From Verrucomicrobiaceae bacterium (GTDB taxonomy: Bacteria; Verrucomicrobiota; Verrucomicrobiia; Verrucomicrobiales; Verrucomicrobiaceae), in assembly GCA_016795485.1 (NCBI GenBank), contig JAEUHM010000041.1:62001-126000 (forward strand): a stretch of DNA of 64,000 nucleotides, in the 5' to 3' direction. Positions 1-64,000 of this stretch are shown one piece after another (position 1 is the stretch's first letter; each line of letters opens with the position of its first letter). Below the pieces are notes generated by a model. That model had not been told where the DNA came from and ran no database searches. It worked only from the letters and a program-made list of their open reading frames with translations. A program made the translations under genes and the position numbers.

Positions 1-1631
1 CGGTTGGACTCGTAGGGCTGTGAATCCATTAGCCGAATCTGTGGTAAGGCGACACGGTCTGCCAGAAAGGGCAAAAGCACTGCGAGGCCCAGACAGATCT
101 TCCCACGCGCCTGTTTTGCCTCTGCCAACCCCTCCGCCAGTAGCCAGCCTGCTCCTTTGCCGAAAAGTACAGCTAGAGGCAATATAACAAAAAAGGAGTA
201 CCAGAAGATCCACTCAATCTTGATGACCCATTTGAACACAGCAGCACCCATGACCGCACCGCCTGCAATGGCACTCCACATCAGCAATTGCTTTGGGTCA
301 GTCCTTGAAAGTCGCCATGCGCCAAGCGCAAGGAGGCCAAGCATGGAAACAATGCCAGCACCTGTGCTCAACGGACTTTGTGCGAGTGCCTCAGAAACGG
401 GCACCTCTGTGGGATTGTCTGGAGAACTGCGATGCCAAGGTGTGCCTACGAGTAGTCCACAGAGGCTATTTCCCAACCAAATAGCATCCATGGGCTTCCC
501 AGTATGCTGAAGTCGCTCAAGCGCCCGAGGGTGCTGAAGAGAAGGTGTGGCATAAAGTAGGACAAACAGCGCGGACATGCTGGCTCCAGTAACAACCAGT
601 TTCCCAAGACTCGCGAGCCGTACGCGAAACGAGCCTTCGGATCTGATTAACAGCCAAATAGCAGCCAGACCATCCATCTCCAAAAATGGGAGAGTTGCTA
701 CCTTCCAAGAGTAGATCGCAAGAAACTGCATGACGCCATACGTGATCCAGGCTCGCCAACGACCACTCCGCAACGCCCAAAAAAGTGCCCACACGGCCAA
801 TATGAAGAACAGCAGCATCATGACGTAACCACGTCCCTCCGTGCTGTAGCGAATGTGCCAGGGATGAAGCGTCAAATAAAGAGCGGCTAGCAGACCGGCA
901 GCGGGACGCCCGAGCCATCGCATGAACAAAGCAATCGCTACGATCGAAAAAACGCCAGCGATGAGCGGTGGTAAACGCGAAATAGACTCATCGAACGCGT
1001 AATCAGGAAGTTCTTTGAACCAGCGCCATGTGTTGAGCGTCAGTTTTTGGCAAATACTGAACAGGAAGTGATTTCCCCCCGTGCGGTCGTCGAAGAAAAC
1101 ATGGGACCAAGTTACGGGCTTAAACTCGAGCTCACCCTGCATGTTTTTGTCATCTTTAGGCACCCACTCGCCTAAAACGTAGTGCCGCAGAGCCCACCCT
1201 TCGTCACCCCAATAGGACATTTCCATCCGCGGCAGCCGTGATAGCAACGCAACAACCACAATGAGTGCCATGGCAGGCCAGAACCAAACGTAGCGAGGGA
1301 CTTCCCTAGCTAGCTTCATCTCAAGCTTAGGCACAACCGCAGCAGACCACCACTTGACTGTTCCGAGTATCAAACTGCTAACGACCAAGTGAAACCATGC
1401 GCCTCTCCAAAGCCCCGCTTTGAGATATTCTGAAAAGCCATGAGGTTTAGGCAGGTGGATGTCTGATGTCCATGGCGGAGGCGTCTTGGCCTTCAGAAGA
1501 TACCAAACCAGGGCCACAAAAGCGATCGCGTGCCAAAGCCAGACGATGCGACTACCAGAGTTGCCGCCGGGAGCGCGGTTCCAAATCTGTTGAAGTTTGA
1601 CTTTTGTTAGTGGTGGCACAGGAGACGGCAA
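1..1631 (-). CDS. Glycosyltransferase family 39-like multi-spanning membrane protein (3' end beyond the window)
   Basis: An open frame runs on the minus strand off the left edge, about 543 codons without a stop. It is strongly hydrophobic with many predicted membrane helices. The hallmark of GT-C/PMT enzymes is present: a first-loop acidic pair in SYWGDEGW (D143-E144), followed later by a RYSTEGRGY segment typical of the family. Such proteins move sugars from polyprenyl-phosphate donors to lipid or protein acceptors on the outer face of the inner membrane. The start is uncertain: TTG at 1631 or GTG at 1619, since an in-frame stop lies just upstream. The canonical GT39 part begins near an internal ATG at 1319, but the preceding 104 residues also read as protein with two membrane segments. 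The gap to the upstream permease-lipocalin gene is about 45 nt, so co-transcription is likely. The acceptor cannot be predicted. Confidence 0.8.
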   Translation of the reverse strand, partial: MPSPVPPLTKVKLQQIWNRAPGGNSGSRIVWLWHAIAFVALVWYLLKAKTPPPWTSDIHLPKPHGFSEYLKAGLWRGAWFHLVVSSLILGTVKWWSAAVVPKLEMKLAREVPRYVWFWPAMALIVVVALLSRLPRMEMSYWGDEGWALRHYVLGEWVPKDDKNMQGELEFKPVTWSHVFFDDRTGGNHFLFSICQKLTLNTWRWFKELPDYAFDESISRLPPLIAGVFSIVAIALFMRWLGRPAAGLLAALYLTLHPWHIRYSTEGRGYVMMLLFFILAVWALFWALRSGRWRAWITYGVMQFLAIYSWKVATLPFLEMDGLAAIWLLIRSEGSFRVRLASLGKLVVTGASMSALFVLLYATPSLQHPRALERLQHTGKPMDAIWLGNSLCGLLVGTPWHRSSPDNPTEVPVSEALAQSPLSTGAGIVSMLGLLALGAWRLSRTDPKQLLMWSAIAGGAVMGAAVFKWVIKIEWIFWYSFFVILPLAVLFGKGAGWLLAEGLAEAKQARGKICLGLAVLLPFLADRVALPQIRLMDSQPYESN

Positions 1632-1674
1632 AAGGAAGAAACTTACCCGCCGCTCTCAAACCAAAAACATGTGA

Positions 1675-4600
1675 TTAATGCCGAATCAGGTGTTTCCCCA
1701 AGTCCCCAGCGTATCCAGCCAGTTCTAGAAATGCACGTCCAATTTTACGACCGTTTGCGTCCAACACATCGCAAGCACCCTCCCAATAAGGTAGCTTTGA
1801 TATCTTGCCCAGATGCTCCTGGTCGTTTGATTTCGGTAGGAGGCGGTATTCACGGCCATCTACCTTGATCGTCGGCCGGATTGGGTAACTGGCTCCTGAA
1901 TGAGGGCTTTGCCAGGCCCCTGCGGGCTCCCATTCAAACTTGTTCGTGTGCTGAACACGGCCCTTCAGATCAATAAATGCAAGCGTTGTGCCTGCGGGGT
2001 CAGAGGTGCCATCGTTCCGTCGCATCCTATAAACCATGATTTCAGTTCCATCGTTAAGTTGAAGACTCGCCCAGTCCCAACCAACTTGTCCGCGATCAAG
2101 CTGACTGCTGCTAAACTCATGATCCATCCATGCTTGGCCAGAAACTTTTTGAGACAAGCCATTCACATTCACCTCGCCGGCACATTCCAACTGGGTAAAT
2201 GTCAGATAATGACTGGCTGCCTGCTCCGAGGCACCTTTGCGTGATACACCGTTGTCTCCAAACACCACCAGAGGTTTGGCCGGCTTGAGCTTGAGTTGAA
2301 GTGAAGCATCTGCCTTCACGGTGAAAGTGAGGGACAGTTCATCGCCTTTCATGGTTAATGACCAGTTGCCATTGAAGACTTCCAGGCGCCCTGTTGATGA
2401 GGTTGCATCCCAACCCTCTCGATTAAGTCGCTCTTCGTGGATGAAACTGCCAGTCTTTACATTCAGAAGGGCGCTGTGGGCCAGATGAAGTGTCTCCTGC
2501 TGACCAGCCTGTCTGAAGAAGGTAGCCTGAAAGCTATAATGATGCTGACCGTCAACATCGAGATGCCCGGTGACATACCACCACTCCGTCCGAAACTCCG
2601 GGTGACTGCCATGATCGGTGGGGAAACTGAAGCTTTTGCCAGGTCGAGCAATCTCGAATGCCTGGATTGGCAGGGCCAGTAATACGATGGCCCCCATCAA
2701 GACTCGACAACTGACCCACCTGGACACCAAGATGCCGGCAACAACAACACCTCCTGCAAGCATGGCAAAATCAAACCACGGTAAGTGAAATGAAAGCGTC
2801 CAGCCAAATGACTGCTTGTTCACTTTAACTACCAGTAGCCAACCAAGCCAAAGCCCGGCAACGACCCCAGCAATGATGCCAGAGAGTGTGATGCCAAGGC
2901 CCTCTGTCGTGGTCGTTTTCACGATTTGAGACTTGGTAAATCCTATCGACGACAAGACCTTTGCCTCGGCGTGACGGTCAAGTATCAAGGACGCAAGAGC
3001 CAAGCCCATTCCAGCGACCGCCACCACGATGCCAATCACCTCAAGTGCATACGTGATGGAAAATGTCTGCCGAAAAATCCGAAGCGCTTCCTGCTTTAAG
3101 AAGCCCTGGGTGCGAACAGCCAGTCCAGGATGCTGTTTCGCCAGTTCATCACGCAACGCACCTACATCTGTGCTGGGCTTCACCATCAATGCGATGCGCC
3201 AGATATGCTCAGCTCCAAACCACGACTCAAATGTTTCAGCGGGCAGTACAATAGAGCCCTTCTCATTGCCATAGTCTGCGTAAACCCCTTTGATCTCAAG
3301 GTTCTTCGTTCCAACGAGAGTTGGCACACTGATCACGGAGCCTTTTCCAAGATTTAGCTTAGTTGCCAGACTTTCGTTAAGGATAGCCCCATCTGACCAA
3401 ATGCTTTCTGGTGGCTCAATCCACGCAAAAAGCTGATGCCGATGATTGAATGTGGTGTCCATGCCCAATAGCCCCACCGGCCCGGTTTCAAGCACGACTT
3501 CTGTTTTCAGAAGTGCTGCGGTTTCTGCCACTTTCGGGTGTGATTGCAGCCCAGTCAGAGTGGATCGTCGTATCCCATCTTTACTGGATGCAGATTGAGC
3601 ACCTAAACTAGCCACATAAATATCGGCCTTCATGGTGCGCTCGATCCAACGGCGCATCGTGAAGTCAAAACTTCCGATCATGACGGCCATTCCCGCAGTC
3701 ATAGCCACAGAGCTTGTGAGCGCTGCAGTTGCAAAGCGGTGCCTTACTGATGCAGATCGCAATCGGCTGAAGGCAACGGTCTGGGTTGGGTTGTTAATGT
3801 TCGTTGGTGCCACTTTCAGCAACAGCCCGGACAGAAGGCCCATACCTACAAGCCAAAACAACGCTGCCGCATAGGCACCGAGCGGGAACTTGCTTCCGTC
3901 GATCTCGAGGGGAGGTATTTGTGCGAGGTAGAGCGCAACGATCACCAAAATGCATCCGGCGAGATTGGATCGCCATATTCCTCCACCTCGCCACGGTGTG
4001 GCATGGCGTCCAAGTGACGGAGCTGGTGGGGAGTAGGCCGCATCGCGCGCTGGAAACCATGCCGCCACAAGGCTGCACAACGTGCTTAACATCAACCCCA
4101 CAAGCATTTCAGGTAAATCGATTTCAGCGTGGTCTGCCTTTGTGGCTCCATACAGCGCAGACACGGTAGCTGTCACTCCGCGAAGTGCCACTTGAGCGCC
4201 AGCCCAGCCCAGTCCTATGCCAACGACCCCGGCACAGGCTCCCAGGACGGCAGCTTCTAGCAGAAAGGCACGCATGATCGCTTGGCCAGATACCCCAAGC
4301 GCTCTAAAAATCGCTGTCTCCTCTCTGCGTCTGATCACCACGCCGTCGAGCGCCTGAAACACAAGGTATCCTCCAACCAACAGCGCGAGCAATGATAGTA
4401 TGGTGAGGTTTAGACGAAAAGCCGACGTCATTTCTGACGCCAACAGCCTTCGGTCTTCGCTTTCCATGAGCTGCCATCGACCTTTGGAGAGATGAACCAG
4501 AATCTTCTTGATCTCGTCGACCAAACCAGGGAATGCCGCCCCGTTTGGAACAAAAAGTTCTACCCGGTCAATTACACCAAGCCTTCCAGTAAGCTTCTGA

Positions 4601-5199
4601 TGTGCCGGCAAATCCATCAGCAAGACATCAGCTGGGATTCCGGGCTCACCAGGCGGCGCTTTGACCACTGCGTTGATCGTCAGACGGCGAACTTCGTCCC
4701 GAATCACCACAGTCAAAGCCTCCTTACTTTGCAAAACCATTTCGTCACTGACGATTACGCCATCAGCGTCTTGGGATGAAATGGTCGTGGGAAGATTACT
4801 GGTCTGCTCCATGTTCTGGAGCGCAATCAAGTCCACACCGATGAGCCTCAGCACTTCCTGCCTTCCAATCGTCAGATCTTGATCATGTTTAGTGACGGTT
4901 GTTTCAGCCACAGGCAGGATCAGCGCTGGACGTTCGCCCAAAGCCTTTCGCATCTCCGCCAATGCCCCCACTTCGATGCTGCCCGCCACGTTTTGCAGAG
5001 TGATGTCAGGCTCTCTGGAGATACTGGCTGTAAACTGCGCAAAACCCGCCAGCGCTGATTGATTGGCTAAACGCACGGCCACGTAAACAGCAGTGCCGAG
5101 CGCAAGAATGGCAAGTAGCGCAAGCTGTTGCTTCCATTCACGCCTCCAATGCCTCAAGGCGGAAAGCCGAAGAATGATCAGTGCGTCACGCATCGACAA
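1675..5199 (-). CDS. ABC transporter permease (FtsX/LolE type) fused to an AttH/CrtC-like lipocalin domain
   Basis: The protein has 1174 aa. Residues 1-830 form a long FtsX-type permease: a first helix at about 24-42, a periplasmic region, helices around 262-285, 310-340, 360-382, 410-425 and 440-462, a second periplasmic region, and C-terminal helices around 718-740, 765-790 and 810-830. From M835 a new hydrophobic stretch (GAIVLLALPIQAF) leads into a lipocalin-like domain with the EWWYVTGHL signature at about 872-880, as in AttH and the N-terminal fold of carotenoid 1,2-hydratase. In the att-type systems I know, this secreted protein is encoded by a separate gene after the permease. Basic residues between the last permease helix and the new helix (SRW, CR) would place the lipocalin domain in the periplasm. 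The gene overlaps the ATPase gene by 14 nt. A likely role is extraction or delivery of a lipid or lipophilic compound at the envelope; the substrate is unknown. Confidence 0.85.
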   Translation of the reverse strand: MSMRDALIILRLSALRHWRREWKQQLALLAILALGTAVYVAVRLANQSALAGFAQFTASISREPDITLQNVAGSIEVGALAEMRKALGERPALILPVAETTVTKHDQDLTIGRQEVLRLIGVDLIALQNMEQTSNLPTTISSQDADGVIVSDEMVLQSKEALTVVIRDEVRRLTINAVVKAPPGEPGIPADVLLMDLPAHQKLTGRLGVIDRVELFVPNGAAFPGLVDEIKKILVHLSKGRWQLMESEDRRLLASEMTSAFRLNLTILSLLALLVGGYLVFQALDGVVIRRREETAIFRALGVSGQAIMRAFLLEAAVLGACAGVVGIGLGWAGAQVALRGVTATVSALYGATKADHAEIDLPEMLVGLMLSTLCSLVAAWFPARDAAYSPPAPSLGRHATPWRGGGIWRSNLAGCILVIVALYLAQIPPLEIDGSKFPLGAYAAALFWLVGMGLLSGLLLKVAPTNINNPTQTVAFSRLRSASVRHRFATAALTSSVAMTAGMAVMIGSFDFTMRRWIERTMKADIYVASLGAQSASSKDGIRRSTLTGLQSHPKVAETAALLKTEVVLETGPVGLLGMDTTFNHRHQLFAWIEPPESIWSDGAILNESLATKLNLGKGSVISVPTLVGTKNLEIKGVYADYGNEKGSIVLPAETFESWFGAEHIWRIALMVKPSTDVGALRDELAKQHPGLAVRTQGFLKQEALRIFRQTFSITYALEVIGIVVAVAGMGLALASLILDRHAEAKVLSSIGFTKSQIVKTTTTEGLGITLSGIIAGVVAGLWLGWLLVVKVNKQSFGWTLSFHLPWFDFAMLAGGVVVAGILVSRWVSCRVLMGAIVLLALPIQAFEIARPGKSFSFPTDHGSHPEFRTEWWYVTGHLDVDGQHHYSFQATFFRQAGQQETLHLAHSALLNVKTGSFIHEERLNREGWDATSSTGRLEVFNGNWSLTMKGDELSLTFTVKADASLQLKLKPAKPLVVFGDNGVSRKGASEQAASHYLTFTQLECAGEVNVNGLSQKVSGQAWMDHEFSSSQLDRGQVGWDWASLQLNDGTEIMVYRMRRNDGTSDPAGTTLAFIDLKGRVQHTNKFEWEPAGAWQSPHSGASYPIRPTIKVDGREYRLLPKSNDQEHLGKISKLPYWEGACDVLDANGRKIGRAFLELAGYAGDLGKHLIRH

Positions 5200-5875
5200 T
5201 CCTACCGTCTTTCATCCTCAGGACGCGATGGCAAATGCCTGCGGCCTCTGCGCTATGGGTCACCATCAGAAGGCCCGTGCCTTGTGCTTCTGTTACATCC
5301 CGAAGCAGACCCAAAACAGTTTCGCCTGTGACTGAATCTAGATTTCCTGTGGGTTCATCCGCCAGGATTAACGCAGGCTTGTGGATAACGGCCCTAGCGA
5401 TAGCAACGCGCTGCATCTCCCCTCCTGAAAGTTGGCTAGGAAGCGCATTTGCTCTCGAACCGAGTCCCACTCGATCAATCAATGCCTGAACGCGCATCCT
5501 CCTTTCGACTGCTGGAACGCCGAGAAGCTTCAACGGCAGTTCTGCGTTCTCAAACGCGGTTAACGTTGGCAAAAGATGAAAGAACTGGAACACCATGCCA
5601 AGCGCCTCTCGACGTAGGCGCGCATGTGTTTTTTCAGTACCCGCGATGACGTTTTCACCCTTCAGGGTGATCCTTCCAGCGTCAGGAGTGTCAATACCAG
5701 CAATACAATGTAGGAGGGTTGTCTTACCACACCCGGAAGGGCCAAGGATGGCCACACGTTCCCCAGCGTTGATCGTTAGATCGACCCCTCGGAGCACAGG
5801 ACGCGCCGCATCGTAAGTTCGCTTCAGTTGTTCAATTTCCAGCAATGGCACAGCTGGGAAGGTAACGCCCCACAC
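5186..5875 (-). CDS. ABC transporter ATP-binding protein, LolD/MacB-like
   Basis: This 229-aa ATPase has all core motifs: Walker A GPSGCGKT (45-52), Q-loop Q97, signature LSGGE (149-153), Walker B LILADE (169-174) followed by PTGNLD, and H-loop H207. The LADEPTGNLD form is typical of the LolD/MacB/FtsE group, which drives mechanotransmission through FtsX-type permeases rather than import. Its 3' end overlaps the permease-lipocalin start by 14 nt, so the two are translationally coupled and form one complex at the inner membrane. The GTG start at 5875 lies immediately after a GGAGG; an internal GTG at 5851, just before PLLEIEQL, is an alternative. Confidence 0.92.
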   Translation of the reverse strand: MWGVTFPAVPLLEIEQLKRTYDAARPVLRGVDLTINAGERVAILGPSGCGKTTLLHCIAGIDTPDAGRITLKGENVIAGTEKTHARLRREALGMVFQFFHLLPTLTAFENAELPLKLLGVPAVERRMRVQALIDRVGLGSRANALPSQLSGGEMQRVAIARAVIHKPALILADEPTGNLDSVTGETVLGLLRDVTEAQGTGLLMVTHSAEAAGICHRVLRMKDGRIVDA

Positions 5876-5926
5876 CTCCGCTTGGGAACGGCAATTGTCT
5901 CTAAATCAAACCGGAAAACCAAAGCT

Positions 5927-6649
5927 TCAGGCTGCTGGGCAACTCAACCAAAAGGTTGTGGTGAAGTTCTCAGAGTGCACTCCCAATTGGATGTTCTGCT
6001 GATGGGCAAGCATGGCAGCAATGGTGAGGCCAAGTCCGAGATGGTGACCCGCTTTGCTGCCACTGAATGGCCGGAACACTTCAGCCTGCTTCTCGGGAGG
6101 GATCTGAGAACCTGTGTTACTCACCAAAATGTCAACCCTATGCTCTTGCGCAGGAGTGATGAGACCCGGACCGCAAACCCTAAGCAGCGCGCGCCCATTG
6201 GACTTTTCTGCTGCTTCGGCGGCATTCTTTAGGAGTTCGGTGAGAATGTCCTTAAACTTGGTGGGATCTACCATGATGGACGGCAAACCTTGCTGTACCT
6301 CTATTTCAAACTGAACATTCGCTCTTAGAAAAGGTTCACGAAGCGCGGCATCAACCACGGAAAAGTATTCGTTCACGTTCAACGGTTGCGGGCTCACTTT
6401 AGCACACCCGCCAGCTGAGCGAATGCGCTCACTCAGGGCTGACATGTTGGTAGAGGCCTCGCGGATGTGCTGGACATTCCCTAGGGTCTCGGGATCAACA
6501 TCGTCATTCATGAGAATGAGACTGCTAAAGCCCTGAATCACAGCGAGGAGGTTGTTTAGCTTGTGGGTGAGGCCTCGAAGGAGCTCCTGATGGAAGCCAT
6601 CCGTTGTTTCACGCGCCAAATTGAGTGCTGTAGGGAAGGTAAACTGCAT
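5927..6649 (-). CDS. Sensor-less soluble histidine kinase
   Basis: The 240-aa protein has no signal peptide, membrane segment, PAS or receiver domain. An H-box lies at residues 26-40 with phosphoacceptor candidate H29 (THKLNNLLAVIQGF). The ATPase domain follows, with an N-box around N142 (ELLKNAAEA), an F-box FRPF at 192-195 and a G2 box GLGLT at 205-209. The G1 box reads NTGSQIP (178-184), so the usual adenine-contacting Asp is Asn and the second Gly is replaced. This may weaken nucleotide binding or reflect a divergent subfamily. It lies about 50 nt upstream of the ABC ATPase gene on the same strand and may share its transcript. No response regulator is adjacent; the nearest in the window is the NarL-type protein at 25.2 kb. 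It may be driven by a partner protein. Confidence 0.8.
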   Translation of the reverse strand: MQFTFPTALNLARETTDGFHQELLRGLTHKLNNLLAVIQGFSSLILMNDDVDPETLGNVQHIREASTNMSALSERIRSAGGCAKVSPQPLNVNEYFSVVDAALREPFLRANVQFEIEVQQGLPSIMVDPTKFKDILTELLKNAAEAAEKSNGRALLRVCGPGLITPAQEHRVDILVSNTGSQIPPEKQAEVFRPFSGSKAGHHLGLGLTIAAMLAHQQNIQLGVHSENFTTTFWLSCPAA

Positions 6650-6758
6650 GACGAATGAAGGTAGGGATTAAGTTTGGTCTTTGCCGCCATGATAGAAAGC
6701 ACTCCCTGAAATCAAACGCTAAATGCGTTCATTTCAGCTCGCCGTTTCCTCGAATGGC

Positions 6759-7310
6759 CTACTCAAACGGAAAATACTCTTTCCTGATGCTCCCATCAGG
6801 CATCACCCGGTTGGCATCACCCATGTGAAAACCACCCCGCTCAACTAACCAAGGCTGATACCACTTGTAGGCAATGTCCGGCGTGTCCTCAAACTCTGTG
6901 ACGCCGTACGATGAGTCGAACACTTTCTCGTCAAAGTCTGTCTTGAAAGAAGCTCGCTCAGAAGGGCATAGCCAAGTCTCCCGATGAGCACCGTAGGGCT
7001 CAAGCGTCTTGAACCAGAACTCAGCAACTGAATCATTTTCCGAGTCACCACTGTCGTCATCCAGCGTCCCATTCGGTATTTGTGGCCAAACACGAGAGTG
7101 ATCTAGCATGTAGGAACCTAGACTTGCGTGCAATGAACGAAGGTTGGTCATGCACCCGGCGTCTTGAGCCTTACGTTTAAAATGACCGACTAGAGGAACG
7201 ATGAGCGATGCGAGTATCACAATAATCACGACGACAACCAGCATCTCCAATAAGGTTCTGCCAGACTCGGCGCGACTTTTGATGCTATGCAAGGCCTGTG
7301 GGTGTTTCAT
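6759..7310 (-). CDS. Type II secretion/pilin-like pseudopilin (PulG-type N-terminus)
   Basis: The 183-aa protein has a short basic leader ending in ESG, then RTLLEMLVVVVIIVILASLI. This is a type III (prepilin peptidase) signal with cleavage after G17 and the conserved Glu at mature position 5 (E22), leading into the hydrophobic assembly helix. The C-terminal part resembles the verrucomicrobial and planctomycetal pseudopilins that carry short Cys-containing loops (GCMTNLRSL, WLCPSE) and end with a DG-rich tail. These are membrane or periplasmic pilin-like proteins of unclear cargo, usually present in many paralogues. Residue +1 is Arg rather than Phe, which is unusual. About 110 nt separate it from the kinase gene downstream. 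Confidence 0.85.
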   Translation of the reverse strand: MKHPQALHSIKSRAESGRTLLEMLVVVVIIVILASLIVPLVGHFKRKAQDAGCMTNLRSLHASLGSYMLDHSRVWPQIPNGTLDDDSGDSENDSVAEFWFKTLEPYGAHRETWLCPSERASFKTDFDEKVFDSSYGVTEFEDTPDIAYKWYQPWLVERGGFHMGDANRVMPDGSIRKEYFPFE

Positions 7311-7400
7311 TCGTCTTCACCAGTTGTGTGCAACCTGGGGGGTGAATCAAGTCTTAGTTCTGTTATGATCAAAGCCGTCACACGAGTCAGAGTAGAAGCA

Positions 7401-7431
7401 TGAATCGCCAATGGGCTTCATTGGCGATTCA
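7401..7431. terminator. Hairpin downstream of the delta-60/Ig protein gene
   Basis: A perfect 13-bp stem (TGAATCGCCAATG pairing with CATTGGCGATTCA) encloses a 5-nt loop (GGCTT). It lies 64 nt past the stop of the minus-strand gene at 7495, in a 184-nt gap before the pseudopilin gene. No clear T-run follows on either strand, so it is either a non-classical terminator or an mRNA 3'-end stabiliser. Confidence 0.5.
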
Positions 7432-7494
7432 CAGATAAAGTTCGACTGGGTCAACATTCGCTCCCCTCTCCGACAAACGCTCCGACAAACGACC

Positions 7495-10400
7495 CTACGG
7501 AGTGATGTCGGTGAATAGAACGGGTCCAGATAGGATTGGCGTAACAGCAGTCGAGGTCCCTGGCAACACAGGCAGTTGTGGAAGAAGAAAATACCCCTTA
7601 CCAGTTCCGGCGGTGTTTGCTGCATTCCGCAACACGACGCCATAGTATTTTCCAGTTCGCTTTACGTTCACAACTGCTGGCCCAGGATCAATGTCATCTG
7701 TGATAGAAAAGTCGCCGGAGAACACACCTGTTTTTTTGTCCACATTGACCTTAACCTTACCCAGATTGGTTGTGAAGACTGGGAGGTTTGCACCAGTGAG
7801 AGTAAAATCTACATCTGGGTTAGTCGCTGCCAGACCGAGACCGGCATCCTCAAAATTTAATCTTGTATCAGCGACTGTCACATCCGATCCCAGCACATTG
7901 GCCCCTGGTGGCACCACAGGGTAAAGACTTCCCTCTACGGCCAGAGTAATGGCGGAGAAACCAGAGTTGTAGTTGTAGCCGATTTTGGGGGCTTGGTCCT
8001 TTTTCATCCAGTTCAACGGCCCAGGCTGCCCGTAGTCGGCTACTGAAGCACCGCCAACGGCGATCTGGATGGCACCCACGAGCGAACCGGTGTTCGAATA
8101 AAGGCTCCTAAAAATGGCCAACTGGCCCTGCGGCCCCAAAAAGCCAGCGGTGGAAAAAGCAACACCGTCAGCTAGAACTCCAGAAGTAGTTACACTTCCC
8201 GAAGCTGGCACCAAAGCACTACCATAGCTGTGCCCATGCGGGTAAGTCTGGGCAGGCAGTTCCGCTGGAGGGGACAAGGCAAAATTGATTCGCCCCAAGA
8301 AATTTGCAGTTGTGACCGGGTTGTTGCTGGCACTCCAAACTTGTCTCCAACCATCTAAGTCACTGGTGGTCACCCCGTCCGTGACAGTTCCGCTGACGGT
8401 ATTGTTAACCAAGTTCAAGTCAAAAGTAAGCGTCAGCGGAGTAGTTCCTGTGCGAGGAATGCTTATTACATTGCTGGGATTACTTGTGGTATTCAGATCC
8501 GAATCGCTATTCGCACCCATTGTGAGGCTTCCTTTAGAGAATCTGAACGAAGTTCCTCCCATTTGAAGCTTGCCAGAATATGAACCAATTGGAGTGACGG
8601 ATAAATCCAACCTACCGCCTAAGTTCGCATTGTGCGATCCTCTGGAGACGATTCCAATGAAGTTCCCGATAGCGTTCGTCGGAATCGGATCAATGACAAG
8701 TGTAGCTGTGATCGGGACGCTTTTGCCTTGCCCGTTACTTCCTATTATGGATAGCGTGTAAGTGCCGGCCTTGCTTGCTCGGCCGGTAATGAGGCCGAGC
8801 TTGCTGATAGACACCCCACTCAGATTCGGCGTGCTTTTCATAGTGTAGCTTGCCGGCTTTTCGGTTGGAATGCCGTTGTCCATTACTTGGAGCGAAATAG
8901 GTTCATTCACCAGATAATGGCCGGTGATGGCGAGCGGCATTATTGTAGGCTGACCGGTAGTCACAAAAAGATGTTCGGGAGCGGTTGCAAGCATCCCGCC
9001 GGGTGCTGTCACTTCGGCAATGTAGTCTCCAGCATCGCCTGTAGTCAGACCTTTTATCGTCAAAGTCTTCCCGCCACCGCTCAAAAAGTATTTGATACCG
9101 TCAGCCGCGACGAGCTGGGTGGGACCGCCTCCAAGAGGCGTGAACTTCCACACGTACGTCAGACTATTGCCGCTCGCGGCAGCAGTCAAAATCGCGGTAG
9201 CGGTTGCCTTCTGGACCTGAGTCTTCTCGTTAATGTCGTCAACTACTGCAATCTCGCCCTTGGTGCCAGTCACTGCCCCCGCAGGGTTGGTAGCTCTTAG
9301 GGCATAAGAGCCCGCTTGGCCGAGCTGAATGTTGTTAAGCGTGTGCGAAGCAGTTGTCGCCCCAGCTACGGAGGTAGTTCCTCGCAGCCACTGAAATCGA
9401 AGGCTAGCGGGCGCTTCGGCAGACACTGTCGCACTCAGCACCGGCGCATCACCAACTCCTACAATCTGATGCGACAAAGCACCGACAATAGGCGGGTCAA
9501 CGACTGTTAGCGTAGCAGCCCCAGATGTGGCCGATCCAGCAGCGTTCGTAGCTGTAACCGTATAATTGCCCTCGTGAATGTCCTGTGCGTTGTTAAAGGA
9601 CAGAGTAAGCCCTGTTTTGCCCGAAGCGTTGACAGGGAATGGCCCAGCCCAAAGGTACGTTGGGCTGGATCCGGCAAACTTGGCGGTGAACTTGGCGGAC
9701 TTTCCGCGCCCTACCACCAAGTCAACTGGATCAGTGACGACCGATGGAGGCACGATGACTGTCAGTCTGGCGCCTTCACTTGTCGCACTCCCGCCAAGGG
9801 TCTTAACCACCACCGTGTAAGTTCCTGCATCGGACGAAGTGGCCGGATTCAGAGTCAATGTGTCAGTTGTTGCACCAGAAACGTCAGGACCGTCGACTAG
9901 ATTCACGCCGTTCCTCTTCCACTGATACGAGATGATGGGAAGAGAGGATCTTGCTTCGACACTGAACACTGCGGACTGACCTTCGTTGACGGTTATGGAC
10001 ACAGGCTGGCCAACGGAGAAATCTGCGATCGGTTTCAACACTCGCTCAACATATCCAGTGCTTCCATTCTGCCATCCGCTGCTGGTTAGAGCAATGGCAC
10101 GAAACTGGAAACTCTTGCCTTGCGGAAGGAGTTGTCCGCCCAGTTGCCATCCAGTGCCAGGGATGTAGGTCGGTGGTGGCAGTGAGATATAAGTTGTGCC
10201 TCCATTGTTAGAATAGGAAAACTTCACATCCATGATCTCGGGTGCCGACCCGCCGCGTGTCCAAGTGACCGTCGTCCGATCATTAGATATTTCCAAGTCT
10301 GAGATTGCAGGAACATCTGCCGTCATTCGTGCTAGTCCTCGGCGGGTTTGGCCCGAAACCGACCCAAACCCCCCCCCGATCACAACTTTTCCATCGGTTT

Positions 10401-11619
10401 GTATCGCAAGACTCATGACACTCGGGAATGAAGTGGCGGTACCTTGAATGTCCACTAAGCCAACGTTCGGATTGAACGCGGCATCAAGGAGTCCGGTGGA
10501 TGTCAGCATTGCGACACCGTTCCTAGTAGTGGTTCCACCCACGGTCGGGGTTATGTCGGTAAATGGCCCACCAACAACCACCTTCCCGTCGGCGCGGAGC
10601 ACCATTGAAGTCGCAAATGAGACGATCGCCGGTGCGAATGTGCTGTCATTCGTTCCATTTGCATTGAGTCGTGAAATCAAACCAGTAGCCACCAACAGTT
10701 TCCCGTCCGGCTGCAGCACCATTGCTGTTGGCGGAGCGGTCAGCGAGTGATTAAATGTGGGATCAATCGTGGAATCGTCGTTCAAACGAACCAAATATGG
10801 TCGGGCTTCACCTCGAACGGTGTCAAATGTACCGGAGATGATTATCTTGCCGTCAGGTTGACGGATGATACCAAAAAGATATGGAACGCTTTCCGGTGCC
10901 CCGTTATCCAAAAGATTGGGGTTAAAGGACCCATCGGCGGCGAATTCCCCATCGGAACCTATTTGCTTGGCTATGCCTTTGAGCACTACGCCGTCGGCTG
11001 TGTTCCAGTCCCCAACGTAAATTGGTTCACCTGTGGGCAGCAACCAACCTGTCGTCACCTCAGGTCGATAGTTGGGATGGTCCATGACCAAAGGAGCGTT
11101 GTAATAGAGACTGGACCCATTGGAAATACTGGCGATGGCTATCTGATTCCTTGGATCGCCGCTGAACTCAGTGAAGTTCCCCATAACCAGCATCTCTCCA
11201 AACGAACTCAAGTGGGTAGACCAGACCCAAGGATCAGAGGTTGAATCTGAAAGAGGGGTCGTATATGGCAGCGGTGCCCAAGGATATGATACCAGTCCGT
11301 CTTCGGCTATGCCGGAATCCGCAAGCCGTGCGAAACTGCCTCGATAAAGTGCTTTCGTGCCGAGCCCTAAGGTGCTGAAATGACCGCCGACAAGTATCCG
11401 CTTGCCGGGCATAATGGAGAGACTGTAGACAGTAGTCCAAACAGTGCCATTTGAAGAAATTCCAACGTTAGGATTAAAACTGGGGTCCAGCACAGATTGG
11501 GCATTGGATGAACCATTCGCCCCCGAAAAAAGTAAGACCAAACTAGCCGCACTTACCAAGCGAAAGTGCTTCAGGACAGATCGCAGCGCCGAAGCGTGGG
11601 GCCGAATGTGTGATTTCAT
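7495..11619 (-). CDS. Large secreted delta-60 repeat and Ig-domain protein
   Basis: The protein has 1374 aa with an N-terminal signal peptide (hydrophobic VSAASLVLLFSGANG, cleavage near residue 41). Residues 42 to about 440 carry delta-60-type beta-propeller repeats (LDPSFNPNVG, QPDGKIIISGTF, RADGKVVVGGPF). Next comes a linker or FnIII-like segment and then about four Ig-like domains between roughly 530 and 900, each with the SDAGTYTVVV-type C-terminal strand motif. A putative He_PIG-type domain lies around 900-990 (LITGRASKAGTYTLSI), followed by a C-terminal region of about 380 aa that I cannot assign. No sorting motif such as PEP-CTERM is evident. Such proteins are exported surface or matrix proteins, probably adhesive. 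The gene is divergent from the small secreted protein at 11879 across a 259-nt region containing an inverted repeat. Confidence 0.88.
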   Translation of the reverse strand: MKSHIRPHASALRSVLKHFRLVSAASLVLLFSGANGSSNAQSVLDPSFNPNVGISSNGTVWTTVYSLSIMPGKRILVGGHFSTLGLGTKALYRGSFARLADSGIAEDGLVSYPWAPLPYTTPLSDSTSDPWVWSTHLSSFGEMLVMGNFTEFSGDPRNQIAIASISNGSSLYYNAPLVMDHPNYRPEVTTGWLLPTGEPIYVGDWNTADGVVLKGIAKQIGSDGEFAADGSFNPNLLDNGAPESVPYLFGIIRQPDGKIIISGTFDTVRGEARPYLVRLNDDSTIDPTFNHSLTAPPTAMVLQPDGKLLVATGLISRLNANGTNDSTFAPAIVSFATSMVLRADGKVVVGGPFTDITPTVGGTTTRNGVAMLTSTGLLDAAFNPNVGLVDIQGTATSFPSVMSLAIQTDGKVVIGGGFGSVSGQTRRGLARMTADVPAISDLEISNDRTTVTWTRGGSAPEIMDVKFSYSNNGGTTYISLPPPTYIPGTGWQLGGQLLPQGKSFQFRAIALTSSGWQNGSTGYVERVLKPIADFSVGQPVSITVNEGQSAVFSVEARSSLPIISYQWKRNGVNLVDGPDVSGATTDTLTLNPATSSDAGTYTVVVKTLGGSATSEGARLTVIVPPSVVTDPVDLVVGRGKSAKFTAKFAGSSPTYLWAGPFPVNASGKTGLTLSFNNAQDIHEGNYTVTATNAAGSATSGAATLTVVDPPIVGALSHQIVGVGDAPVLSATVSAEAPASLRFQWLRGTTSVAGATTASHTLNNIQLGQAGSYALRATNPAGAVTGTKGEIAVVDDINEKTQVQKATATAILTAAASGNSLTYVWKFTPLGGGPTQLVAADGIKYFLSGGGKTLTIKGLTTGDAGDYIAEVTAPGGMLATAPEHLFVTTGQPTIMPLAITGHYLVNEPISLQVMDNGIPTEKPASYTMKSTPNLSGVSISKLGLITGRASKAGTYTLSIIGSNGQGKSVPITATLVIDPIPTNAIGNFIGIVSRGSHNANLGGRLDLSVTPIGSYSGKLQMGGTSFRFSKGSLTMGANSDSDLNTTSNPSNVISIPRTGTTPLTLTFDLNLVNNTVSGTVTDGVTTSDLDGWRQVWSASNNPVTTANFLGRINFALSPPAELPAQTYPHGHSYGSALVPASGSVTTSGVLADGVAFSTAGFLGPQGQLAIFRSLYSNTGSLVGAIQIAVGGASVADYGQPGPLNWMKKDQAPKIGYNYNSGFSAITLAVEGSLYPVVPPGANVLGSDVTVADTRLNFEDAGLGLAATNPDVDFTLTGANLPVFTTNLGKVKVNVDKKTGVFSGDFSITDDIDPGPAVVNVKRTGKYYGVVLRNAANTAGTGKGYFLLPQLPVLPGTSTAVTPILSGPVLFTDITP

Positions 11620-11670
11620 AACGATGTACTTAACGTTTTTTGGACGCGCATTGAGGGACAGAATGCCCTG

Positions 11671-11691
11671 TTTTGTCTACGTTCGACAAAA
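11671..11691. promoter_or_regulatory. Inverted repeat in a divergent promoter region
   Basis: TTTTGTC and GACAAAA form a perfect 7-bp inverted repeat with a 7-nt spacer. It sits 51 nt upstream of the delta-60/Ig gene start and 187 nt upstream of the plus-strand secreted-protein gene. It could be a dimeric regulator site acting on one or both genes. No known box was recognised. Confidence 0.35.
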
Positions 11692-11878
11692 TTAGAGCAA
11701 AATTGTTCCGAAATTATCTCGTTCATTCGATTGAGAATGTAAATCGTCAAATTCTTGGATGAGCAATCCAGGCTGGGTTGCACGGAATCTGGGGCGAGCA
11801 TGTCAAATTCAGGCGCGGTTACCGCAACACAAAAAAAATCTTGCGCAAATCGGCACTTGCGAGTTACGATCACCCGTC

Positions 11879-12691
11879 ATGAATCGTCTATTCGCATTTT
11901 TTGCCATAATCTACCTTGCAGGCGCATCCACTTCCCATGCTTTGTCTGGGGGGCCTTTCGACAACGGATTTGGTTCGGCCGGCTTAGAAGATGGTGCCGT
12001 CTACCAGGCGGTTCTGAGCTATCGAAATGGCAATGGGTTTTGCTACTTTCACCCCGAGGCCAACATAGTTGGAGAAAACTTGGCATCCCCACTCGCTTTC
12101 AATGCGAGAGGATCGCTGCAGAACCGGAGTGTTTTGTATTACAAGGGTATAACCTATGTCGGCTCTGCCATCGGCATGACTGATCCAGACACAAGATATA
12201 TTCAGTGCACGATCAATGCGACTTCTGATCTGGCAAATACTGGGGTGCAACAGCAGCAGAACAACCAGAACGCCATTGGTGGAGCTGCCGGTGGCGCAAC
12301 TCAAACGGCTTCAACTAACGTCGGATTGGCTATCACCACTAGTAACCGTGGTTTCATGGTTAATGGAAATTGGGAAGCCATGATGCGGAAAATGTCACCT
12401 ACTCGGCGATTTATTGGCGAAGGCGAGCTTGTATTTTTGTCACCGACAGGAGCAGATGCTGTCGCTGGATTGGCATACCAAGGTTATTCAGGTTTGATTA
12501 ATGCTATCGTGCAAGCTGTGAGCGGCTTGGGCAACAACTTCAACCCTGCGATTTTCACACAGGCGCAAGTTGCAATTAACAATGCACTTTCGAGTCTTCC
12601 TGGATTTCTAGCTGGGGCGGGCTTGGACTCGGTTCAGGAGAGCGGAGATACTGTTAAGGTCAAAGTGCGCGGCACTCTCAGGTATCTATGA
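11879..12691 (+). CDS. Secreted protein of unknown function
   Basis: The start was set at ATG 11879, because the protein then begins MNRLFAFFAIIYLAGASTSHA, a clean signal peptide. A longer in-frame reading from 11759 adds an unconvincing 40-residue leader. The mature part (about 250 aa) is rich in Gly, Asn, Thr and Gln and has an NTGVQQQQNNQN linker near the middle. I recognise no domain; it may be verrucomicrobial-specific. It probably forms a beta-rich envelope protein, since the second half alternates short hydrophobic strands (GEGELVFLSP, TVKVKVRGTLRYL) and ends with an aromatic/hydrophobic residue pair. A strong terminator follows. Confidence 0.75.
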   Translation: MNRLFAFFAIIYLAGASTSHALSGGPFDNGFGSAGLEDGAVYQAVLSYRNGNGFCYFHPEANIVGENLASPLAFNARGSLQNRSVLYYKGITYVGSAIGMTDPDTRYIQCTINATSDLANTGVQQQQNNQNAIGGAAGGATQTASTNVGLAITTSNRGFMVNGNWEAMMRKMSPTRRFIGEGELVFLSPTGADAVAGLAYQGYSGLINAIVQAVSGLGNNFNPAIFTQAQVAINNALSSLPGFLAGAGLDSVQESGDTVKVKVRGTLRYL

Positions 12692-12734
12692 TTTGGAATC
12701 TACCCTCAACGAGGTAAGGTTGACAGCATTTTCG

Positions 12735-12762
12735 GTGGAGCCAGAAATGGCTCCACTTTTTT
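12735..12762 (+). terminator. Intrinsic terminator of the 11879-12691 gene
   Basis: A 9-bp perfect stem GTGGAGCCA/TGGCTCCAC with a GAAA tetraloop is followed by six T residues. It lies 43 nt after the stop codon and just before the convergent redoxin gene. Confidence 0.92.
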
Positions 12763-12779
12763 GTGTCTGCTACGCCCAA

Positions 12780-13334
12780 TCATCGTTTTAGCCCGCTGAT
12801 CTTGCAGCCCATTGCTTCGGTTCGAGGTATGGGAATAGGTTTGCCCGAGAGCAATGCTTCAAGTGCGTCTCTGAGGTCTTTGGTCGTTGCTTGGCGTTGG
12901 CGCTTTGTTGGACCGAGGTAAAGGTCGTTGATTCGGCCTTGGTAGGCCACTTTGCCATCAGGTGTCGTCAGCACCGCTTCTGGGGTAACCTTGGCGCTGA
13001 AGTGTTGAGCGAGCTTTTGTTCGTGGTCCATGAGGACCGTTGCTTTGATCTCGTTCATCTCGGCATGCTGGAGGATGTCCGTCAGTTTCTGATCGGCATC
13101 GGAGTGCACAAAATACACTGTGGCCCGCTCTGCATAGTCGGCCGTGATGGCATTCATCTCCTTCATGAACGTGCCGGATGTGGAGCAGTAAGGAGAGACG
13201 AAAAAATAGACCGTCGCTTTCTTGCCGCCGCTAGCGAAAGGCTTGTGGTCGTGCCCATCTGCACCAGTAAGAACGAGGTCGGACTGAGCGATGAGCAGTT
13301 GAGTGCCAATAAGTAATGTGATGAGCGATTTCAT
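12780..13334 (-). CDS. Exported redoxin (thioredoxin-fold) protein
   Basis: The 184-aa protein has a short N-terminal signal (MKSLITLLIGTQLLIAQ). The thioredoxin-like fold shows the active-site region at VSPYCSTSG (C50), where the second Cys of a CxxC pair is missing, and a cis-Pro at VTPEAVL. The segment VAYQGRINDLYLG and the C-terminal GCKI motif match the redoxin subfamily common in planctomycetes and verrucomicrobia. The C-terminal Cys could act as the resolving thiol for C50. A peroxidase-like or thiol-redox role in the periplasm is likely. It is the second gene of a two-gene unit, 9 nt after the TPR gene. Confidence 0.82.
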   Translation of the reverse strand: MKSLITLLIGTQLLIAQSDLVLTGADGHDHKPFASGGKKATVYFFVSPYCSTSGTFMKEMNAITADYAERATVYFVHSDADQKLTDILQHAEMNEIKATVLMDHEQKLAQHFSAKVTPEAVLTTPDGKVAYQGRINDLYLGPTKRQRQATTKDLRDALEALLSGKPIPIPRTEAMGCKISGLKR

Positions 13335-13343
13335 GGTGTGGGT

Positions 13344-13880
13344 TCAGAGCTTCCAGGCCTTGCTCCAGAGCACATAAATCTCGTGCATAGCTTTGCGTTC
13401 CAAAGGCGTCCACTCAGCCGTTCTCTCGTCCAGACTCTTAAACTCTGCTAATCGTGGGTCTTTCTCGGCAGCAAGTTGGTAGTTTTTGAGAGCGCGTTCG
13501 AGATCCTTTGTTCCCCAATACCCAAGCACCAGAGAGTAATAGTCGTAGTGGGCACTGAAGTCACTTTTCTTGGCTGACTCTTCAAAGTGACGGATAGCCT
13601 CCTCGTAGTCGCCTAGGTTAAAATAGGCCCATCCAACACGATTGCGCATCGGAGCGTCGTCCTGCAGTTCTACTGCCTTCTTTAGGTCTGCCCGAGCTTG
13701 CTCTTTGCGGCCGAGGAGCGCGAGCGTATAGCCACGATTAGAGTAAGCTTGCGCGCTGTCTGGGTGAGCGGCGATCTGTTTGGTTAGATTCTCCAGTTTG
13801 GGCGTCGTAAAGTTAGGCTCTGCTGCGAGGACGGCACCAGGGGTCAAAAGCAGGGCGGCGATTATGCTGCGAGTAGTCAT
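13344..13880 (-). CDS. Exported tetratricopeptide-repeat protein
   Basis: The 178-aa protein has an N-terminal signal peptide (SIIAALLLTPGAVLAAE). About three to four TPR units follow (AQAYSNRGYTLALLGRKEQA, APMRNRVGWAYFNLGDYEEA, then a weaker YYSLVLGYWGTKDLERALKN). It precedes the redoxin gene by 9 nt, so the two are likely co-translated and may work together as periplasmic scaffold and thiol enzyme. No catalytic motif is seen. Confidence 0.85.
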   Translation of the reverse strand: MTTRSIIAALLLTPGAVLAAEPNFTTPKLENLTKQIAAHPDSAQAYSNRGYTLALLGRKEQARADLKKAVELQDDAPMRNRVGWAYFNLGDYEEAIRHFEESAKKSDFSAHYDYYSLVLGYWGTKDLERALKNYQLAAEKDPRLAEFKSLDERTAEWTPLERKAMHEIYVLWSKAWKL

Positions 13881-13971
13881 GGCGGCTTATTCTGGGATTC
13901 TCCATCTCCAACGAAACGACAGAACCCGATTGTTGCGTTGATTTGGTCCCATAGTGCACTACTTGCTGACC

Positions 13972-14340
13972 ATGAAATACATATTTACGTTCCTCCTTGC
14001 CCTCAATCTCCTTATGTCCGCCTCAATTGCCGCAGATGCTCCCTATCGTCACGTTGTGCTCTTTAAGTTCAAAGACAGTGCCACTCCTGAGCAAGTGAAG
14101 CACATTGAAACAGAGTTCAAAAAGCTGCCCTCATTGATCGACACGGTGACTGCATTTGAGTGGGGCACCAACGTTTCCCCAGAGGGATTAAATGACGGCT
14201 TCACTCATTGCTTTTTTGTTAGTTTCAAGGACAAGGCAGGCCTCGAAGCCTATATTCCCCACCCTGCCCACAAAGCATTCGTAGACATCCTCAAGCCCCA
14301 ACTCGACAAGGTGTTGGTGGTTGACTACGTGGCTAGATAA
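13972..14340 (+). CDS. Exported Dabb (stress-responsive alpha/beta barrel) protein
   Basis: The start at ATG 13972 gives MKYIFTFLLALNLLMSASIA, a good signal peptide; an upstream GTG at 13954 adds only six residues. The remaining roughly 100 aa form one Dabb domain: YRHVVLFKFKDSATPEQV at the start, a central GLNDGFTHCFFVSFKD strand pair and the closing HPAHKAFVDILKP segment. Single-domain Dabb proteins dimerise into a barrel; their role is mostly unknown. The gene is divergent from the TPR-redoxin pair across 91 nt and convergent with yebC. Confidence 0.88.
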   Translation: MKYIFTFLLALNLLMSASIAADAPYRHVVLFKFKDSATPEQVKHIETEFKKLPSLIDTVTAFEWGTNVSPEGLNDGFTHCFFVSFKDKAGLEAYIPHPAHKAFVDILKPQLDKVLVVDYVAR

Positions 14341-14348
14341 GGCTGCGA

Positions 14349-15074
14349 TTACTTTAGAGCAGCATGCACACGGTGAACGTCATCGTGTGCGTCCAGACTT
14401 TGGAGAAAGTTGGTCACTTCTTCCCGCTGTTGCTCAGTAAGTTCTGGGTAGTCTTTTGCACGATAGGTCAGTTCTGAGGTCGTGACAATCCAGCCACCAG
14501 CTTTAAGTGCCTTGGTCACTGCATCTAGTTTGGCGCTTGCACAGTAAAAGCGTGTCCCAGACTGCATGGTGCCATCTTCAGAGTCGATTTCCATCGGCTC
14601 AAGATCGTCTGCGTCTGCCTCAAGTGCTGCTGTCTCTGCATCAATACTTGAATCCGGGTGGTGCGCCTCGATCATTCCGCAGTGATCAAACATCCATGCC
14701 ACTGAGCCACGGGTGCCTATGCTTCCCGCTTTAAATAGGACTTTGATCTCAGATGATGTCCTGTTGTTGTTGTCGGTAAGACATTCAACGACCACTGGCA
14801 CGCGGTGCGGGGTGAAACCTTCATAAACAACATTATCATAGGTCACCGCGTCTGGACCGGTGCCTGAGCCTTTCGCGATTGCCCGCTCAATCGTATCGCG
14901 TGTGACACTTTGCTTTTTTGCATTAGCAAGTGCAGCAGCAAGCCGTGCATTAAACTCCGGGTGTGGTCCACCGAGACGTGCCGCCACCTGGATTTCACGA
15001 ACCAATTTGCCGACCATTTTGCCTTTTTGGTCGGCGGCGAGTTCACGCCATTTCTGTTTCCATTGTGCTCCCAT
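14349..15074 (-). CDS. YebC/PmpR family DNA-binding protein
   Basis: The 241-aa length is normal for the family. Conserved features include the N-terminal GAQWKQKW (usually GHSKW), the REIQVAARLGGPHPEFNARL helix region, the DTIERAIAKGSG loop and the central VYEGFTPHRVPVVVECLTDN. YebC-like proteins bind DNA or help ribosomes translate proline stretches. It lies 18 nt downstream of an ABC ATPase gene on the same strand, so the two probably share a transcript. Confidence 0.92.
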   Translation of the reverse strand: MGAQWKQKWRELAADQKGKMVGKLVREIQVAARLGGPHPEFNARLAAALANAKKQSVTRDTIERAIAKGSGTGPDAVTYDNVVYEGFTPHRVPVVVECLTDNNNRTSSEIKVLFKAGSIGTRGSVAWMFDHCGMIEAHHPDSSIDAETAALEADADDLEPMEIDSEDGTMQSGTRFYCASAKLDAVTKALKAGGWIVTTSELTYRAKDYPELTEQQREEVTNFLQSLDAHDDVHRVHAALK

Positions 15075-15092
15075 GATATTGAACGGGAAAAG

Positions 15093-16025
15093 TTAAGCGT
15101 CCCCGGCTGCCAGTTCCACAAAAACGTCTTCGAGTGACGGTAGTTGCCGGTGAATCTCACGGACCTTCCACTTGTGTTTGACTGCAAGTTCCAAGATGTT
15201 ATCCCGCACATCGGCATTCGACTCCAGTCGGAGTGAGATCGCCTGCCATCCGTCTTCAGTGCGGTCGATCGAGACTTTTTTTACCGCTGTGATGCTGTTA
15301 AGCTCCTTCTCCACCTTGTCATCTCCCTTTAGCTCAAGATAGACGGAGCCGGCAGTACGCAGGCCGCGGGTTAGATTGAGAGGCGTATCATCAGCCTTGA
15401 TCTGGCCCTTGTTGATCATGATGACCCGGTCACATGACAGCTCTACCTCACTGAGAATGTGAGTGGAGAGAAGGATCGTGTGAGAAGGAGTAAGATTGCG
15501 TAGCATCTCTCTCACTTGACGAATCTGCGTGGGATCGAGCCCATTCGTGGGCTCATCCAAAATGAGAAGTTGTGGCCGAGCGATCAATGCATCTGCCAGA
15601 GCAACACGCTGCCGATAGCCTTTTGATAGGTTGCCGATCAATCTCCGCCTCACGTCTGTGATTGCCGTGAGTTCCATTGCTTCTCCCGTTCGTGTTCGCA
15701 GTTCCCGACCGCTTAGCCCTTTCAGAGCAGCGCGAAAGTGCAGGTACTCCTTCACCTTCATGTCCGTGTAAAGGGGGGCCATCTCCGGCATATAACCGAC
15801 TTGCCGCCTCACCTCCAACGAGTCGCGAAATACATCTTTGCCCCCCACCTTCACCAATCCTGATGTTGGCGGCAAATAGCCACTCAGTATCCGCATCGTG
15901 GTTGATTTTCCTGCTCCGTTGGGGCCGAGGAATCCGACGAACTGACCTGGCTCCACGTCAAATGTAATCCCGTTCACCGCCACGCGACCGGCGTATTGCT
16001 TGGTGAGTTGGGAAACGTGAATCAT
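15093..16025 (-). CDS. ABC transporter ATP-binding protein (GldA-like)
   Basis: The 310-aa protein has a single nucleotide-binding domain with a C-terminal extension of about 90 aa, as in GldA and CcmA-type ABC-2 exporters. Walker A is GPNGAGKST, the signature is LSKGYRQRVALADAL and Walker B is LLILDEPTNGLD, followed by the D-loop and an H-loop at LLSTHIL. GldA partners with ABC-2 permeases in gliding or export. No permease gene lies next to it here; the neighbours are a TPR gene upstream and yebC downstream. The partner must be encoded elsewhere. Confidence 0.9.
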   Translation of the reverse strand: MIHVSQLTKQYAGRVAVNGITFDVEPGQFVGFLGPNGAGKSTTMRILSGYLPPTSGLVKVGGKDVFRDSLEVRRQVGYMPEMAPLYTDMKVKEYLHFRAALKGLSGRELRTRTGEAMELTAITDVRRRLIGNLSKGYRQRVALADALIARPQLLILDEPTNGLDPTQIRQVREMLRNLTPSHTILLSTHILSEVELSCDRVIMINKGQIKADDTPLNLTRGLRTAGSVYLELKGDDKVEKELNSITAVKKVSIDRTEDGWQAISLRLESNADVRDNILELAVKHKWKVREIHRQLPSLEDVFVELAAGDA

Positions 16026-16097
16026 TCGGAAAAAGGGCGGCGAGTATGACCGAAGTCGTCCCGCCTGACAACGCAGGAAACAGGAAAACCTTTTTTC

Positions 16098-17834
16098 TCA
16101 GGGTCTGAGGTCCCCTGGGTCGGTCCCACTGATCATTTTGGCCAGACGATCTGCCACGACAGCTACGTCAATGTCAATGGCGGCTAATGCTTCGGAATAA
16201 AGGCGCTTCCATTCCATAATTGACCCTGCGATTGCTCGATCATCGCTTGCCAAAGGGGCGAGTTTGACGAGACATCGCCGCAGAGTTGGTTCCATTTCCA
16301 GAACTGCATTCTGACGGTGCGCGGCCTGGAGAATAGGCACGGTGACAATGAGGCCAAGCGCATGATGATCTTCTGGGCTCTCCATGGCGGTGCTCAATGC
16401 CTCCTGCCAGGCTTTAAGGGCGGGTTTCAGATCATTTTTTGCAAGGTGGTGCTCGGCCAACATGACAAGTGAAGCCACTCCGGTTTGTCTAGCGTGTCCG
16501 TATCGCTCACGTTCCATTCTCAGCATCGTTTCTTGGACGGCAAGAGCGTCGTTGATCCGACCTTGTTTGATGTGAAGTCCAAAGAGTCTTATCCTGGTCA
16601 ACATCGCTTCGTTGCTCCATCCTCCCGGCTGATTTTCGTCGATCTCAATGCACCTTTTGATCATTGACTCAGGGTTGGCCAAGTCCCCTCTAGCCTGAAC
16701 CAGGATAGCAACGTTCATCAAGCTGCGTGCGGTTTCAGGGTGATCCTTGCCCAGTTCCGCTTCCCGCGCCTTCATGGCCTCCCAGTAGGCATTCTCGGCC
16801 TCTGCTGCGTATCCAAGAGTGGCGTATCCTTTGCCCGCTGCGTGGAGTAAGTTGCCAATTTTTCCAGATGATGCCTCAGCCGTCTCCTTGGTAGCACTGA
16901 CCCAATGGCTGATTTTCTCGGAAGCCTGCACTTGTTTACCAAGTGCCTTCATCAATTGGGTGTAGACATCCATGAGCGTCCCAAGCGCATCGGGTCGCTC
17001 ACTTTGAGCGGCTATCCCGATTTCCAATGCCTCCGTGGCCAAATCAATTGCCTTATCAGACGAACCGTTCCGCTGACAAGAGATCGCCAACTCAGCCAGC
17101 GCAAGCGCCACACGCTCGCCGCTCCTCCCGGCCGCGAGTTTGATGGCACATTGAAGAGCCCTCTGACACAGTTCCTCACCTTCTTGCATCCGGGCCGAAG
17201 AGCCGGTCTTAAGACAATAGCCTTCCACAGCCCGGGCCAGTTGCTGGCAAATCCTCTGCACCAGCATGGATTCGTTGCCAGTGGCTCTCTCTGCGAGCGT
17301 CAAACTTTTGCGAAAGTGGGTCATCGCCTCGTCAAACCGCTCCAGATTCGTGAAAAAGATACCAATCTGAAGCTCGGCAGAAGCTGTGACCTCATCCATC
17401 GATGTTGACTTATTCTTCGTGCCCTCAGAAATAGCCACTACCTGATCTAGCAGCTTGCCTGCGAGATCAATCCTCCTCGCCCGGCCAAGCAAAACAGCGA
17501 GCCGCGTCCAACTCTCAGCCAGAGCCTTCTGATCGCCCTCCAGCATTCGACCCGCAAGTTCGACCGTTGAAAGTGCGGACTTAACTGCACGTGCGAACTG
17601 CTCGTCGGCGAGTAATGCTTCAACGTGCCCCTCTGATGCCCTCAGCAGGGCTTCACCGCTATCGCCGTTGGCAGATTGAAGCTCATGGACTAGGGTCTCG
17701 TACTCTTTGCAGGCCGCAAAATAGCGCCCACCCTTCATGAACTGCTCTGCAGCGCCGATTCGGGTGCTGTCACTGGCAGACGCACAGGCGTGAAGCCATG
17801 CGGCAGCGAGCAACACATGTAACAGAAGTTTCAT
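16098..17834 (-). CDS. Exported tetratricopeptide-repeat protein
   Basis: The start was set at ATG 17834, giving MKLLLHVLLAAAWLHACASA, a signal peptide with a possible but poor lipobox (LHAC). A longer frame to 17987 would run into the divergent pgsA gene and looks artificial. The 578-aa protein consists of repeated TPR units of the long (about 42-aa) type, for example ITFFTNLERFDEAMTHFRKS-like segments and the ENAYWEAMKAREAELGKDHP unit typical of TPR_10/TPR_12. It probably acts as a periplasmic or outer-membrane protein-interaction scaffold. It heads a minus-strand unit with the ABC ATPase gene 72 nt downstream. Confidence 0.83.
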   Translation of the reverse strand: MKLLLHVLLAAAWLHACASASDSTRIGAAEQFMKGGRYFAACKEYETLVHELQSANGDSGEALLRASEGHVEALLADEQFARAVKSALSTVELAGRMLEGDQKALAESWTRLAVLLGRARRIDLAGKLLDQVVAISEGTKNKSTSMDEVTASAELQIGIFFTNLERFDEAMTHFRKSLTLAERATGNESMLVQRICQQLARAVEGYCLKTGSSARMQEGEELCQRALQCAIKLAAGRSGERVALALAELAISCQRNGSSDKAIDLATEALEIGIAAQSERPDALGTLMDVYTQLMKALGKQVQASEKISHWVSATKETAEASSGKIGNLLHAAGKGYATLGYAAEAENAYWEAMKAREAELGKDHPETARSLMNVAILVQARGDLANPESMIKRCIEIDENQPGGWSNEAMLTRIRLFGLHIKQGRINDALAVQETMLRMERERYGHARQTGVASLVMLAEHHLAKNDLKPALKAWQEALSTAMESPEDHHALGLIVTVPILQAAHRQNAVLEMEPTLRRCLVKLAPLASDDRAIAGSIMEWKRLYSEALAAIDIDVAVVADRLAKMISGTDPGDLRP

Positions 17835-17919
17835 TGAGGCAGTTGGCGGGATTAGCACGAACCGTCCACCCGAGCAATGCATCACTTGCGCCATAGGCCA
17901 CCGGGCGTTACCTCGGTCC

Positions 17920-18504
17920 ATGACCACAGCGAACAAGATCTCCGTCTTCCGCATCCTTTTGGTGCCGGTTTTTGTAGCTTGTGCCATCTACTACGCGCAA
18001 AGCGCGAGTGCCGGCAAGCCAGATGAGTTCTGGTGGAGGGCTACAATTGGGGTGTTCTTCACTGCCGCCGTCAGTGATTTTTTGGATGGTTACCTTGCTC
18101 GAAAGTGGGACCAGCGGACAAGGTTGGGAGCTATTTTGGATCCCTTGGCTGACAAGCTCCTTATGCTTTCAGCCATGCTCACCCTCAGCCTCACGCCTTG
18201 GCCGCAGAGACTTCCTCTGCTGTTGCCCATTCTCGCCATTTCCCACGCCGTCCTCACCATTATCGCAGCCTTCGTGATTCACCATGTCGCTGGCTATTGT
18301 CGCATCGTGCCTCACTGGACAGGGAAAATGGCTACGGCAGCGCAAATGACCGCTGTGTTGTGGTCGATGATTGGCATTTCCTATCCTTCGGTGAAGTGGC
18401 CAGCCGGGGTCGCCTCCGTGTTTACGGTGTGGTCTGGCTGGGTGTATTTAATGGACGCAGCCGGACAACTTGCTAGGGGAGGTAGTCGAGATGAATCCAA
18501 GTGA
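17920..18504 (+). CDS. pgsA: CDP-diacylglycerol-glycerol-3-phosphate 3-phosphatidyltransferase
   Basis: The 194-aa protein carries the complete CDP-alcohol phosphotransferase motif: D53, D56, G57, A60, R61, G70, D74 and D78 (SDFLDGYLARK through LDPLADK). Several membrane helices surround it. The enzyme makes phosphatidylglycerol phosphate from CDP-diacylglycerol, the first committed step to phosphatidylglycerol and cardiolipin, in the inner membrane. The N-terminus TTANKISVFRILLVP is standard for PgsA. Its last 14 nt overlap the der start, so the two form a phospholipid/ribosome-biogenesis unit. Members of this superfamily are hard to separate, but length and N-terminus favour PgsA. Confidence 0.88.
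   Translation: MTTANKISVFRILLVPVFVACAIYYAQSASAGKPDEFWWRATIGVFFTAAVSDFLDGYLARKWDQRTRLGAILDPLADKLLMLSAMLTLSLTPWPQRLPLLLPILAISHAVLTIIAAFVIHHVAGYCRIVPHWTGKMATAAQMTAVLWSMIGISYPSVKWPAGVASVFTVWSGWVYLMDAAGQLARGGSRDESK
18475..18482 (+). promoter_or_regulatory. Ribosome binding site that fixes the der start
   Basis: AGGGGAGG lies inside the 3' end of pgsA, 8 nt before ATG 18491. This supports 18491 rather than the upstream in-frame start at 18470. Confidence 0.75.
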
Positions 18505-19864
18505 ACGAAAGATGGTGGCAATTGTAGGACGACCGAATGTAGGTAAGTCCGCTCTCTTCAATCGTCTTGCAGGCAAGAACATCTCCATCGTCCACGATCA
18601 GGCTGGAGTCACCCGTGACCGCATCACTGCTGAGTGCAGGCGTGGACCCGAGGTCTTCGACATCATGGATACGGGCGGTATTGGTGCCAGTACGGATGAT
18701 GTGCTCACCGACCAAGTGCAGATTGAAGCCGAAGTGGGCCTGGAAGTTGCTGACTTGCTGCTGTTCGTCGTGGACGTCATCGATGGCATTACCACCATCG
18801 ACCAAGCACTGACCAAAGTGCTGCGAAAGACCTCCAAACCGGTCGTCCTTGTCTGCAACAAGGCCGACTCCGCCAAACGCAAGCTCGGAGCCGCAGACTT
18901 TGCTGCCCTTGGCTTCAAGGACACGGTGGACGTCAGTGCCGCGCATGGTCTTGGCATCAAAGAGCTGGTCGACGTGATCGCTGCACGGCTGAACCTGACG
19001 GACAAGCCACGGCCCCAAGTCACCTCACATAAAGATCGGCCTCTTAAGTTAGCCATCGTTGGTCGACCAAATGCCGGCAAGTCGTCTTTAGTGAACGCGG
19101 TCCTCGGTGAGCAGCGTGCCATCGTAAGTGAGGTGGCTGGCACCACTCGTGATTCTTTGGACATTAAGCACACACGTGGCGAGCAGACCTACCAACTCAT
19201 TGATACGGCAGGAATCCGCCGCCAGGCAAAGTTAGACGACGATGTGGAGATCTTTAGTGTCAAACGAGCCGTACAGAGCATTGAGCGCGCTGACATTTGC
19301 CTGTTAGTCGTCGATTGTGCCGAAGGCATCAAGATGCAGGACCGCAAGATTGCCCAACTCATCCTAGAGTCCCGCAAACCCTGCATTCTTGTCATGAACA
19401 AGTGGGATCTATTCCATCCATCGGCCAAACCAAAGGACAGGATGGAAGAACTCACCGAGACCGTGAAACGGGAGTTTTTCTTCCTCCACTTTGCTCCCAT
19501 CGTTCCCGTTTCGGCCAAGAAGAATCAGGGCCTAGACAAACTTTTCAAAACCATCGACAGCGTGAAGGAAGGTGCTCAGAAACGTGTTGGGACCGGCGTA
19601 CTGAATCGCGTTCTCCAGCGCGCGATCGACTACAGCCCAGGCCCAATCGGCACCGGCTCACATACCTTCAAACTTCTTTACGCCACTCAAGTCAATCACC
19701 GTGAAGAAGAAGCCGTGCCCGTACCGCACTTTGTCCTCTTCGCCAATCGCGCCTTCAAACTTCAAGACAGCTACTTGCGCTTCCTGGAGTCAAAAATCCG
19801 TGAAGAGTTTCCCGGCGTTGGCCTTCCCTTCGTTCTGAAAGTGAAGGGCAAAGCCAAAAAATAG
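18491..19864 (+). CDS. der: Ribosome biogenesis GTPase Der (EngA)
   Basis: The protein of 457 aa has two tandem GTPase domains, each with a full motif set: GRPNVGKSALF, DTGG and NKAD in the first, GRPNAGKSSLV, DTAG and NKWD in the second. A C-terminal KH-like domain ends in a basic tail (KVKGKAKK). Der is essential for maturation of the 50S subunit. A strong ribosome site and the overlap with pgsA choose the start. A hairpin terminator lies 23 nt after the stop. Confidence 0.97.
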   Translation: MNPSERKMVAIVGRPNVGKSALFNRLAGKNISIVHDQAGVTRDRITAECRRGPEVFDIMDTGGIGASTDDVLTDQVQIEAEVGLEVADLLLFVVDVIDGITTIDQALTKVLRKTSKPVVLVCNKADSAKRKLGAADFAALGFKDTVDVSAAHGLGIKELVDVIAARLNLTDKPRPQVTSHKDRPLKLAIVGRPNAGKSSLVNAVLGEQRAIVSEVAGTTRDSLDIKHTRGEQTYQLIDTAGIRRQAKLDDDVEIFSVKRAVQSIERADICLLVVDCAEGIKMQDRKIAQLILESRKPCILVMNKWDLFHPSAKPKDRMEELTETVKREFFFLHFAPIVPVSAKKNQGLDKLFKTIDSVKEGAQKRVGTGVLNRVLQRAIDYSPGPIGTGSHTFKLLYATQVNHREEEAVPVPHFVLFANRAFKLQDSYLRFLESKIREEFPGVGLPFVLKVKGKAKK

Positions 19865-19886
19865 CTGTCGATTGGATGGAAACTGA

Positions 19887-19919
19887 AACGGGCTGAACTG
19901 ATTGACAGTCCAGCCCGTT
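19887..19919. terminator. Hairpin between convergent genes (der and the beta-helix protein)
   Basis: A 9-bp stem AACGGGCTG/CAGCCCGTT continues, after one A-C mismatch, into an inner 4-bp stem ACTG/CAGT with a 5-nt loop. It sits between the stops of two convergent genes and could serve both strands. No long T-run follows. Confidence 0.65.
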
Positions 19920-19957
19920 CATTTGACAAGAAACAAGTTTCCCTAGTTTCTTTTCAG

Positions 19958-22900
19958 TTAGGGAAGAAGCTTCACGACATACTCACCATTGCCGATGGAG
20001 AGGATTGGAATCACGGATCCTGCATCATTGATGTCGGCGGCAAATCCTCCGCCAGCCGATCTTGCATTCACCGCTTTTGAAAGCCCGAAGTTGCACGCAA
20101 ATACAGTCCGTGGTGTGCCTTCATGGATGATGGTATCACCCACCTTAACTGCCCGCTCGACTCCGTTACCGACTTCGCGCCAGACTGCACGGGTATCGCG
20201 GAAGGCGATCATGCCCTCAGGACTAACACACAATACCGCAAAGGTACCGTAGTTGGGCCCGTCAGGTGAAGGAGTGCCCTTTTGAGCAAGGACATCGATA
20301 ACCCCATTGTCCCACCGACAGATGAGTTGATTGGTTACGGCTGAGGTATTGATCTGTGCTCGGAAGACGACCTTGCCATCATTGGTAACAAACACCTCAT
20401 TGATCTTCTTCAACTGACCTCGTCCATCGATGTCATCGCCTTCACGGACAATCACCTCAGGCGCGGCTCCACTCAATTTGAACATGAGTAGATCATCAGT
20501 TGCAGTGGTGATCCCGCCAATGCGCGCCAGCTTGGCCAAAATGGCATGGGCCTCTTGCGCGTTTTCACCCTGATTCGCCGCTACCGCAGTGAAGGTGAGT
20601 ATTTTGAGTCCAGGAGCGACTTCGTCACCCTTCCGTGCCAGCAGTTCAAGCTGTTGCCCGGGTTCTCCCACCATCACAGCCTCATTCAGAGTGGAATCCG
20701 TCCGACCACCCACTAGATCTGCAGGATTTCTCTGCAGGGTGGCAATGAATGCGACTTTGGATGCACCTGCTACAACGGTTTCCTTGCGAATCTGTCCGAT
20801 CCACGCTGGATCAACGGTAGGAGCCTCGTCACCTTCACGTGCAAGCAGATCAAGGGTAGAGCCATCATCATACCAGATGCCGCTGTCGGTCAGGCTTGTA
20901 GCTGTTGTGCCGCCCTTAATCTGACTTCCAAAGTAGATCACACCTGATTTGGCAATCGCTGGCCTTGCATTGTGCACCGAGAAGACGCCGCCGTCTCCAC
21001 CAGGAGCAACATCGCCTTCCTGACTGATCAAATCCAAGCTCTCTCCGTCTTCGGAAGCGAGATAACCTTGATCCAGTGTCGCGACCACTCCGTTGATTTT
21101 GTTCTCATAAGTCAGAAGACCAGATGCATGAATGTTGAGGTTCCTGAACTGGGAAGAGAACGAGCCACCTCCAGCGAGGAAGCCCTCACGACCAACGACA
21201 GCAAGGCTACCGGATGCATTCGTCAAAACGATTTCATTGCTGGTGCCAACCACACCACCAAAGCCACTCAACGCCTGAGCCTTAATCACGAAGCTACCAT
21301 CGTTGTTCAGCACGCCGGACATAGGCCGGTAGAGTAGCCCCCCTGCCACAGGATCACCGTTTTCGTCGACGAGCGGAAGATCGTCCTCAGTGGCAATCAC
21401 ATCTTTCGGAGTCACCGTCACGACGGCTGTCGCTTCATCATCACCAAAGGTGTTGGTGGCGACGACCTTATAGGTTCCTGCCGTCAAGAGAGAGGCAAAC
21501 GGAACATTCAAAATCGAGGATGTGGCTCCCGAGATCGGCACGTTGTTCAAATACCATTGGAATGTGGGTGCTGGGTAACCAATGGCAACAGCCGATAGAT
21601 TGAAGCTCGTGTAGGCTTCAGCCGATACGTTTACCGGGCCTGTTGTGATGATCGGTGGGCTTGAAAGCTCCACGAATGCGAAATCATTGCCGTTGCCCCC
21701 GAGGTAAGTTGCAGTGGCAAAACTTGTTCCCACAAATGGCGCAACCACGAATCCCTCTGCAAATCCCGCAAAGGTACCACTGATCGCTCCACCGCTTGTT
21801 TTGTCCAAGATGATGATGGAATCGGTAGCAATTGGAGAGGAGAACGACCCAGAGACCACCAGGGCGGCAGATGCGATGGATACCGATCCGCTGGAAGTCC
21901 ATTGGTCATGGGAAGTTCCAGGGGTTGTGCCATTCACCTGAATCTGAAGTGTAACACCACTATTCAAAGTCAGATCTCCATTGACGGCGATGACAGCGGT
22001 GTCTGTCCCCGAGCCTGCGTGGATGGTCACAGACTTGGTATTGCTATCCACATTACCAGCATAGGTGCCAGCAAGGATGGTGACGGCACCTGCGGTAGCC
22101 ACACGGTCAATACCTTCCTGAATCCGGCTCGAAGTGCCGGACTGAGAACCCTGAGCTGTGACAACAAGCGCTGACAAGTCTGGCTGAAATCCGTGTGTGC
22201 CGCGGTTGAGAGTGGATTCGACATCGGTGTCCGTTCCAGATGAGAGTAGCGGCGTGTAATCAAAGTTCGCCGAGGCTGGCCCGCAAATGTCAGGCTGACC
22301 ACCTGGTGCTATTGCAGTGCCGCCAAAAACCACAGGAAGCAATGAGGCATAACCCGGCTCGGCGCTGTTGGCCGTCGAGACCACTGGAGTGGCAGTGCCA
22401 AACCAGTTGCTACTGAAGTTCTTGATATTGCTGCCTGGGGCAGGAAGCGATCCGCCAGACTGGCGATCGACAATCTGACCATACCAGTTACCGGAGATGT
22501 TGTTCCTCACGAACTGGCAATTTGCTGCCGTCTGCACAGGCGAGTTGGTTCCTCCACTGGCGTCCAGGAACAGGATGCCAACCGTGCGGTTGTTCACGAT
22601 GCTGTTTTCCTCCAAGATTATGTTATCGGTTTGATTGCGGAAGATCACACCAGTGTGGTTGTTGTGGATACTGTTGTTAAGGAACGAGTGTCCACTGCTG
22701 TTGTTGATGTCAACAGCACTCCTGTTACCGGTAATCGTGTTGTTGCGAATGAGTGCGTTGGTTTGAGCACCTTGGATGGCAATGCCCGCACTATTGAGCG
22801 TCCCGTCATTCCAATCAGTCGGGTTGTTGCCTTCCCGAGTAATCGTGAATCCTTGGACAATCACATCCGAGGCGGAAATGCGAACGGTGGCACCGTCTCC

Positions 22901-24805
22901 ACCCTTTATGCCTTCAATGGTCGTAGTCGCAGCGCCTCCGCCATTAAGGGTCACAGTCTTGTTTACAAGCACATCTTCTCTGTATGTTCCGGGAAGAACG
23001 TGGATCGTGGTTCCTGCTAGGACCGAGTTAACGAATCCTTGAATGCTAAGCCCAACAGTCGTTGAGTTGTCGACATACACGCCTTTGTCAAAGATGTTTG
23101 CAGCGACCATGTCTTGGAGTGTCGTTGTATTGTTTTGAACAAAGATCTGGCTGGTGTTGATGCCAAGGCCAGTACTGATGAAGGTATTGCCGCTAATCGT
23201 GTTGCCGGGCCGACGAACTCGGAGCGAGCCCGCAAAACGGGTTGTCACGCCATTGAAAGTGTTGCCGGTGATCGTCGAAGTGGCGACATCAAGCGTCACA
23301 AGCTGATTGCCTTGCTCTTGTGCAGAGATGTTCAAGCCGCCTGCTGTCCCTGTAATGCTGTTATTGGTGAAAGTGATGTTTGTGGCCGTTGCCGTAGCAA
23401 GATTTCCACCACCGTTTCCGAGGACGACCAGCTGACGAGGTACGTTTGGCGTGCTGAACTGATTACCGAATCCATTATCGGCAGGATTGGCCCCGACATA
23501 GGTCTTGCCTGAAAAAATGTTGCCGCTGATGATCCAGTTGCTGATCACAGCGCCAAACTCCGAGAGCAATCCGACGTCACCATTTGCGCGAATATCGTTG
23601 TCAATCACCTGGAGCCCTGTGTGCCCACCTTGAAGGTAGAGAGCAGCGTTCTCAAGGCCGGGATTGTTGTTGTCCACTCCAATAATCGTGAAGCCCTTAC
23701 CAGCACCGCCGATCGTAACGCCTGTGGTGTTTCCACTCACAACAACGGCACCTAGAGCGCCCACACCACTAATACCCGTGATGGTAGTGTTGGCTCGGCC
23801 AGTAGTAGATTCCAAGGTGATGTTTTTATTGATAGTCACGTTCTCGGTGTAGTTGCCGTCCGAAGCGCGGATGACTTCACCTGCCGTTGCGGCTGTCATC
23901 GCGCCGTTGATGGTCGCATGCAGCCAGCTTCGAGTAACGTTTAGCACAGGCAGTGTAGCGCTTGGGCTATTGTAACTCAGACCTGCTGTATCGATGGCAA
24001 GAGAGCTGAAGGTATTGAAGGCGAGCCAGCCATAGCGGTTACCTCCCACCACAGATGCAATCAAGTCAGCTGGGTCAGACAGTGTCCAAGTGGAGACAAT
24101 TGCATTGGATGGGTCTCGCAGCACCAAGAGCACACTCAGTGCTCCACCAACATCGGAGAACTGATGTTCGAATGTGTACCAGCCAGAAGCACTCACGGCC
24201 ACGGGGCTTCGAGCGACGTTCTTCGGAAATGAACTGCCGGGCCCGGCATTGTTCGAGGCGGAGATCACGAAGCGATCCGTTCCCGCACCAGGTCCGGTAA
24301 GGTCGGCTGCATTGTAGAAGCCCACATTGAAGACGTAGTCTCGTAAGTGATTACCATCCTGCTTACTCGAGGCCACAATCCAGTCAAAGCGGCGGTCATT
24401 CGCCCAGCCTGCACTCACGTCTAAATAGACTTTTGTGGATGTCACATATCCACCGGACGGGAAAGCGCTGCGGTATTCACCGAATCGAGTGAACGCGGTA
24501 CCCGTGGCAACTGCATGACCACCTCCGTTTGCCGAAGTGATTCCGCCGGTGCCAGAAGTGACCGCTGAGAACGTGCCCGATAGCGCGCTCCAACCTGCAA
24601 CATCTGCATCGAATCCCTGTGAGAAGATTGACACTTGAGCAGTTGCAGCTTGAGGCAAAGACATTATGCCTAACGCAACAATAAGTGCCTTGGGTAGTGC
24701 ACGTCTGGCCAGGGAAGCAATGATCCCCGGTGAATTGCCATGGCCGCACTGTGCGGACCGGGCGCTCGCATCTTCGCAAGCTTGTTGGAACTGAGTTGAG
24801 TTCAT
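19958..24805 (-). CDS. Giant secreted parallel beta-helix and Ig-domain protein
   Basis: About 1615 aa if translated from ATG 24805; an upstream in-frame start at 24925 adds 40 unconvincing residues. A signal peptide follows a polar lead (LPKALIVALGIMSLPQAATAQ). Next is a roughly 230-aa lectin-like domain with Gly/Thr-rich strands, then a long right-handed beta-helix region with many N-rich turns (VIDNDIRANGDVG, GNTFNGVT, IRNNTITGNRSAVDI, ENSIVNNRTVGILF). It has the appearance of a polysaccharide-binding or lyase-like scaffold, but no catalytic set was found. An Ig-like domain follows (PTFQWYLNNVPISG). The C-terminal 450 aa contain repeated modules with an REGD-x-AP-type core (LAREGDEAPT, ARKGDEVAPG, VREGDDIDG), seen in many verrucomicrobial surface proteins. 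A role in attachment or polymer binding is inferred. Confidence 0.85.
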   Translation of the reverse strand: MNSTQFQQACEDASARSAQCGHGNSPGIIASLARRALPKALIVALGIMSLPQAATAQVSIFSQGFDADVAGWSALSGTFSAVTSGTGGITSANGGGHAVATGTAFTRFGEYRSAFPSGGYVTSTKVYLDVSAGWANDRRFDWIVASSKQDGNHLRDYVFNVGFYNAADLTGPGAGTDRFVISASNNAGPGSSFPKNVARSPVAVSASGWYTFEHQFSDVGGALSVLLVLRDPSNAIVSTWTLSDPADLIASVVGGNRYGWLAFNTFSSLAIDTAGLSYNSPSATLPVLNVTRSWLHATINGAMTAATAGEVIRASDGNYTENVTINKNITLESTTGRANTTITGISGVGALGAVVVSGNTTGVTIGGAGKGFTIIGVDNNNPGLENAALYLQGGHTGLQVIDNDIRANGDVGLLSEFGAVISNWIISGNIFSGKTYVGANPADNGFGNQFSTPNVPRQLVVLGNGGGNLATATATNITFTNNSITGTAGGLNISAQEQGNQLVTLDVATSTITGNTFNGVTTRFAGSLRVRRPGNTISGNTFISTGLGINTSQIFVQNNTTTLQDMVAANIFDKGVYVDNSTTVGLSIQGFVNSVLAGTTIHVLPGTYREDVLVNKTVTLNGGGAATTTIEGIKGGDGATVRISASDVIVQGFTITREGNNPTDWNDGTLNSAGIAIQGAQTNALIRNNTITGNRSAVDINNSSGHSFLNNSIHNNHTGVIFRNQTDNIILEENSIVNNRTVGILFLDASGGTNSPVQTAANCQFVRNNISGNWYGQIVDRQSGGSLPAPGSNIKNFSSNWFGTATPVVSTANSAEPGYASLLPVVFGGTAIAPGGQPDICGPASANFDYTPLLSSGTDTDVESTLNRGTHGFQPDLSALVVTAQGSQSGTSSRIQEGIDRVATAGAVTILAGTYAGNVDSNTKSVTIHAGSGTDTAVIAVNGDLTLNSGVTLQIQVNGTTPGTSHDQWTSSGSVSIASAALVVSGSFSSPIATDSIIILDKTSGGAISGTFAGFAEGFVVAPFVGTSFATATYLGGNGNDFAFVELSSPPIITTGPVNVSAEAYTSFNLSAVAIGYPAPTFQWYLNNVPISGATSSILNVPFASLLTAGTYKVVATNTFGDDEATAVVTVTPKDVIATEDDLPLVDENGDPVAGGLLYRPMSGVLNNDGSFVIKAQALSGFGGVVGTSNEIVLTNASGSLAVVGREGFLAGGGSFSSQFRNLNIHASGLLTYENKINGVVATLDQGYLASEDGESLDLISQEGDVAPGGDGGVFSVHNARPAIAKSGVIYFGSQIKGGTTATSLTDSGIWYDDGSTLDLLAREGDEAPTVDPAWIGQIRKETVVAGASKVAFIATLQRNPADLVGGRTDSTLNEAVMVGEPGQQLELLARKGDEVAPGLKILTFTAVAANQGENAQEAHAILAKLARIGGITTATDDLLMFKLSGAAPEVIVREGDDIDGRGQLKKINEVFVTNDGKVVFRAQINTSAVTNQLICRWDNGVIDVLAQKGTPSPDGPNYGTFAVLCVSPEGMIAFRDTRAVWREVGNGVERAVKVGDTIIHEGTPRTVFACNFGLSKAVNARSAGGGFAADINDAGSVIPILSIGNGEYVVKLLP

Positions 24806-25198
24806 CTTGGTGGGAGATAAGGTTTGGGTGGAGGTTTTGTTTGAGCGACCTGCATGAGTGCAGATGGATTCATGAACAGTTTGGCACTGTTGCATCGTGA
24901 CCTTGGAACTCCCGCCCAGTTCCACAATCGGGGGGAGCCCCTCATATTCGCCGTTTCAATCCCTTATGAAATCGCACCTTTTATCACCCAATTTGCTAAG
25001 CATCGTGCCAACACCAAGTTACTGCATTCAAAGGATGTCCGTGGTGGAGCTAGGCAGAAATGCCAAGCGATGTTGGTACAAGAAGACGCAGTTGTTCTCG
25101 GTGAGCAAACACGCGCGCGCTCAATCGCTTTTTCAAAACACAAAGAGCACATTCGCACAAAGCTGTTAAGCTTGTGCGACGTGATACTTCCAGTTCAA
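24806..25198. other. Intergenic region upstream of the beta-helix protein gene
   Basis: No convincing gene was found in these 393 nt. The region must hold the promoter and leader of the minus-strand beta-helix gene and the 3' end of the regulator transcript. One hairpin is visible at 24904-24924: TGGAACT/AGTTCCA, 7 bp, with a 7-nt C-rich loop (G-rich when read on the minus strand). It is located in what would be the leader of the beta-helix mRNA. Confidence 0.5.
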
Positions 25199-25954
25199 TT
25201 AGACTGCGGTCGCGATATAGCCGGCTTTTACCCAGGCGCTCGCGGCCGCAACCAGTTCTTGAGCATTTGCCGCGCCAATCTTCATTTTGATGTGCTCTCG
25301 GTGGGCTTCGATGGTCTTGGGACTCACTCCCAGTTCTTTGGCGATTCTGCTGGTGCCTAGGCCCCGCCCCACAAGTTGGAAAACGTGGAGTTCGCGGTCC
25401 GTCAGCGCCTCCACTCCATTCTCCGGTCGACTTTTGCGTTTGAATGCTGTCTTACCGAGCATCGCCACCGCAACGGGTCGGGTGAGATAGTTTTGCCCCT
25501 CCAACACGCAGTGCATTGCTTCGATCACTTCTGCGACCGGAACGCACTTCGTGATGTATCCGTCGGCACCTGCTCGAAGACATCTCTCCACCATAGACAA
25601 GTCGTCGTGTTCAGACATGACGAGCACCCTCACGCCCGCATGGAACGTTCGCACGGACTTGATAAAGTGAAGTGCATCACCGTTGCCTAGATGGAGGTCT
25701 AGCAAGATTAGGTGGGGCTTCTCGACTCGCATCAACGTGTCTGCGGTGCTGACACAGTCCGCTTCACCACAGAGTTCAAGCCCGGCGTCTGACTCGATCA
25801 ATCGCGCTAGGCCGTGTCGTAGAAGAGGGCAGTGATCAACGACGAAGATTCGCCGCCGAGGCACACCGGGCTGGGACAGAATCCCACCAATTTGGGGCTG
25901 AGGCGTTTCGTTTGAGAGACCCTTCACAGGTCTGGTTCGGGAGGTGTGATCCAT
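25199..25954 (-). CDS. NarL/FixJ-family response regulator
   Basis: The 251-aa protein has an N-terminal polar extension of about 33 aa, a receiver domain with acidic pocket around D40, phosphoacceptor D86 (LLDLHLG), S114 and K136 (YITKCVP), and a C-terminal LuxR-type HTH (TDRELHVFQLVGRG through SPKTIEAHREHI). It would be phosphorylated by a histidine kinase and bind DNA as a dimer. No kinase gene is adjacent. A good AGGAG lies about 9 nt before the ATG. It is transcribed towards the beta-helix protein gene, so control of that gene is plausible but unproven. Confidence 0.92.
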   Translation of the reverse strand: MDHTSRTRPVKGLSNETPQPQIGGILSQPGVPRRRIFVVDHCPLLRHGLARLIESDAGLELCGEADCVSTADTLMRVEKPHLILLDLHLGNGDALHFIKSVRTFHAGVRVLVMSEHDDLSMVERCLRAGADGYITKCVPVAEVIEAMHCVLEGQNYLTRPVAVAMLGKTAFKRKSRPENGVEALTDRELHVFQLVGRGLGTSRIAKELGVSPKTIEAHREHIKMKIGAANAQELVAAASAWVKAGYIATAV

Positions 25955-26255
25955 TGGGGGAGGCTCCTGGTATCAGTTACATCAGTTATACGAACGCCAG
26001 GGGGTGTAAATAGGTGGTAAACACCTATTTTTTTGATCACCCATCGCTTATGACTTTTTGCTTCTTGCTCATACTTGATGACGATTGTTGGGAAATCGCC
26101 GTTTCGCGACCGCTAGCGGCTTAGTAAGCCTGTCGGTTTGCAAAAATCCTTCGCAACTCACCTCAGGTGACTTTTAGTTCACCGTGTTTGCTGGACGTTC
26201 CCAGCTTGTTGATTCCAAACTCCTGGTTGTCTGAGACCGCCTAACCTTCTTTTAC
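25955..26255. other. Intergenic region between the regulator and the GloVer-repeat gene
   Basis: These 301 nt separate two divergent genes. The main visible element is the dyad with a T-run at 26009-26035, listed separately. The remainder is AT-richer than the genes and shows no open frame with a ribosome site. Confidence 0.6.
26009..26035 (+). terminator. Terminator-like dyad with T-run in a divergent promoter region
   Basis: AAATAGGTG pairs with CACCTATTT (9 bp, 5-nt loop GTAAA), and a run of seven T ends at 26035. It has intrinsic terminator form on the plus strand, yet no plus-strand gene ends upstream; the regulator gene starts 54 nt away on the other strand. It may block antisense or leader transcription, or act as an operator (TAGGTG-N5-CACCTA). 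Confidence 0.5.
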
Positions 26256-29200
26256 ATGAAAGTAATCTTCTGGGCTGAAATCGTCTTACTTTGCTTATGC
26301 CTCCCGAGCTATGCCGGAGTGCTTCATTCATTTGGATCACTTCCGGACACGGGTTTGGTCCCAATGATTCCGCCAGTGGACGGCGGGAATGGATTTCTCT
26401 ATGGAACGACGTCGTCTGGCGATGCTACGGATGGAGTCCTCTACGCCATCGGAGATGATGGCGGTGGGATGCATGTCTTGCATGCGTTTGGTTCTAACAG
26501 CCAGGATGGAACCTTTCCCTCAGGTCGCCTGATCATTCAGAACGGGGTGGTGTACGGGGTGACACAGCTCGGAGGTCAGTACGGCAACGGGACAATCTAT
26601 TGCATGGATGTTTCCACTCGTGTCTATCGCATCCTACATAGCTTTGGTGGTGCTGGTCTGGGGCGTGCTCCGCTCGGAGGTTTATTAAAGATCGGCTCCA
26701 AGCTTTATGGCACCACGGCAGAAGGTGGCAGCAGCAGTCGTGGGGTATTGTTTGAAATCGGGACAGACGGTGTCGGGTTCGAGATACTCCATCATTTCGG
26801 TGCTACGGCTGGAGATGGACGGCATCCCGCTGCCGAGCTTGTTGACCTCAATGGCGTCCTCTTTGGCACCACTCAATCCGGCGGCTCGTTCAATAAGGGC
26901 ACAGTGTTTAGATTTGCGCTTGCTGATGGCAACTATCAGATCCTGTCCTCTCTTGGTGCCACTTTAAGCGATGCAGCACTCCCTTCTGGCGGTTTAGTGG
27001 TTGCGGCTGGAGAGCTTTGGGGGGTGTCGCGAGGTGGCACCTTTGGCACTGGCACCGTTTATAAAGTTTCTCCCCAAGGGACTGCGCATGTGGTGGTGAA
27101 GAACTTCAATGAAAGCGGGAGCGCCGGATACGAGCCATCGGGCACGTTAGTGCTTGCTAATGGCACAGAGTTGTATGGAACCACCGAGTATGGTGGCAAC
27201 TACGACAGTGGAGTGGTCTATCGCATTACGACCGCTGGAGTGGGCCCCACGGTACGCCAGCACTTCGAGGGCTCCTTTGGTGAAACGGAGTTTCCTGATG
27301 GGGAGAATCCCGTGGGCGGCCTTACCCTCATTGGGTCGACCCTTTATGGTGCCTGCATGAGTGGCGGACTTTTCCTGGAAGGCTCACTTTTTCGCGTCAA
27401 CACCAACGGCTCGGGCTACGAGCTCATCCATCCATTTTCCGGTGAGCGAGGTGATGGCGATTCCCCTTCAGGTGTCCTGTTCCACGATGGCGTCATCTAT
27501 GGCACCACTGAGAACGGAGGCATCTACGGTTTCGGCACCGTCTATCGGGTCGATCCGAACGGAGGAGACTACCGGGTGCTTCATCACTTCAATGGGGATG
27601 AAGGCGACTCACCTAACGGAGAGTTGCTAGTTTTGGATGGGCGACTCTATGGCACGACTCGCTTTGGTGGAACACAGGGCACTGGCACCATCTTCAGCAT
27701 GCTCACGGACGGACGCTCCTTCTCCTTGATGCGGAACATGGTCAGCGGGACGGGCAGTGTTCCGCTATCAGGCCTTACCCATCAGGCCGGTTTACTCTAT
27801 GGCACCACTTCACAAGGCGGAACAAACAACCTCGGGGTGACTTACCGGCTACAGGTTAGCGGATCAAGCTACACCGTGTTGCGCCATCACACGACTACCG
27901 ATGGCTCACGGCCTTCCAATCGTCCTGCACTTAACTCTACAGACCTTTTTGTTTCTACCGCTCTCAATGGAGCTCACAACAAAGGCACCGTGTTTCGCCG
28001 TGCGATCAGTTCGGCTTCTCTTTCGGTTCTGCGGAACTTTGGTTCGTCAGCCAGCGATCTATCCTCGCCGAGTACATTGTTTTGGGCAGACAGCCAACTC
28101 TGGGGTGTCGCATCGTCTGGAGGTGCGCTTGGAGGTGGGGGAATATTTGCCATGGACGCCTCCGGTGCGAACTACTCGGAAACAAAGTCATTCTCGTCTC
28201 TACAACCTGAAGATGGCTTGAGCCCACAGGCCTTGTTCATCGGCTCTGGGATGTCTCTCTTTGGCTCCACCCAGGGTGGAGGAGCTGATGGCAACGGCAC
28301 CATCTGGACCATGCAGCAATCAGGTGCTGGCTATCAAGTGATTCACTCCTTCGAGGGAGCACCTTTGGACGGCTCTTCTCCGTCAGGCGATATCGCCATT
28401 GATGGGTCGGTCGTCTTCAGCGCCACGATGTTTGGAGGCGAGAAGGACGCTGGCACGGTCTCTGCCGTCTACATTGGGCCTAGCCCCCAGATTGAGACAT
28501 TGCTCCCCACCCATGTCACCAACCGCTCTGCTCGACTTCATGCTAATGTTCATCCCCAGAGCAGACACGGGATGGTGCATTTTGAGTTCGGCACTTCCAT
28601 CGCCTATGGAAGCATCACGGATGCGTTACCGACCACCGTCAGCGGCAACAACCCGCTCTCGGTGGAAGCCGACCTCAGCGGTCTCATTCCGCAGACGACT
28701 TATCAGTACCGAGCGGTAGTTAGCGGCCCTGGTTGGCGCGTTGATGGAGATAATCAGACCTTCACCACGGTGAATAGCCCCCCTATGGTCCAACCAGACA
28801 CGATCTCTATTCTCCCAGGCACGAGAGTCACTTTAGACGTTCTCGCAAATGATGCAGATCCAGACGGCGACGATCTCGCTATCCTACAGATCACCCAGCC
28901 GACAAGTGGCGGGGTCGTGACGATTGAGAACGACAAGGTGGTGTTCGCTGCTTCCGAACAATTTGTCTCGGCCAATTTCACCTACACGGCAAGCGATGGC
29001 TTTGGTGGCTTAGCCGTTGGTTTGGTGACTGTTTCGCCAGTGTCTTCTTATGTGCATTGGGAGCAGGCCCTGACATTAGCCGGGTTGAGCAACCTCGGCG
29101 GACCCCTTGATGACGGCGATCATGATTCGCTGGCCAACCTCGCAGAGTACGCTCTCGGTCTCACGCCACAGGCGCCAAATGTAGGCATTCTCCACAGCAC

Positions 29201-29420
29201 TTTGGACGCCGGTGTGCTGCGTCTTCAGTTCGTGCGTTGGAAGCATGCTGCGGATGTGTCCATCATTCCACAGATCTCTTCTGATCTGATCGACTGGAGC
29301 TCCGAGGGAGTTGTCGTCCAAGTTCTCACAGATGACGGAAACCGGCAGACCGTCTTGGCCACCTTCCCCGCAAGGACGGGCCGTGTCTTCGGCAGACTTA
29401 AGTTTCAGACCCTGCAATAG
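26256..29420 (+). CDS. Secreted GloVer-repeat protein with FnIII-like and cadherin-like domains
   Basis: The 1054-aa protein has a signal peptide (VIFWAEIVLLCLCLPSYAG). Residues up to about 745 are made of roughly 15 or more repeats of about 50 aa with the GloVer pattern (LYGTTSSGG, GTVYRI, LHSFG), a choice-of-anchor repeat likely to form one or more beta-propellers. A FnIII-like module follows (ARLHANVHPQSRHGMVHFEF), then a cadherin/Big-type domain (LDVLANDADPDGDDLAIL). The C-terminus carries the DHDSLANLAEYALGL motif seen near the ends of many verrucomicrobial exported proteins. A surface or extracellular role is inferred. Confidence 0.9.
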   Translation: MKVIFWAEIVLLCLCLPSYAGVLHSFGSLPDTGLVPMIPPVDGGNGFLYGTTSSGDATDGVLYAIGDDGGGMHVLHAFGSNSQDGTFPSGRLIIQNGVVYGVTQLGGQYGNGTIYCMDVSTRVYRILHSFGGAGLGRAPLGGLLKIGSKLYGTTAEGGSSSRGVLFEIGTDGVGFEILHHFGATAGDGRHPAAELVDLNGVLFGTTQSGGSFNKGTVFRFALADGNYQILSSLGATLSDAALPSGGLVVAAGELWGVSRGGTFGTGTVYKVSPQGTAHVVVKNFNESGSAGYEPSGTLVLANGTELYGTTEYGGNYDSGVVYRITTAGVGPTVRQHFEGSFGETEFPDGENPVGGLTLIGSTLYGACMSGGLFLEGSLFRVNTNGSGYELIHPFSGERGDGDSPSGVLFHDGVIYGTTENGGIYGFGTVYRVDPNGGDYRVLHHFNGDEGDSPNGELLVLDGRLYGTTRFGGTQGTGTIFSMLTDGRSFSLMRNMVSGTGSVPLSGLTHQAGLLYGTTSQGGTNNLGVTYRLQVSGSSYTVLRHHTTTDGSRPSNRPALNSTDLFVSTALNGAHNKGTVFRRAISSASLSVLRNFGSSASDLSSPSTLFWADSQLWGVASSGGALGGGGIFAMDASGANYSETKSFSSLQPEDGLSPQALFIGSGMSLFGSTQGGGADGNGTIWTMQQSGAGYQVIHSFEGAPLDGSSPSGDIAIDGSVVFSATMFGGEKDAGTVSAVYIGPSPQIETLLPTHVTNRSARLHANVHPQSRHGMVHFEFGTSIAYGSITDALPTTVSGNNPLSVEADLSGLIPQTTYQYRAVVSGPGWRVDGDNQTFTTVNSPPMVQPDTISILPGTRVTLDVLANDADPDGDDLAILQITQPTSGGVVTIENDKVVFAASEQFVSANFTYTASDGFGGLAVGLVTVSPVSSYVHWEQALTLAGLSNLGGPLDDGDHDSLANLAEYALGLTPQAPNVGILHSTLDAGVLRLQFVRWKHAADVSIIPQISSDLIDWSSEGVVVQVLTDDGNRQTVLATFPARTGRVFGRLKFQTLQ

Positions 29421-29429
29421 ACAGAGACC

Positions 29430-30140
29430 TCACTTGATGAGTTCCATACCCTCTGAGTAATCCGAAGCATGCTCAGACCAGTACTGCTGCAGAGCCTCTA
29501 AGTTTGGGCTGCTTCCTGCTGGGAACGCTTCTTCTCCAAGCCAGGACGCGATAGCCCCGCACAGCAGTTTTGTGTTCGCCTCGTTCAGCTGACCTGACGC
29601 GGCATTTGCTAGCAGTGATTCAAACATGGGCATCGTCGGCTGTTCACCAAGAATCCGCAGAACATCGTTAGCCGCATCTGGAGACGCATCTTTTAAGGCA
29701 GCGGAGATGATCTGTTCTGCAAACTCAAAATCCTGTGAGTTGACGTACTCCATAGCCAGCGCCCGCACTGCCGGTTGATCATTGTTCAACGCAAGAGCTA
29801 GCAAAGGAATGCCAGCCTCAATCTCCACAGCCATTGCCGCGTCCACCGCAGCCAGCCTCGCCTCAGTGTTTGCATCTTTGAGAGCTTGGGCCACAGCCTT
29901 GGACGTCTCTTTAGCGTCCCCTTCTTGCAACACCTTCTCCAGACGGCTTTTCACCTCAGACGCAGCAGAGGCGGAGGCAGCATTTGGCGATGAATCATTA
30001 ACGCCATCGCTCTTCGCGTTCACAGGCTCCGAGCGAGCCGTAGCCTTCACCTCGCTCCCTTTTTTGGAAACGGCAAGGTAGACGCCACTCACAGCGGCAA
30101 CAGCGGTCAAGAGAACCCATGGAACAAGCAGCTTTTTCAT
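29430..30140 (-). CDS. Exported HEAT-like repeat protein
   Basis: The start was set at ATG 30140, where MKKLLVPWVLLTAVAAVSG gives a membrane anchor or signal; the frame stays open upstream to 30377 but reads as non-coding. The 236-aa protein has a Ser/Ala-rich linker and then alpha-helical repeats of HEAT type (TEARLAAVDAAMAVEIEAGI, PAVRALAMEYVNSQDFEFAE). A scaffold role at the envelope is the most that can be said. It converges on the GloVer-repeat gene with a 9-nt gap. Confidence 0.75.
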   Translation of the reverse strand: MKKLLVPWVLLTAVAAVSGVYLAVSKKGSEVKATARSEPVNAKSDGVNDSSPNAASASAASEVKSRLEKVLQEGDAKETSKAVAQALKDANTEARLAAVDAAMAVEIEAGIPLLALALNNDQPAVRALAMEYVNSQDFEFAEQIISAALKDASPDAANDVLRILGEQPTMPMFESLLANAASGQLNEANTKLLCGAIASWLGEEAFPAGSSPNLEALQQYWSEHASDYSEGMELIK

Positions 30141-30414
30141 AACGGAATGTGCACCGCCGCGACTATGAAACACGCCCGGTTCCTTATCCAGCGCAATCCT
30201 GATCCCACTCGCGTTACGTGTCACACACTCGCCATCTAAAAATGAAACCTCAGCGCAAAAGCGCGCCACGCCATCATTGCCGAACATGCCCATACCGCAG
30301 ACTCCGCGTTTGGTTCTTCGCCGTACACTTTGTCGAAAAGCGATGTCCCCCACGAACGCGACCTCCCGATCGTCCAAAAATTGGCCAACTCGCGGAATCC
30401 TATTGAGAGGTCAC

Positions 30415-30714
30415 GGTCGAGTAACATGATTTTCCGTCTCAAAGACACCCTTGCTCAAGGTCGAGTAACGCGATGTTCGAGGTCGAGTAACGCGATGTTC
30501 GAGGTCGAGTAACGCGATGTTCGAGGTCGAGTAACGCGATGTTCGAGGTCGAGTAACGCGATGCTCGAGGTCGAGTAACGCGATGCTCGGGGTCGAGTAA
30601 CGCGATGTTCGGGGTCGAGTAACGCAATGTTCGAGGTCGAGTAACGCGATGCTCGGGGTCGAGTAACGCGATGCTCGGGGTCGAGTAGCGCAATACTCGA
30701 GGTCGAGTAACGCG
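30415..30714. repeat. Tandem array of a 22-bp repeat (11 full copies plus decayed edges)
   Basis: The unit starts GGTCGAGTAACGCGATG and ends TTCGA. Full copies begin at 30459, 30481, 30503, 30525, 30547, 30569, 30591, 30613, 30635, 30657 and 30679, and a 14-nt partial copy at 30701. Copies 1-4 are identical; later copies differ only by transitions at unit positions 10, 14, 17, 18 and 22. A 17/22-matching copy lies at 30415, exactly two periods upstream, with a weakly matching unit between. There are no unique spacers, so this is not a CRISPR. The minus strand is free of stops in all frames here, giving spurious 22-aa periodic readings. Confidence 0.95.
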
Positions 30715-30811
30715 TTCCTGACCCGTAAATTTGGGGTGAATGGGGCCGAAAATCACGATTTTGAGTCAAATTGGCCCAAAAATGGCCCCAGAGACACCGA
30801 GGACGACCCCA

Positions 30812-31045
30812 GGCCGCCCCTGAAGGGGGCAAAGAGATTAGCCCAGGGCTGAAGGAGCCTTAGCGACTGATGCCCTGGGTCACGTTCCGCCGAAGAGCGT
30901 TGCGCCCTGAAAGGGCGCGAGAGGGATCGCACCCTCTTGTGCCCCTTCAGGGCACAACCATCGCGCGGCACGAAACCCAGGACATCGCTCTGCTCAGCCC
31001 TGGGCTGGGCTCTTCCGACCCTTTGGGCCGGGGGGATCTTGCCGT
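30812..31045. repeat. Inverted pair of a dispersed palindromic repeat element
   Basis: Two modules of about 110 nt face each other around 30922. Each carries AGCCCAGGGCT-type and TGCCCTGGGT-type boxes and a hairpin: GCGCCCTGAAAGGGCGC at 30902-30918 in the left module, GTGCCCCTTCAGGGCAC at 30939-30955 in the right. The left module begins with another hairpin (GCCCCTGAAGGGGGC). The surrounding 30715-30811 and 31046-31245 hold no gene I can support. A related copy occurs at 42017. Confidence 0.8.
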
Positions 31046-31245
31046 GGGGGCCGACGATTGGTCGATGGTTGACGTTTGACAGGCGGTTTGGATTTGGTGG
31101 TGTCCAGACTGGGTGGACTACCCGCCGGCTCGAGCTTGATTTAATGGCCTCCTTGAGGTTGCGGAACCTTTTCTTGGCTTGCATTTCGTTCTGGTCTGAA
31201 CGACTTCGCTCCAAGTGATCGCCCGCGTGTTTTTCCAGCGACAGT

Positions 31246-31707
31246 ATGTCTAATGAGCTTCAACAAGCTCATCTGACCATACGTGCCTCTGTAACCGATG
31301 ATCGACATGTGAGGCTGTTTGCACGTGCCCACAAGGTGGAGCTGGGGCCTGGATGGAGCTTTGATATCGCTGAGCCGTCCGCTACCGGGGCCGAGACACT
31401 GCTTGGGGTGCTTGCTTCGGATGTGATGTGCGTGTTCGCGCGGCTGGCTAAGCAGAAGCGGGTCATCGTGGATGAAATGGAGGCCACGGTTTCAGCAGAC
31501 TTGCTCGATCCGTTGGTTCATCTGGGCGTGATCGGTGCCAGTGGCGAGCCTCGCTATGAAAACTTTGTGCTGCGTGCCTATGTGGGCACCAGTGCCGCAG
31601 AATCAACCGTGCGCGCCCTCTGGGACGAGTCTCTGGCTCGTGCGCCTCTCTACAATACCCTCCGTCATGCTGCCCAGGTGCGTGCGGAACTCATTCTCAC
31701 TCACTAG
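31246..31707 (+). CDS. OsmC-like protein with only one Cys
   Basis: The 153-aa protein follows the OsmC/Ohr fold order: an N-terminal strand pair (GPGWSFDIAEPSATGAETLL), a central helix with C62 (ASDVMCVFARLA), and a C-terminal APLYNTLRHAAQV segment. In peroxidases of this family that last segment usually holds the second catalytic Cys; here the position is Ala (A133). A classical two-Cys hydroperoxidase mechanism is therefore unlikely. It is the first gene of a tight four-gene operon (2 nt to the next gene). A thiol-handling or ligand-binding role alongside the flavoprotein is possible. Confidence 0.8.
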   Translation: MSNELQQAHLTIRASVTDDRHVRLFARAHKVELGPGWSFDIAEPSATGAETLLGVLASDVMCVFARLAKQKRVIVDEMEATVSADLLDPLVHLGVIGASGEPRYENFVLRAYVGTSAAESTVRALWDESLARAPLYNTLRHAAQVRAELILTH

Positions 31708-31709
31708 TC

Positions 31710-32855
31710 ATGTATTCCTTATCAGCCGATCAACTTACCTTCGTGCAAAAAGCACGTGAGCTAGCTCAAAACGTCCTCGCCACTCACGCTGGAGATGTGG
31801 ATGAGAAGGGCCGCTTCCCCACGGAGTCTTTGGCCGCGCTTGCCGAGGCTGGCTTCTACGGGTTGCTGATTCCGAAGGAGCTTGGTGGGCAAGGTCAATC
31901 CCTGAGAGTGCTGGCGGCTGTGGTGGATGAGCTAGCCCAAGCCTGTGCTTCCACGGCGATGATCTATATGATGCACAACAGCGCGGTGAACTGCTACTTG
32001 GCTGAGCCGGAGAAGTTTGCTGACGTGCTGAAAGATGCCGCAATGGGACGTCATCTGGGCACGCTCGCGTTTTCAGAGAAGGGCAGCCGCAGTCAGTTCT
32101 GGGCACCAGTGTCGCGTGCGGTTTCCGCTTCGGGTGGTGTGACGCTGAGTGCGCAGAAGAGCTGGGTGACGAGTGCTGGACATGCGGATGGCATCGTAGC
32201 GAGTTGCATCTCCGCAGATGGCAGTGGTGCTGCGGTTTACTTGGTGAAAAAGAACGATGGCGGTCTCAGCATCACCGGTGGCTGGAATGGACTGGGCATG
32301 AGGGGCAACCAAAGCAATCCGATGACGCTTGAGGATGTGGATCTTGGTGATGAGCGTCTAATCGGTGAGGCAGGAAAGGGCGCGGATATCATGTTGGGCA
32401 AGGCACTGCCCGTCTTCCAACTTTGCCAGGGCGCTATTGGTGTGGGTGTGGCGGAGGCAGCTTTTCAAGCAGCACAAAAGCACATCACTGCTGTAGGATT
32501 TGAGCACACGGGCACCAAGTTGAGTGATCTACCCAATCTCCGTGCAGCGCTTGCCGAGATGCGTCTGGAAGTGGACAAGGCCCGTGCCTACTTGGTGGCT
32601 GTAGTGGGTAAACTGGAAGCTGGAGATGCGGATGCGATGCTGCACGTCCTTGCCCTGAAGGCCAGCTCTGCTGAGACGGCAGTCAAAGTTTCCGACTTGG
32701 CAATGCGTGCGTGCGGCGGGGCTGCCTTTAGCAAGCATCTTGGCCTGGAGCGCGCCTTCCGAGACGCTCGTGCTGCGATTGTGATGGCTCCTACGACTGA
32801 TCACTTGAGGGAGTTCGTCGGCCGTTTGCTCGTGGGTCTGCCACTTTTTGGTTAA
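31710..32855 (+). CDS. Acyl-CoA dehydrogenase-like flavoprotein with an altered active site
   Basis: The 381-aa length and domain order are those of acyl-CoA dehydrogenases: an N-terminal helical domain (EAGFYGLLIPKELGGQG), a central beta domain (LGTLAFSEKGSRS, SAQKSWVTSAGHADG) and a C-terminal helical domain (MRACGGAAFSKHLGLERAFR). After RDARAAIVM, where canonical enzymes have EGT with the catalytic Glu, this protein has APTTD (A360-P361-T362). That form recalls relatives such as DszC/SfnB, flavin-dependent monooxygenases of sulfur compounds. A hydroxylase or monooxygenase-like reaction is as plausible as acyl-CoA oxidation. It lies 2 nt after the OsmC-like gene and 20 nt before the binding-protein gene. 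Confidence 0.8.
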   Translation: MYSLSADQLTFVQKARELAQNVLATHAGDVDEKGRFPTESLAALAEAGFYGLLIPKELGGQGQSLRVLAAVVDELAQACASTAMIYMMHNSAVNCYLAEPEKFADVLKDAAMGRHLGTLAFSEKGSRSQFWAPVSRAVSASGGVTLSAQKSWVTSAGHADGIVASCISADGSGAAVYLVKKNDGGLSITGGWNGLGMRGNQSNPMTLEDVDLGDERLIGEAGKGADIMLGKALPVFQLCQGAIGVGVAEAAFQAAQKHITAVGFEHTGTKLSDLPNLRAALAEMRLEVDKARAYLVAVVGKLEAGDADAMLHVLALKASSAETAVKVSDLAMRACGGAAFSKHLGLERAFRDARAAIVMAPTTDHLREFVGRLLVGLPLFG

Positions 32856-32875
32856 TCCTTAGCTCTTTGTCAACT

Positions 32876-33703
32876 ATGTCCACATCCAGTCCAGTTATCG
32901 TCGGCGCGGTGCTCTACGATCCCAAGGTGTCCATCATCTGGGAGATCATCCGCGAGTTCTTTGAGTCCAATGGCTGTCCGATGGACGTAAAGCTTTACGC
33001 TGACTACGATCTACAGAACATCGCGCTCATGAATGGCGAGATTGAGGTCGCTTGGAACTCGCCCTTGGCATGGCTGGATGCACAGCGCCGTAGTGGTGGC
33101 ACATGCCGGTCTATTGCGATGCGTGACACGGATCGCGACCGCGTTTCTCACATCATTGTTAAGTCAGACAGTGCGATCAAGAGCTTGAGTGACCTTCGAG
33201 GCAAAACAGTGGCGCTTGGAGCGAAAGACTCTCCCCAGGCACGGCTCATCCCGCAGGGTTTGCTCGGTCGCCATGGGTTTATTCCTGGGCGTGACTACAC
33301 GGAGAAGCGCCACGATTTGCTCGTGGGCTTGCATGGCGATCACATCGGAGGTGAGAAGGAGGCTTTCCTCACTCTCAAGCGTGGCGAGGCAGATGCATCC
33401 GCGCTAATTGATCTCAATTGGGAAGCATGGACTAAAGATGGCACGATTGATCCCGCCAAGTTTCGCATTCTAGCAACGACGGATCGTTACGATCACTGTG
33501 TGTTCGCGGTGCGGCAAGACTTTGATGCCCAGCGTGAAGCGAGTTGGCTGGCAGTGCTCCATCAGATGAGCTATGACAATCCCAAGCATCGCGAAATGAT
33601 GGACATGGAAGGTCTCAAGAAGTGGGAGCCGGGACGGACGAGCGGTTTTGCCGCGTTGGCGGAGGCTGTGGAGCTTCTTGGATTCTTTGAAGGGGCGGAA
33701 TGA
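32876..33703 (+). CDS. PhnD-like substrate-binding-fold protein without signal peptide
   Basis: The ATG at 32876 was chosen over an in-frame TTG at 32867. The 275-aa protein is similar to PhnD-type phosphonate binding proteins in layout: VGAVLYDPKVSIIWEI at the start, NGEIEVAWNSPLAWL in lobe one, then the conserved SLSDLRGKTVALGAKDSPQA hinge region and LKRGEADASALIDLNW. There is no signal peptide or lipobox, and no ABC ATPase or permease is nearby, so it is probably cytosolic. Cytosolic proteins of this fold include enzymes (MqnA/MqnD, Thi5-like). Its last 4 nt overlap the methyltransferase start (ATGA), implying coupled translation. Confidence 0.82.
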   Translation: MSTSSPVIVGAVLYDPKVSIIWEIIREFFESNGCPMDVKLYADYDLQNIALMNGEIEVAWNSPLAWLDAQRRSGGTCRSIAMRDTDRDRVSHIIVKSDSAIKSLSDLRGKTVALGAKDSPQARLIPQGLLGRHGFIPGRDYTEKRHDLLVGLHGDHIGGEKEAFLTLKRGEADASALIDLNWEAWTKDGTIDPAKFRILATTDRYDHCVFAVRQDFDAQREASWLAVLHQMSYDNPKHREMMDMEGLKKWEPGRTSGFAALAEAVELLGFFEGAE

Positions 33704-34848
33704 CTTTTTCCGTCACTCAGATTGGCTCCTGGCCGCGCTCGGAGAGATTGCTTGCTGCTTTGCGTGAGAAACGCATGGACCGCATTGCCCAAGCGGAGTT
33801 TGACCAGATCGCGGACGCTGAAATTGTGCGATGTCTCCAACTTCAACACGAAGCGGGTGTGGACATGGTGGTGGATGGTGAACTACGGCGTGACAACTTT
33901 TACTCGTTCATCACGGATAAAGTCGAAGGCACCAAACTGATGTCTCTGGCGGAGATGCTGGACACGGTAGAGGACAAGGCTGCTTTTGAAGCGATGCTGC
34001 AGACGCTCGATGCTCCAGCGTTTGCGATTCGGAATCCGACCTGTGTGGGCAAGCTGAGGCGAAAAGAGCCACTGGTGGTGAATGACTTGCGCTTTGTGAA
34101 GCGACACAGTGACAAGCCAGTGAAGGTCACGTTGCCGGGGCCCTATTTGCTGACCCGTGCCATGTGGGTGACGGCTCACTCGTTCGCCGCGTATGGTGAC
34201 AAGCCAGTGATGGCGGATGATGTGGTGACGATCCTGCGGGAGGAGTTGGCCGATCTTGTGAGCGAGGGTGTGGAGTGTGTTCAATTTGATGAACCGGTGC
34301 TCACGGAGGTCGTTCATAGTGGCGACAGCAAGCGGCGGACGTTCATGTGTGCCACGCTTGCCGTGCGTAGAGACACTAGTTCGGAACTCGCTTACGCGGC
34401 TGAGTTGATGAATCGAGTGGTGGCAGGATTTGAAGACAAACTGCGAACGGGCATCCACGTCTGCCGTGGAAACTGGTCTCGGCGGGAAGATGTGCTCATC
34501 ACGGGAGACTATCAGCCTCTGGTGGAGTGCTTCAAAGGCATGCGGCTGAAACATTATGCTCTGGAGTATGCCACGCCACGTGCTGGAGAGTTGGACGTCA
34601 TCGGCCGAGCACTGGGAGATCGCGAAATTGGTCTCGGATGTGTGAACCCGCGCACGGACGAAGCTGAAAGCGTGGAGTCCATCCAAGAGCGCGCCCAGGA
34701 GGCGCTTCAGTATTGGAAGCCCGAGCAGATTTCACTCAACCCTGACTGCGGCTTTGGCTGTTTCGCCAATCGCTGCGTAAACGAGGAGGCGGCAGCGGTA
34801 GGAAAGCTCCGAGCAATGGCTGAGGCTGCTAGGCGGTTACGGGGATAG
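33700..34848 (+). CDS. MetE C-terminal-like (cobalamin-independent methionine synthase family) zinc methyltransferase
   Basis: The 382-aa protein corresponds to the catalytic C-terminal half of MetE. Zinc-ligand positions are present: H253 and C255 (IHVCRGN), a Glu at about E289 (LEY) and C350 (NPDCGFG). The N-terminus TQIGSWPRSERLLAAL is the family's GS-x-PR motif, and FDEP at about 196-199 is conserved. Stand-alone proteins of this size use diverse methyl or alkyl donors and thiol acceptors, including MetE-like core methyltransferases and coenzyme M transferases, so methionine synthesis is only one option. It ends the four-gene operon. Confidence 0.85.
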   Translation: MTFSVTQIGSWPRSERLLAALREKRMDRIAQAEFDQIADAEIVRCLQLQHEAGVDMVVDGELRRDNFYSFITDKVEGTKLMSLAEMLDTVEDKAAFEAMLQTLDAPAFAIRNPTCVGKLRRKEPLVVNDLRFVKRHSDKPVKVTLPGPYLLTRAMWVTAHSFAAYGDKPVMADDVVTILREELADLVSEGVECVQFDEPVLTEVVHSGDSKRRTFMCATLAVRRDTSSELAYAAELMNRVVAGFEDKLRTGIHVCRGNWSRREDVLITGDYQPLVECFKGMRLKHYALEYATPRAGELDVIGRALGDREIGLGCVNPRTDEAESVESIQERAQEALQYWKPEQISLNPDCGFGCFANRCVNEEAAAVGKLRAMAEAARRLRG

Positions 34849-34908
34849 GACCGGAGAGGTGCGCGAGCCGCATGATTGCAATGCCCGCCTTTGATGATTG
34901 GGTTGAGC

Positions 34909-35319
34909 ATGAATCTATTTGTCTGGAACAAGCAGGTTTCGACTCCGGCTGGTTATGCTGAGAGGGATTGCGTGCTAGTTTCATACGAAATGCCGTTGTT
35001 GAGGTACTGTTATGTTTTGTGCCACAATACACACTCGGAACAAAGCATTGAGCTAGACTCATCAATGGTTGGATTCTTCGTTTCAGAAGCACGTAGACTT
35101 TCAACTGATGTCACAGGGAATCCAGAGTCGTATGTCATCATACTGAGCGGCAGTTTTGTGCGGAAGCGCTCCAACTTGCATATTCATGTCTTTGTAGTTC
35201 GGCGGCGATTCCAGAAGGCATGGCTGTACCTGCTGCTTGGTATCATCCACGCCACGTCAGCGATGCGCCGTGCAGTGACGCATTTTTTTGTGTTTGTTAG
35301 GGGGAGAACAAAATCATAG
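34909..35319 (+). CDS. Small protein of unknown function with an HIHV motif (tentative)
   Basis: From ATG 34909 the frame gives 136 aa. The central part reads like protein (SYVIILSGSFVRKRSNLHIHVFVV, here split across about residues 78-101), and the alternating-His motif recalls HIT-superfamily proteins, though the full HIT motif is not visible. The DNA is AT-richer than its neighbours. Against it: no good ribosome site, and a hairpin-plus-T-run-like stretch around 35257-35289 falls inside the 3' end. It may be a recently acquired or decaying gene. Confidence 0.4.
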   Translation: MNLFVWNKQVSTPAGYAERDCVLVSYEMPLLRYCYVLCHNTHSEQSIELDSSMVGFFVSEARRLSTDVTGNPESYVIILSGSFVRKRSNLHIHVFVVRRRFQKAWLYLLLGIIHATSAMRRAVTHFFVFVRGRTKS

Positions 35320-35336
35320 ACCAGTGCCGATTTAGA

Positions 35337-35822
35337 ATGACAGGGTTAACCATTCGACGACTGAAAACGAGCGAGGCGGATGTTTATCGAAGAGTCCGGT
35401 TGGAAGCGCTGAAGGAGTCTCCGAAGGCCTTTTCGACATCGTATGAACAGGCGTTGGCGCGGAGTGAAGAGAGTTGGGTGGCGCAAGCCGAATCGGCTGT
35501 TTGCGGCAGTGATCGGGCAATCTTCGTTGCTGTTGAAGAGGCTCAGCCGGTGGGGGTCGCTGCTGTGTTCCGAGATGACGCAGCGACTTCTGAAGGTGAG
35601 CTTCTGCAAATGTGGGTGGCACCTTCCTGCCGTGGAAAAGGCGTAGCAGACCAGTTATTGAGTGCCCTCACTCAGTGGGCCGTGGCCGGATCAATGAAGG
35701 TGATCAATGCCGAAGTGACGGCGGGTAATGATCGAGCGCTGGGCTTTTACCAAAAGCATGGATTTCGCGTGCAGGCTAGGGACGCTAACTCGTGGCTGAT
35801 GGTGCTTGAGTTGGTTCGGTGA
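35337..35822 (+). CDS. GNAT family N-acetyltransferase
   Basis: The 161-aa protein is a single GNAT domain. The N-terminal IRRLKTSEADVYRRVRLEAL is typical of the family. Motif A, the acetyl-CoA pyrophosphate loop, is intact as WVAPSCRGKGVADQLLSAL at about residues 100-118, with motif B near NDRALGFYQKHGFRV. It transfers an acetyl group from acetyl-CoA to an unknown amine. It stands alone; no toxin-antitoxin partner of the RHH type precedes it. Confidence 0.9.
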   Translation: MTGLTIRRLKTSEADVYRRVRLEALKESPKAFSTSYEQALARSEESWVAQAESAVCGSDRAIFVAVEEAQPVGVAAVFRDDAATSEGELLQMWVAPSCRGKGVADQLLSALTQWAVAGSMKVINAEVTAGNDRALGFYQKHGFRVQARDANSWLMVLELVR

Positions 35823-35887
35823 TGAAGGGAAGTTGCGGTCAGAGAGCGAAATCCGGTGATATGTTCTTGGTCTCTCGCGCCCCTTCA

Positions 35888-36198
35888 GGCATGGGCGTCA
35901 GGTTAAGCCTAAGGCACGATGTTTTGGTGGTAGTTGAGGCGCTTGCGCTGGTCGTAGCAGCAGTATTTGCGCAGGGCGGCAGGGGTGATCTTTCGCGGCG
36001 CACGCTTCTGCCAACCGGTGACTATGGCGATCAACTCCAGCTCGTGGGCAGTAATGCCCAGTGCGGTGATGAACTCTGCCACCTCACGAGGTTCCTCCAG
36101 AGTCACCTCAGCTGCTTGGTCTGCGGTTGCCATAACCCCCTCTTCTCAAACCACACCTCTGTTTTCAACTCTTCTCTCCTTAACCTGACGCTCATGCC
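35888..36198. mobile_element. Internally deleted IS (MITE-like) with 20-bp terminal inverted repeats
   Basis: The left end GGCATGGGCGTCAGGTTAAG (35888-35907) is matched in inverted orientation at 36179-36198 with 19 of 20 identities. Between them lies a minus-strand remnant resembling the two ends of an IS4-type transposase. The element is 311 bp, far shorter than an intact IS, so it is an internal-deletion derivative that could only move with a transposase supplied elsewhere. No target-site duplication is obvious. Confidence 0.7.
35909..36133 (-). pseudogene. Internally deleted transposase remnant (IS4-type, tentative)
   Basis: The 74-codon frame is bounded by the terminal repeats of the MITE-like element. 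Residues 1 to about 52 (ALGITAHELELIAIVTGWQK then RAPRKITP) resemble the N-terminus of IS4-family transposases, which carry a TGF-x-RR-PRKI-type motif. The last 20 residues (CCYDQRKRLNY) resemble their C-termini. The catalytic DDE core is absent, so an in-frame internal deletion has joined both ends. The family call is from memory of motif shape. Confidence 0.55.
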
Positions 36199-36350
36199 GG
36201 TGGGGGCTCAATCTCTCTCCACACGACACCTATCCAGATCATCGGCATTCAGGCTGCCATTTTGAAGCTGATGGCTGAAGACGAACGATGTTTGCCTTGT
36301 GACAGGTAGGCGTGGTATTCTTCATGGCAGTAAAACTCTGCTACACGCTT

Positions 36351-36704
36351 ATGTCGACCTTGCCTGATCCTGCGGCCCCATCTCTGGCTCCGAGTGTGTT
36401 GAATGAAGATGTGGTGATGGAGGCGATTGGCTTCAAGGGGCGGCGGCTGTTGTTCCAAGCTCTCTGCATGAAGGGTAACTGCACGGCGGCGGAGATCGTA
36501 CCTGTGGGTGTGCTCAAGCGCGATGCTACTTCCAAACAGCTTCAAGAACTGGTGAAGGCGGGTTTGGCAGGGATGAAGCCTGACAAGACGGATGCGCGCC
36601 GCATGAGATACTTTCTGTCACCGGGCCTGAACCCGGTGAAGTTCCCAGACGAGCACTGGGAACTGGACATGGGATTCTGCGTGCTGCGGTGGAAGCAACA
36701 GTAG
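36351..36704 (+). CDS. Small protein of unknown function, possibly winged-helix
   Basis: The ATG at 36351 gives 117 aa; an in-frame GTG at 36312 is less likely because its extra 13 residues look non-coding. Helices at EDVVMEAIGFKGRRLLFQAL and SKQLQELVKAGLAGM, followed by the strand-like RRMRYFLSPGL, suggest an ArsR/MarR-like winged helix. The DNA-binding reading is an inference from this pattern. It precedes sucD by about 130 nt on the same strand. Confidence 0.6.
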   Translation: MSTLPDPAAPSLAPSVLNEDVVMEAIGFKGRRLLFQALCMKGNCTAAEIVPVGVLKRDATSKQLQELVKAGLAGMKPDKTDARRMRYFLSPGLNPVKFPDEHWELDMGFCVLRWKQQ

Positions 36705-36832
36705 GCAGACCAACATGGGCCAAAACCGGCTCAGCCCCAGCCATGAAGACGCAAGGTCGCAACTGAGTTGAATCCTGACTTGCTCAGCGCGCGGGTTTCG
36801 CCTTCTTGGGGCGATCCCCTGACCCCTACTTT

Positions 36833-37741
36833 ATGGCCATCCTCGTAGAAACCGATACACGCATCCTCATCCAAGGCATCACTGGTGACTTTGGTTCACG
36901 TCACGCCAAGGCATCCATCGACTACGGCACCGCGCTGGTGGCCGGTGTCACTCCAGGCAAGGGCGGCCAGACCTTTGAGCACAATGGCAAAAAGGTGCCC
37001 ATCTTTGATACTGTGGAGCAGGCTGCCCGTGAAACGGGAGCTACGGTGAGCGCCATCTTCGTGCCGCCTCCCTTTGCCGCAGACGCCATCCTAGAGTGCG
37101 TGGACGCTCAACTGGACCTCGCCGTGGCCATCACGGAAGGCATTCCGGTCAATGACATGATCAAAGTGAAGTCTGCCATGTGCCACAGCAAGACGCGCCT
37201 CATCGGCCCCAACTGCCCTGGCGTAGTGACGCCTGGCCGTGGTGAGAAGAGCCATGGCGGCTGCCGTATCGGCATCGCTCCAGGTTACATTCACAAGCGT
37301 GGCAACATTGGCGTGGTCAGCCGCTCTGGCACGCTGACGTATGAAGCAGTGTTCCAACTTACCTCCCGCGGCTACGGCCAGAGCACCTGTGTGGGCATTG
37401 GCGGCGACCCGGTGAACGGCACCAACCACCTCGACGTGCTGAAGATGTTCAACGACGATCCCGAGACGGATGGCATCATCATGATTGGTGAAATCGGCGG
37501 CAGTGCTGAAGTAGACGCCGCTCGCTGGGCCAAAGAGAACTGCAAAAAGCCGATCGCGGCATTCATCGCTGGAGCCACTGCACCTGCAGGACGCCGCATG
37601 GGTCACGCCGGAGCCATCATCGGCGGAGCAGACGACACCGCCGCCGCCAAGAAGCGCATCATCGCCGAGTGCGGTATCGCTGTTAGCGAAACCCCAGCCG
37701 ACATGGCCGTGACGCTGCTCAAGCACATGGGCAAGCTGTAA
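36833..37741 (+). CDS. sucD: Succinyl-CoA synthetase alpha subunit
   Basis: The ATG at 36833 gives 302 aa starting MAILVETDTRILIQGITGDF, the usual SucD N-terminus. The CoA-binding Rossmann region, the GPNCPG loop and the phospho-histidine segment GRRMGHAGAIIGG (active His about 257) are intact. With the beta subunit SucC it interconverts succinyl-CoA and succinate with ATP or GTP formation in the TCA cycle. sucC is normally directly upstream, but here that space is taken by an unrelated small gene. A strong terminator follows. Confidence 0.95.
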   Translation: MAILVETDTRILIQGITGDFGSRHAKASIDYGTALVAGVTPGKGGQTFEHNGKKVPIFDTVEQAARETGATVSAIFVPPPFAADAILECVDAQLDLAVAITEGIPVNDMIKVKSAMCHSKTRLIGPNCPGVVTPGRGEKSHGGCRIGIAPGYIHKRGNIGVVSRSGTLTYEAVFQLTSRGYGQSTCVGIGGDPVNGTNHLDVLKMFNDDPETDGIIMIGEIGGSAEVDAARWAKENCKKPIAAFIAGATAPAGRRMGHAGAIIGGADDTAAAKKRIIAECGIAVSETPADMAVTLLKHMGKL

Positions 37742-37769
37742 GCACGAACAACGACCCGCAGAACCAATC

Positions 37770-37800
37770 AAAGCGGACCTGGAGACGGGTCCGCTTTTTT
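37770..37800 (+). terminator. Intrinsic terminator of sucD
   Basis: A 10-bp stem AAAGCGGACC/GGTCCGCTTT with an 8-nt loop is followed by further T residues. It begins 29 nt after the sucD stop. Confidence 0.93.
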
Positions 37801-37935
37801 GTTTTTGCGGTGTGGGAGAGGTCCTAGATAAAAAGTGACAACTCTTTCTTCTAAGGATAAAACTCCGGCCTCCGCTTCCCTGGTCGCTTCCCTTTTCGTA
37901 TCGGGTAGTGCGTCGTGGGAGTCGCCAATATGCCC

Positions 37936-40900
37936 ATGAAAACTCTCAGGTTCGCTCTCGCCGTCGCTCTTTGTTTCTCCGCAAACCTCCTGGCTGGTAC
38001 AAAACTCGACATCACAGGGCCTTTTAACAGCGTATCGTTTGGCAGTGGCGTCACCCTGCTGCCCAATGGCAATGTAGTGGTCACGGACCCTTCCTTCAGC
38101 CCAAGTGGTGCCGGTGGTGCGGGTGCAGTCTATCTCTATGACAAAAGCGGGGTTCTCATCAGCAGCATCAGGGGCGGCACGGCCAATGACGTGGTGGGTT
38201 CTGGCGGTGTCATTGTCCTGGCCAATGGCAACTTCGTGGTGATGTCTCCCTCTTGGACTGCTCCCGGCTTGTCTCAAGCGGGTGCGGTGACTTGGGGTAG
38301 TGCCACCACCGGATTCATCGGTGGTCCCTCCACAACGGTCTCGGCTACGAACTCGCTGGTGGGTGCCACATACGGTAGTCAGGTGGGTTCCCAGCCTGTG
38401 GTGGCCCTGGCCAATGGCAACTACGTTGTGCGCTCACCACTCGCGGGCGATGGCTCGTATGACCGAGTGGGCGCTGCCACTTGGGGTAATGGCGCAACAG
38501 GTATCGTGGGAACTGTAAGCGCTGCCAACTCCCTGATGGGCTCCTATGATGGTGACTTGATCGGACAAAACATCCGCGTGCTGACCAATGGCAACTATCT
38601 GGTCTATTCCACCACGTGGGCCAATCTATCCATCGGCTCCACTCAGTGTGGTTCGGTGACCTGGTGCTCCGCCACCAGCGCGACCGTGGGCATCGTGAGC
38701 GCCAGCAACTCACTCATCGGCGGCCGTCCCGGCACGACAATCGGCTCTGGTGGGGTGCATGCCTTGACCAATGGCAACTACGTGGTGGCCAGCCCGAACT
38801 GGCGCACGATGGCGGACGCCCATGTGGGCGCGGTGACGTGGGGCAATGGCACCACGGGCACTTCTGGAGAAGTCGGCGAGACCAACTCCCTCCACGGTAG
38901 CGGTGAGAATGATCTGGTCGGCACTTCTGTTAGAACCCTGACCAATGGCCACTACGTAGTGAGGAGTCCGGATTGGAAAAATGGTGCCAATGCTTCCGCT
39001 GGTGCTGCTACTTGGTGTAACGGAACCACTGGGGCTACCATTGGTCCGGTGAGCACGACCAACTCCATCGTGGGAGATCAGGCTGGCGTGCGGGTTTCAA
39101 ACATCGAGATCGTGCCGCTGACCAATGGCAACTACGTCATCGTCTCCAGCGTCTGGTCCGCATCGCCTCTGAGCAGCCAGGGAGCTGTGACGTGGGCCAC
39201 GGGCACTGCACCGACAGCGTTCGTCGTGGGACCCGCCAACTCCCTCATCGGCAGCAGCAACAGTGATGTCATCGGTTCCGCTGGCGTGAGGCCATTGACG
39301 AACGGCAACTACGTGGTCCTCAGTCCGAGTTGGGACAATGGAAGCGCCACCAATGCTGGCTCCATCACCTGGGGAAGTGGCACCACAGGCATCAAGGGTC
39401 CGATTACCAACGCCAACTCCCTCGTCGGCACCCAGACCAACGATGCGGTGGGCTCTGGTGGTTTGACCAGACTCACGAATGGCAACTACGTGGCGTTCTC
39501 ACCAGCATGGAAGAATGGCAGCAATGCCGCAGCCGGGGCGGCGACGTTTGGCAATGGCAAGACCGCAGTGAAGGGCGCGGTTTCTGCCTCCAACTCCCTC
39601 GTTGGCTCCTCAGCCAATGATCAAGTCGGGTCCAGTGGCATCGTGCAGCTCAGCAATGGCAACTACGTCGTCTGCAGCCCCACTTGGAACGGGGGAGCAG
39701 GCGCGGCCACCTGGGGCAGCGGCAGTACGGGAGTCAAAGGCGTGGTTTCTGCGAGCAACTCGTTAGTTGGCGGCATGGCTAGCGATGGAGTGGGCAACGG
39801 CGTCACCGCTCTGCGGAATGGACATTATGTGGTTCACTCGCCGTCCTGGGACAAGCCAAGTCCTGCCCTCACGAATGCTGGTGCAGTGACTTGGGGCAAT
39901 GGCACCAGCGGAGTGAAGGGTCTCGTCACCACCACCAACTCGCTCACTGGCAGCACCGCAAGTGATCTGGTTGGTATGAGTGTGGCCGTCCTGCCCAACG
40001 GCAGTTTCGTGGTGGGCAGTCCTTTTTGGAACAACTCAGCCCTCTCTCACACGGATGCAGGTGCCGCCACTTGGGCAGACGGCATCTCACCTCTAAGCGG
40101 CGAGGTTTCAGTGCTGAACTCCCTCATAGGCAGCTCCAGCGGCGATAAAATCTCTGACCCCTTCGTCACCGGCACCACGGACAACCACTACATCGTCCGC
40201 AGCAACAGTCATACCAACGGCTTCATCGGCGCTTCAGGTGCCATCTCCCTCGGCAGTGGTCTGGGCGGCACCAGTGGCTTCATCAATAAAGACAACAGCG
40301 TGCTCGGCAACTCGTTCATGGGTGGAACCTCCCTGGTCTTCGCCTACGACAACACCCAGAAGCAACTCTGGGTAGGGCAGCCGGTAAATAACATCACCAC
40401 CCTCTTCGTGGAAGGGTTTGTCAAAACACTCGCCAGTGGCAAAGCTGTGGTCCCAAGTCCCATCCAGCCTGCCACGGCCACCTTTGGCGCACCCGGCACC
40501 ATTAGCGTCAACAGCGTGGGCGGAGCACTCTTCGATATGGGGCTGGCAGGAGCCACTGGCAAAGACCGCGTCCTGCTTACCGCTCCAGCCGCTGGTACAC
40601 CACTGGATTTGGTCTTCCAAAAGGGCGATAGCCTCAGCGCCCTCCCCGGCTTCCCCAGCAATGCGAAAGTAGCGGCCTTCAGCAGCCTCATCACCCAGCA
40701 GAATGACTTGGGCATCTTCAAAACGACAGCCACCGGCACAGGACTCACCGCAGCCAATAGCCAGGCTCTCTACTCCACTACCGCCTCCACCGTGACTCAT
40801 CTGCTGAGCACGCTGAGTCCCGTGACTCAGTTGGGCAACGCCATACTGACCAACATGCCGGAGGTGCTACAGAGCTATGCCTCCAACCACATCGCCCTCA

Positions 40901-41931
40901 GCTACACATTAAAGGCGAGTGCCACCACCACTCCACCTGTCAACGCTGGCAACGACAGTGGCATCTTCGTTTGTGATCACCAGTTGAGCTTGAGTTCCGC
41001 CAACATCATCGCCCGTGAAGGCAGTGTGGCCTATGGAGGAGGCAAGTTTGGAGCCTTTAGTGGGCGTGCTGTGGTGGGGAATGCCGTCTTCTTCCCCGTA
41101 TCAGTCACACCCATCACCGGTGCCTCCTTCCAGGCCCTGTTCTCCATGCAAGCAGATGGTGCCTCTGGTTCCCGCATCATCGCCGTTGGCGAAGACGCAC
41201 CTGGATTGGCCAGTACCATCGACATCGCCTCCATTCCTGCCGTCACTCAACTCGCAGGCCAGGCGCTCTACCGCGCCACCCTCAAAGGCACCACCACTGC
41301 CATGAATGAAGGCATCTGGCTGGCAGGCACCCCTGCTCCGGTCCTGCAAAAAGGCACGGACATCTCCACCGTCCCCACCAATCTCATCCCCTTCAAATAC
41401 ACCCGCATCCTCCGCTACTGGTCTGCTGGCAATGACCGTGTCATCGTCCATGCCGAGATCAGCGGCAGCGGCGTCACCACTGCTAACAAGCAAGTGCTCG
41501 TTCTCGTCAAGACCAACGGCCACAGCCAGATCCTCATGCGCACCGGCTTCCCCGCTGTGGGCACTGGCAAGGGCAAAGTCAGCGCCATTTCCGCTGTGGA
41601 CGTTCATCCAGACAGTGGCCGCTACGTGGTCCTCGGCAGTCTCAGCGGCACCTCCACCAGCAGCAATCAGGCGCTCTGGGTAGGCGATTCCTCCCTTGGT
41701 AACGACACCACCCAGCAAGTCCTCCGCAGTCCGATGCTGAAACTCCGCAAAGGCCAGGCCTACACCACCGCCACCCGCACCAGCACCATTAAGAGCATCA
41801 CCCTCAAGCCCGCCGCAGACACCGCCGGAGCCGGAGGCCGTGGATTGTCCCACGTCATCAGCCAAAACGGCACCATCGGCCTCACCCTCCTTGGCGACAA
41901 CAGTATCAGCGATCTGGTATTGCTGCCTTGA
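37936..41931 (+). CDS. Giant secreted NGNYVV-repeat protein (DUF5650-like repeats)
   Basis: The ATG at 37936 gives about 1331 aa with signal peptide MKTLRFALAVALCFSANLLA; ATG 37930 is equally possible. Thirteen repeats of about 60-70 aa fill residues 40-790, each with a NGNYVV-x-SP-x-W core, a GA-x-TWG-x-GTTG turn and an NSLVGS-x-x-x-D-x-VGS turn, a pattern I associate with DUF5650. They probably form a beta-propeller or solenoid. The C-terminal 500 aa lack these repeats but share AREG/GEDAPG-type modules with the beta-helix protein at 20 kb. The repeats are also similar at DNA level, so recombination between them is possible. A surface role is inferred. Confidence 0.88.
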   Translation: MKTLRFALAVALCFSANLLAGTKLDITGPFNSVSFGSGVTLLPNGNVVVTDPSFSPSGAGGAGAVYLYDKSGVLISSIRGGTANDVVGSGGVIVLANGNFVVMSPSWTAPGLSQAGAVTWGSATTGFIGGPSTTVSATNSLVGATYGSQVGSQPVVALANGNYVVRSPLAGDGSYDRVGAATWGNGATGIVGTVSAANSLMGSYDGDLIGQNIRVLTNGNYLVYSTTWANLSIGSTQCGSVTWCSATSATVGIVSASNSLIGGRPGTTIGSGGVHALTNGNYVVASPNWRTMADAHVGAVTWGNGTTGTSGEVGETNSLHGSGENDLVGTSVRTLTNGHYVVRSPDWKNGANASAGAATWCNGTTGATIGPVSTTNSIVGDQAGVRVSNIEIVPLTNGNYVIVSSVWSASPLSSQGAVTWATGTAPTAFVVGPANSLIGSSNSDVIGSAGVRPLTNGNYVVLSPSWDNGSATNAGSITWGSGTTGIKGPITNANSLVGTQTNDAVGSGGLTRLTNGNYVAFSPAWKNGSNAAAGAATFGNGKTAVKGAVSASNSLVGSSANDQVGSSGIVQLSNGNYVVCSPTWNGGAGAATWGSGSTGVKGVVSASNSLVGGMASDGVGNGVTALRNGHYVVHSPSWDKPSPALTNAGAVTWGNGTSGVKGLVTTTNSLTGSTASDLVGMSVAVLPNGSFVVGSPFWNNSALSHTDAGAATWADGISPLSGEVSVLNSLIGSSSGDKISDPFVTGTTDNHYIVRSNSHTNGFIGASGAISLGSGLGGTSGFINKDNSVLGNSFMGGTSLVFAYDNTQKQLWVGQPVNNITTLFVEGFVKTLASGKAVVPSPIQPATATFGAPGTISVNSVGGALFDMGLAGATGKDRVLLTAPAAGTPLDLVFQKGDSLSALPGFPSNAKVAAFSSLITQQNDLGIFKTTATGTGLTAANSQALYSTTASTVTHLLSTLSPVTQLGNAILTNMPEVLQSYASNHIALSYTLKASATTTPPVNAGNDSGIFVCDHQLSLSSANIIAREGSVAYGGGKFGAFSGRAVVGNAVFFPVSVTPITGASFQALFSMQADGASGSRIIAVGEDAPGLASTIDIASIPAVTQLAGQALYRATLKGTTTAMNEGIWLAGTPAPVLQKGTDISTVPTNLIPFKYTRILRYWSAGNDRVIVHAEISGSGVTTANKQVLVLVKTNGHSQILMRTGFPAVGTGKGKVSAISAVDVHPDSGRYVVLGSLSGTSTSSNQALWVGDSSLGNDTTQQVLRSPMLKLRKGQAYTTATRTSTIKSITLKPAADTAGAGGRGLSHVISQNGTIGLTLLGDNSISDLVLLP

Positions 41932-42016
41932 TTCTTCAGGCACGGCCTCTCGACCGCCCAAACCGGCATATCGGCCAGAAAAACCCGAAAAACGTCGAGA
42001 AGACAGCAACCGGGTG

Positions 42017-42075
42017 ACCCAGGGCATCGCTACTCTCAGCCCTGGGCTAGAGTATCCCGGCCCTTTATGTCGGAC
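42017..42075. repeat. Further copy of the dispersed palindromic element
   Basis: The boxes ACCCAGGGCATCGCT, CTCAGCCCTGGGCT and CCCGGCCCTTT occur in the same order and spacing as the right module at 30975-31030. The GTGCCC...GGGCAC hairpin half is missing. It lies between the NGNYVV-repeat gene and an SGNH hydrolase gene. Confidence 0.7.
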
Positions 42076-42191
42076 GGGCGGTGGAGGGATTGAATGCTGA
42101 CCACTGACTGCACGCTGGAAGACGGAAGATCAAAACTGATTGGGACCGTTTGCATAGGGGCGGCGTTTGCGCTCATGTTTTGGGGATGAAC

Positions 42192-43133
42192 ATGAAATCT
42201 GCCATTACCTTGCTCCTGGGCGTTGCCCTGGTGTTGCCGCTGTCTGCTGCGGAAGAAGGCGAGAAGTCATTTGAGTTTAAGGATGGTGATTCGCTCGTTC
42301 TTCTCGGTGGCACGCAACTGGAGCGTGATCAGCGCTCAGGACATCTGGAGACGGCTCTGACGCTCGCTTTGGGGGAAAAGAAGTTGGTGGTTCGGAATCT
42401 GGCGTGGTCTGGCGATACGGTGGACGGAGACGCGCGCTCCTACTTTGGTCCTCCTGCTGAGGGACTAACACGTCTGGAGGCTCAACTGGAGCTGATCAAG
42501 CCTAGCGTGGTGTTGCTGAACTACGGGGCTGATATTGCCCACGGTGGGTTGAAGGGGTTGCCGGGTTTTCTGACAAGTTACCGCAGTCTGCTGGACCTCA
42601 TCCGCAAGAAGTCACCCGAGGTGCGGCTGATCATTACTAGCCCGACTCCACTGGAGAACCTGGGTTCTCCTTTGCCTGACCAGACGGACGCGAACAAGAA
42701 CCTGCAGGCGCTAAGCAAGGCACTGAAGGAGTTGGCCGCTGCTCAAAGTGCTTACTTCATTGACTGGTTTCATCTGATGGGTGGTCCTGGCAAGGCGGGA
42801 CGTGCGAGCACGCCGCTAACGGAGAACGGTATTCACTATACGGCGGCTGGATTTGCCAAGCTGGCAGCTGTGACGGTGAAAGCGCTTGGCTTGCCGCCTG
42901 CAGATGTGCCGCTGGCTGCCACGGAGCCGATTCGCCAAGCGGTGATCAAAAAAGACTTCCTTTTCTTCAATCGCTACCGTCCCCAGAACGAGACTTATCT
43001 GTTCGGTTTCCGGAAGCACGAGCAAGGACAGAACGCCAAGGAGATCCCGATGTTCGACCCACTGGTGACGCAGTCAGACGAGGCGATTCATCAGGCCAAG
43101 ATCAAGGCGCTCGCAGAAGCGCGTCGTCCTTGA
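42192..43133 (+). CDS. Exported SGNH-hydrolase-like protein
   Basis: The ATG at 42192 follows GGGG by 6 nt and gives 313 aa with signal peptide MKSAITLLLGVALVLPLSAA. The N-terminal VLLGGTQLERDQRSGHLE and RNLAWSGDTVDGDARSYFG segments match a planctomycete/verrucomicrobia SGNH subfamily in which the usual GDS nucleophile motif reads GGT. The C-terminal NGIHYTAAGF supplies the catalytic His block, with Asn where Asp is common. The altered motifs make hydrolase activity uncertain. A second SGNH gene follows after 45 nt. Confidence 0.8.
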   Translation: MKSAITLLLGVALVLPLSAAEEGEKSFEFKDGDSLVLLGGTQLERDQRSGHLETALTLALGEKKLVVRNLAWSGDTVDGDARSYFGPPAEGLTRLEAQLELIKPSVVLLNYGADIAHGGLKGLPGFLTSYRSLLDLIRKKSPEVRLIITSPTPLENLGSPLPDQTDANKNLQALSKALKELAAAQSAYFIDWFHLMGGPGKAGRASTPLTENGIHYTAAGFAKLAAVTVKALGLPPADVPLAATEPIRQAVIKKDFLFFNRYRPQNETYLFGFRKHEQGQNAKEIPMFDPLVTQSDEAIHQAKIKALAEARRP

Positions 43134-43178
43134 TGCGCGCTGACCCAATTTCCCAACCACACTCACTACTACCAACCC

Positions 43179-43925
43179 ATGAATCGTGCTCTCCTCACCC
43201 TGTCCGCCGTCTTTCTGGCCACTGTCGTCTCTGCCGAAGTGCCTAGCCATGTAGCGACTTCACCCGTGCCACGTGATGATGGCTGGAAGAAGCGCCACGA
43301 GAGCTTCAACGTGATCTCAAAGGAAGGCAAAGCGCCACTGGTGTTCCTTGGCGACTCAATCACTCAGGGATGGGGCGGAGCTGGTAAAGAAGCCTGGGCC
43401 AAATATTGGGCACCGATGGGCGCGACGAACTTCGGCATCGGCGGTGACCGCACGGAGCATGTGCTGTGGAGGCTGGACAATGGCAACTTTGACGGTCTGA
43501 AGCCAAAGCTCGTGGTGCTGATGATCGGCACGAACAACACAGGGCACAAAGGTCGCCCACAAAAGGAGCTCAATGGTGCGATCTATGACTGCACCGCCCA
43601 ACAGACCGCAGACGGTGTGCGTGCGATTCTTGATCGTCTCCACGCAAAAACGCCTGACACCAAAGTGCTGCTCCTGGGTATCTTTCCCCGTGGAGCGACT
43701 CCAGAGGATAGCTATCGTAAACAAAATGAAGCGACTAACGCCCTGATCGCCAAGTTTGCCGACGGCCAAAAAGTACACTTTATGGACATCGGCAAGACTT
43801 TCTTGGGCGAAGGTGGAACGCTTTCCAAAGACATCATGCCGGATTTGCTGCACCTCTCACCCAAAGGCTACGACATGTGGAGCGAGGCGATCGTCTCGAA
43901 GGTGAAGGAACTGATGGGGCAGTAA
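43179..43925 (+). CDS. Exported GDSL/SGNH lipase-esterase (PAF acetylhydrolase-like)
   Basis: The 248-aa protein has a signal peptide (LLTLSAVFLATVVSAE). All SGNH blocks are present: GDSITQGW (nucleophile Ser), GIGGDRTEHVLWRL, MIGTNNTGH and DLLHLSPKGYDMW for the Asp-His pair. The arrangement is that of PAF acetylhydrolase beta/gamma-like proteins, which in bacteria often deacetylate sugars. It probably forms a unit with the preceding SGNH gene and acts in the periplasm or outside the cell. Confidence 0.93.
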   Translation: MNRALLTLSAVFLATVVSAEVPSHVATSPVPRDDGWKKRHESFNVISKEGKAPLVFLGDSITQGWGGAGKEAWAKYWAPMGATNFGIGGDRTEHVLWRLDNGNFDGLKPKLVVLMIGTNNTGHKGRPQKELNGAIYDCTAQQTADGVRAILDRLHAKTPDTKVLLLGIFPRGATPEDSYRKQNEATNALIAKFADGQKVHFMDIGKTFLGEGGTLSKDIMPDLLHLSPKGYDMWSEAIVSKVKELMGQ

Positions 43926-43953
43926 CCCGAAGTAGATTCCCGCAGCTTAAACC

Positions 43954-46554
43954 TCAGGGTTTGACCACAAGTAGCTCGCAGATTTGCCAGTGGCTGCCCG
44001 ACTGGCCAGTCAGCGTGATTTTGAGGAAGCGAGTGCTCACCTTTGCAGGGAAAAGAACTTCAGTGATCGGTGCCTTGCCTTTGCCGGACTCGACCACGCT
44101 GGCCCAAGCATTGCCGTCGAATGATGACTCGACCTTGAAGGCTCTGGGGTAATCCGTGGGCTTGCTCTCGCTGTCTAACAGGATGCCGCCGACGTCTGTC
44201 GTGCTGCCCAGATCAATCTGGAACCAAGTCCCAGGTGCCTGGGCGGCACCGGTGGACCAAGTGGAAGCGGTGTCGCCGTCCACAACGCGCCCGACATCGC
44301 CTGATTTGACGTCGGCGGAGAGCTTCCATGCTTTGGGGTCTCCATCAATGGGCTTGCGCTTGGTGTACCGCTCGCTGAGTGGTTTGGGCTTGGGTTTCTG
44401 CAAGTAGAAGTCAGCGAGGTCTCTGAGCAGGATGGCTACCTGATCTTGTTTCAGCGAGGTCGCGTAGACAACGAGATCGCCCAGGAAGCCATGGAACTGC
44501 TCTGCGGAAGGTACCATGGCCCCATTGCCATCCTTGGTGCGTCCGACAGCTAGCTTGAACAGGGGCGATGCCGGAACGGCGAGATTACCCGTGGCGGAAA
44601 TGACCGCAGCGGCAGCGTCTCGCACCTTGAGGCTCACTTCAGAGGAGGCGGCATCCCATTGAATCAAGACAGCTACGGGCTTGCGCGCATCTGACTTAGC
44701 GGCCGTGAGGACTTGTTTGCCTGATTTGGAAGTGAGTTCTGCCACGACCTCGCCACCAGGATTGGCGCGGAGCACTACGCTTTCAGAACCGTCAGCGGAA
44801 GCTAGCGTCATGATCCGCGCGGGCACAGCAGCAGCATCCACCTGAAACACAAGACCGAGCGTCATGCCCTTGAGTTGGCCGATCACGCTCTTTGAACCGA
44901 AAGGGAACTGGTCGGACAACTGCTCCGTCCATTGGGCATTCATGCTGGCGGGGTTTCCTGGAGAGGAAAAGCGCAGAGCCAATCGGTCCGGTTTGATCAG
45001 GTTACTCTGAGCATCCTGCCATTTAACACGTCCTGGAGAGCTACTGGCATCTGAAGCTTTGAGCGGGGTGTTCTTTGCCCTGCCAGCCAGATCATCCCAC
45101 CACATAGACACACTGCTGCCAGAGTCAGTAGCTTTGCCATCGGGCTTGCGGGTGCCAACAGAGGCAACGTAATGCACGACTCGCCCGAGATCAGCTACGG
45201 GATAAGGCCGTCCTTGTGGAAAAAGTTGCTCATTGGCTTCACTCGGGCCTCCAGGAGCACTGGGCGCGGGAGTCACGCTGCCAGGGGCTGCTGGTTTGTT
45301 GTTTGACCCGCCCATGGTGAAAAACAAAATGATACCGATCACCAGTGCTGCACCAACACCGATGAAGATCATCTTCTTTTTCCCATTGGTAGTCGCAGAT
45401 GAAGACGATGCTGTCTTGCCCGACGAGCCAGGCTTGCGGCCTGCGGGTGCAGCTGGGGAGGGTTTGCGTGGTCCGATGGGCTTGGGCCCAGGTGCCTGTG
45501 CTGGAGGTGAAGCGGGGAGCGGTTGAGCGTAAGGGATGTCCTCCGGGATGGGAATCGCCGTCGTGGTAGGCGGCACCGTGGGGTAGTAGCCTGTGGTGTG
45601 CACTGGCACGTGTCCCGTGGTCACGTTTGGAGGATACCCCGGAAGCGGGACTTGCGTGGTGTAGATGGGTGCCGTGGCATAGCCGTAGCCTTGCGGCATC
45701 CAAGGCATCATGCCGGGTGCAGGCGGAAGCTTTTCCCAAGCGCGGAACTCCTCAATGGCCTGTTGCGCTGTGGCGGGGCGATCATCAGGCCGGCAGGCCA
45801 TCAACCTCATCACCCAATAAGTGAGCCAGTGTGGCAAGTGCGGACACATTTGCCCAAGCGGAACTACATCGTGGTCTAAATGCTTGTCGATGACTTCGTT
45901 GACAGACTTGCCATCGAACGGCTTGCGGCCCGAGATGGCCTCATAGAGCACGCAGCCCAGAGCATACAGGTCAGTGCGCGCATCCACTGGCTGTCGGGAC
46001 AACTGCTCCGGTGCCATATAGTAAATGGAGCCCATGACTGAGCCGGATTGATCTTCCGTCTGCTTCCGTGCGCCCAACCCCGAACGAGCAAGACCAAAAT
46101 CAATGAGCTTGGCCTGAAGTCGCCCGCCGGGCAGTCTCTCGACCTTGATGTTTTCTGGCTTTATGTCGCGATGAAGAATGCGGAGTTGATGCGCGGCGAG
46201 CAAGCCTTCCAGCGTTTGCTCAGCTAGTTGCTTAAAGTCATCTTGACCCAGCGGAGAAGACTGGATGGTGTCTGCAAGGTCGGGGCCTTCCAGCAACTCC
46301 ATCACCATGAAGAGACCTTCTTCATCCGTGGCAACGTCAAAGATCGTTACGATGCTGGAGTTACGAAGTGAAGCCAGCGTGTCTGCTTCCCGCCGCAGTT
46401 CCTCAGTGGTCGGAATGCGCCCCCCATCATCAGCAGCCGTAATGAGGCGCTTGATCGCCACCCAACGCTTCAGTTGGGTGTCATAGGCTCGGAAGACAGC
46501 ACCGTTGCCACCTGCACCGAGTTGTTCGTAAATCTTATAGCGAGCTTCCGCCAT
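43954..46554 (-). CDS. Receptor-like Ser/Thr protein kinase with extracellular discoidin domain
   Basis: The start was set at 46554 (866 aa), because residues before MAEARYKIYEQLGAG look non-coding. The kinase domain has the glycine loop GAGGNGAVF, Lys35 (VAIKRL), catalytic HRDIKPENI (D130) and DFGLAR (152-157), as in PknB-type kinases. A Pro-rich juxtamembrane linker leads to a helix at about 395-414 (MIFIGVGAALVIGIILFF). Outside are a LamG-like region and, at about 735-866, an F5/8 type C (discoidin) domain (VVDGDTASTWSTG to WQICELLVV). This suggests carbohydrate or surface sensing coupled to cytoplasmic phosphorylation. Confidence 0.9.
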   Translation of the reverse strand: MAEARYKIYEQLGAGGNGAVFRAYDTQLKRWVAIKRLITAADDGGRIPTTEELRREADTLASLRNSSIVTIFDVATDEEGLFMVMELLEGPDLADTIQSSPLGQDDFKQLAEQTLEGLLAAHQLRILHRDIKPENIKVERLPGGRLQAKLIDFGLARSGLGARKQTEDQSGSVMGSIYYMAPEQLSRQPVDARTDLYALGCVLYEAISGRKPFDGKSVNEVIDKHLDHDVVPLGQMCPHLPHWLTYWVMRLMACRPDDRPATAQQAIEEFRAWEKLPPAPGMMPWMPQGYGYATAPIYTTQVPLPGYPPNVTTGHVPVHTTGYYPTVPPTTTAIPIPEDIPYAQPLPASPPAQAPGPKPIGPRKPSPAAPAGRKPGSSGKTASSSSATTNGKKKMIFIGVGAALVIGIILFFTMGGSNNKPAAPGSVTPAPSAPGGPSEANEQLFPQGRPYPVADLGRVVHYVASVGTRKPDGKATDSGSSVSMWWDDLAGRAKNTPLKASDASSSPGRVKWQDAQSNLIKPDRLALRFSSPGNPASMNAQWTEQLSDQFPFGSKSVIGQLKGMTLGLVFQVDAAAVPARIMTLASADGSESVVLRANPGGEVVAELTSKSGKQVLTAAKSDARKPVAVLIQWDAASSEVSLKVRDAAAAVISATGNLAVPASPLFKLAVGRTKDGNGAMVPSAEQFHGFLGDLVVYATSLKQDQVAILLRDLADFYLQKPKPKPLSERYTKRKPIDGDPKAWKLSADVKSGDVGRVVDGDTASTWSTGAAQAPGTWFQIDLGSTTDVGGILLDSESKPTDYPRAFKVESSFDGNAWASVVESGKGKAPITEVLFPAKVSTRFLKITLTGQSGSHWQICELLVVKP

Positions 46555-46701
46555 TAACCCGGAAACGCTAGCAGGTCGGATCAAACCTGCCAACGGGCAA
46601 TATTGAGCGCACCGGCCTACTTTGTGGGCTCATCAAAAACAGGTGCGCACTGTCCGCGAGGCTAATGGCTCCGACATCTGGGCAGGAAAGGGCTTGCCCG
46701 G

Positions 46702-47628
46702 ATGGAGATTTTGGAGAACTTGGATGCTTATACTGATTTAACCTCGACCATGCTGCCTCCCGATGACCATCCACCACGCTCGTTGCCGGTGGACAGGACC
46801 CGAGAACTGTTAAAGACAGCGCGTGAGGAGGTCTACAAAGTTGCTGATGGAGTACAGCTTGTCGCGTATGTGTGGGAGCCTGAGCCCGCGAAAGCACCGC
46901 CATATCCGAAGTCCGTGGGAGCGTTTTTCTTCAGCAGTGGATGGGACAACGGTCAAGTCAGCCAGTTTGCACCACATTGTGTGTACTTTGCCTCTCGTGG
47001 CATGACCACCGTGGCATTTGAGTATCGGGTGAGTGCAAGGCACGGAACCGGGCCACTAGAAGCGATGGCTGACGCACGGAGTGCAATGCGCTGGCTGAGG
47101 ATGAATGCGGTAGAGCTGGGGATCAATCCCGGCAAGATCGTTGGCATTGGCGGGAGTGGCGGAGGCCATGCCATTGCTGCCGCAGCTATGCTGGACGGGT
47201 TTGACCAGCCTGGAGAAGATGTGAGCATCGGCCCGGCACCCAATGCGATTGTTCTTTTCAATCCAATCCTCGACACCTCGAAATCAGGTTTCGGCTTTGA
47301 TCGGTTCGCCAACGCCGGGGAGGCCAAGGCAGCGAACTTGATTCGCGCAATCAAACGTGGCCTACCGCCGATGCTGATCATGCATGGCACAGCAGACCGA
47401 GTGGTTCCATTTGCCGGATCATGGGAGTTCGCAAGGAAGGTCTCAAAGAAGAAAAACGCGTGCCGCCTCATCGAGTTCGAGGGACATGGGCACGGCTTCT
47501 TCAACTTCAACCTGTCGTTTGAGCGCTATGAAGTAACCCTGATGGCCATGGACGAGTTTCTCGTCGAAATTGGCTTCATTGAGCCGGATCCTGACGCGGG
47601 TCTGGGCGAGGAAGGTGTCATTCTCTGA
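46702..47628 (+). CDS. Alpha/beta-hydrolase (esterase/lipase)
   Basis: The 308-aa protein has no signal peptide. The nucleophile elbow is GIGGSGGGHA, the oxyanion region SSGWDNG, and the Asp-His pair lies in HGTADRVVPF and EGHGHGFFNF. The layout matches BD-FAE/carboxylesterase-like enzymes of the alpha/beta-hydrolase superfamily; the substrate is unknown. A GGAAAGGG upstream of ATG 46702 could serve as a somewhat distant ribosome site. It is divergent from the kinase gene and precedes the M16 peptidase gene by 76 nt. Confidence 0.85.
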   Translation: MEILENLDAYTDLTSTMLPPDDHPPRSLPVDRTRELLKTAREEVYKVADGVQLVAYVWEPEPAKAPPYPKSVGAFFFSSGWDNGQVSQFAPHCVYFASRGMTTVAFEYRVSARHGTGPLEAMADARSAMRWLRMNAVELGINPGKIVGIGGSGGGHAIAAAAMLDGFDQPGEDVSIGPAPNAIVLFNPILDTSKSGFGFDRFANAGEAKAANLIRAIKRGLPPMLIMHGTADRVVPFAGSWEFARKVSKKKNACRLIEFEGHGHGFFNFNLSFERYEVTLMAMDEFLVEIGFIEPDPDAGLGEEGVIL

Positions 47629-47704
47629 GTCTCTGCGTCCATCGCGCTCGTTTCATGCGCATGGAATGAAGCACTTCCTTCGTTCCTCTTTCGGTTTCCT
47701 CTCC

Positions 47705-50563
47705 ATGAACAAAAATATGCTCCTCGCCGCCAGTCTGTTGCTGGCCAGTTCCGTCCATTCAGAAGTCCCGCGCTGGCCACAAGATGGCAGCGATTTGAAA
47801 GCAGACGCTTCTCTCGTTTTTGGTTCGCTGGACTCAGGCTTGCGCTACGTGATCATGCCCAACACGGAGCCTCCTGGCCGCGCTAGTCTCCGACTCTATA
47901 TGGACGTTGGCTCTCTAATGGAAGCGGACGATCAGCAAGGCATGGCGCACTTCCTTGAGCACATGGCCTTCAATGGTTCCAAGAACTTCAAAGCAGGTTC
48001 ACTCGTTGAGTATTTCCAGCGTCTGGGGATGGGATTTGGTGCGGACACGAACGCCCATACGTCGTTCAAGGAGACCGTCTACAAGCTCGAGATGCCCAAG
48101 ACCGAGGAGGCGATGTTGAATGACGGCATCAAACTTTTCCGCGACTACCTTGATGGGCTTTTGCTTGGTGCCGAAGAAATCGATCGCGAGCGTGGCATCA
48201 TTCAAAGTGAAAAGTTGGCTCGCGACTCCGTGGAGTGGCGCACTCAGTTGGAAGGCTTCAAGTTTGGCCTGCCTCACAGCAAGATTCCTCAGCGCATGCC
48301 CATCGGTGTAGACGAGACGCTCAAAAACATGAAGCGCCCACGATTTGCCGACTTTTACAACCAATGGTACTCACCAGAACGAGCCGTGCTCGTGGTGGTG
48401 GGTGATGTGAAGCCCGATCAGATCGTGGAACTGATCAAGACACACTTCGGTAACCTTCCAAAAGGCAAGTCCGTGCCTGATCCCTCACTTGGGGAGATCA
48501 AATCTGGACGCGGACTGACGGCTAAACTCCACACCGAAATGGAGGCTGGTTCGGTAGACATGTCCATTGAGATAGCACGCCCATTTTCCAGCAAAGGAGA
48601 CAGTGCTGCGAGACGGCGTGAAGTCACCGTGCGGGCTCTGGCAGATGCGGTGGTCAATACGCGCCTTGAAGAACTAACCAAGGCAGAGAACCCGGCGATT
48701 CTCGGTGGAGCGGCCTATTCGTATGACTTCCTGAACTTCGTCGAACTCACAGGAATCCAGGTGAAGTGTAATCCTGACAAGTGGAAGGATGCTCTGGCAC
48801 TGGCCGAGCAGGAAGTGCGTCGAGCGGTGCAGCACGGCTTCACTGAGGCGGAGTTTGAAGAAGCACGCGCAAATATCGCCAAAATGGCCCGCCTACGGGC
48901 CGAACAGGCACCTACAAGGAAATCGAGGGATCTGGCGGACCAGATTGTGGATTCGATTGGCGAGAAGAAGGTCTTCACCTCTCCTATAGAAGATCTGAAG
49001 CGGGTGGAGGCCACTCTGGCAAGCATCAGTCGCAAAGAGATTCATGAGGCTTACCAAGCCGCATGGAACAGCAAAGATGTGATGATCTTCGTGGGCGGAA
49101 AACTCAAGCTTGATGGCGATGCTGAGTCGCTCATCAAAGCCGAGTATGTCTCAAGTGCCAAAAAGCCAGTGAGTGCTCCTGCCGAAGAAAAAGTCGCTAA
49201 CTTTGCCTATACCGACTTCGGTAAGGCTGGTGAAGTGGTGGAGAAGCAGGAAGTTAAGGACTTGGAAGTGACGATGGCACGCTTTGGCAACAACGTGCGG
49301 CTAAACATTAAGCCAACACCCTTTGAGAAGAACGTCGTGCGAGTGATGGTGAGTTTCGGGGGTGGAGTGCTGGACATCCCCGGGAATAAACCAGGTATTG
49401 GAGTATTCGCGGAAGGTTTCGGTGGTGGCCCTCATGGCGGGGGCAGCAGCACTTTCATTGCTGGCGGGTTGGAGAAGCACAGTGCGGATGAACTACGTCA
49501 GATCCTCGCTAGCAAGACTGTCAGTGCCGACTTTGCCGTGGGCAGTGAGCGCATGGGGAGTGATGCCTTCCTCCTCAGTGGACGCACCACCCCGCAAGAC
49601 CTAGAAGTGCAACTCCAACTGCTCGCCGCTTACCTGGCCGCGCCCGGCTATCGTGAGGAAGCTGAGCGTCAGTTCCGCCAGGGCTTAGATGCTCTCTATC
49701 AAGCCGTAGAGCACACCGACAATGGCATCATGATGACTGCGGTGGAGAGCTTTACGCACTCCGGTGATCCACGCTTCGGTCTGCCCAAGCGGGCAGAGCT
49801 AGAGAAGCGAAACACGGCAGAGTTGAAAGCTTGGCTGGAGAAGCCTCTAAAGCAAAGCTACTTGGAAATCGCGATCGTCGGGGATGTTAAGGTCGATGAT
49901 GCCATCCAGCTTACGGCTAAGACCTTTGGCGCACTGCCAGCTCGTGATGCGAAGAAGCCTGACTACAAAGCCGAACGCACCGTCGTGTTCCCTTCCGAGC
50001 CAAAACAAAAAGACTTCCGGTTCAAAACGGAGATCCCACGCGCATCAGCACTGGTTTACTGGCCCACCACCGACATGAGCAACATCCAGAAGTCTCGGCG
50101 GTTGACGCTGCTGGGAGCTGTTATTGATGATCGACTTCGTCTGAAGATTCGTGAAGAACTCGGTGACAGCTACAGCCCGATGGCTCATCACAACCCAAGC
50201 GACACCTTCACGGGCTACGGTCAGATGTTTGCCTTCATCACCCTCAAGCCCGAGCAAGTGGCGAAAGTCGGCAAGATTGTCGCTGACATCGGTGCCGCCA
50301 TTGCCAAAGATGGCAGCATCAGTGCAGATGAGTTTGAGCGTGCTCGCAAACCCTTGCTCACGGCCCTCGAACAGCAACGGCGGGACAACAGCTACTGGAT
50401 GGGGCGAGTGGTTCGCAATTGCCAAGAGCAACCGTTTCGACTGGATTGGGCCCGCTCGATGATGAATGACATCACCAGCATCAAGAAAGAAGATCTGGAG
50501 GCACTGGCAAAAGAATACCTTGGGCCGGGTAAAGCTACCGTAATTGGGATTATACCCGAATGA
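47705..50563 (+). CDS. M16-family zinc metallopeptidase (two-domain)
   Basis: ATG 47705 gives 952 aa with signal peptide MNKNMLLAASLLLASSVHS; longer readings overlap the esterase gene. The inverted zinc motif HFLEH is at 82-86, with the distal Glu in the EEIDRERGIIQSE segment. Two M16 halves are visible: an N-terminal active one and a C-terminal half (from about 530) that lacks the motif, as expected. It is predicted to be a periplasmic peptidase that degrades peptides. Its stop is 3 nt from that of the convergent gene. Confidence 0.94.
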   Translation: MNKNMLLAASLLLASSVHSEVPRWPQDGSDLKADASLVFGSLDSGLRYVIMPNTEPPGRASLRLYMDVGSLMEADDQQGMAHFLEHMAFNGSKNFKAGSLVEYFQRLGMGFGADTNAHTSFKETVYKLEMPKTEEAMLNDGIKLFRDYLDGLLLGAEEIDRERGIIQSEKLARDSVEWRTQLEGFKFGLPHSKIPQRMPIGVDETLKNMKRPRFADFYNQWYSPERAVLVVVGDVKPDQIVELIKTHFGNLPKGKSVPDPSLGEIKSGRGLTAKLHTEMEAGSVDMSIEIARPFSSKGDSAARRREVTVRALADAVVNTRLEELTKAENPAILGGAAYSYDFLNFVELTGIQVKCNPDKWKDALALAEQEVRRAVQHGFTEAEFEEARANIAKMARLRAEQAPTRKSRDLADQIVDSIGEKKVFTSPIEDLKRVEATLASISRKEIHEAYQAAWNSKDVMIFVGGKLKLDGDAESLIKAEYVSSAKKPVSAPAEEKVANFAYTDFGKAGEVVEKQEVKDLEVTMARFGNNVRLNIKPTPFEKNVVRVMVSFGGGVLDIPGNKPGIGVFAEGFGGGPHGGGSSTFIAGGLEKHSADELRQILASKTVSADFAVGSERMGSDAFLLSGRTTPQDLEVQLQLLAAYLAAPGYREEAERQFRQGLDALYQAVEHTDNGIMMTAVESFTHSGDPRFGLPKRAELEKRNTAELKAWLEKPLKQSYLEIAIVGDVKVDDAIQLTAKTFGALPARDAKKPDYKAERTVVFPSEPKQKDFRFKTEIPRASALVYWPTTDMSNIQKSRRLTLLGAVIDDRLRLKIREELGDSYSPMAHHNPSDTFTGYGQMFAFITLKPEQVAKVGKIVADIGAAIAKDGSISADEFERARKPLLTALEQQRRDNSYWMGRVVRNCQEQPFRLDWARSMMNDITSIKKEDLEALAKEYLGPGKATVIGIIPE

Positions 50564-50566
50564 GGC

Positions 50567-52102
50567 TCAGCGTCGTGTGCTTACACGCGGCTTACTGTCG
50601 ATGGCGGTGCCGTATTTGGACCGGCGGACAATCCCTTCACGTTCGCGATCGCTGAACAGGTTGGATTGATTCAACCAAGCTGTCGCCGCACCTGGGTCCA
50701 CTGCCATCCAACGAGCCACCACATTTTCGTATGCTGCTTTTTGAATCTTTTTGTCAGGGATGCTCCCCGCCAGACTAAGAGAGGCACTCGGGTTCCGAGC
50801 AGCTTGAGAAGCGGCATGACCAGCCAAAATCATGTCCCGATCACTGGAGTCGGGCTGAAGCATTAGCCAGTCTGTCAGGGCTTTCGGATCGGACTTGCTC
50901 CACCCAACTGCGAGGTCATAAACAGACCTGTCTCTTTGGTCGCCTTCCTGCATGAGATTGATGGCATTGACCGCGCGGGTGAACTGGCCGTTAGAAGTTG
51001 CACTCCTCACCATGCCCCTGACGATGCCCTCTTTAAGTGAACCATCTCCTAAACCGGCGATGAACTTCTGTTGCTGCGAAAACGTCAAATCGTTCAGCTT
51101 CAAGCCAAGGAAAAAGTCGTATTTTGATACGGTGACTTCATCCAAGTCTCTCAGATACTCAGCAGCCCCTTGCGGATCAATGTTGAGCCATTCTGTGATG
51201 ACCTTCCGCTCAGCTCCAAGACGCACATCCCCGGCAGCTATCTCGCTAATCATCTCCATGGCGGCACGCGGATCATTCGATGCAATAGCCGCAGAGTAAG
51301 CGCCGAGAGCCTTGTCCCGCTGTAGCGGGTCCGTTAAGCTCAGCGCCCACTGCCGTGTCGCATTGGCGTCTAACTCGATCCACTTCAGCACAGCATTACC
51401 AAGCCCGCCGTCACTATACTCAGCTGCCGTCATCGAGAGTGCAAGCTTTGCCGCCAGCGGCGGATCACGTTGAGCGATCGATGAAATGAGGGTCAGTCCA
51501 GCAAAGGCGTCTACAGGCAGATCTGGGTGAGTTTTGAGATATCGGATTGCTGCCTCAGGATTTACCTTGGCCCACTCGTCAAGAATCGTTTTAACAACAC
51601 TTTTTTGTTCGCTCGAAGTGGGAAGAGCGTTAGCGAGCTCAATTGCACGCTGGGCATTGGTAGCCACCAGAACTCCAGCTACAGCGCCTAGCAACCTGGC
51701 ACGCTCAGTCGTCTTGGGCAGGCTGAGAGCATAGGCCCATGCCGCATTCGCGTCTCGGCGCGCCCATGACTTCATGAGTTCCGCACGCATGGAGCTAGCG
51801 GACGGGTTCAAACGCTGTCCAACGAGTGAGTTTACGGACCGTTGAAGTTCTGTCACCGACATGGCGTCCGCTAAACGGGCAGCGCGCTTTACACTGAAGT
51901 CATCCACTAACTCGGCGAGAGAAGCCGTCATCACAGTCTTTGTGGCGGGTGACCTATTAGGGCTGTTGGGTGCCTTCGGAGCCGCAAGTGAGCTTTCGAC
52001 AACTACTGCGCTTGGAGACGGGAGTGACTTCTGACCAGCCCAGAAACCTAAGCTCAATCCGAACCCGAGACACACAAGTGGTAGCTGCCAATTCAATTTC
52101 AT
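50567..52102 (-). CDS. Exported alpha-helical repeat protein (W-DP repeats)
   Basis: The 511-aa protein has a membrane anchor or signal (LPLVCLGFGLSLGFWAGQ). The rest consists of helical repeats of about 35-40 aa with a W-x-x-x-DP-x-x-A-x-x-W core (EWAKVNPEAAIRYL, EWLNIDPQGAAEYL, RWMAVDPGAATAWL). Such repeats are common in verrucomicrobia, and their role is unknown. It probably acts as a periplasmic interaction scaffold. Confidence 0.8.
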   Translation of the reverse strand: MKLNWQLPLVCLGFGLSLGFWAGQKSLPSPSAVVVESSLAAPKAPNSPNRSPATKTVMTASLAELVDDFSVKRAARLADAMSVTELQRSVNSLVGQRLNPSASSMRAELMKSWARRDANAAWAYALSLPKTTERARLLGAVAGVLVATNAQRAIELANALPTSSEQKSVVKTILDEWAKVNPEAAIRYLKTHPDLPVDAFAGLTLISSIAQRDPPLAAKLALSMTAAEYSDGGLGNAVLKWIELDANATRQWALSLTDPLQRDKALGAYSAAIASNDPRAAMEMISEIAAGDVRLGAERKVITEWLNIDPQGAAEYLRDLDEVTVSKYDFFLGLKLNDLTFSQQQKFIAGLGDGSLKEGIVRGMVRSATSNGQFTRAVNAINLMQEGDQRDRSVYDLAVGWSKSDPKALTDWLMLQPDSSDRDMILAGHAASQAARNPSASLSLAGSIPDKKIQKAAYENVVARWMAVDPGAATAWLNQSNLFSDREREGIVRRSKYGTAIDSKPRVSTRR

Positions 52103-52152
52103 TGCGATGACATTACCTAAAGTAGGTCACCGAAGTCGAATCAATTTCTCTT

Positions 52153-53262
52153 CTACCTTGCGGTGGTTCCGAACAGGAGCTTGATGGTCTCGCCAGCAGG
52201 CTCGAGCTCCGGCCAGCCGCCTACTTTGCGCTGACTTTTGAGCATTGGCCGCTTCCGATTCTCCATGAGATCCTTCATCACTCTTGCATCGACCGCATCT
52301 CGCCAATGAGAACAACCCACGGCATGTAGCCATGGTTTCTGATCGAGCGAATCGAGTTTCTCTAGCACGGTATTGTTCTCGATCACCGTGGACACGCCCG
52401 GATGTTTTCCGTGTTTACCCACACGTTGGATCGCAGGCACCCCGGCCTTGCCAGGAATGTAAATATTATCTTTGATGGTGAAGACGAAGTGCTTTCCCTT
52501 GGCTTCGGGCTTGTGGTCCTCGACGCCTGCGGTCCATCTTGAGCCGGAGTGGGAATAGTCGAACATGACATTATCGCGTGCGGTCATTCTGACGGTGTAG
52601 TTGTCCTTACGGCGCATGTCATTCGCTTCAAACTGGGGCCCACGCATGATGTAGTGGGCAAATAAGCACCGCTCCACGGTCAACGTGCTGGCACTAGCTA
52701 GCAACGCAAACGCGTGTCGATCACCATATGGGTGCAATGATGGATCGCCGAGAGGTTCGCTCAACAAGCAGTCGCGCACCCGAACCTCCTTGCAGTGAAT
52801 CACAGCAATGAGTTCATCGCAGCTCCATGAAAGTGAGCAGTGCTCAACAAGCACCCGCTGGCAGTCGCGAAATGCCAGACAGTCCAAACCGGAGGAGCCC
52901 GCTGGTCTACTGCCAGAGCGTGGTAAGTTTTCATCCCCTCTGCGGACCCGGAGATAGCGCAAGGTGACATCCGAGACCCCGCTGAACTCCAAGCTACCAC
53001 CGCGAATGCAGATACCCATTCCGGGCGCCGTGCTACCGTCTACCGTTAACTGCCCGCTGCTGACTTTGATTCTTCCCCGGAGCTTGATCGTGCCACTCAC
53101 TTCGAACTCAATTTGGCGAGGACCCTTTTGCATCAATGCCCACCGGAGCATTCCGGGCACGGGCTTGGTCAAATGATCGTCCAGTCGATTCACTTTCAGC
53201 ACCGGAGCGGCGGTGCTGAAGCATGAAATCGAGAACAGTAGCGCCTGGATGAAGCGAGTCAT
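52153..53262 (-). CDS. Exported pectate-lyase-like beta-helix protein
   Basis: The 369-aa protein has a signal peptide (FIQALLFSISCFSTAAP). The right-handed beta-helix begins with an FEVSGTIKLRGRIKV-type turn, and the segment RVLVEHCSLSWSCDEL corresponds to the WIDH-CSLSWS-D-E calcium/active-site turn of PL1-like lyases. Later turns (TARDNVMFDYSHSGSRW, VIENNTVLEKL) fit the family. Whether catalytic Arg and Ca ligands are complete cannot be judged here. It follows the M32 peptidase gene with an ATGA overlap, so the two are co-translated. Confidence 0.82.
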   Translation of the reverse strand: MTRFIQALLFSISCFSTAAPVLKVNRLDDHLTKPVPGMLRWALMQKGPRQIEFEVSGTIKLRGRIKVSSGQLTVDGSTAPGMGICIRGGSLEFSGVSDVTLRYLRVRRGDENLPRSGSRPAGSSGLDCLAFRDCQRVLVEHCSLSWSCDELIAVIHCKEVRVRDCLLSEPLGDPSLHPYGDRHAFALLASASTLTVERCLFAHYIMRGPQFEANDMRRKDNYTVRMTARDNVMFDYSHSGSRWTAGVEDHKPEAKGKHFVFTIKDNIYIPGKAGVPAIQRVGKHGKHPGVSTVIENNTVLEKLDSLDQKPWLHAVGCSHWRDAVDARVMKDLMENRKRPMLKSQRKVGGWPELEPAGETIKLLFGTTAR

Positions 53263-54737
53263 GATAGGAATCGATTACGCAGATGCTCCAGGTGCCAAAG
53301 GTGAGTGGTGGGTTCACCTGTTGCGGCCTTCATCAGATCAAGGGGAGCCAACGTGGAGCCCGGACGATGAATCTTCTGTCGTAGCCACGTCAGAAGTGGT
53401 TCGTAGCTGGCCAAGCCAGCAGAGTGGGCAATGGCTGCATCCTGCATCGCGTGATGAAACAATTGGGCAGCGTTTAAGTTGCCAAGCGTATAAGTGGGGA
53501 AGTAACCGAGCGCGCCCATAGACCAATGGATGTCTTGCAGGCAGCCACGTTTGTAGTCGGGTGGCGTGGTGCCAAAAAGCGCGTGAAACTCGTCGTTCCA
53601 AGCATCCGGCAGCTCATCGCAACGCAGTTCTCCATTCAGCAAACGACGCTCCAAAGTGAATCTCAGCAGAATATGCAGGTCATAGGTCGCCTCGTCTGCT
53701 TCAACACGGATAAACGAAAACTCCGCCCGATTTACAGCGCGTAAAAAATCATCCAGATTCAGCTTTGCCAGATGGGGAAACAACTCTGCAGCCCGTGGCA
53801 GCCAGCGATCCCAAAACGCACGCGAACGGCCCACGTGATTCTCCCACAGGCGGCTTTGGGATTCGTGTATGCCAAGTGAAACCGCTGTGCCAGACGGAAG
53901 ACCATAGTCGTCTGCATGTAGTCCCTGCTCATACATGCCATGCCCAGCTTCATGCAACACGCCAAACAGTGACGAAGTAAAGTCTCTGACATCGTAACGC
54001 GTTGTTAACCGCACGTCACGAGGTCCAAGTCGTGTGCAGAATGGATGAGCCGTGGTGTCGATTCGCCCTGCGTTAAAATCAAATCCCACAGACTCTGCTA
54101 CCTCCCGATTAAGTATTTGTTGACGCTCAACTGGGCAATCGCCTTCCAGCAATGATGCTGGCACGGCTTGGGAGAGTTGCACGGCCTGTTTAGCAATGTC
54201 TCTGAGCGCTGGTTTGAGTGTGTCGAAAAGATTCGCTAGCAACGCAGCCTTTGCGCCAGGCTCGTACTCGTCAATCAACGCATCATAGGGTTCAGTGGTG
54301 TAGCCCCAACGTTCTGCTTTTTCATGCAAAAGGCCCAGGATGCGCTCCAGGTGCGGTTTGAATGCTAGATAGTCGTTGTTCTGACGTGCGGCGACCCACG
54401 CGCCCTTTGCCTTGGAGCAAGTTGATGCAAAAGTCTCGACAAGTTTCTTCGGCAAGCGAGTTGCCCGGTTCGTCTGGCGTCTCCAGACCCGGACATTAGC
54501 TCTCTCAACTTCCCCCAAGCCATCGGCGGCGGCCTCACAGCGATCCAGGAGTGCCAAGAAGCGCTTCGAGGTAAAGAGCGAGTGCGCCTTGCCGCTGAGC
54601 CATGCCTGCTGACGCGAGCGAAAAGATATCGCATCTCCAGGCATCCCCGTCTCTTGGTCCCAGTCTACTGCAGCACCGAGAGACTCGATGATGGAGATTT
54701 CCGAGGCAATCTTACAGAGTTGTGAATAGGCGGACAT
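53259..54737 (-). CDS. M32-family (Taq-type) metallocarboxypeptidase
   Basis: The start was set at ATG 54737 (492 aa, normal for the family); a longer frame to 55046 would run antisense through the DUF1501 gene. The zinc site HEAGH is at 262-266 (GVLHEAGHGMYEQG), and the family signature HESQSRLWEN follows about 30 aa later. The N-terminal AAVDWDQETGMP is the usual DQ motif. It is a cytosolic carboxypeptidase. It lies 28 nt from the divergent DUF1501 gene and overlaps the lyase-like gene by 4 nt. Confidence 0.93.
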   Translation of the reverse strand: MSAYSQLCKIASEISIIESLGAAVDWDQETGMPGDAISFRSRQQAWLSGKAHSLFTSKRFLALLDRCEAAADGLGEVERANVRVWRRQTNRATRLPKKLVETFASTCSKAKGAWVAARQNNDYLAFKPHLERILGLLHEKAERWGYTTEPYDALIDEYEPGAKAALLANLFDTLKPALRDIAKQAVQLSQAVPASLLEGDCPVERQQILNREVAESVGFDFNAGRIDTTAHPFCTRLGPRDVRLTTRYDVRDFTSSLFGVLHEAGHGMYEQGLHADDYGLPSGTAVSLGIHESQSRLWENHVGRSRAFWDRWLPRAAELFPHLAKLNLDDFLRAVNRAEFSFIRVEADEATYDLHILLRFTLERRLLNGELRCDELPDAWNDEFHALFGTTPPDYKRGCLQDIHWSMGALGYFPTYTLGNLNAAQLFHHAMQDAAIAHSAGLASYEPLLTWLRQKIHRPGSTLAPLDLMKAATGEPTTHLWHLEHLRNRFLS

Positions 54738-54765
54738 AAAACAAGTGGAGCATCGTTTTCCATGC

Positions 54766-56160
54766 ATGTCACTCAGCAGCATAAACCGACGTGAGCATTT
54801 GTATGGCCTAGGGGCCAGCATCGGAAGCCTAGCGTTTACATCTTTGCTCGCAGCCGAGAAGAAAGGGCCATTGGAGCCAAAAACGGGACACTTTCCTGCG
54901 GCCAAGGCCCGCTCCTGCATCTTCCTGATGATGGAAGGTGGCCCGTCCCACATCGACACGTTTGATCCAAAGCCGATGCTTGAGAAAATGCATCTCAAGG
55001 AGTTCGTGCGAGAGGGTAAGCAGAAATCTGCAATGGAAAGCGGCAAGCGCTACTACGTGAAGAGTCCCTTCCAGTTCATCAAAGCCGGGAGGTCTGGTGC
55101 TGACATGGCAGAGAACTGGACTCATCTGGCCAAAGTGGCTGATGAGATTTGCTTTTTCCGCGGCTGCACCGTGGACAGCGTGAATCACCCGACCGCGATG
55201 TACCAGATGAACTGTGGAAACCGCTTTGGTGGTGATCCGGGCATGGGGGCCTGGGTCACTTATGGGCTCGGCTCGGTAAACCAGGACCTTCCTGGCTTCA
55301 TCGTGCTCCCCGAAGTGAGCTATCCACAAGGAGGTGCGGCCAACTGGAGCAATGGTTACCTGCCCGCGCATTATCAGGGCACACCTTTACGGCCCAAAGG
55401 TAGTCCCATTTTGGATTTGGCTCCGCCACCTGGAATCACACGGGAACACCAACGCAGAAACTTGGACTTGCTGGCCAAGCTCAACGCCGATCACGCAGCC
55501 GCGCATCCAGACCACGCTGAACTCGGCGCACGGATGGAGAGTTATGAACTTGCCTTTCGGATGCAGGCCCAGGTGCCCGAGGTTCTTGACATTTCGAGAG
55601 AAGATGAGCGCACCAAGGTAGCATATGGCATCGGGCAGGACGAAACGGATGCATTTGGGCGCAAGTGCCTGCTAGCAAGAAAGCTAGTGGAGAAAGGAGT
55701 CCGCTTTGTCCAACTTTACAACGGCTCATGGGACAGTCATGACTACATTGAACGCGCTCACGGCAATCTGGTGCGCGGCGTAGACCAGCCGATTGCTGCA
55801 CTGATCGCTGATTTGAAACAACGCGGACTTCTGGAGAGTACGCTGATTGTTTGGTGCGGTGAGTTCGGAAGAACTCCTGACAACGGAGTGCGTGGAGGGA
55901 CTGCCTACGGCAGAGATCACAACCCAAATGCGATGACGATCTGGTTGGCTGGCGGCGGTTGCAATGCCGGGCACACCGTTGGTGCTACCGACGATCTTGG
56001 AATGGCAGCCGTTGAGGGCAAGGCCCATGTGAGAGACTTGCATGTGACCTTACTCAAGCTTCTTGGGCTGGATGACAACAAACTGACCTACTATCACGGT
56101 GGACGATTCAAGCAGTTGAGTCAGTTTGGGGGATCTGTGATCAAAGACTTGATTGCTTGA
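54766..56160 (+). CDS. DUF1501 family exported protein
   Basis: The 464-aa protein starts at ATG 54766; a GTG at 54745 is too close to the divergent gene. The N-terminus carries a twin-Arg-like segment (INRREHLYGLGASIGSLAF) as in most DUF1501 proteins. Family landmarks are seen: MMEGGPSHIDTFDPKP, RGCTVDSVNHPTA, NGSWDSHDYIERAH, WCGEFGRTP, then GRDHNPNAM. They resemble the alkaline-phosphatase/sulfatase fold metal sites. These proteins usually sit beside DUF1549/1553 cytochrome-like proteins, but no such partner is present here. Substrate unknown. Confidence 0.93.
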   Translation: MSLSSINRREHLYGLGASIGSLAFTSLLAAEKKGPLEPKTGHFPAAKARSCIFLMMEGGPSHIDTFDPKPMLEKMHLKEFVREGKQKSAMESGKRYYVKSPFQFIKAGRSGADMAENWTHLAKVADEICFFRGCTVDSVNHPTAMYQMNCGNRFGGDPGMGAWVTYGLGSVNQDLPGFIVLPEVSYPQGGAANWSNGYLPAHYQGTPLRPKGSPILDLAPPPGITREHQRRNLDLLAKLNADHAAAHPDHAELGARMESYELAFRMQAQVPEVLDISREDERTKVAYGIGQDETDAFGRKCLLARKLVEKGVRFVQLYNGSWDSHDYIERAHGNLVRGVDQPIAALIADLKQRGLLESTLIVWCGEFGRTPDNGVRGGTAYGRDHNPNAMTIWLAGGGCNAGHTVGATDDLGMAAVEGKAHVRDLHVTLLKLLGLDDNKLTYYHGGRFKQLSQFGGSVIKDLIA

Positions 56161-56202
56161 AAAAGATTGAGGGGATTCCGCAGCGGCGGTGTAAAACCAA
56201 GC

Positions 56203-56228
56203 AGAACAGGCCGTGGCCGGCTTGTTCT
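56203..56228 (+). terminator. Possible hairpin after the DUF1501 gene
   Basis: AGAACA/TGTTCT (6 bp) encloses a GGCC-GT-GGCC inner stem. It lies 42 nt after the DUF1501 stop and before the small lipoprotein gene. No clear T-run, so the assignment is weak. Confidence 0.35.
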
Positions 56229-56250
56229 ATCCAACCACAAACAACTAACA

Positions 56251-56469
56251 ATGAAACCCCTCAAACTTGTACTAACCTCGTTACTAACTACACTTCCTCT
56301 GATCTCCTGCACCAACCCTTCGTCCAGTGTGGCGGTGGTAAAGCGGAGCACTCATCCCATGTCCGCCTCTACCGGTGGCATCAAAGGGAAGCATCTGGAG
56401 CGCCGCTACTTCCACCCACCTGGTTCCAAGACCGGCTTGGCATGGGAGGACATCTACGAGAAGAAGTAA
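56251..56469 (+). CDS. Small predicted lipoprotein
   Basis: ATG 56251 gives 72 aa. The signal ends in a lipobox LISC, so C20 would be lipidated. The mature part is short, basic and has no recognised domain (RSTHPMSASTGGIKGKHLER). It lies 24 nt upstream of the anti-sigma candidate with a perfect palindrome in the gap, and may be part of, or regulated with, the ECF module. Confidence 0.65.
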   Translation: MKPLKLVLTSLLTTLPLISCTNPSSSVAVVKRSTHPMSASTGGIKGKHLERRYFHPPGSKTGLAWEDIYEKK

Positions 56470-56475
56470 GAAGCG

Positions 56476-56487
56476 AGGCGTACGCCT
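56476..56487. promoter_or_regulatory. Perfect 12-bp palindrome before the ECF operon
   Basis: AGGCGTACGCCT is self-complementary. It lies between the lipoprotein stop and the first gene of the CnrYXH-like trio, 6 nt before its ATG, so it could be an operator or a small mRNA hairpin that affects initiation. Confidence 0.35.
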
Positions 56488-56493
56488 TAGACC

Positions 56494-56808
56494 ATGAATC
56501 CAGACCATAACGACCCATTGGATCGGCTGCTCCAGGAATGGACAGTCCATAGTGAGCCGCCGCAATCGTTCAGACGAGAGGTGTGGCAACGCATCGCTTC
56601 TGACGGTGGAAAGTCTTCGTGGGCGGAGCGTCTGGCTTGGTGGCTGCTGCGGCCCAAGCGTGAGGCATTCGTTCTTGCACTTGTGGTGACTGCAGCAGTC
56701 ATCTGGGGTCTCACTCACCCGGAGGTCGAGCCACTCAGCCCTCACGATGCGTATGTCATGTCCATCAGTCCGTTTGATCCGCATCACTTGGACGGCAGTT
56801 ATCCATGA
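56494..56808 (+). CDS. Candidate membrane anti-sigma factor (CnrY-like position)
   Basis: The 104-aa protein has a cytosolic N-terminal half (LDRLLQEWTVHSEPPQSFRR), one membrane helix at about 58-74 (FVLALVVTAAVIWGL) and a short periplasmic tail. Length and topology match the anti-sigma factors of CnrYXH/NccYXH systems. Its 3' end overlaps the sensor gene by 4 nt (ATGA). Sequence similarity to CnrY is not obvious; the call rests on order, size and topology. Confidence 0.6.
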   Translation: MNPDHNDPLDRLLQEWTVHSEPPQSFRREVWQRIASDGGKSSWAERLAWWLLRPKREAFVLALVVTAAVIWGLTHPEVEPLSPHDAYVMSISPFDPHHLDGSYP

Positions 56809-57281
56809 CCCCCGTCAATAGACTCATTGGTTTCATTCTGATCACGGCTCTCTCGGGAACCGCTGCTTTGTTTGTTACAAAGCGTAAGCTGCTAACCGTT
56901 GAAGATCCGCGTGAAGCTGGACTCCAGTGGCTAAAGAATGAATATCGCCTTGATGACGCCACCTTTGCAAAGGTTCGCGGACTTCACGAGAGCTACTTCA
57001 GTAAGTGCGAGAACATGTGTAAACAGATCAATGCAGTCGATCGTCCATTGCTCTCGCGCATGAGGCCGGCAAGTGCACCGCCCACGGCAGAAGACAGCGC
57101 TTGGGAGAAAGAGCAAGCCGTGTGCACCGAGTGCGAACGAAACGCAGAGGAACATCTGCGGCACGTTGCCGCATTGATGCCCGCAGAGCAGGCACAGCGG
57201 TTTCTTGACGACATTCTCCCCGCAGTCCGCCAACAACGTAAGGAACACGACCGAGGTCTGGCCCCAGTAACCGGAAATTGA
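56805..57281 (+). CDS. Candidate periplasmic sensor with Cys/His metal-site pattern (CnrX/Spy-like)
   Basis: The 158-aa protein has an N-terminal membrane anchor (LIGFILITALSGTAALFV) and an alpha-helical periplasmic domain resembling heavy-metal-resistance or CpxP/Spy-like proteins (LMPAEQAQRFLDDILP). Candidate ligands are H61, C68, C72 (CENMC), C107, C110 (CTEC), H117, H120 and M125. CnrX uses His, Glu and Met; here Cys pairs are added, suggesting a metal or redox signal. It is translationally coupled to the genes on both sides (ATGA overlaps). Confidence 0.7.
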   Translation: MTPVNRLIGFILITALSGTAALFVTKRKLLTVEDPREAGLQWLKNEYRLDDATFAKVRGLHESYFSKCENMCKQINAVDRPLLSRMRPASAPPTAEDSAWEKEQAVCTECERNAEEHLRHVAALMPAEQAQRFLDDILPAVRQQRKEHDRGLAPVTGN

Positions 57282-57856
57282 TGCCAAGTTCTCGCGACGA
57301 CCTGGACTCTGAACTGATGCGTGCTCTGGCGGATGGAGATGACCTCGCCCTGAACTCACTGATGGAGGCGTGGACGGGTCCGCTTATTGCTTTTTTCACC
57401 CGGTTGACCGGCGACAGGGCAATTGCGTCTGACCTAGCACAAGAGACGTTTATGAGGATCTACCGGCACCGATTTAGATTTCGGCAGAACGAACGATTCT
57501 CCACTTGGTTGTTCGCTATAGGTGCCAACATTGCGCGTAATCACGCCCGATGGCGTAATCGGCATCCCGAAACGCTTTTGGCACACGAGGAAATACGTGA
57601 GCTTCCCCCTGCTACTGGTGAAGCCAGCCCCGATGAGCACGTGGTATTACGGGAGCGCCAAGCAGCCGTGCAGAGGGCGGTCTCCACACTGCCACACGAT
57701 TTGCGCGAAGTCGTCGTCTTAGCCACTTGGCATGGTCTCTCGCACGCCGAGATCGGAAAGGCTTTACAGATCAGCACAAAAGCCGTCGAGACCCGGCTAT
57801 ATCGAGCCAGAAAGATACTGCGGGACCTTCTTGCAAAGACGCTTGAAGCACCCTGA
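57278..57856 (+). CDS. ECF-type RNA polymerase sigma factor
   Basis: The 192-aa protein has sigma region 2 at about 20-100 (DLAQETFMRIYRHR, STWLFAIGANIARNHAR) and region 4 at about 130-190 (LPHDLREVVVLATWHGLSH, ALQISTKAVETRLYRAR). No region 1.1 or 3 is seen. It is the third gene of the trio, in the CnrH position, and would be released when the sensor is activated. Target promoters are unknown. Confidence 0.93.
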   Translation: MMPSSRDDLDSELMRALADGDDLALNSLMEAWTGPLIAFFTRLTGDRAIASDLAQETFMRIYRHRFRFRQNERFSTWLFAIGANIARNHARWRNRHPETLLAHEEIRELPPATGEASPDEHVVLRERQAAVQRAVSTLPHDLREVVVLATWHGLSHAEIGKALQISTKAVETRLYRARKILRDLLAKTLEAP

Positions 57857-57867
57857 TATGACAATCA

Positions 57868-58202
57868 GTCAGCGTGATCGCGTAGAACGTTTCCTTCAGT
57901 TCAGAGAGACGATGGCGCTCGGTCAACACACCACTCTCAAGTTCATCTTTTACGACCACTGGAGGGACCAAAGTAACGCCTTTGGTTTCACGCGCCGTAA
58001 GACGAAGCATGGGCATGTCGTCCACTTGTGCAGACACGATCAGTCGTATTCCTGCTTGATCCATCAGCACGTCAAAGCCAGCCCGGATGTTGCTTTCTAG
58101 ACTTGGCAAGACGAACTGAGTTGTGCGCAAGTCTCCTGGGTATCGAAGAAGTTTCATTCCGCACGACTTGCGAGATACAATGCTCACTGGCTGTTCGGCC
58201 AC
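57868..58202 (-). pseudogene. Remnant of a LysR-type regulator effector domain (NhaR-like)
   Basis: The minus-strand reading in this stretch contains LLRYPGDLRTTQFVLPS, IRAGFDVLMDQAGIR, QVDDMPMLRL, GVTLVPPVVVKDEL and ETFYAIT, in the order expected for the C-terminal effector domain of NhaR-like LysR proteins. After AIT the similarity stops near the sigma gene's 3' end. No HTH domain or start is visible upstream. It is truncated at both ends. Confidence 0.6.
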
Positions 58203-58214
58203 GAAGTGAGACTG

Positions 58215-58773
58215 CTATTATCAGCCTCTAACGTATGCGCTTGCACTTGGGCCGACAGTTCGCGTAAAGTCCGTGAGGGAATGAAAGGCTCAGAATAGCC
58301 GCAAGTGCCTTGCGGGCCTAGTTAAGCCACCCTCATGGGCAATGGCGCGGAAGTAGCGGAGGTGACTGTGGTGCACACGCGACATGCATTGATGCATTTA
58401 CCAAAGCGAACGATCATTGGCAAAACTCGAATTGGAACGAAGTTGGGAAGAGCCGCAAAACTGGAAGGGTGATGGCCAACTCTTCCATGCATCCCCTTTC
58501 TCAATCATCTCTTCACAACCTAGATGCCCATATCGGGTGGTTTCGGAAAATCAGGGACTGCCAACCCGCTTGGTGGACCCGTGACCCGGCTTGGGCGCTT
58601 TCAACCTGAGGGCGGTGACGCATCTCATAGTGCCCAATTGCCGTAAAACGGGTTCAAAAGCGGGCTGGGCAAACTTTTTTTGAGGGGGCTACGGATTTGT
58701 GGGGTATTAGCGCGATTGGACTCACTCTGTCGCCCAGCAGACCGGCCCACAAAGACACACCCTGCCAGCTCTC
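58215..58773. other. Non-coding region upstream of the SulP-carbonic anhydrase gene
   Basis: No gene could be supported in these 559 nt. A small hairpin (CCGCAAG/CTTGCGG, 58299-58315) is present. Part of it may be decayed sequence from the LysR regulator; the rest should hold the promoter of the transporter gene. Confidence 0.5.
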
Positions 58774-61050
58774 ATGCCCCACAACTCTTCCCCACTCTCA
58801 GTCACATTACCAAAAGACATCAACGCGAGTATTGCGGTCTTTCTAGTAGCCTTGCCATTGTGTCTAGGCATTGCGCTAGCGTCCAATGCTCCATTGTTCT
58901 CGGGTCTGATCTCTGGCATCGTGGGTGGTATCGTCGTTGGCATCCTCAGCGGTTCCCACAAGAGCGTGAGTGGACCTGCGGCCGGACTTACCGCCATTGT
59001 CGCCGCACAGATTGCTAGTCTCGGTAACTTCGAGGCCTTTCTCGCAGCAGTCGTCATCGCGGGCGTCATTCAGGTTCTTATGGGGGCGTTTCGGCTGGGA
59101 TTCATCGCTGCCTTTTTCCCTTCCAGTGTCATCAAAGGATTGCTGGCGGCGATTGGACTCATTTTGATCCTGAAGCAGATCCCTCACGTCTTCGGCCACG
59201 ATTCGGATGCAGAAGGCGAGATGAGTTTTGATCAACCAGACAAGGAGAACACTTTCTCCGAGTTGCTCGCGACGATGTCCGACATCCTGCCGGGTGCTGC
59301 CCTGATTGGCCTGGCTTCAATTGCCCTTTTGTTAGCTTGGGACAAGGTCAAGGTGCTGAAGAAGCTTCCGGTTCCATCCGCACTTGTCGTTGTGGTGCTG
59401 GGGGTGGTCATCAACATGCTGCTGAGAAAAATGGGCCATGCTTGGGAGGTAAAAGCGTCCCACCTGGTCCAAGTGCCAGTGGCGCAGGATCTTAAGGGCT
59501 TCTTCGGATTTCTTCAGTTTCCTGGGATTGAACACTTCAGTAACCCGATCGTATTCAAGGCGGCGGTCACGGTAGCCCTTGTTGCAACGCTTGAGACCCT
59601 TCTCAACCTGGAGGCGGTGGATAAGATTGACCCCGATCAGCGTCAGTCTCCTCCCAACCGCGAACTGTTCGCCCAAGGCGTTGGCAACATTGCTGCAGGC
59701 ATGATTGGTGGTCTACCAATGACGAGTGTTATCGTGCGGTCATCTGTTAATATCAACTCAGGTGGGAGAACAAAGTTGAGCGCCATTCTCCATGGCTTTT
59801 TGTTGGTGATCTGTGTGGTGACGGTACCGCATTGGCTCAATGAGATACCATTGTCGGCCCTGGCTGCGATTTTGATCGTTACCGGCTTCAAGCTAGCCAG
59901 TCCCAAGCTCTTCAAACAGATGCGGGCAGAAGGGCGTCAACAGTTCTTGCCATTTGTCATCACCATTTTGTCGATCGTGTTCACCGACCTGCTGACCGGA
60001 GTCCTCGTTGGCCTTGGAGTTAGCATACTGTTCATTTTGCATAGCAACTTGCGGCGGCCACTTCGACGCGTGATGGAGAAGCATGCCGCTGGCGATGTGT
60101 TGCGCATTGAACTGGCAAATCAGGTCAGTTTCCTCAATCGGGCGGCCTTGGAGAGGACATTGCACTCCGTACCGAGAGGCGGGCGTGTTCTCATTGACGC
60201 ACGGAACACGGATTACATCGACCCGGACATCAGAGACGTGATCGCAGACTTTCGGGACACAACCTCAAAGGCCCATGGAGTGGAAGTTGGCTTCGTTGGA
60301 CTGAAAGAGCACAACATCAGTGAGGACCAAATCCAGTTTGTCGATTTCACCAGCCGAGAGGTGCAAAGCGGGCTCACTCCGCAGGCGGTTCTCGATGTTT
60401 TAAGGGCTGGCAATCAGCGTTTTCTTGCCGGGCAGCGTATCCAGCGGGACTTTGGCCGTCAGGTAAGCGCCACAGCCACGGGCCAGTTCCCAATGGCGGC
60501 TGTGCTCGGATGTATCGACTCCCGGGCTCCTGCAGAAGTAGTCTTTGATCTCGGTCTTGGCGATATTTTCAGCGCTCGTGTCGCGGGAAATATCGCGACT
60601 ACGGAACTTCTCGGTAGCATCGAGTATGCGTGTGCGGTGGTTGGAGCCAAATTGGTGGTGGTCCTCGGGCACACCAGCTGTGGCGCGGTGAATGCGGCTG
60701 TCGACCTGCTTGCTGCCGCCAAAAAGGCTAGCGAGGCCACTCCATGCGGCAACCTTGATGGGCTCGTGACGGAGATCCAGCAAGCCATCAATCCCGCCAC
60801 ACTTAAAAAGCCGGACGCGTGGGCACCTGGCGAGAAAGCGGCGTACTCCAACGAGATTTCGAGGCTCAACGTTCTCCAGACTATCCGGAACATAAGGCAA
60901 CGTAGTGCCACCCTCGATAAGTTAGTCCGCGAGGACAAAATCGCGATTGTTGGTGCCTTGTATGATGTGAACACAGGAGAGGTTAGCTTCTTCCAGACGG
61001 CTGATTCGTCCATCAGCCCGCTTTCAGCGACCATGGTAGCTGTATCGTAA
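58774..61050 (+). CDS. SulP-family anion transporter fused to a beta-carbonic anhydrase
   Basis: The 758-aa protein has a SulP transporter domain (about 10-430; [27 protein letters not shown]) with many helices, a STAS-like segment (about 435-525; [23 protein letters not shown]) and a C-terminal beta-carbonic anhydrase. Zinc and catalytic residues are present: C580, D582, R584 (CIDSR), H633 and C636 (GHTSCGA). It likely imports bicarbonate and interconverts it with CO2 at the membrane. Such fusions are known. A dead LysR regulator lies upstream. Confidence 0.95.
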
Positions 61051-61103
61051 AAAGGCGACATCAGAAGCCCAAGAGTCTGTTGGCGGATCGCCGGAGGTTC
61101 GCT

Positions 61104-62408
61104 ATGGGTTTTGTCATGACCGAATCTTCCGGCCCTCTTTCTCAGAAACTCTTCTCGACCGCCAAGCAGTACATCCCTGGTGGCGTCAACTCGCCTGTAC
61201 GCGCATTCCGTAGCGTAGGTGGGGAACCGTTCTTTGCCCGGCGAGCCAAGGGTGCGCGAGTCTGGGACGTTGATGGCAAAGACTACATCGACTATGTCGG
61301 CACCTGGGGACCAGCGATCTTGGGGCATGCACCTATTTCGGTTATTGAGGCAGTCCACACTGCGGCCAAGGATGGCGTGAGTTTCGGTATTCCGAACCCC
61401 TATGAAGTGGAGATGGCCCGCTTGGTTTGTGAATGGGTACCCAGCGTGCAAAAGGTGAGAATGTGCAACAGTGGCACGGAAGCCACCATGAGTTGCGTGC
61501 GGCTTGCACGTGGATTCACCGGTCGCGACCGCATCATCAAATTTGACGGATGCTACCATGGCCACGTGGACGCATTGTTGGTCGCCGCTGGCAGCGGAGC
61601 ACTTACTAATGGCAAGCCGGATAGCGCGGGAATCCCAGCGAGCTATGCCGGGTTGACGACGGTGCTTCCTTACAACGATGTAGAAGCTCTTGAACGCACC
61701 TTTGCAGAAGTGGGGCATGAAGTGGCAGCCATCATTGTGGAAAGCTATCCCGCGAATGCTGGTCTGATCCTTCCCCAGCCCGGATATCTCCAAAAACTGC
61801 GTGAGATAACGCAGAAGCATGGTGCCCTGCTTATCTTTGACGAAGTCATGACCGGATTCCGGCTCGCCAAAGGCGGGGTCCAAGAGCTGGAGAATATCAC
61901 GCCTGATCTCACCGCCATGGGCAAGGTGATCGGTGGCGGTTTGCCAGTAGGAGCATTTGGCGGGCGGGCGGACATCATGGATTTGTTGGCTCCAGATGGC
62001 CCTGTCTATCAAGCTGGGACGTTGAGCGGCAATCCTTTGGCCATGGCTGCGGGTCTGGCGCAGTTGCGCGAAATGGAGAAGCAAAATGGCTATGCGCGTC
62101 TCGATGAGCTCGGAAAAATCATGGACTCAGCAGTGGCAGAAGTGCTGAAGAAGACCGGCAAAGAGTATCAATACTACCGGAAAGGAAGCATGTTCTGCTT
62201 GTTCTTTACTAGCAAGCAAGTGCACAACCTTGGTGATGCAAAAACGAGCGACATCCCGGCATTCCGGAAGTTCTTCCACTCGTGCTTGAAGCAAGGGGTC
62301 TATTTTGCGCCGAGCCAGTTTGAGACTGGCTTCATCAGTCTGGCGCACAGCGCCGATGACTTGGCCCGCACAGCCGAAGTGGTGCAGCAGGCACTTTCTG
62401 AGGCTTGA
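61104..62408 (+). CDS. hemL: Glutamate-1-semialdehyde 2,1-aminomutase
   Basis: ATG 61104 follows a GGAGG by 6 nt, giving 434 aa; ATG 61116 is an alternative. The PLP lysine is K274 ([16 protein letters not shown]). Landmarks include [22 protein letters not shown] and KFDGCYHGH. It converts glutamate-1-semialdehyde to 5-aminolevulinate in the C5 tetrapyrrole pathway. Its stop codon abuts that of purK with no gap. Confidence 0.97.
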
Positions 62409-63569
62409 TTACGCTGTCCTGGAACCCAGTAAACCTTGCAGCTTGCGCGCTTCTGCCAGTGCGGCATCGGCGGTGGCACCGAGTACGGTGATGTGACCCA
62501 TTTTCCGTCGGAGTTTGGCCAATTGTTTGCCGTAGAGGTGCAGCTTGGCTTCTGGATGGCTCAGAACAGGCGTCCAGTCGGGTTGGCGCGTTTCGGACGG
62601 CCACACTTCACCGAGTAGATTGAGCATGACGGCAGGTGAGTGCTGCCGCGGGCTTCCCAGCTTTTGTCCAGTCACAGCGCGCAACTGCTGCTGGAACTGA
62701 TTCGTCACACAAGCATCAATCGTATAGTGGCCGCTGTTGTGAGGGCGTGGAGCTATCTCATTTACCAGCACCTTGCCTTCAGCCGTGACAAACATTTCCA
62801 CGGCCATCGTGCCCACGTACTGCAAACCCTGTGCTACCGACTCCCACAACGCGAGTGCCTGTTTTTCAATTGCTGGCGTCACCCGCGCTGGTGCCAGAGT
62901 CACGTCGAGGATGTGTCGATCATGAATGTTCTCGACCACACCGTGAGTCGCGGTGCTGCCATCGACTGCGCGTGCCCCAACAACTGAAACCTCCATCACG
63001 AACGGCACCCACTGCTCCACAACTGCATGGTGCCCTTCAAAACCAGACCAAACGTCAGCAAGCTCGCTCTCAGGCCCAATTTTAGCCTGTCCTTTGCCAT
63101 CATATCCGAAAGCCGCTGTCTTTACCACGCACGGGCGGCCGAGTCCGGCCACAGCTCTCTCCAGGCCCGCCAAATCTTCCACGATCTGAAACGGCGCACA
63201 GGGGATGTTCTGGGAACGCAGGAAGAGTTTTTCGCGTTCGCGATGTTGAGTGGTGAAAACGGCATTCCGGCCTGGGCGCAATGGTTTTCTCGCTTCGACG
63301 TAGCTCAAACAGGCATCCGGAATGTTTTCAAACTCCACCGTGACCACATCCACACGCGCCAAGAAGCTATCGAGCGCCTCTGTGTCATCATAGCGAGCAT
63401 TCACCTCCCAGTCAGCGATCTGCCCAGCCGGGCAACCAGTGGCTTCATCGGTAAATATCGCTACTCGGTAACCACATCGGCGCGCCTCGAGTGCCAACAT
63501 ACGTCCAAGCTGGCCCCCACCAAGGATGCCGATGGTTGCGGGAGGCTGGAACGCGGTTTTATCACTCAT
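62409..63569 (-). CDS. purK: N5-carboxyaminoimidazole ribonucleotide synthase
   Basis: The start at 63569 gives 386 aa; longer readings to 63845 are not supported. The N-terminal GILGGGQLGRMLALEA motif, the ATP-grasp core (VVKTAAFGYDGKGQ, VVEQWVPFVMEVSVV) and EIAPRPHNSGHYTIDAC are all typical. With ATP and bicarbonate it forms N5-CAIR from AIR in purine synthesis. purE is not in the window. Confidence 0.97.
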   Translation of the reverse strand: MSDKTAFQPPATIGILGGGQLGRMLALEARRCGYRVAIFTDEATGCPAGQIADWEVNARYDDTEALDSFLARVDVVTVEFENIPDACLSYVEARKPLRPGRNAVFTTQHREREKLFLRSQNIPCAPFQIVEDLAGLERAVAGLGRPCVVKTAAFGYDGKGQAKIGPESELADVWSGFEGHHAVVEQWVPFVMEVSVVGARAVDGSTATHGVVENIHDRHILDVTLAPARVTPAIEKQALALWESVAQGLQYVGTMAVEMFVTAEGKVLVNEIAPRPHNSGHYTIDACVTNQFQQQLRAVTGQKLGSPRQHSPAVMLNLLGEVWPSETRQPDWTPVLSHPEAKLHLYGKQLAKLRRKMGHITVLGATADAALAEARKLQGLLGSRTA

Positions 63570-63675
63570 GGAAATGGTAGATGAGCCGGAAGTAATAAGA
63601 AAGGCGGGCCGCATGGCGAGTGTTTTTGTTTCCCTTGTTGCGTCTGGCTCCACAGACGACGATCTCTGCCCACCC

Positions 63676-64000
63676 ATGATCCCACCACTCCGCCAAAGCC
63701 GTCTTCTGCGTGAACTCCGCGCGGGGAAAAGCTCTCCCATCATCAAGCTCAACCTGATCGACCCGCGCATTGTGGAACTAGCGGGCTTAGCCGGAGCTAC
63801 GGCAGTGTGGCTTTGCAACGAGCACGTGCCCAATGACTGGCTCAACCTCGAGAATCAGGTCCGCGCGGCTAAATTGAGCGATATGGACACGATCATACGT
63901 GTCTCAAAGGGCTCCTACAGCGAGTATGTGAAGCCTTTTGAAATGGATGCCACCGGCATCATGGTCCCGCACGTCACCACCGCGGACGAGGCGCGTGACA
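63676..64000 (+). CDS. HpcH/HpaI aldolase family protein (3' end beyond the window)
   Basis: The frame from ATG 63676 is open to the right edge (108 codons). It begins LRELRAGKSSPIIKLNLIDP and contains LAGLAGATAVWLCNEH, then KPFEMDATGIMVPHVTTADE, the metal- and substrate-binding pattern of 2-keto-3-deoxy-sugar-acid and 4-hydroxy-2-oxo-acid aldolases. Class II pyruvate-dependent aldol cleavage is expected. It is divergent from purK with a 106-nt gap. Confidence 0.85.
   Translation, partial: MIPPLRQSRLLRELRAGKSSPIIKLNLIDPRIVELAGLAGATAVWLCNEHVPNDWLNLENQVRAAKLSDMDTIIRVSKGSYSEYVKPFEMDATGIMVPHVTTADEARD

Follow-up and report, generated by a model that had tools for sequence, protein, structure and literature searches.

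A conserved four-gene operon with OsmC-, ACAD-, PhnD- and MetE-like products that probably serves to obtain or handle selenium

The window (the whole stretch of 64,000 nucleotides analyzed here, from a Verrucomicrobiaceae bacterium) carries a four-gene operon, all on the + strand, encoding an OsmC-like protein, an acyl-CoA-dehydrogenase-like protein (ACAD), a PhnD-like binding protein (SBP) and a half-size MetE-like protein. Our analysis indicates that this gene set probably helps cells to obtain or handle selenium. Judged from sequence, a link of the module to selenium is highly probable; the features apparent at this level are the conserved module and its selenium link, a predicted Cys/Sec exchange, zinc and homocysteine residues, the lack of an export signal and a pocket cysteine. 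As to its role, we consider it rather probable that the operon works in the cytosol, ahead of SelD, to supply or salvage selenium; more tentatively, the MetE-like protein would perform a homocysteine-dependent demethylation.

Operon layout and protein families

The four genes are tightly packed, as first described: 2 and 20 nt separate the first three, and the last two overlap by 4 nt (ATGA). Promoter and terminator scans of the operon gave no signals above those of shuffled sequence. The features are as follows:

31246..31707, + strand, OsmC-fold protein without conserved catalytic cysteines
31710..32855, + strand, ACAD-fold flavoenzyme of the Rv1679/FadE16 kind (NF049984), kept in loci of both type A and type B
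32787..32795, + strand, codons of Ala360-Pro361-Thr362, which stand in place of the ACAD catalytic-base motif EGT (coordinates derived from the residue numbering)
32876..33703, + strand, cytosolic PhnD/PtxB-fold SBP of the Rv1680 kind without signal peptide (NF049985, TIGR04553 and nearest folds)
33497..33499, + strand, codon of the invariant SBP Cys208, aligned with the capping Tyr203 of Pseudomonas stutzeri PtxB
33700..34848, + strand, half-size MetE-like zinc enzyme with homocysteine-binding and zinc residues kept
34348..34350, + strand, codon of MetE-like Cys217, at which five relatives have TGA (predicted Sec)
34456..34749, + strand, span of the MetE-like zinc ligands H253, C255, E289 and C350

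The SBP start was taken as the ATG at 32876; an alternative TTG upstream, at 32867, is possible. In Pfam comparisons the ACAD protein matched all three ACAD domains, the SBP scored 112 bits against PF12974 and the MetE-like protein 108 bits against PF01717, and the OsmC-like protein reached 24 bits against PF02566, under the cut-off of 27.5.

The preliminary description presented these products as modified enzymes. We rejected the view that the modifications are peculiar to this operon, since the same changes are found family-wide in relatives. No cysteine column is conserved in the alignment of the OsmC-like protein with 19 relatives, so this domain lacks both catalytic cysteines of the OsmC/Ohr peroxidases; the second Cys is absent, as had been noted, but so is the first, and this throughout the family. 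The replacement of the catalytic EGT of the ACAD by APT is likewise real and a trait of the whole family: across 17 relatives Pro361 never varies and the conservation of Ala360 is 90% or higher, and the catalytic Glu of a dehydrogenating acyl-CoA dehydrogenase is not found at this position. The ACAD scores 403.9 bits against the NCBIfam family NF049984 (Rv1679), under the equivalog cut-off of 600. It also resembles 3-sulfinopropanoyl-CoA desulfinase and SfnB.

Conservation of the module

A phylum-wide search with the SBP returned no relatives outside the window's genome, and relatives were then sought among plasmids and all genomes; many of the compared loci derive from MAGs. Co-occurrence in other phyla had been proposed as a test of the operon, and it was found: the four genes stand together in Verrucomicrobia, Planctomycetes, Chloroflexi and Acidobacteria, and the set is complete in 14 of the 18 closest loci. 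The module thus spans at least four phyla, and a sister ACAD-SBP module without MetE (type B) occurs in Proteobacteria and Actinobacteria. The earlier idea of a single unit that functions intracellularly is upheld, and the unit is conserved.

In most type A loci an OsmC-family gene lies 5' of ACAD/SBP or MetE. OsmC-MetE also occurs without ACAD-SBP, and therefore a single linear pathway through all four proteins is not required. The OsmC-like proteins of relatives are often fused to a TusA-like domain, and TusA was also seen fused with MetE, next to SelA, and with a diiron protein resembling AurF. YedF likewise resembles TusA.

Association with selenium use

In the window's GTDB family SelD is encoded by 2 of 68 genomes, which are exactly the two carrying the module SBP (Fisher p = 0.0004). 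Overall, of 36 genomes with the module 34 have a SelD scoring above the cut-off, including 18/18 of the closest kind, compared with 11 of 194 genomes across the window's phylum; the two SelD-negative module genomes keep SelA (G369) or MnmH (G371). The association is modest in Planctomycetota (38/43 versus 24/37, p = 0.012) because SelD is common there anyway. Gene order points the same way. SelD adjoins the module in four loci (L016, L017, L030, L032), sel genes lie within ∼7 kb in 18 of 62 type B loci, the Proteobacterial sister module is often sandwiched by SelA and SelB, and the type B context is also found near a 'selenate' importer. The window genome itself (G000) has no sel genes beside the module; it has mnmH-selD and no SelA, and the module would therefore serve selenium use generally rather than selenocysteine alone.

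The operon had been proposed to act on a small sulfur-, phosphorus- or selenium-containing compound. Selenium, one of these three options, stands, but the breadth does not, because the co-distribution with SelD, the synteny with SelA, SelB and SelD and the Cys/Sec exchange in the MetE-like protein narrow the element to selenium. A sulfur or phosphorus pathway with an indirect selenium association would suit the likeness of the ACAD to sulfur enzymes and of the SBP to phosphonate SBPs, yet it is very improbable in view of the exact SelD match within one family, the sel synteny and the predicted Sec in the MetE-like protein. We also weighed a protective role, in which the module methylates or diverts selenide or selenohomocysteine and does not supply SelD. 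That its distribution tracks selenium users and that the MetE-like protein retains its zinc and homocysteine residues would agree with such detoxification or discrimination. However, selenium toxicity is general and the module was not found in nearly all non-selenium relatives, and its placement between SelA and SelB and near the 'selenate' importer fits supply better, making protection an unlikely function.

Similar SelD-linked candidates are the accessory genes YedE/YedF, DUF3343 and LysR_Se (Lin et al., 2015, PMC5322559), which belong to families other than those of the module; none of the four module genes is named in the main text of that paper. In the literature searched we found no earlier description of the module, and nothing on Rv1680 as a topic, on FadE16 together with methionine, on SelD linked with ACAD and SBP or on MetE linked with selenoprotein families. 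The route of selenium to SelD in cells and high-affinity bacterial acquisition are both called unresolved in a 2026 review (PMC13188914), and the module supplies specific candidates for them, with pockets and residues that can be put to the test.

The cytosolic binding protein

The SBP scores 208.5 bits against NF049985 (Rv1680; curated cut-off 400), and its second-best NCBIfam match is TIGR04553, 'putative selenate' SBP (73.5 bits), a type that occurs beside SelD/MnmH. As claimed at the outset, it has no signal peptide and no transporter: an N-terminal export signal is absent, whereas the related SBPs of 'selenate' transporters aligned with it carry one, and no ABC permease or ATPase genes were found among the operon neighbors scanned, so that neither mark of a periplasmic PhnD-type transporter SBP is present. 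Its AF2 model (pLDDT 93.6) has PtxB, HtxB, ArrX and AioX among the nearest folds. It shares with these phosphite/hypophosphite (PtxB/HtxB) and arsenic oxyanion (AioX/ArrX) proteins the fold, the bilobed oxyanion pocket and pocket Ser/His, but they are periplasmic. By alignment, the putative oxyanion pocket carries the invariant Cys208 in place of the capping Tyr; the arsenite-binding pocket Cys of AioX, Cys106, is at another position. The STS motif of PtxB is changed to S-P-Q, altering two oxygen-contact residues. TIGR04553 SBPs have signal peptide, STS motif and Tyr cap, whereas in the module SBP the signal is absent, STS is replaced by S-P-Q and H207-C208 is present.

This pocket could also hold selenophosphate, the SelD product, with its selenium pointing to Cys208; the remaining genes would then pass it on to MnmH/SelA or into another selenium metabolite. 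Selenophosphate resembles phosphite and methylphosphonate, ligands of the nearest folds, and both the exchange of the capping Tyr for an invariant Cys and the strict co-occurrence with SelD would agree with such a downstream carrier. Nevertheless, we regard it as fairly unlikely: the altered oxygen contacts do not favor it, the flavoenzyme, the MetE-like protein and the diiron partners are left unexplained, and ACAD-SBP relatives exist without sel neighbors.

The MetE-like enzyme and a predicted selenocysteine

The MetE-like protein is indeed the half-size form with the zinc ligands originally listed. Its 382 aa comprise the catalytic domain only, without the N-terminal folate-binding domain of canonical MetE (∼750 aa), and H253, C255, E289 and C350 are kept in all 49 relatives covering these positions. 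The homocysteine-binding residues S10, E61 and D197 are invariant in 50/50 MetE-like sequences.

The column of Cys217, located in a low-confidence loop of the predicted structure, holds Cys or TGA in 50 of 50 sequences. The in-frame TGA falls exactly at this column in L018, L019, L044, L157 and L161, with coding similarity on either side; the genes are full length with the exception of L044, whose frame ends shortly past the TGA. Candidate SECIS-like hairpins, with a G close to where the apical loop begins, lie downstream (shuffle test z of -2.3 in L019 and -1.1 in L018). As for the machinery expected beside a selenoprotein, the genomes G352, G353 and G374 encode both SelA and SelD; SelD was found in G431 and none in G561. 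These relatives would thus form a predicted selenoprotein family, adding to known prokaryotic families with which they share the predicted Cys/Sec exchange at an invariant residue and perhaps a SECIS-like hairpin; the list of 119 such families (PMC13188914, Table 1, 2026) does not include it. A 'Campylobacter' MAG (L036) was left out of the Sec count because its SBP has TAA/TAG and its MetE TGA falls at a conserved Trp. The TGA codons closing the ACAD and SBP frames are ordinary stops.

In structure the MetE-like protein matches MesD best (3RPD; Z 36.7, rmsd 2.4, 320 aligned, 23% identity), which suggests as an alternative a folate-independent methionine synthase with ACAD/SBP giving methyl groups in place of MesX. 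The half-size fold and the conserved zinc and homocysteine-binding Ser/Glu/Asp residues are those of MesD, which also requires an oxygen-dependent partner (Price et al., 2021, PMC7857596), and both systems have partner genes. For high identity to ACIAD3523 that work used ≥560 bits, ∼72%. The window cluster differs from MesD in its Cys/Sec217 loop and its tie to SelD. A scan of window genes near the operon gave no DUF1852/MesX match, and for want of such a neighbor we rejected plain MesD as a classification. Moreover, the partner genes occur without MetE in type B loci, and methionine supply predicts neither the SelD co-distribution nor the Cys/Sec exchange; we therefore find a MesD-like role improbable. 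The earlier description also holds in not taking simple methionine synthesis as the evident role.

Proposed working of the module

Selenium supply to SelD is the role we prefer, and a site of action upstream of SelD seems somewhat favored. We infer the ligand, the reaction order and direction and the methyl transfer as follows. The SBP, its export signal lost, would capture a small selenium species, e.g., selenite or an alkylseleninate. The ACAD-fold flavoenzyme, missing the dehydrogenase base, may act on the C-Se bond or the oxidation state of an organoselenium compound, and OsmC- and TusA-type domains could keep selenium as a protein-bound chalcogen. The MetE-like zinc enzyme would bind homocysteine and demethylate a methyl-selenium adduct carried by the mobile Cys217/Sec217 loop, yielding methionine and selenium freed for SelD, followed by MnmH (selenouridine) in the window organism and SelA elsewhere. 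The chemistry first suggested, to bind, oxidize and demethylate, may apply, although assigning the demethylation step to the MetE-like protein is tentative. With similar reserve, we put forward an undescribed selenium-acquisition pathway as a possibility: an oxyanion-binding SBP, a base-less ACAD and a MetE-like protein moving methyl to homocysteine for the cytosolic salvage of methylated or oxidized selenium, with Sec at the active loop in some species and a parallel version in which a TusA-diiron oxygenase takes the place of MetE/OsmC.

Relatives in mycobacteria and rhodococci

The mycobacterial Rv1679 (FadE16) and Rv1680 families share with the window proteins the adjacent ACAD-SBP pair, the APT motif and the lack of a signal peptide, but the window proteins score under both curated cut-offs. 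The ACAD-SBP relatives of mycobacteria and rhodococci have no obvious sel context and may therefore serve another ligand there; the module provides a lead for the Rv1679-Rv1680 pair. OsmC and MetE are missing from these loci, some of which have neighbors of the radical SAM and DoxX families.

The operon and its relatives

The four ORFs at positions 31246-34848 (forward strand) and their tight packing, as given in the preliminary description, were borne out by an ORF check of the window. About 12 tandem copies of a 22-bp unit (AGGTCGAGTAACGCGATGTTCG) are located upstream of the operon at 30458-30714. Using Pfam and NCBIfam models, the products were assigned to OsmC (ORF 1, weak match), acyl-CoA dehydrogenase (ACAD; ORF 2, top model Rv1679/FadE16, with acryloyl-CoA reductase, 3-sulfinopropanoyl-CoA desulfinase and SfnB among the further models), a PhnD-type binding protein (SBP; ORF 3, top model Rv1680, next the 'putative selenate' SBP TIGR04553) and the MetE catalytic domain (ORF 4). 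Since ACAD and SBP score below the curated cut-offs of the Rv1679 and Rv1680 models, they are relatives and not certified members. All four MetE-type matches examined in the source genome (6.5 Mb, 99.9% completeness) lie within open frames of just 335-385 codons, and thus no full-length MetE was found there.

The SBP is carried by 2 of 68 genomes of the window's family and was not found in the other 287 genomes of the phylum sample. An SBP alignment used as query against 84,980 genomes yielded 348 relatives, many module relatives being MAG contigs; the best 80 of the 348 were retained and fall into two types. Type A loci (L016-L033; SBP identity 59-83%) combine OsmC, ACAD, SBP and MetE in Verrucomicrobia, Planctomycetes, Chloroflexi and Acidobacteria. 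Co-occurrence in other phyla, which the preliminary description had proposed as a check, was observed: the full set is present in 14 of 18 type A loci, while L016 and the Nitrospirae contig L026 are truncated by contig ends and L025 and L033 lack some of the genes. Because gene order varies (OsmC-ACAD-SBP-MetE or OsmC-SBP-MetE-ACAD), the comparison argues for a functional link beyond common descent of one block.

Type B loci (L034-L095; SBP identity 43-50%) occur in Proteobacteria, Actinobacteria, Myxococcota and others. Their ACAD-SBP pair is accompanied by a protein in which a TusA-like domain at the N-terminus is followed by an AurF-like diiron domain at the C-terminus (55/62 loci versus 0/18 in type A). 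Further ACAD-SBP pairs were seen in Actinomycetota (Miltoncostaea, Mycolicibacterium and Rhodococcus), some with radical SAM and DoxX genes, and resemble the Rv1679-Rv1680 region of M. tuberculosis; their function may differ from that of the module, and the mycobacterial and rhodococcal clade may have another ligand. A 'Campylobacter' MAG contig (L036, 2600-5200) carries SBP, MetE and OsmC relatives with TAA/TAG within SBP and, in MetE, a TGA where Trp is conserved, being either misbinned, degraded or using another genetic code.

Association with selenium utilization

SelA, SelB, SelD, formate dehydrogenase (FDH) and a TIGR04553 SBP recur around the type B ACAD-SBP pair, as in the Variovorax order FDH-SelA-ACAD-SBP-diiron-SelB-SelD-transporter SBP. 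The TIGR04553-kind putative selenate SBP gene, a candidate high-affinity selenium importer, was found in L054, L059, L069, L076, L079, L080, L086, L087 and L090 (Variovorax/Hydrogenophaga), where ACAD-SBP-diiron and SelB lie a few kb away and SelD is mostly the adjoining gene. Four type A loci likewise have SelD next to the module, which in L017 is flanked by SelA and SelD.

The cleanest test of the selenium link is the distribution within the window's family, where SelD is present in exactly the 2 module genomes of 68 (p = 0.0004). SelD scored above cut-off in 18/18 type A genomes against a background of 11/194 in the window's phylum (its own genome counted in), a comparison that mixes phyla and is to be read accordingly. 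It did so in 16/18 type B genomes tested; as both SelD-negative genomes keep SelA or MnmH, these gaps are likely due to incomplete assemblies. In Planctomycetota, where SelD is common, the association has the same direction but is weaker (38/43 MetE-like carriers versus 24/37 non-carriers).

The window genome itself encodes a Cys-type SelD and MnmH, the tRNA 2-selenouridine synthase:

L165 (contig C41 of the window genome), 5278-7366, both genes on the same strand: mnmH-selD pair, SelD directly after MnmH with a 1-nt gap

Since this pair is present and SelA was not found in the window genome, the organism probably uses selenium for tRNA only. The module would therefore be independent of selenocysteine, which points to a role that every selenium user would share, for example supplying SelD.

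A predicted selenoprotein among the MetE-like proteins

The MetE-like frames of L018 (Verrucomicrobiia) and L019 (Planctomycetaceae) are broken by a single TGA at TFM-U-ATL, where the window has TFM-C-ATL (Cys217). TGA occupies the same codon in L044 (Myxococcales), L157 and L161 (Planctomycetota), and the site is Cys or TGA without exception in 50/50 sequences, the L019 genome having been entered twice (second time as L135). All five TGA fall on a single invariant Cys codon, and similarity runs on beyond it in each of the four full-length sequences; as this pattern is typical of Cys/Sec exchange, we predict a selenoprotein. Hairpins 3' of the TGA have a G close to the start of the apical loop; their folding z-scores (-2.3 and -1.1) are not strong when taken alone. 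The family is not among the 119 prokaryotic selenoprotein families tabulated in a 2026 review (PMC13188914). In L018 (3400-4503) and L019 (8055-9164), a DsrE gene and a TusA-OsmC fusion lie between SBP and the predicted Sec-containing MetE.

Putative function of the module

The AF2 model of the window SBP (pLDDT 93.6) is closest to HtxB, PtxB, PhnD, ArrX and AioX (Z 21-24). The phosphite-site residues of PtxB 5O2J include Y49, S124-T125-S126, H155 and a Tyr203 cap (PMC5700983); the SBP has Y44, S119-P120-Q121 and H153, with Cys208 in place of the cap, all invariant among 30 relatives. In AioX, pocket Cys106 binds arsenite, a metalloid oxyanion (PMC5908839), showing that a pocket Cys of a PhnD fold can bind such a ligand, although Cys106 sits at another site than Cys208. 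The SBP has no export signal, the ACAD lacks the catalytic base, and no conserved Cys was found in the alignment of OsmC relatives.

The MetE-like AF2 model (pLDDT 83) best matches the MesD structure 3RPD (Z 36.7, rmsd 2.4, 320 aligned), Cys217 lying in a low-confidence loop (residues 208-223). Counterparts of the homocysteine-binding E. coli residues S433, E484 and D599 and all four zinc ligands (residues as given in PMC7857596) are retained in every sequence aligned. Because both sites are intact, we infer methyl transfer to homocysteine as the preferred chemistry.

Proteins of the TusA, DsrE and OsmC types commonly take part in sulfur and selenium handling. The TusA-like domain is fused to OsmC (L018, L019, L157), to MetE (L009) and, in type B, to the diiron domain. 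Taken together, the pocket-thiol SBP without export signal, the chalcogen-carrier fusions and the zinc/homocysteine Cys/Sec scaffold, all in SelD-positive genomes, are best explained by a module that captures selenium from oxidised or methylated compounds and releases it for SelD. Chief among the alternatives is a reading that also invokes selenium but runs the opposite way, with a selenophosphate carrier acting downstream of SelD. Under capture and release, the SBP would bind selenium species such as selenite or an alkylseleninate in the cytosol, and the MetE-like zinc enzyme with its Cys/Sec loop would transfer a methyl group from a methyl-selenium adduct to homocysteine. No prior description of the module was found in the open-licence PMC papers searched.

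On the Paracoccus ferrooxidans megaplasmid pFER4 (L009, 2881-9571), the TusA-MetE fusion (MetE part 41-42% identical) adjoins SelA and TrxB, with TusA, DsrE and cysteine desulfurase also in the neighbourhood, and this cluster is possibly a further version of the module system.
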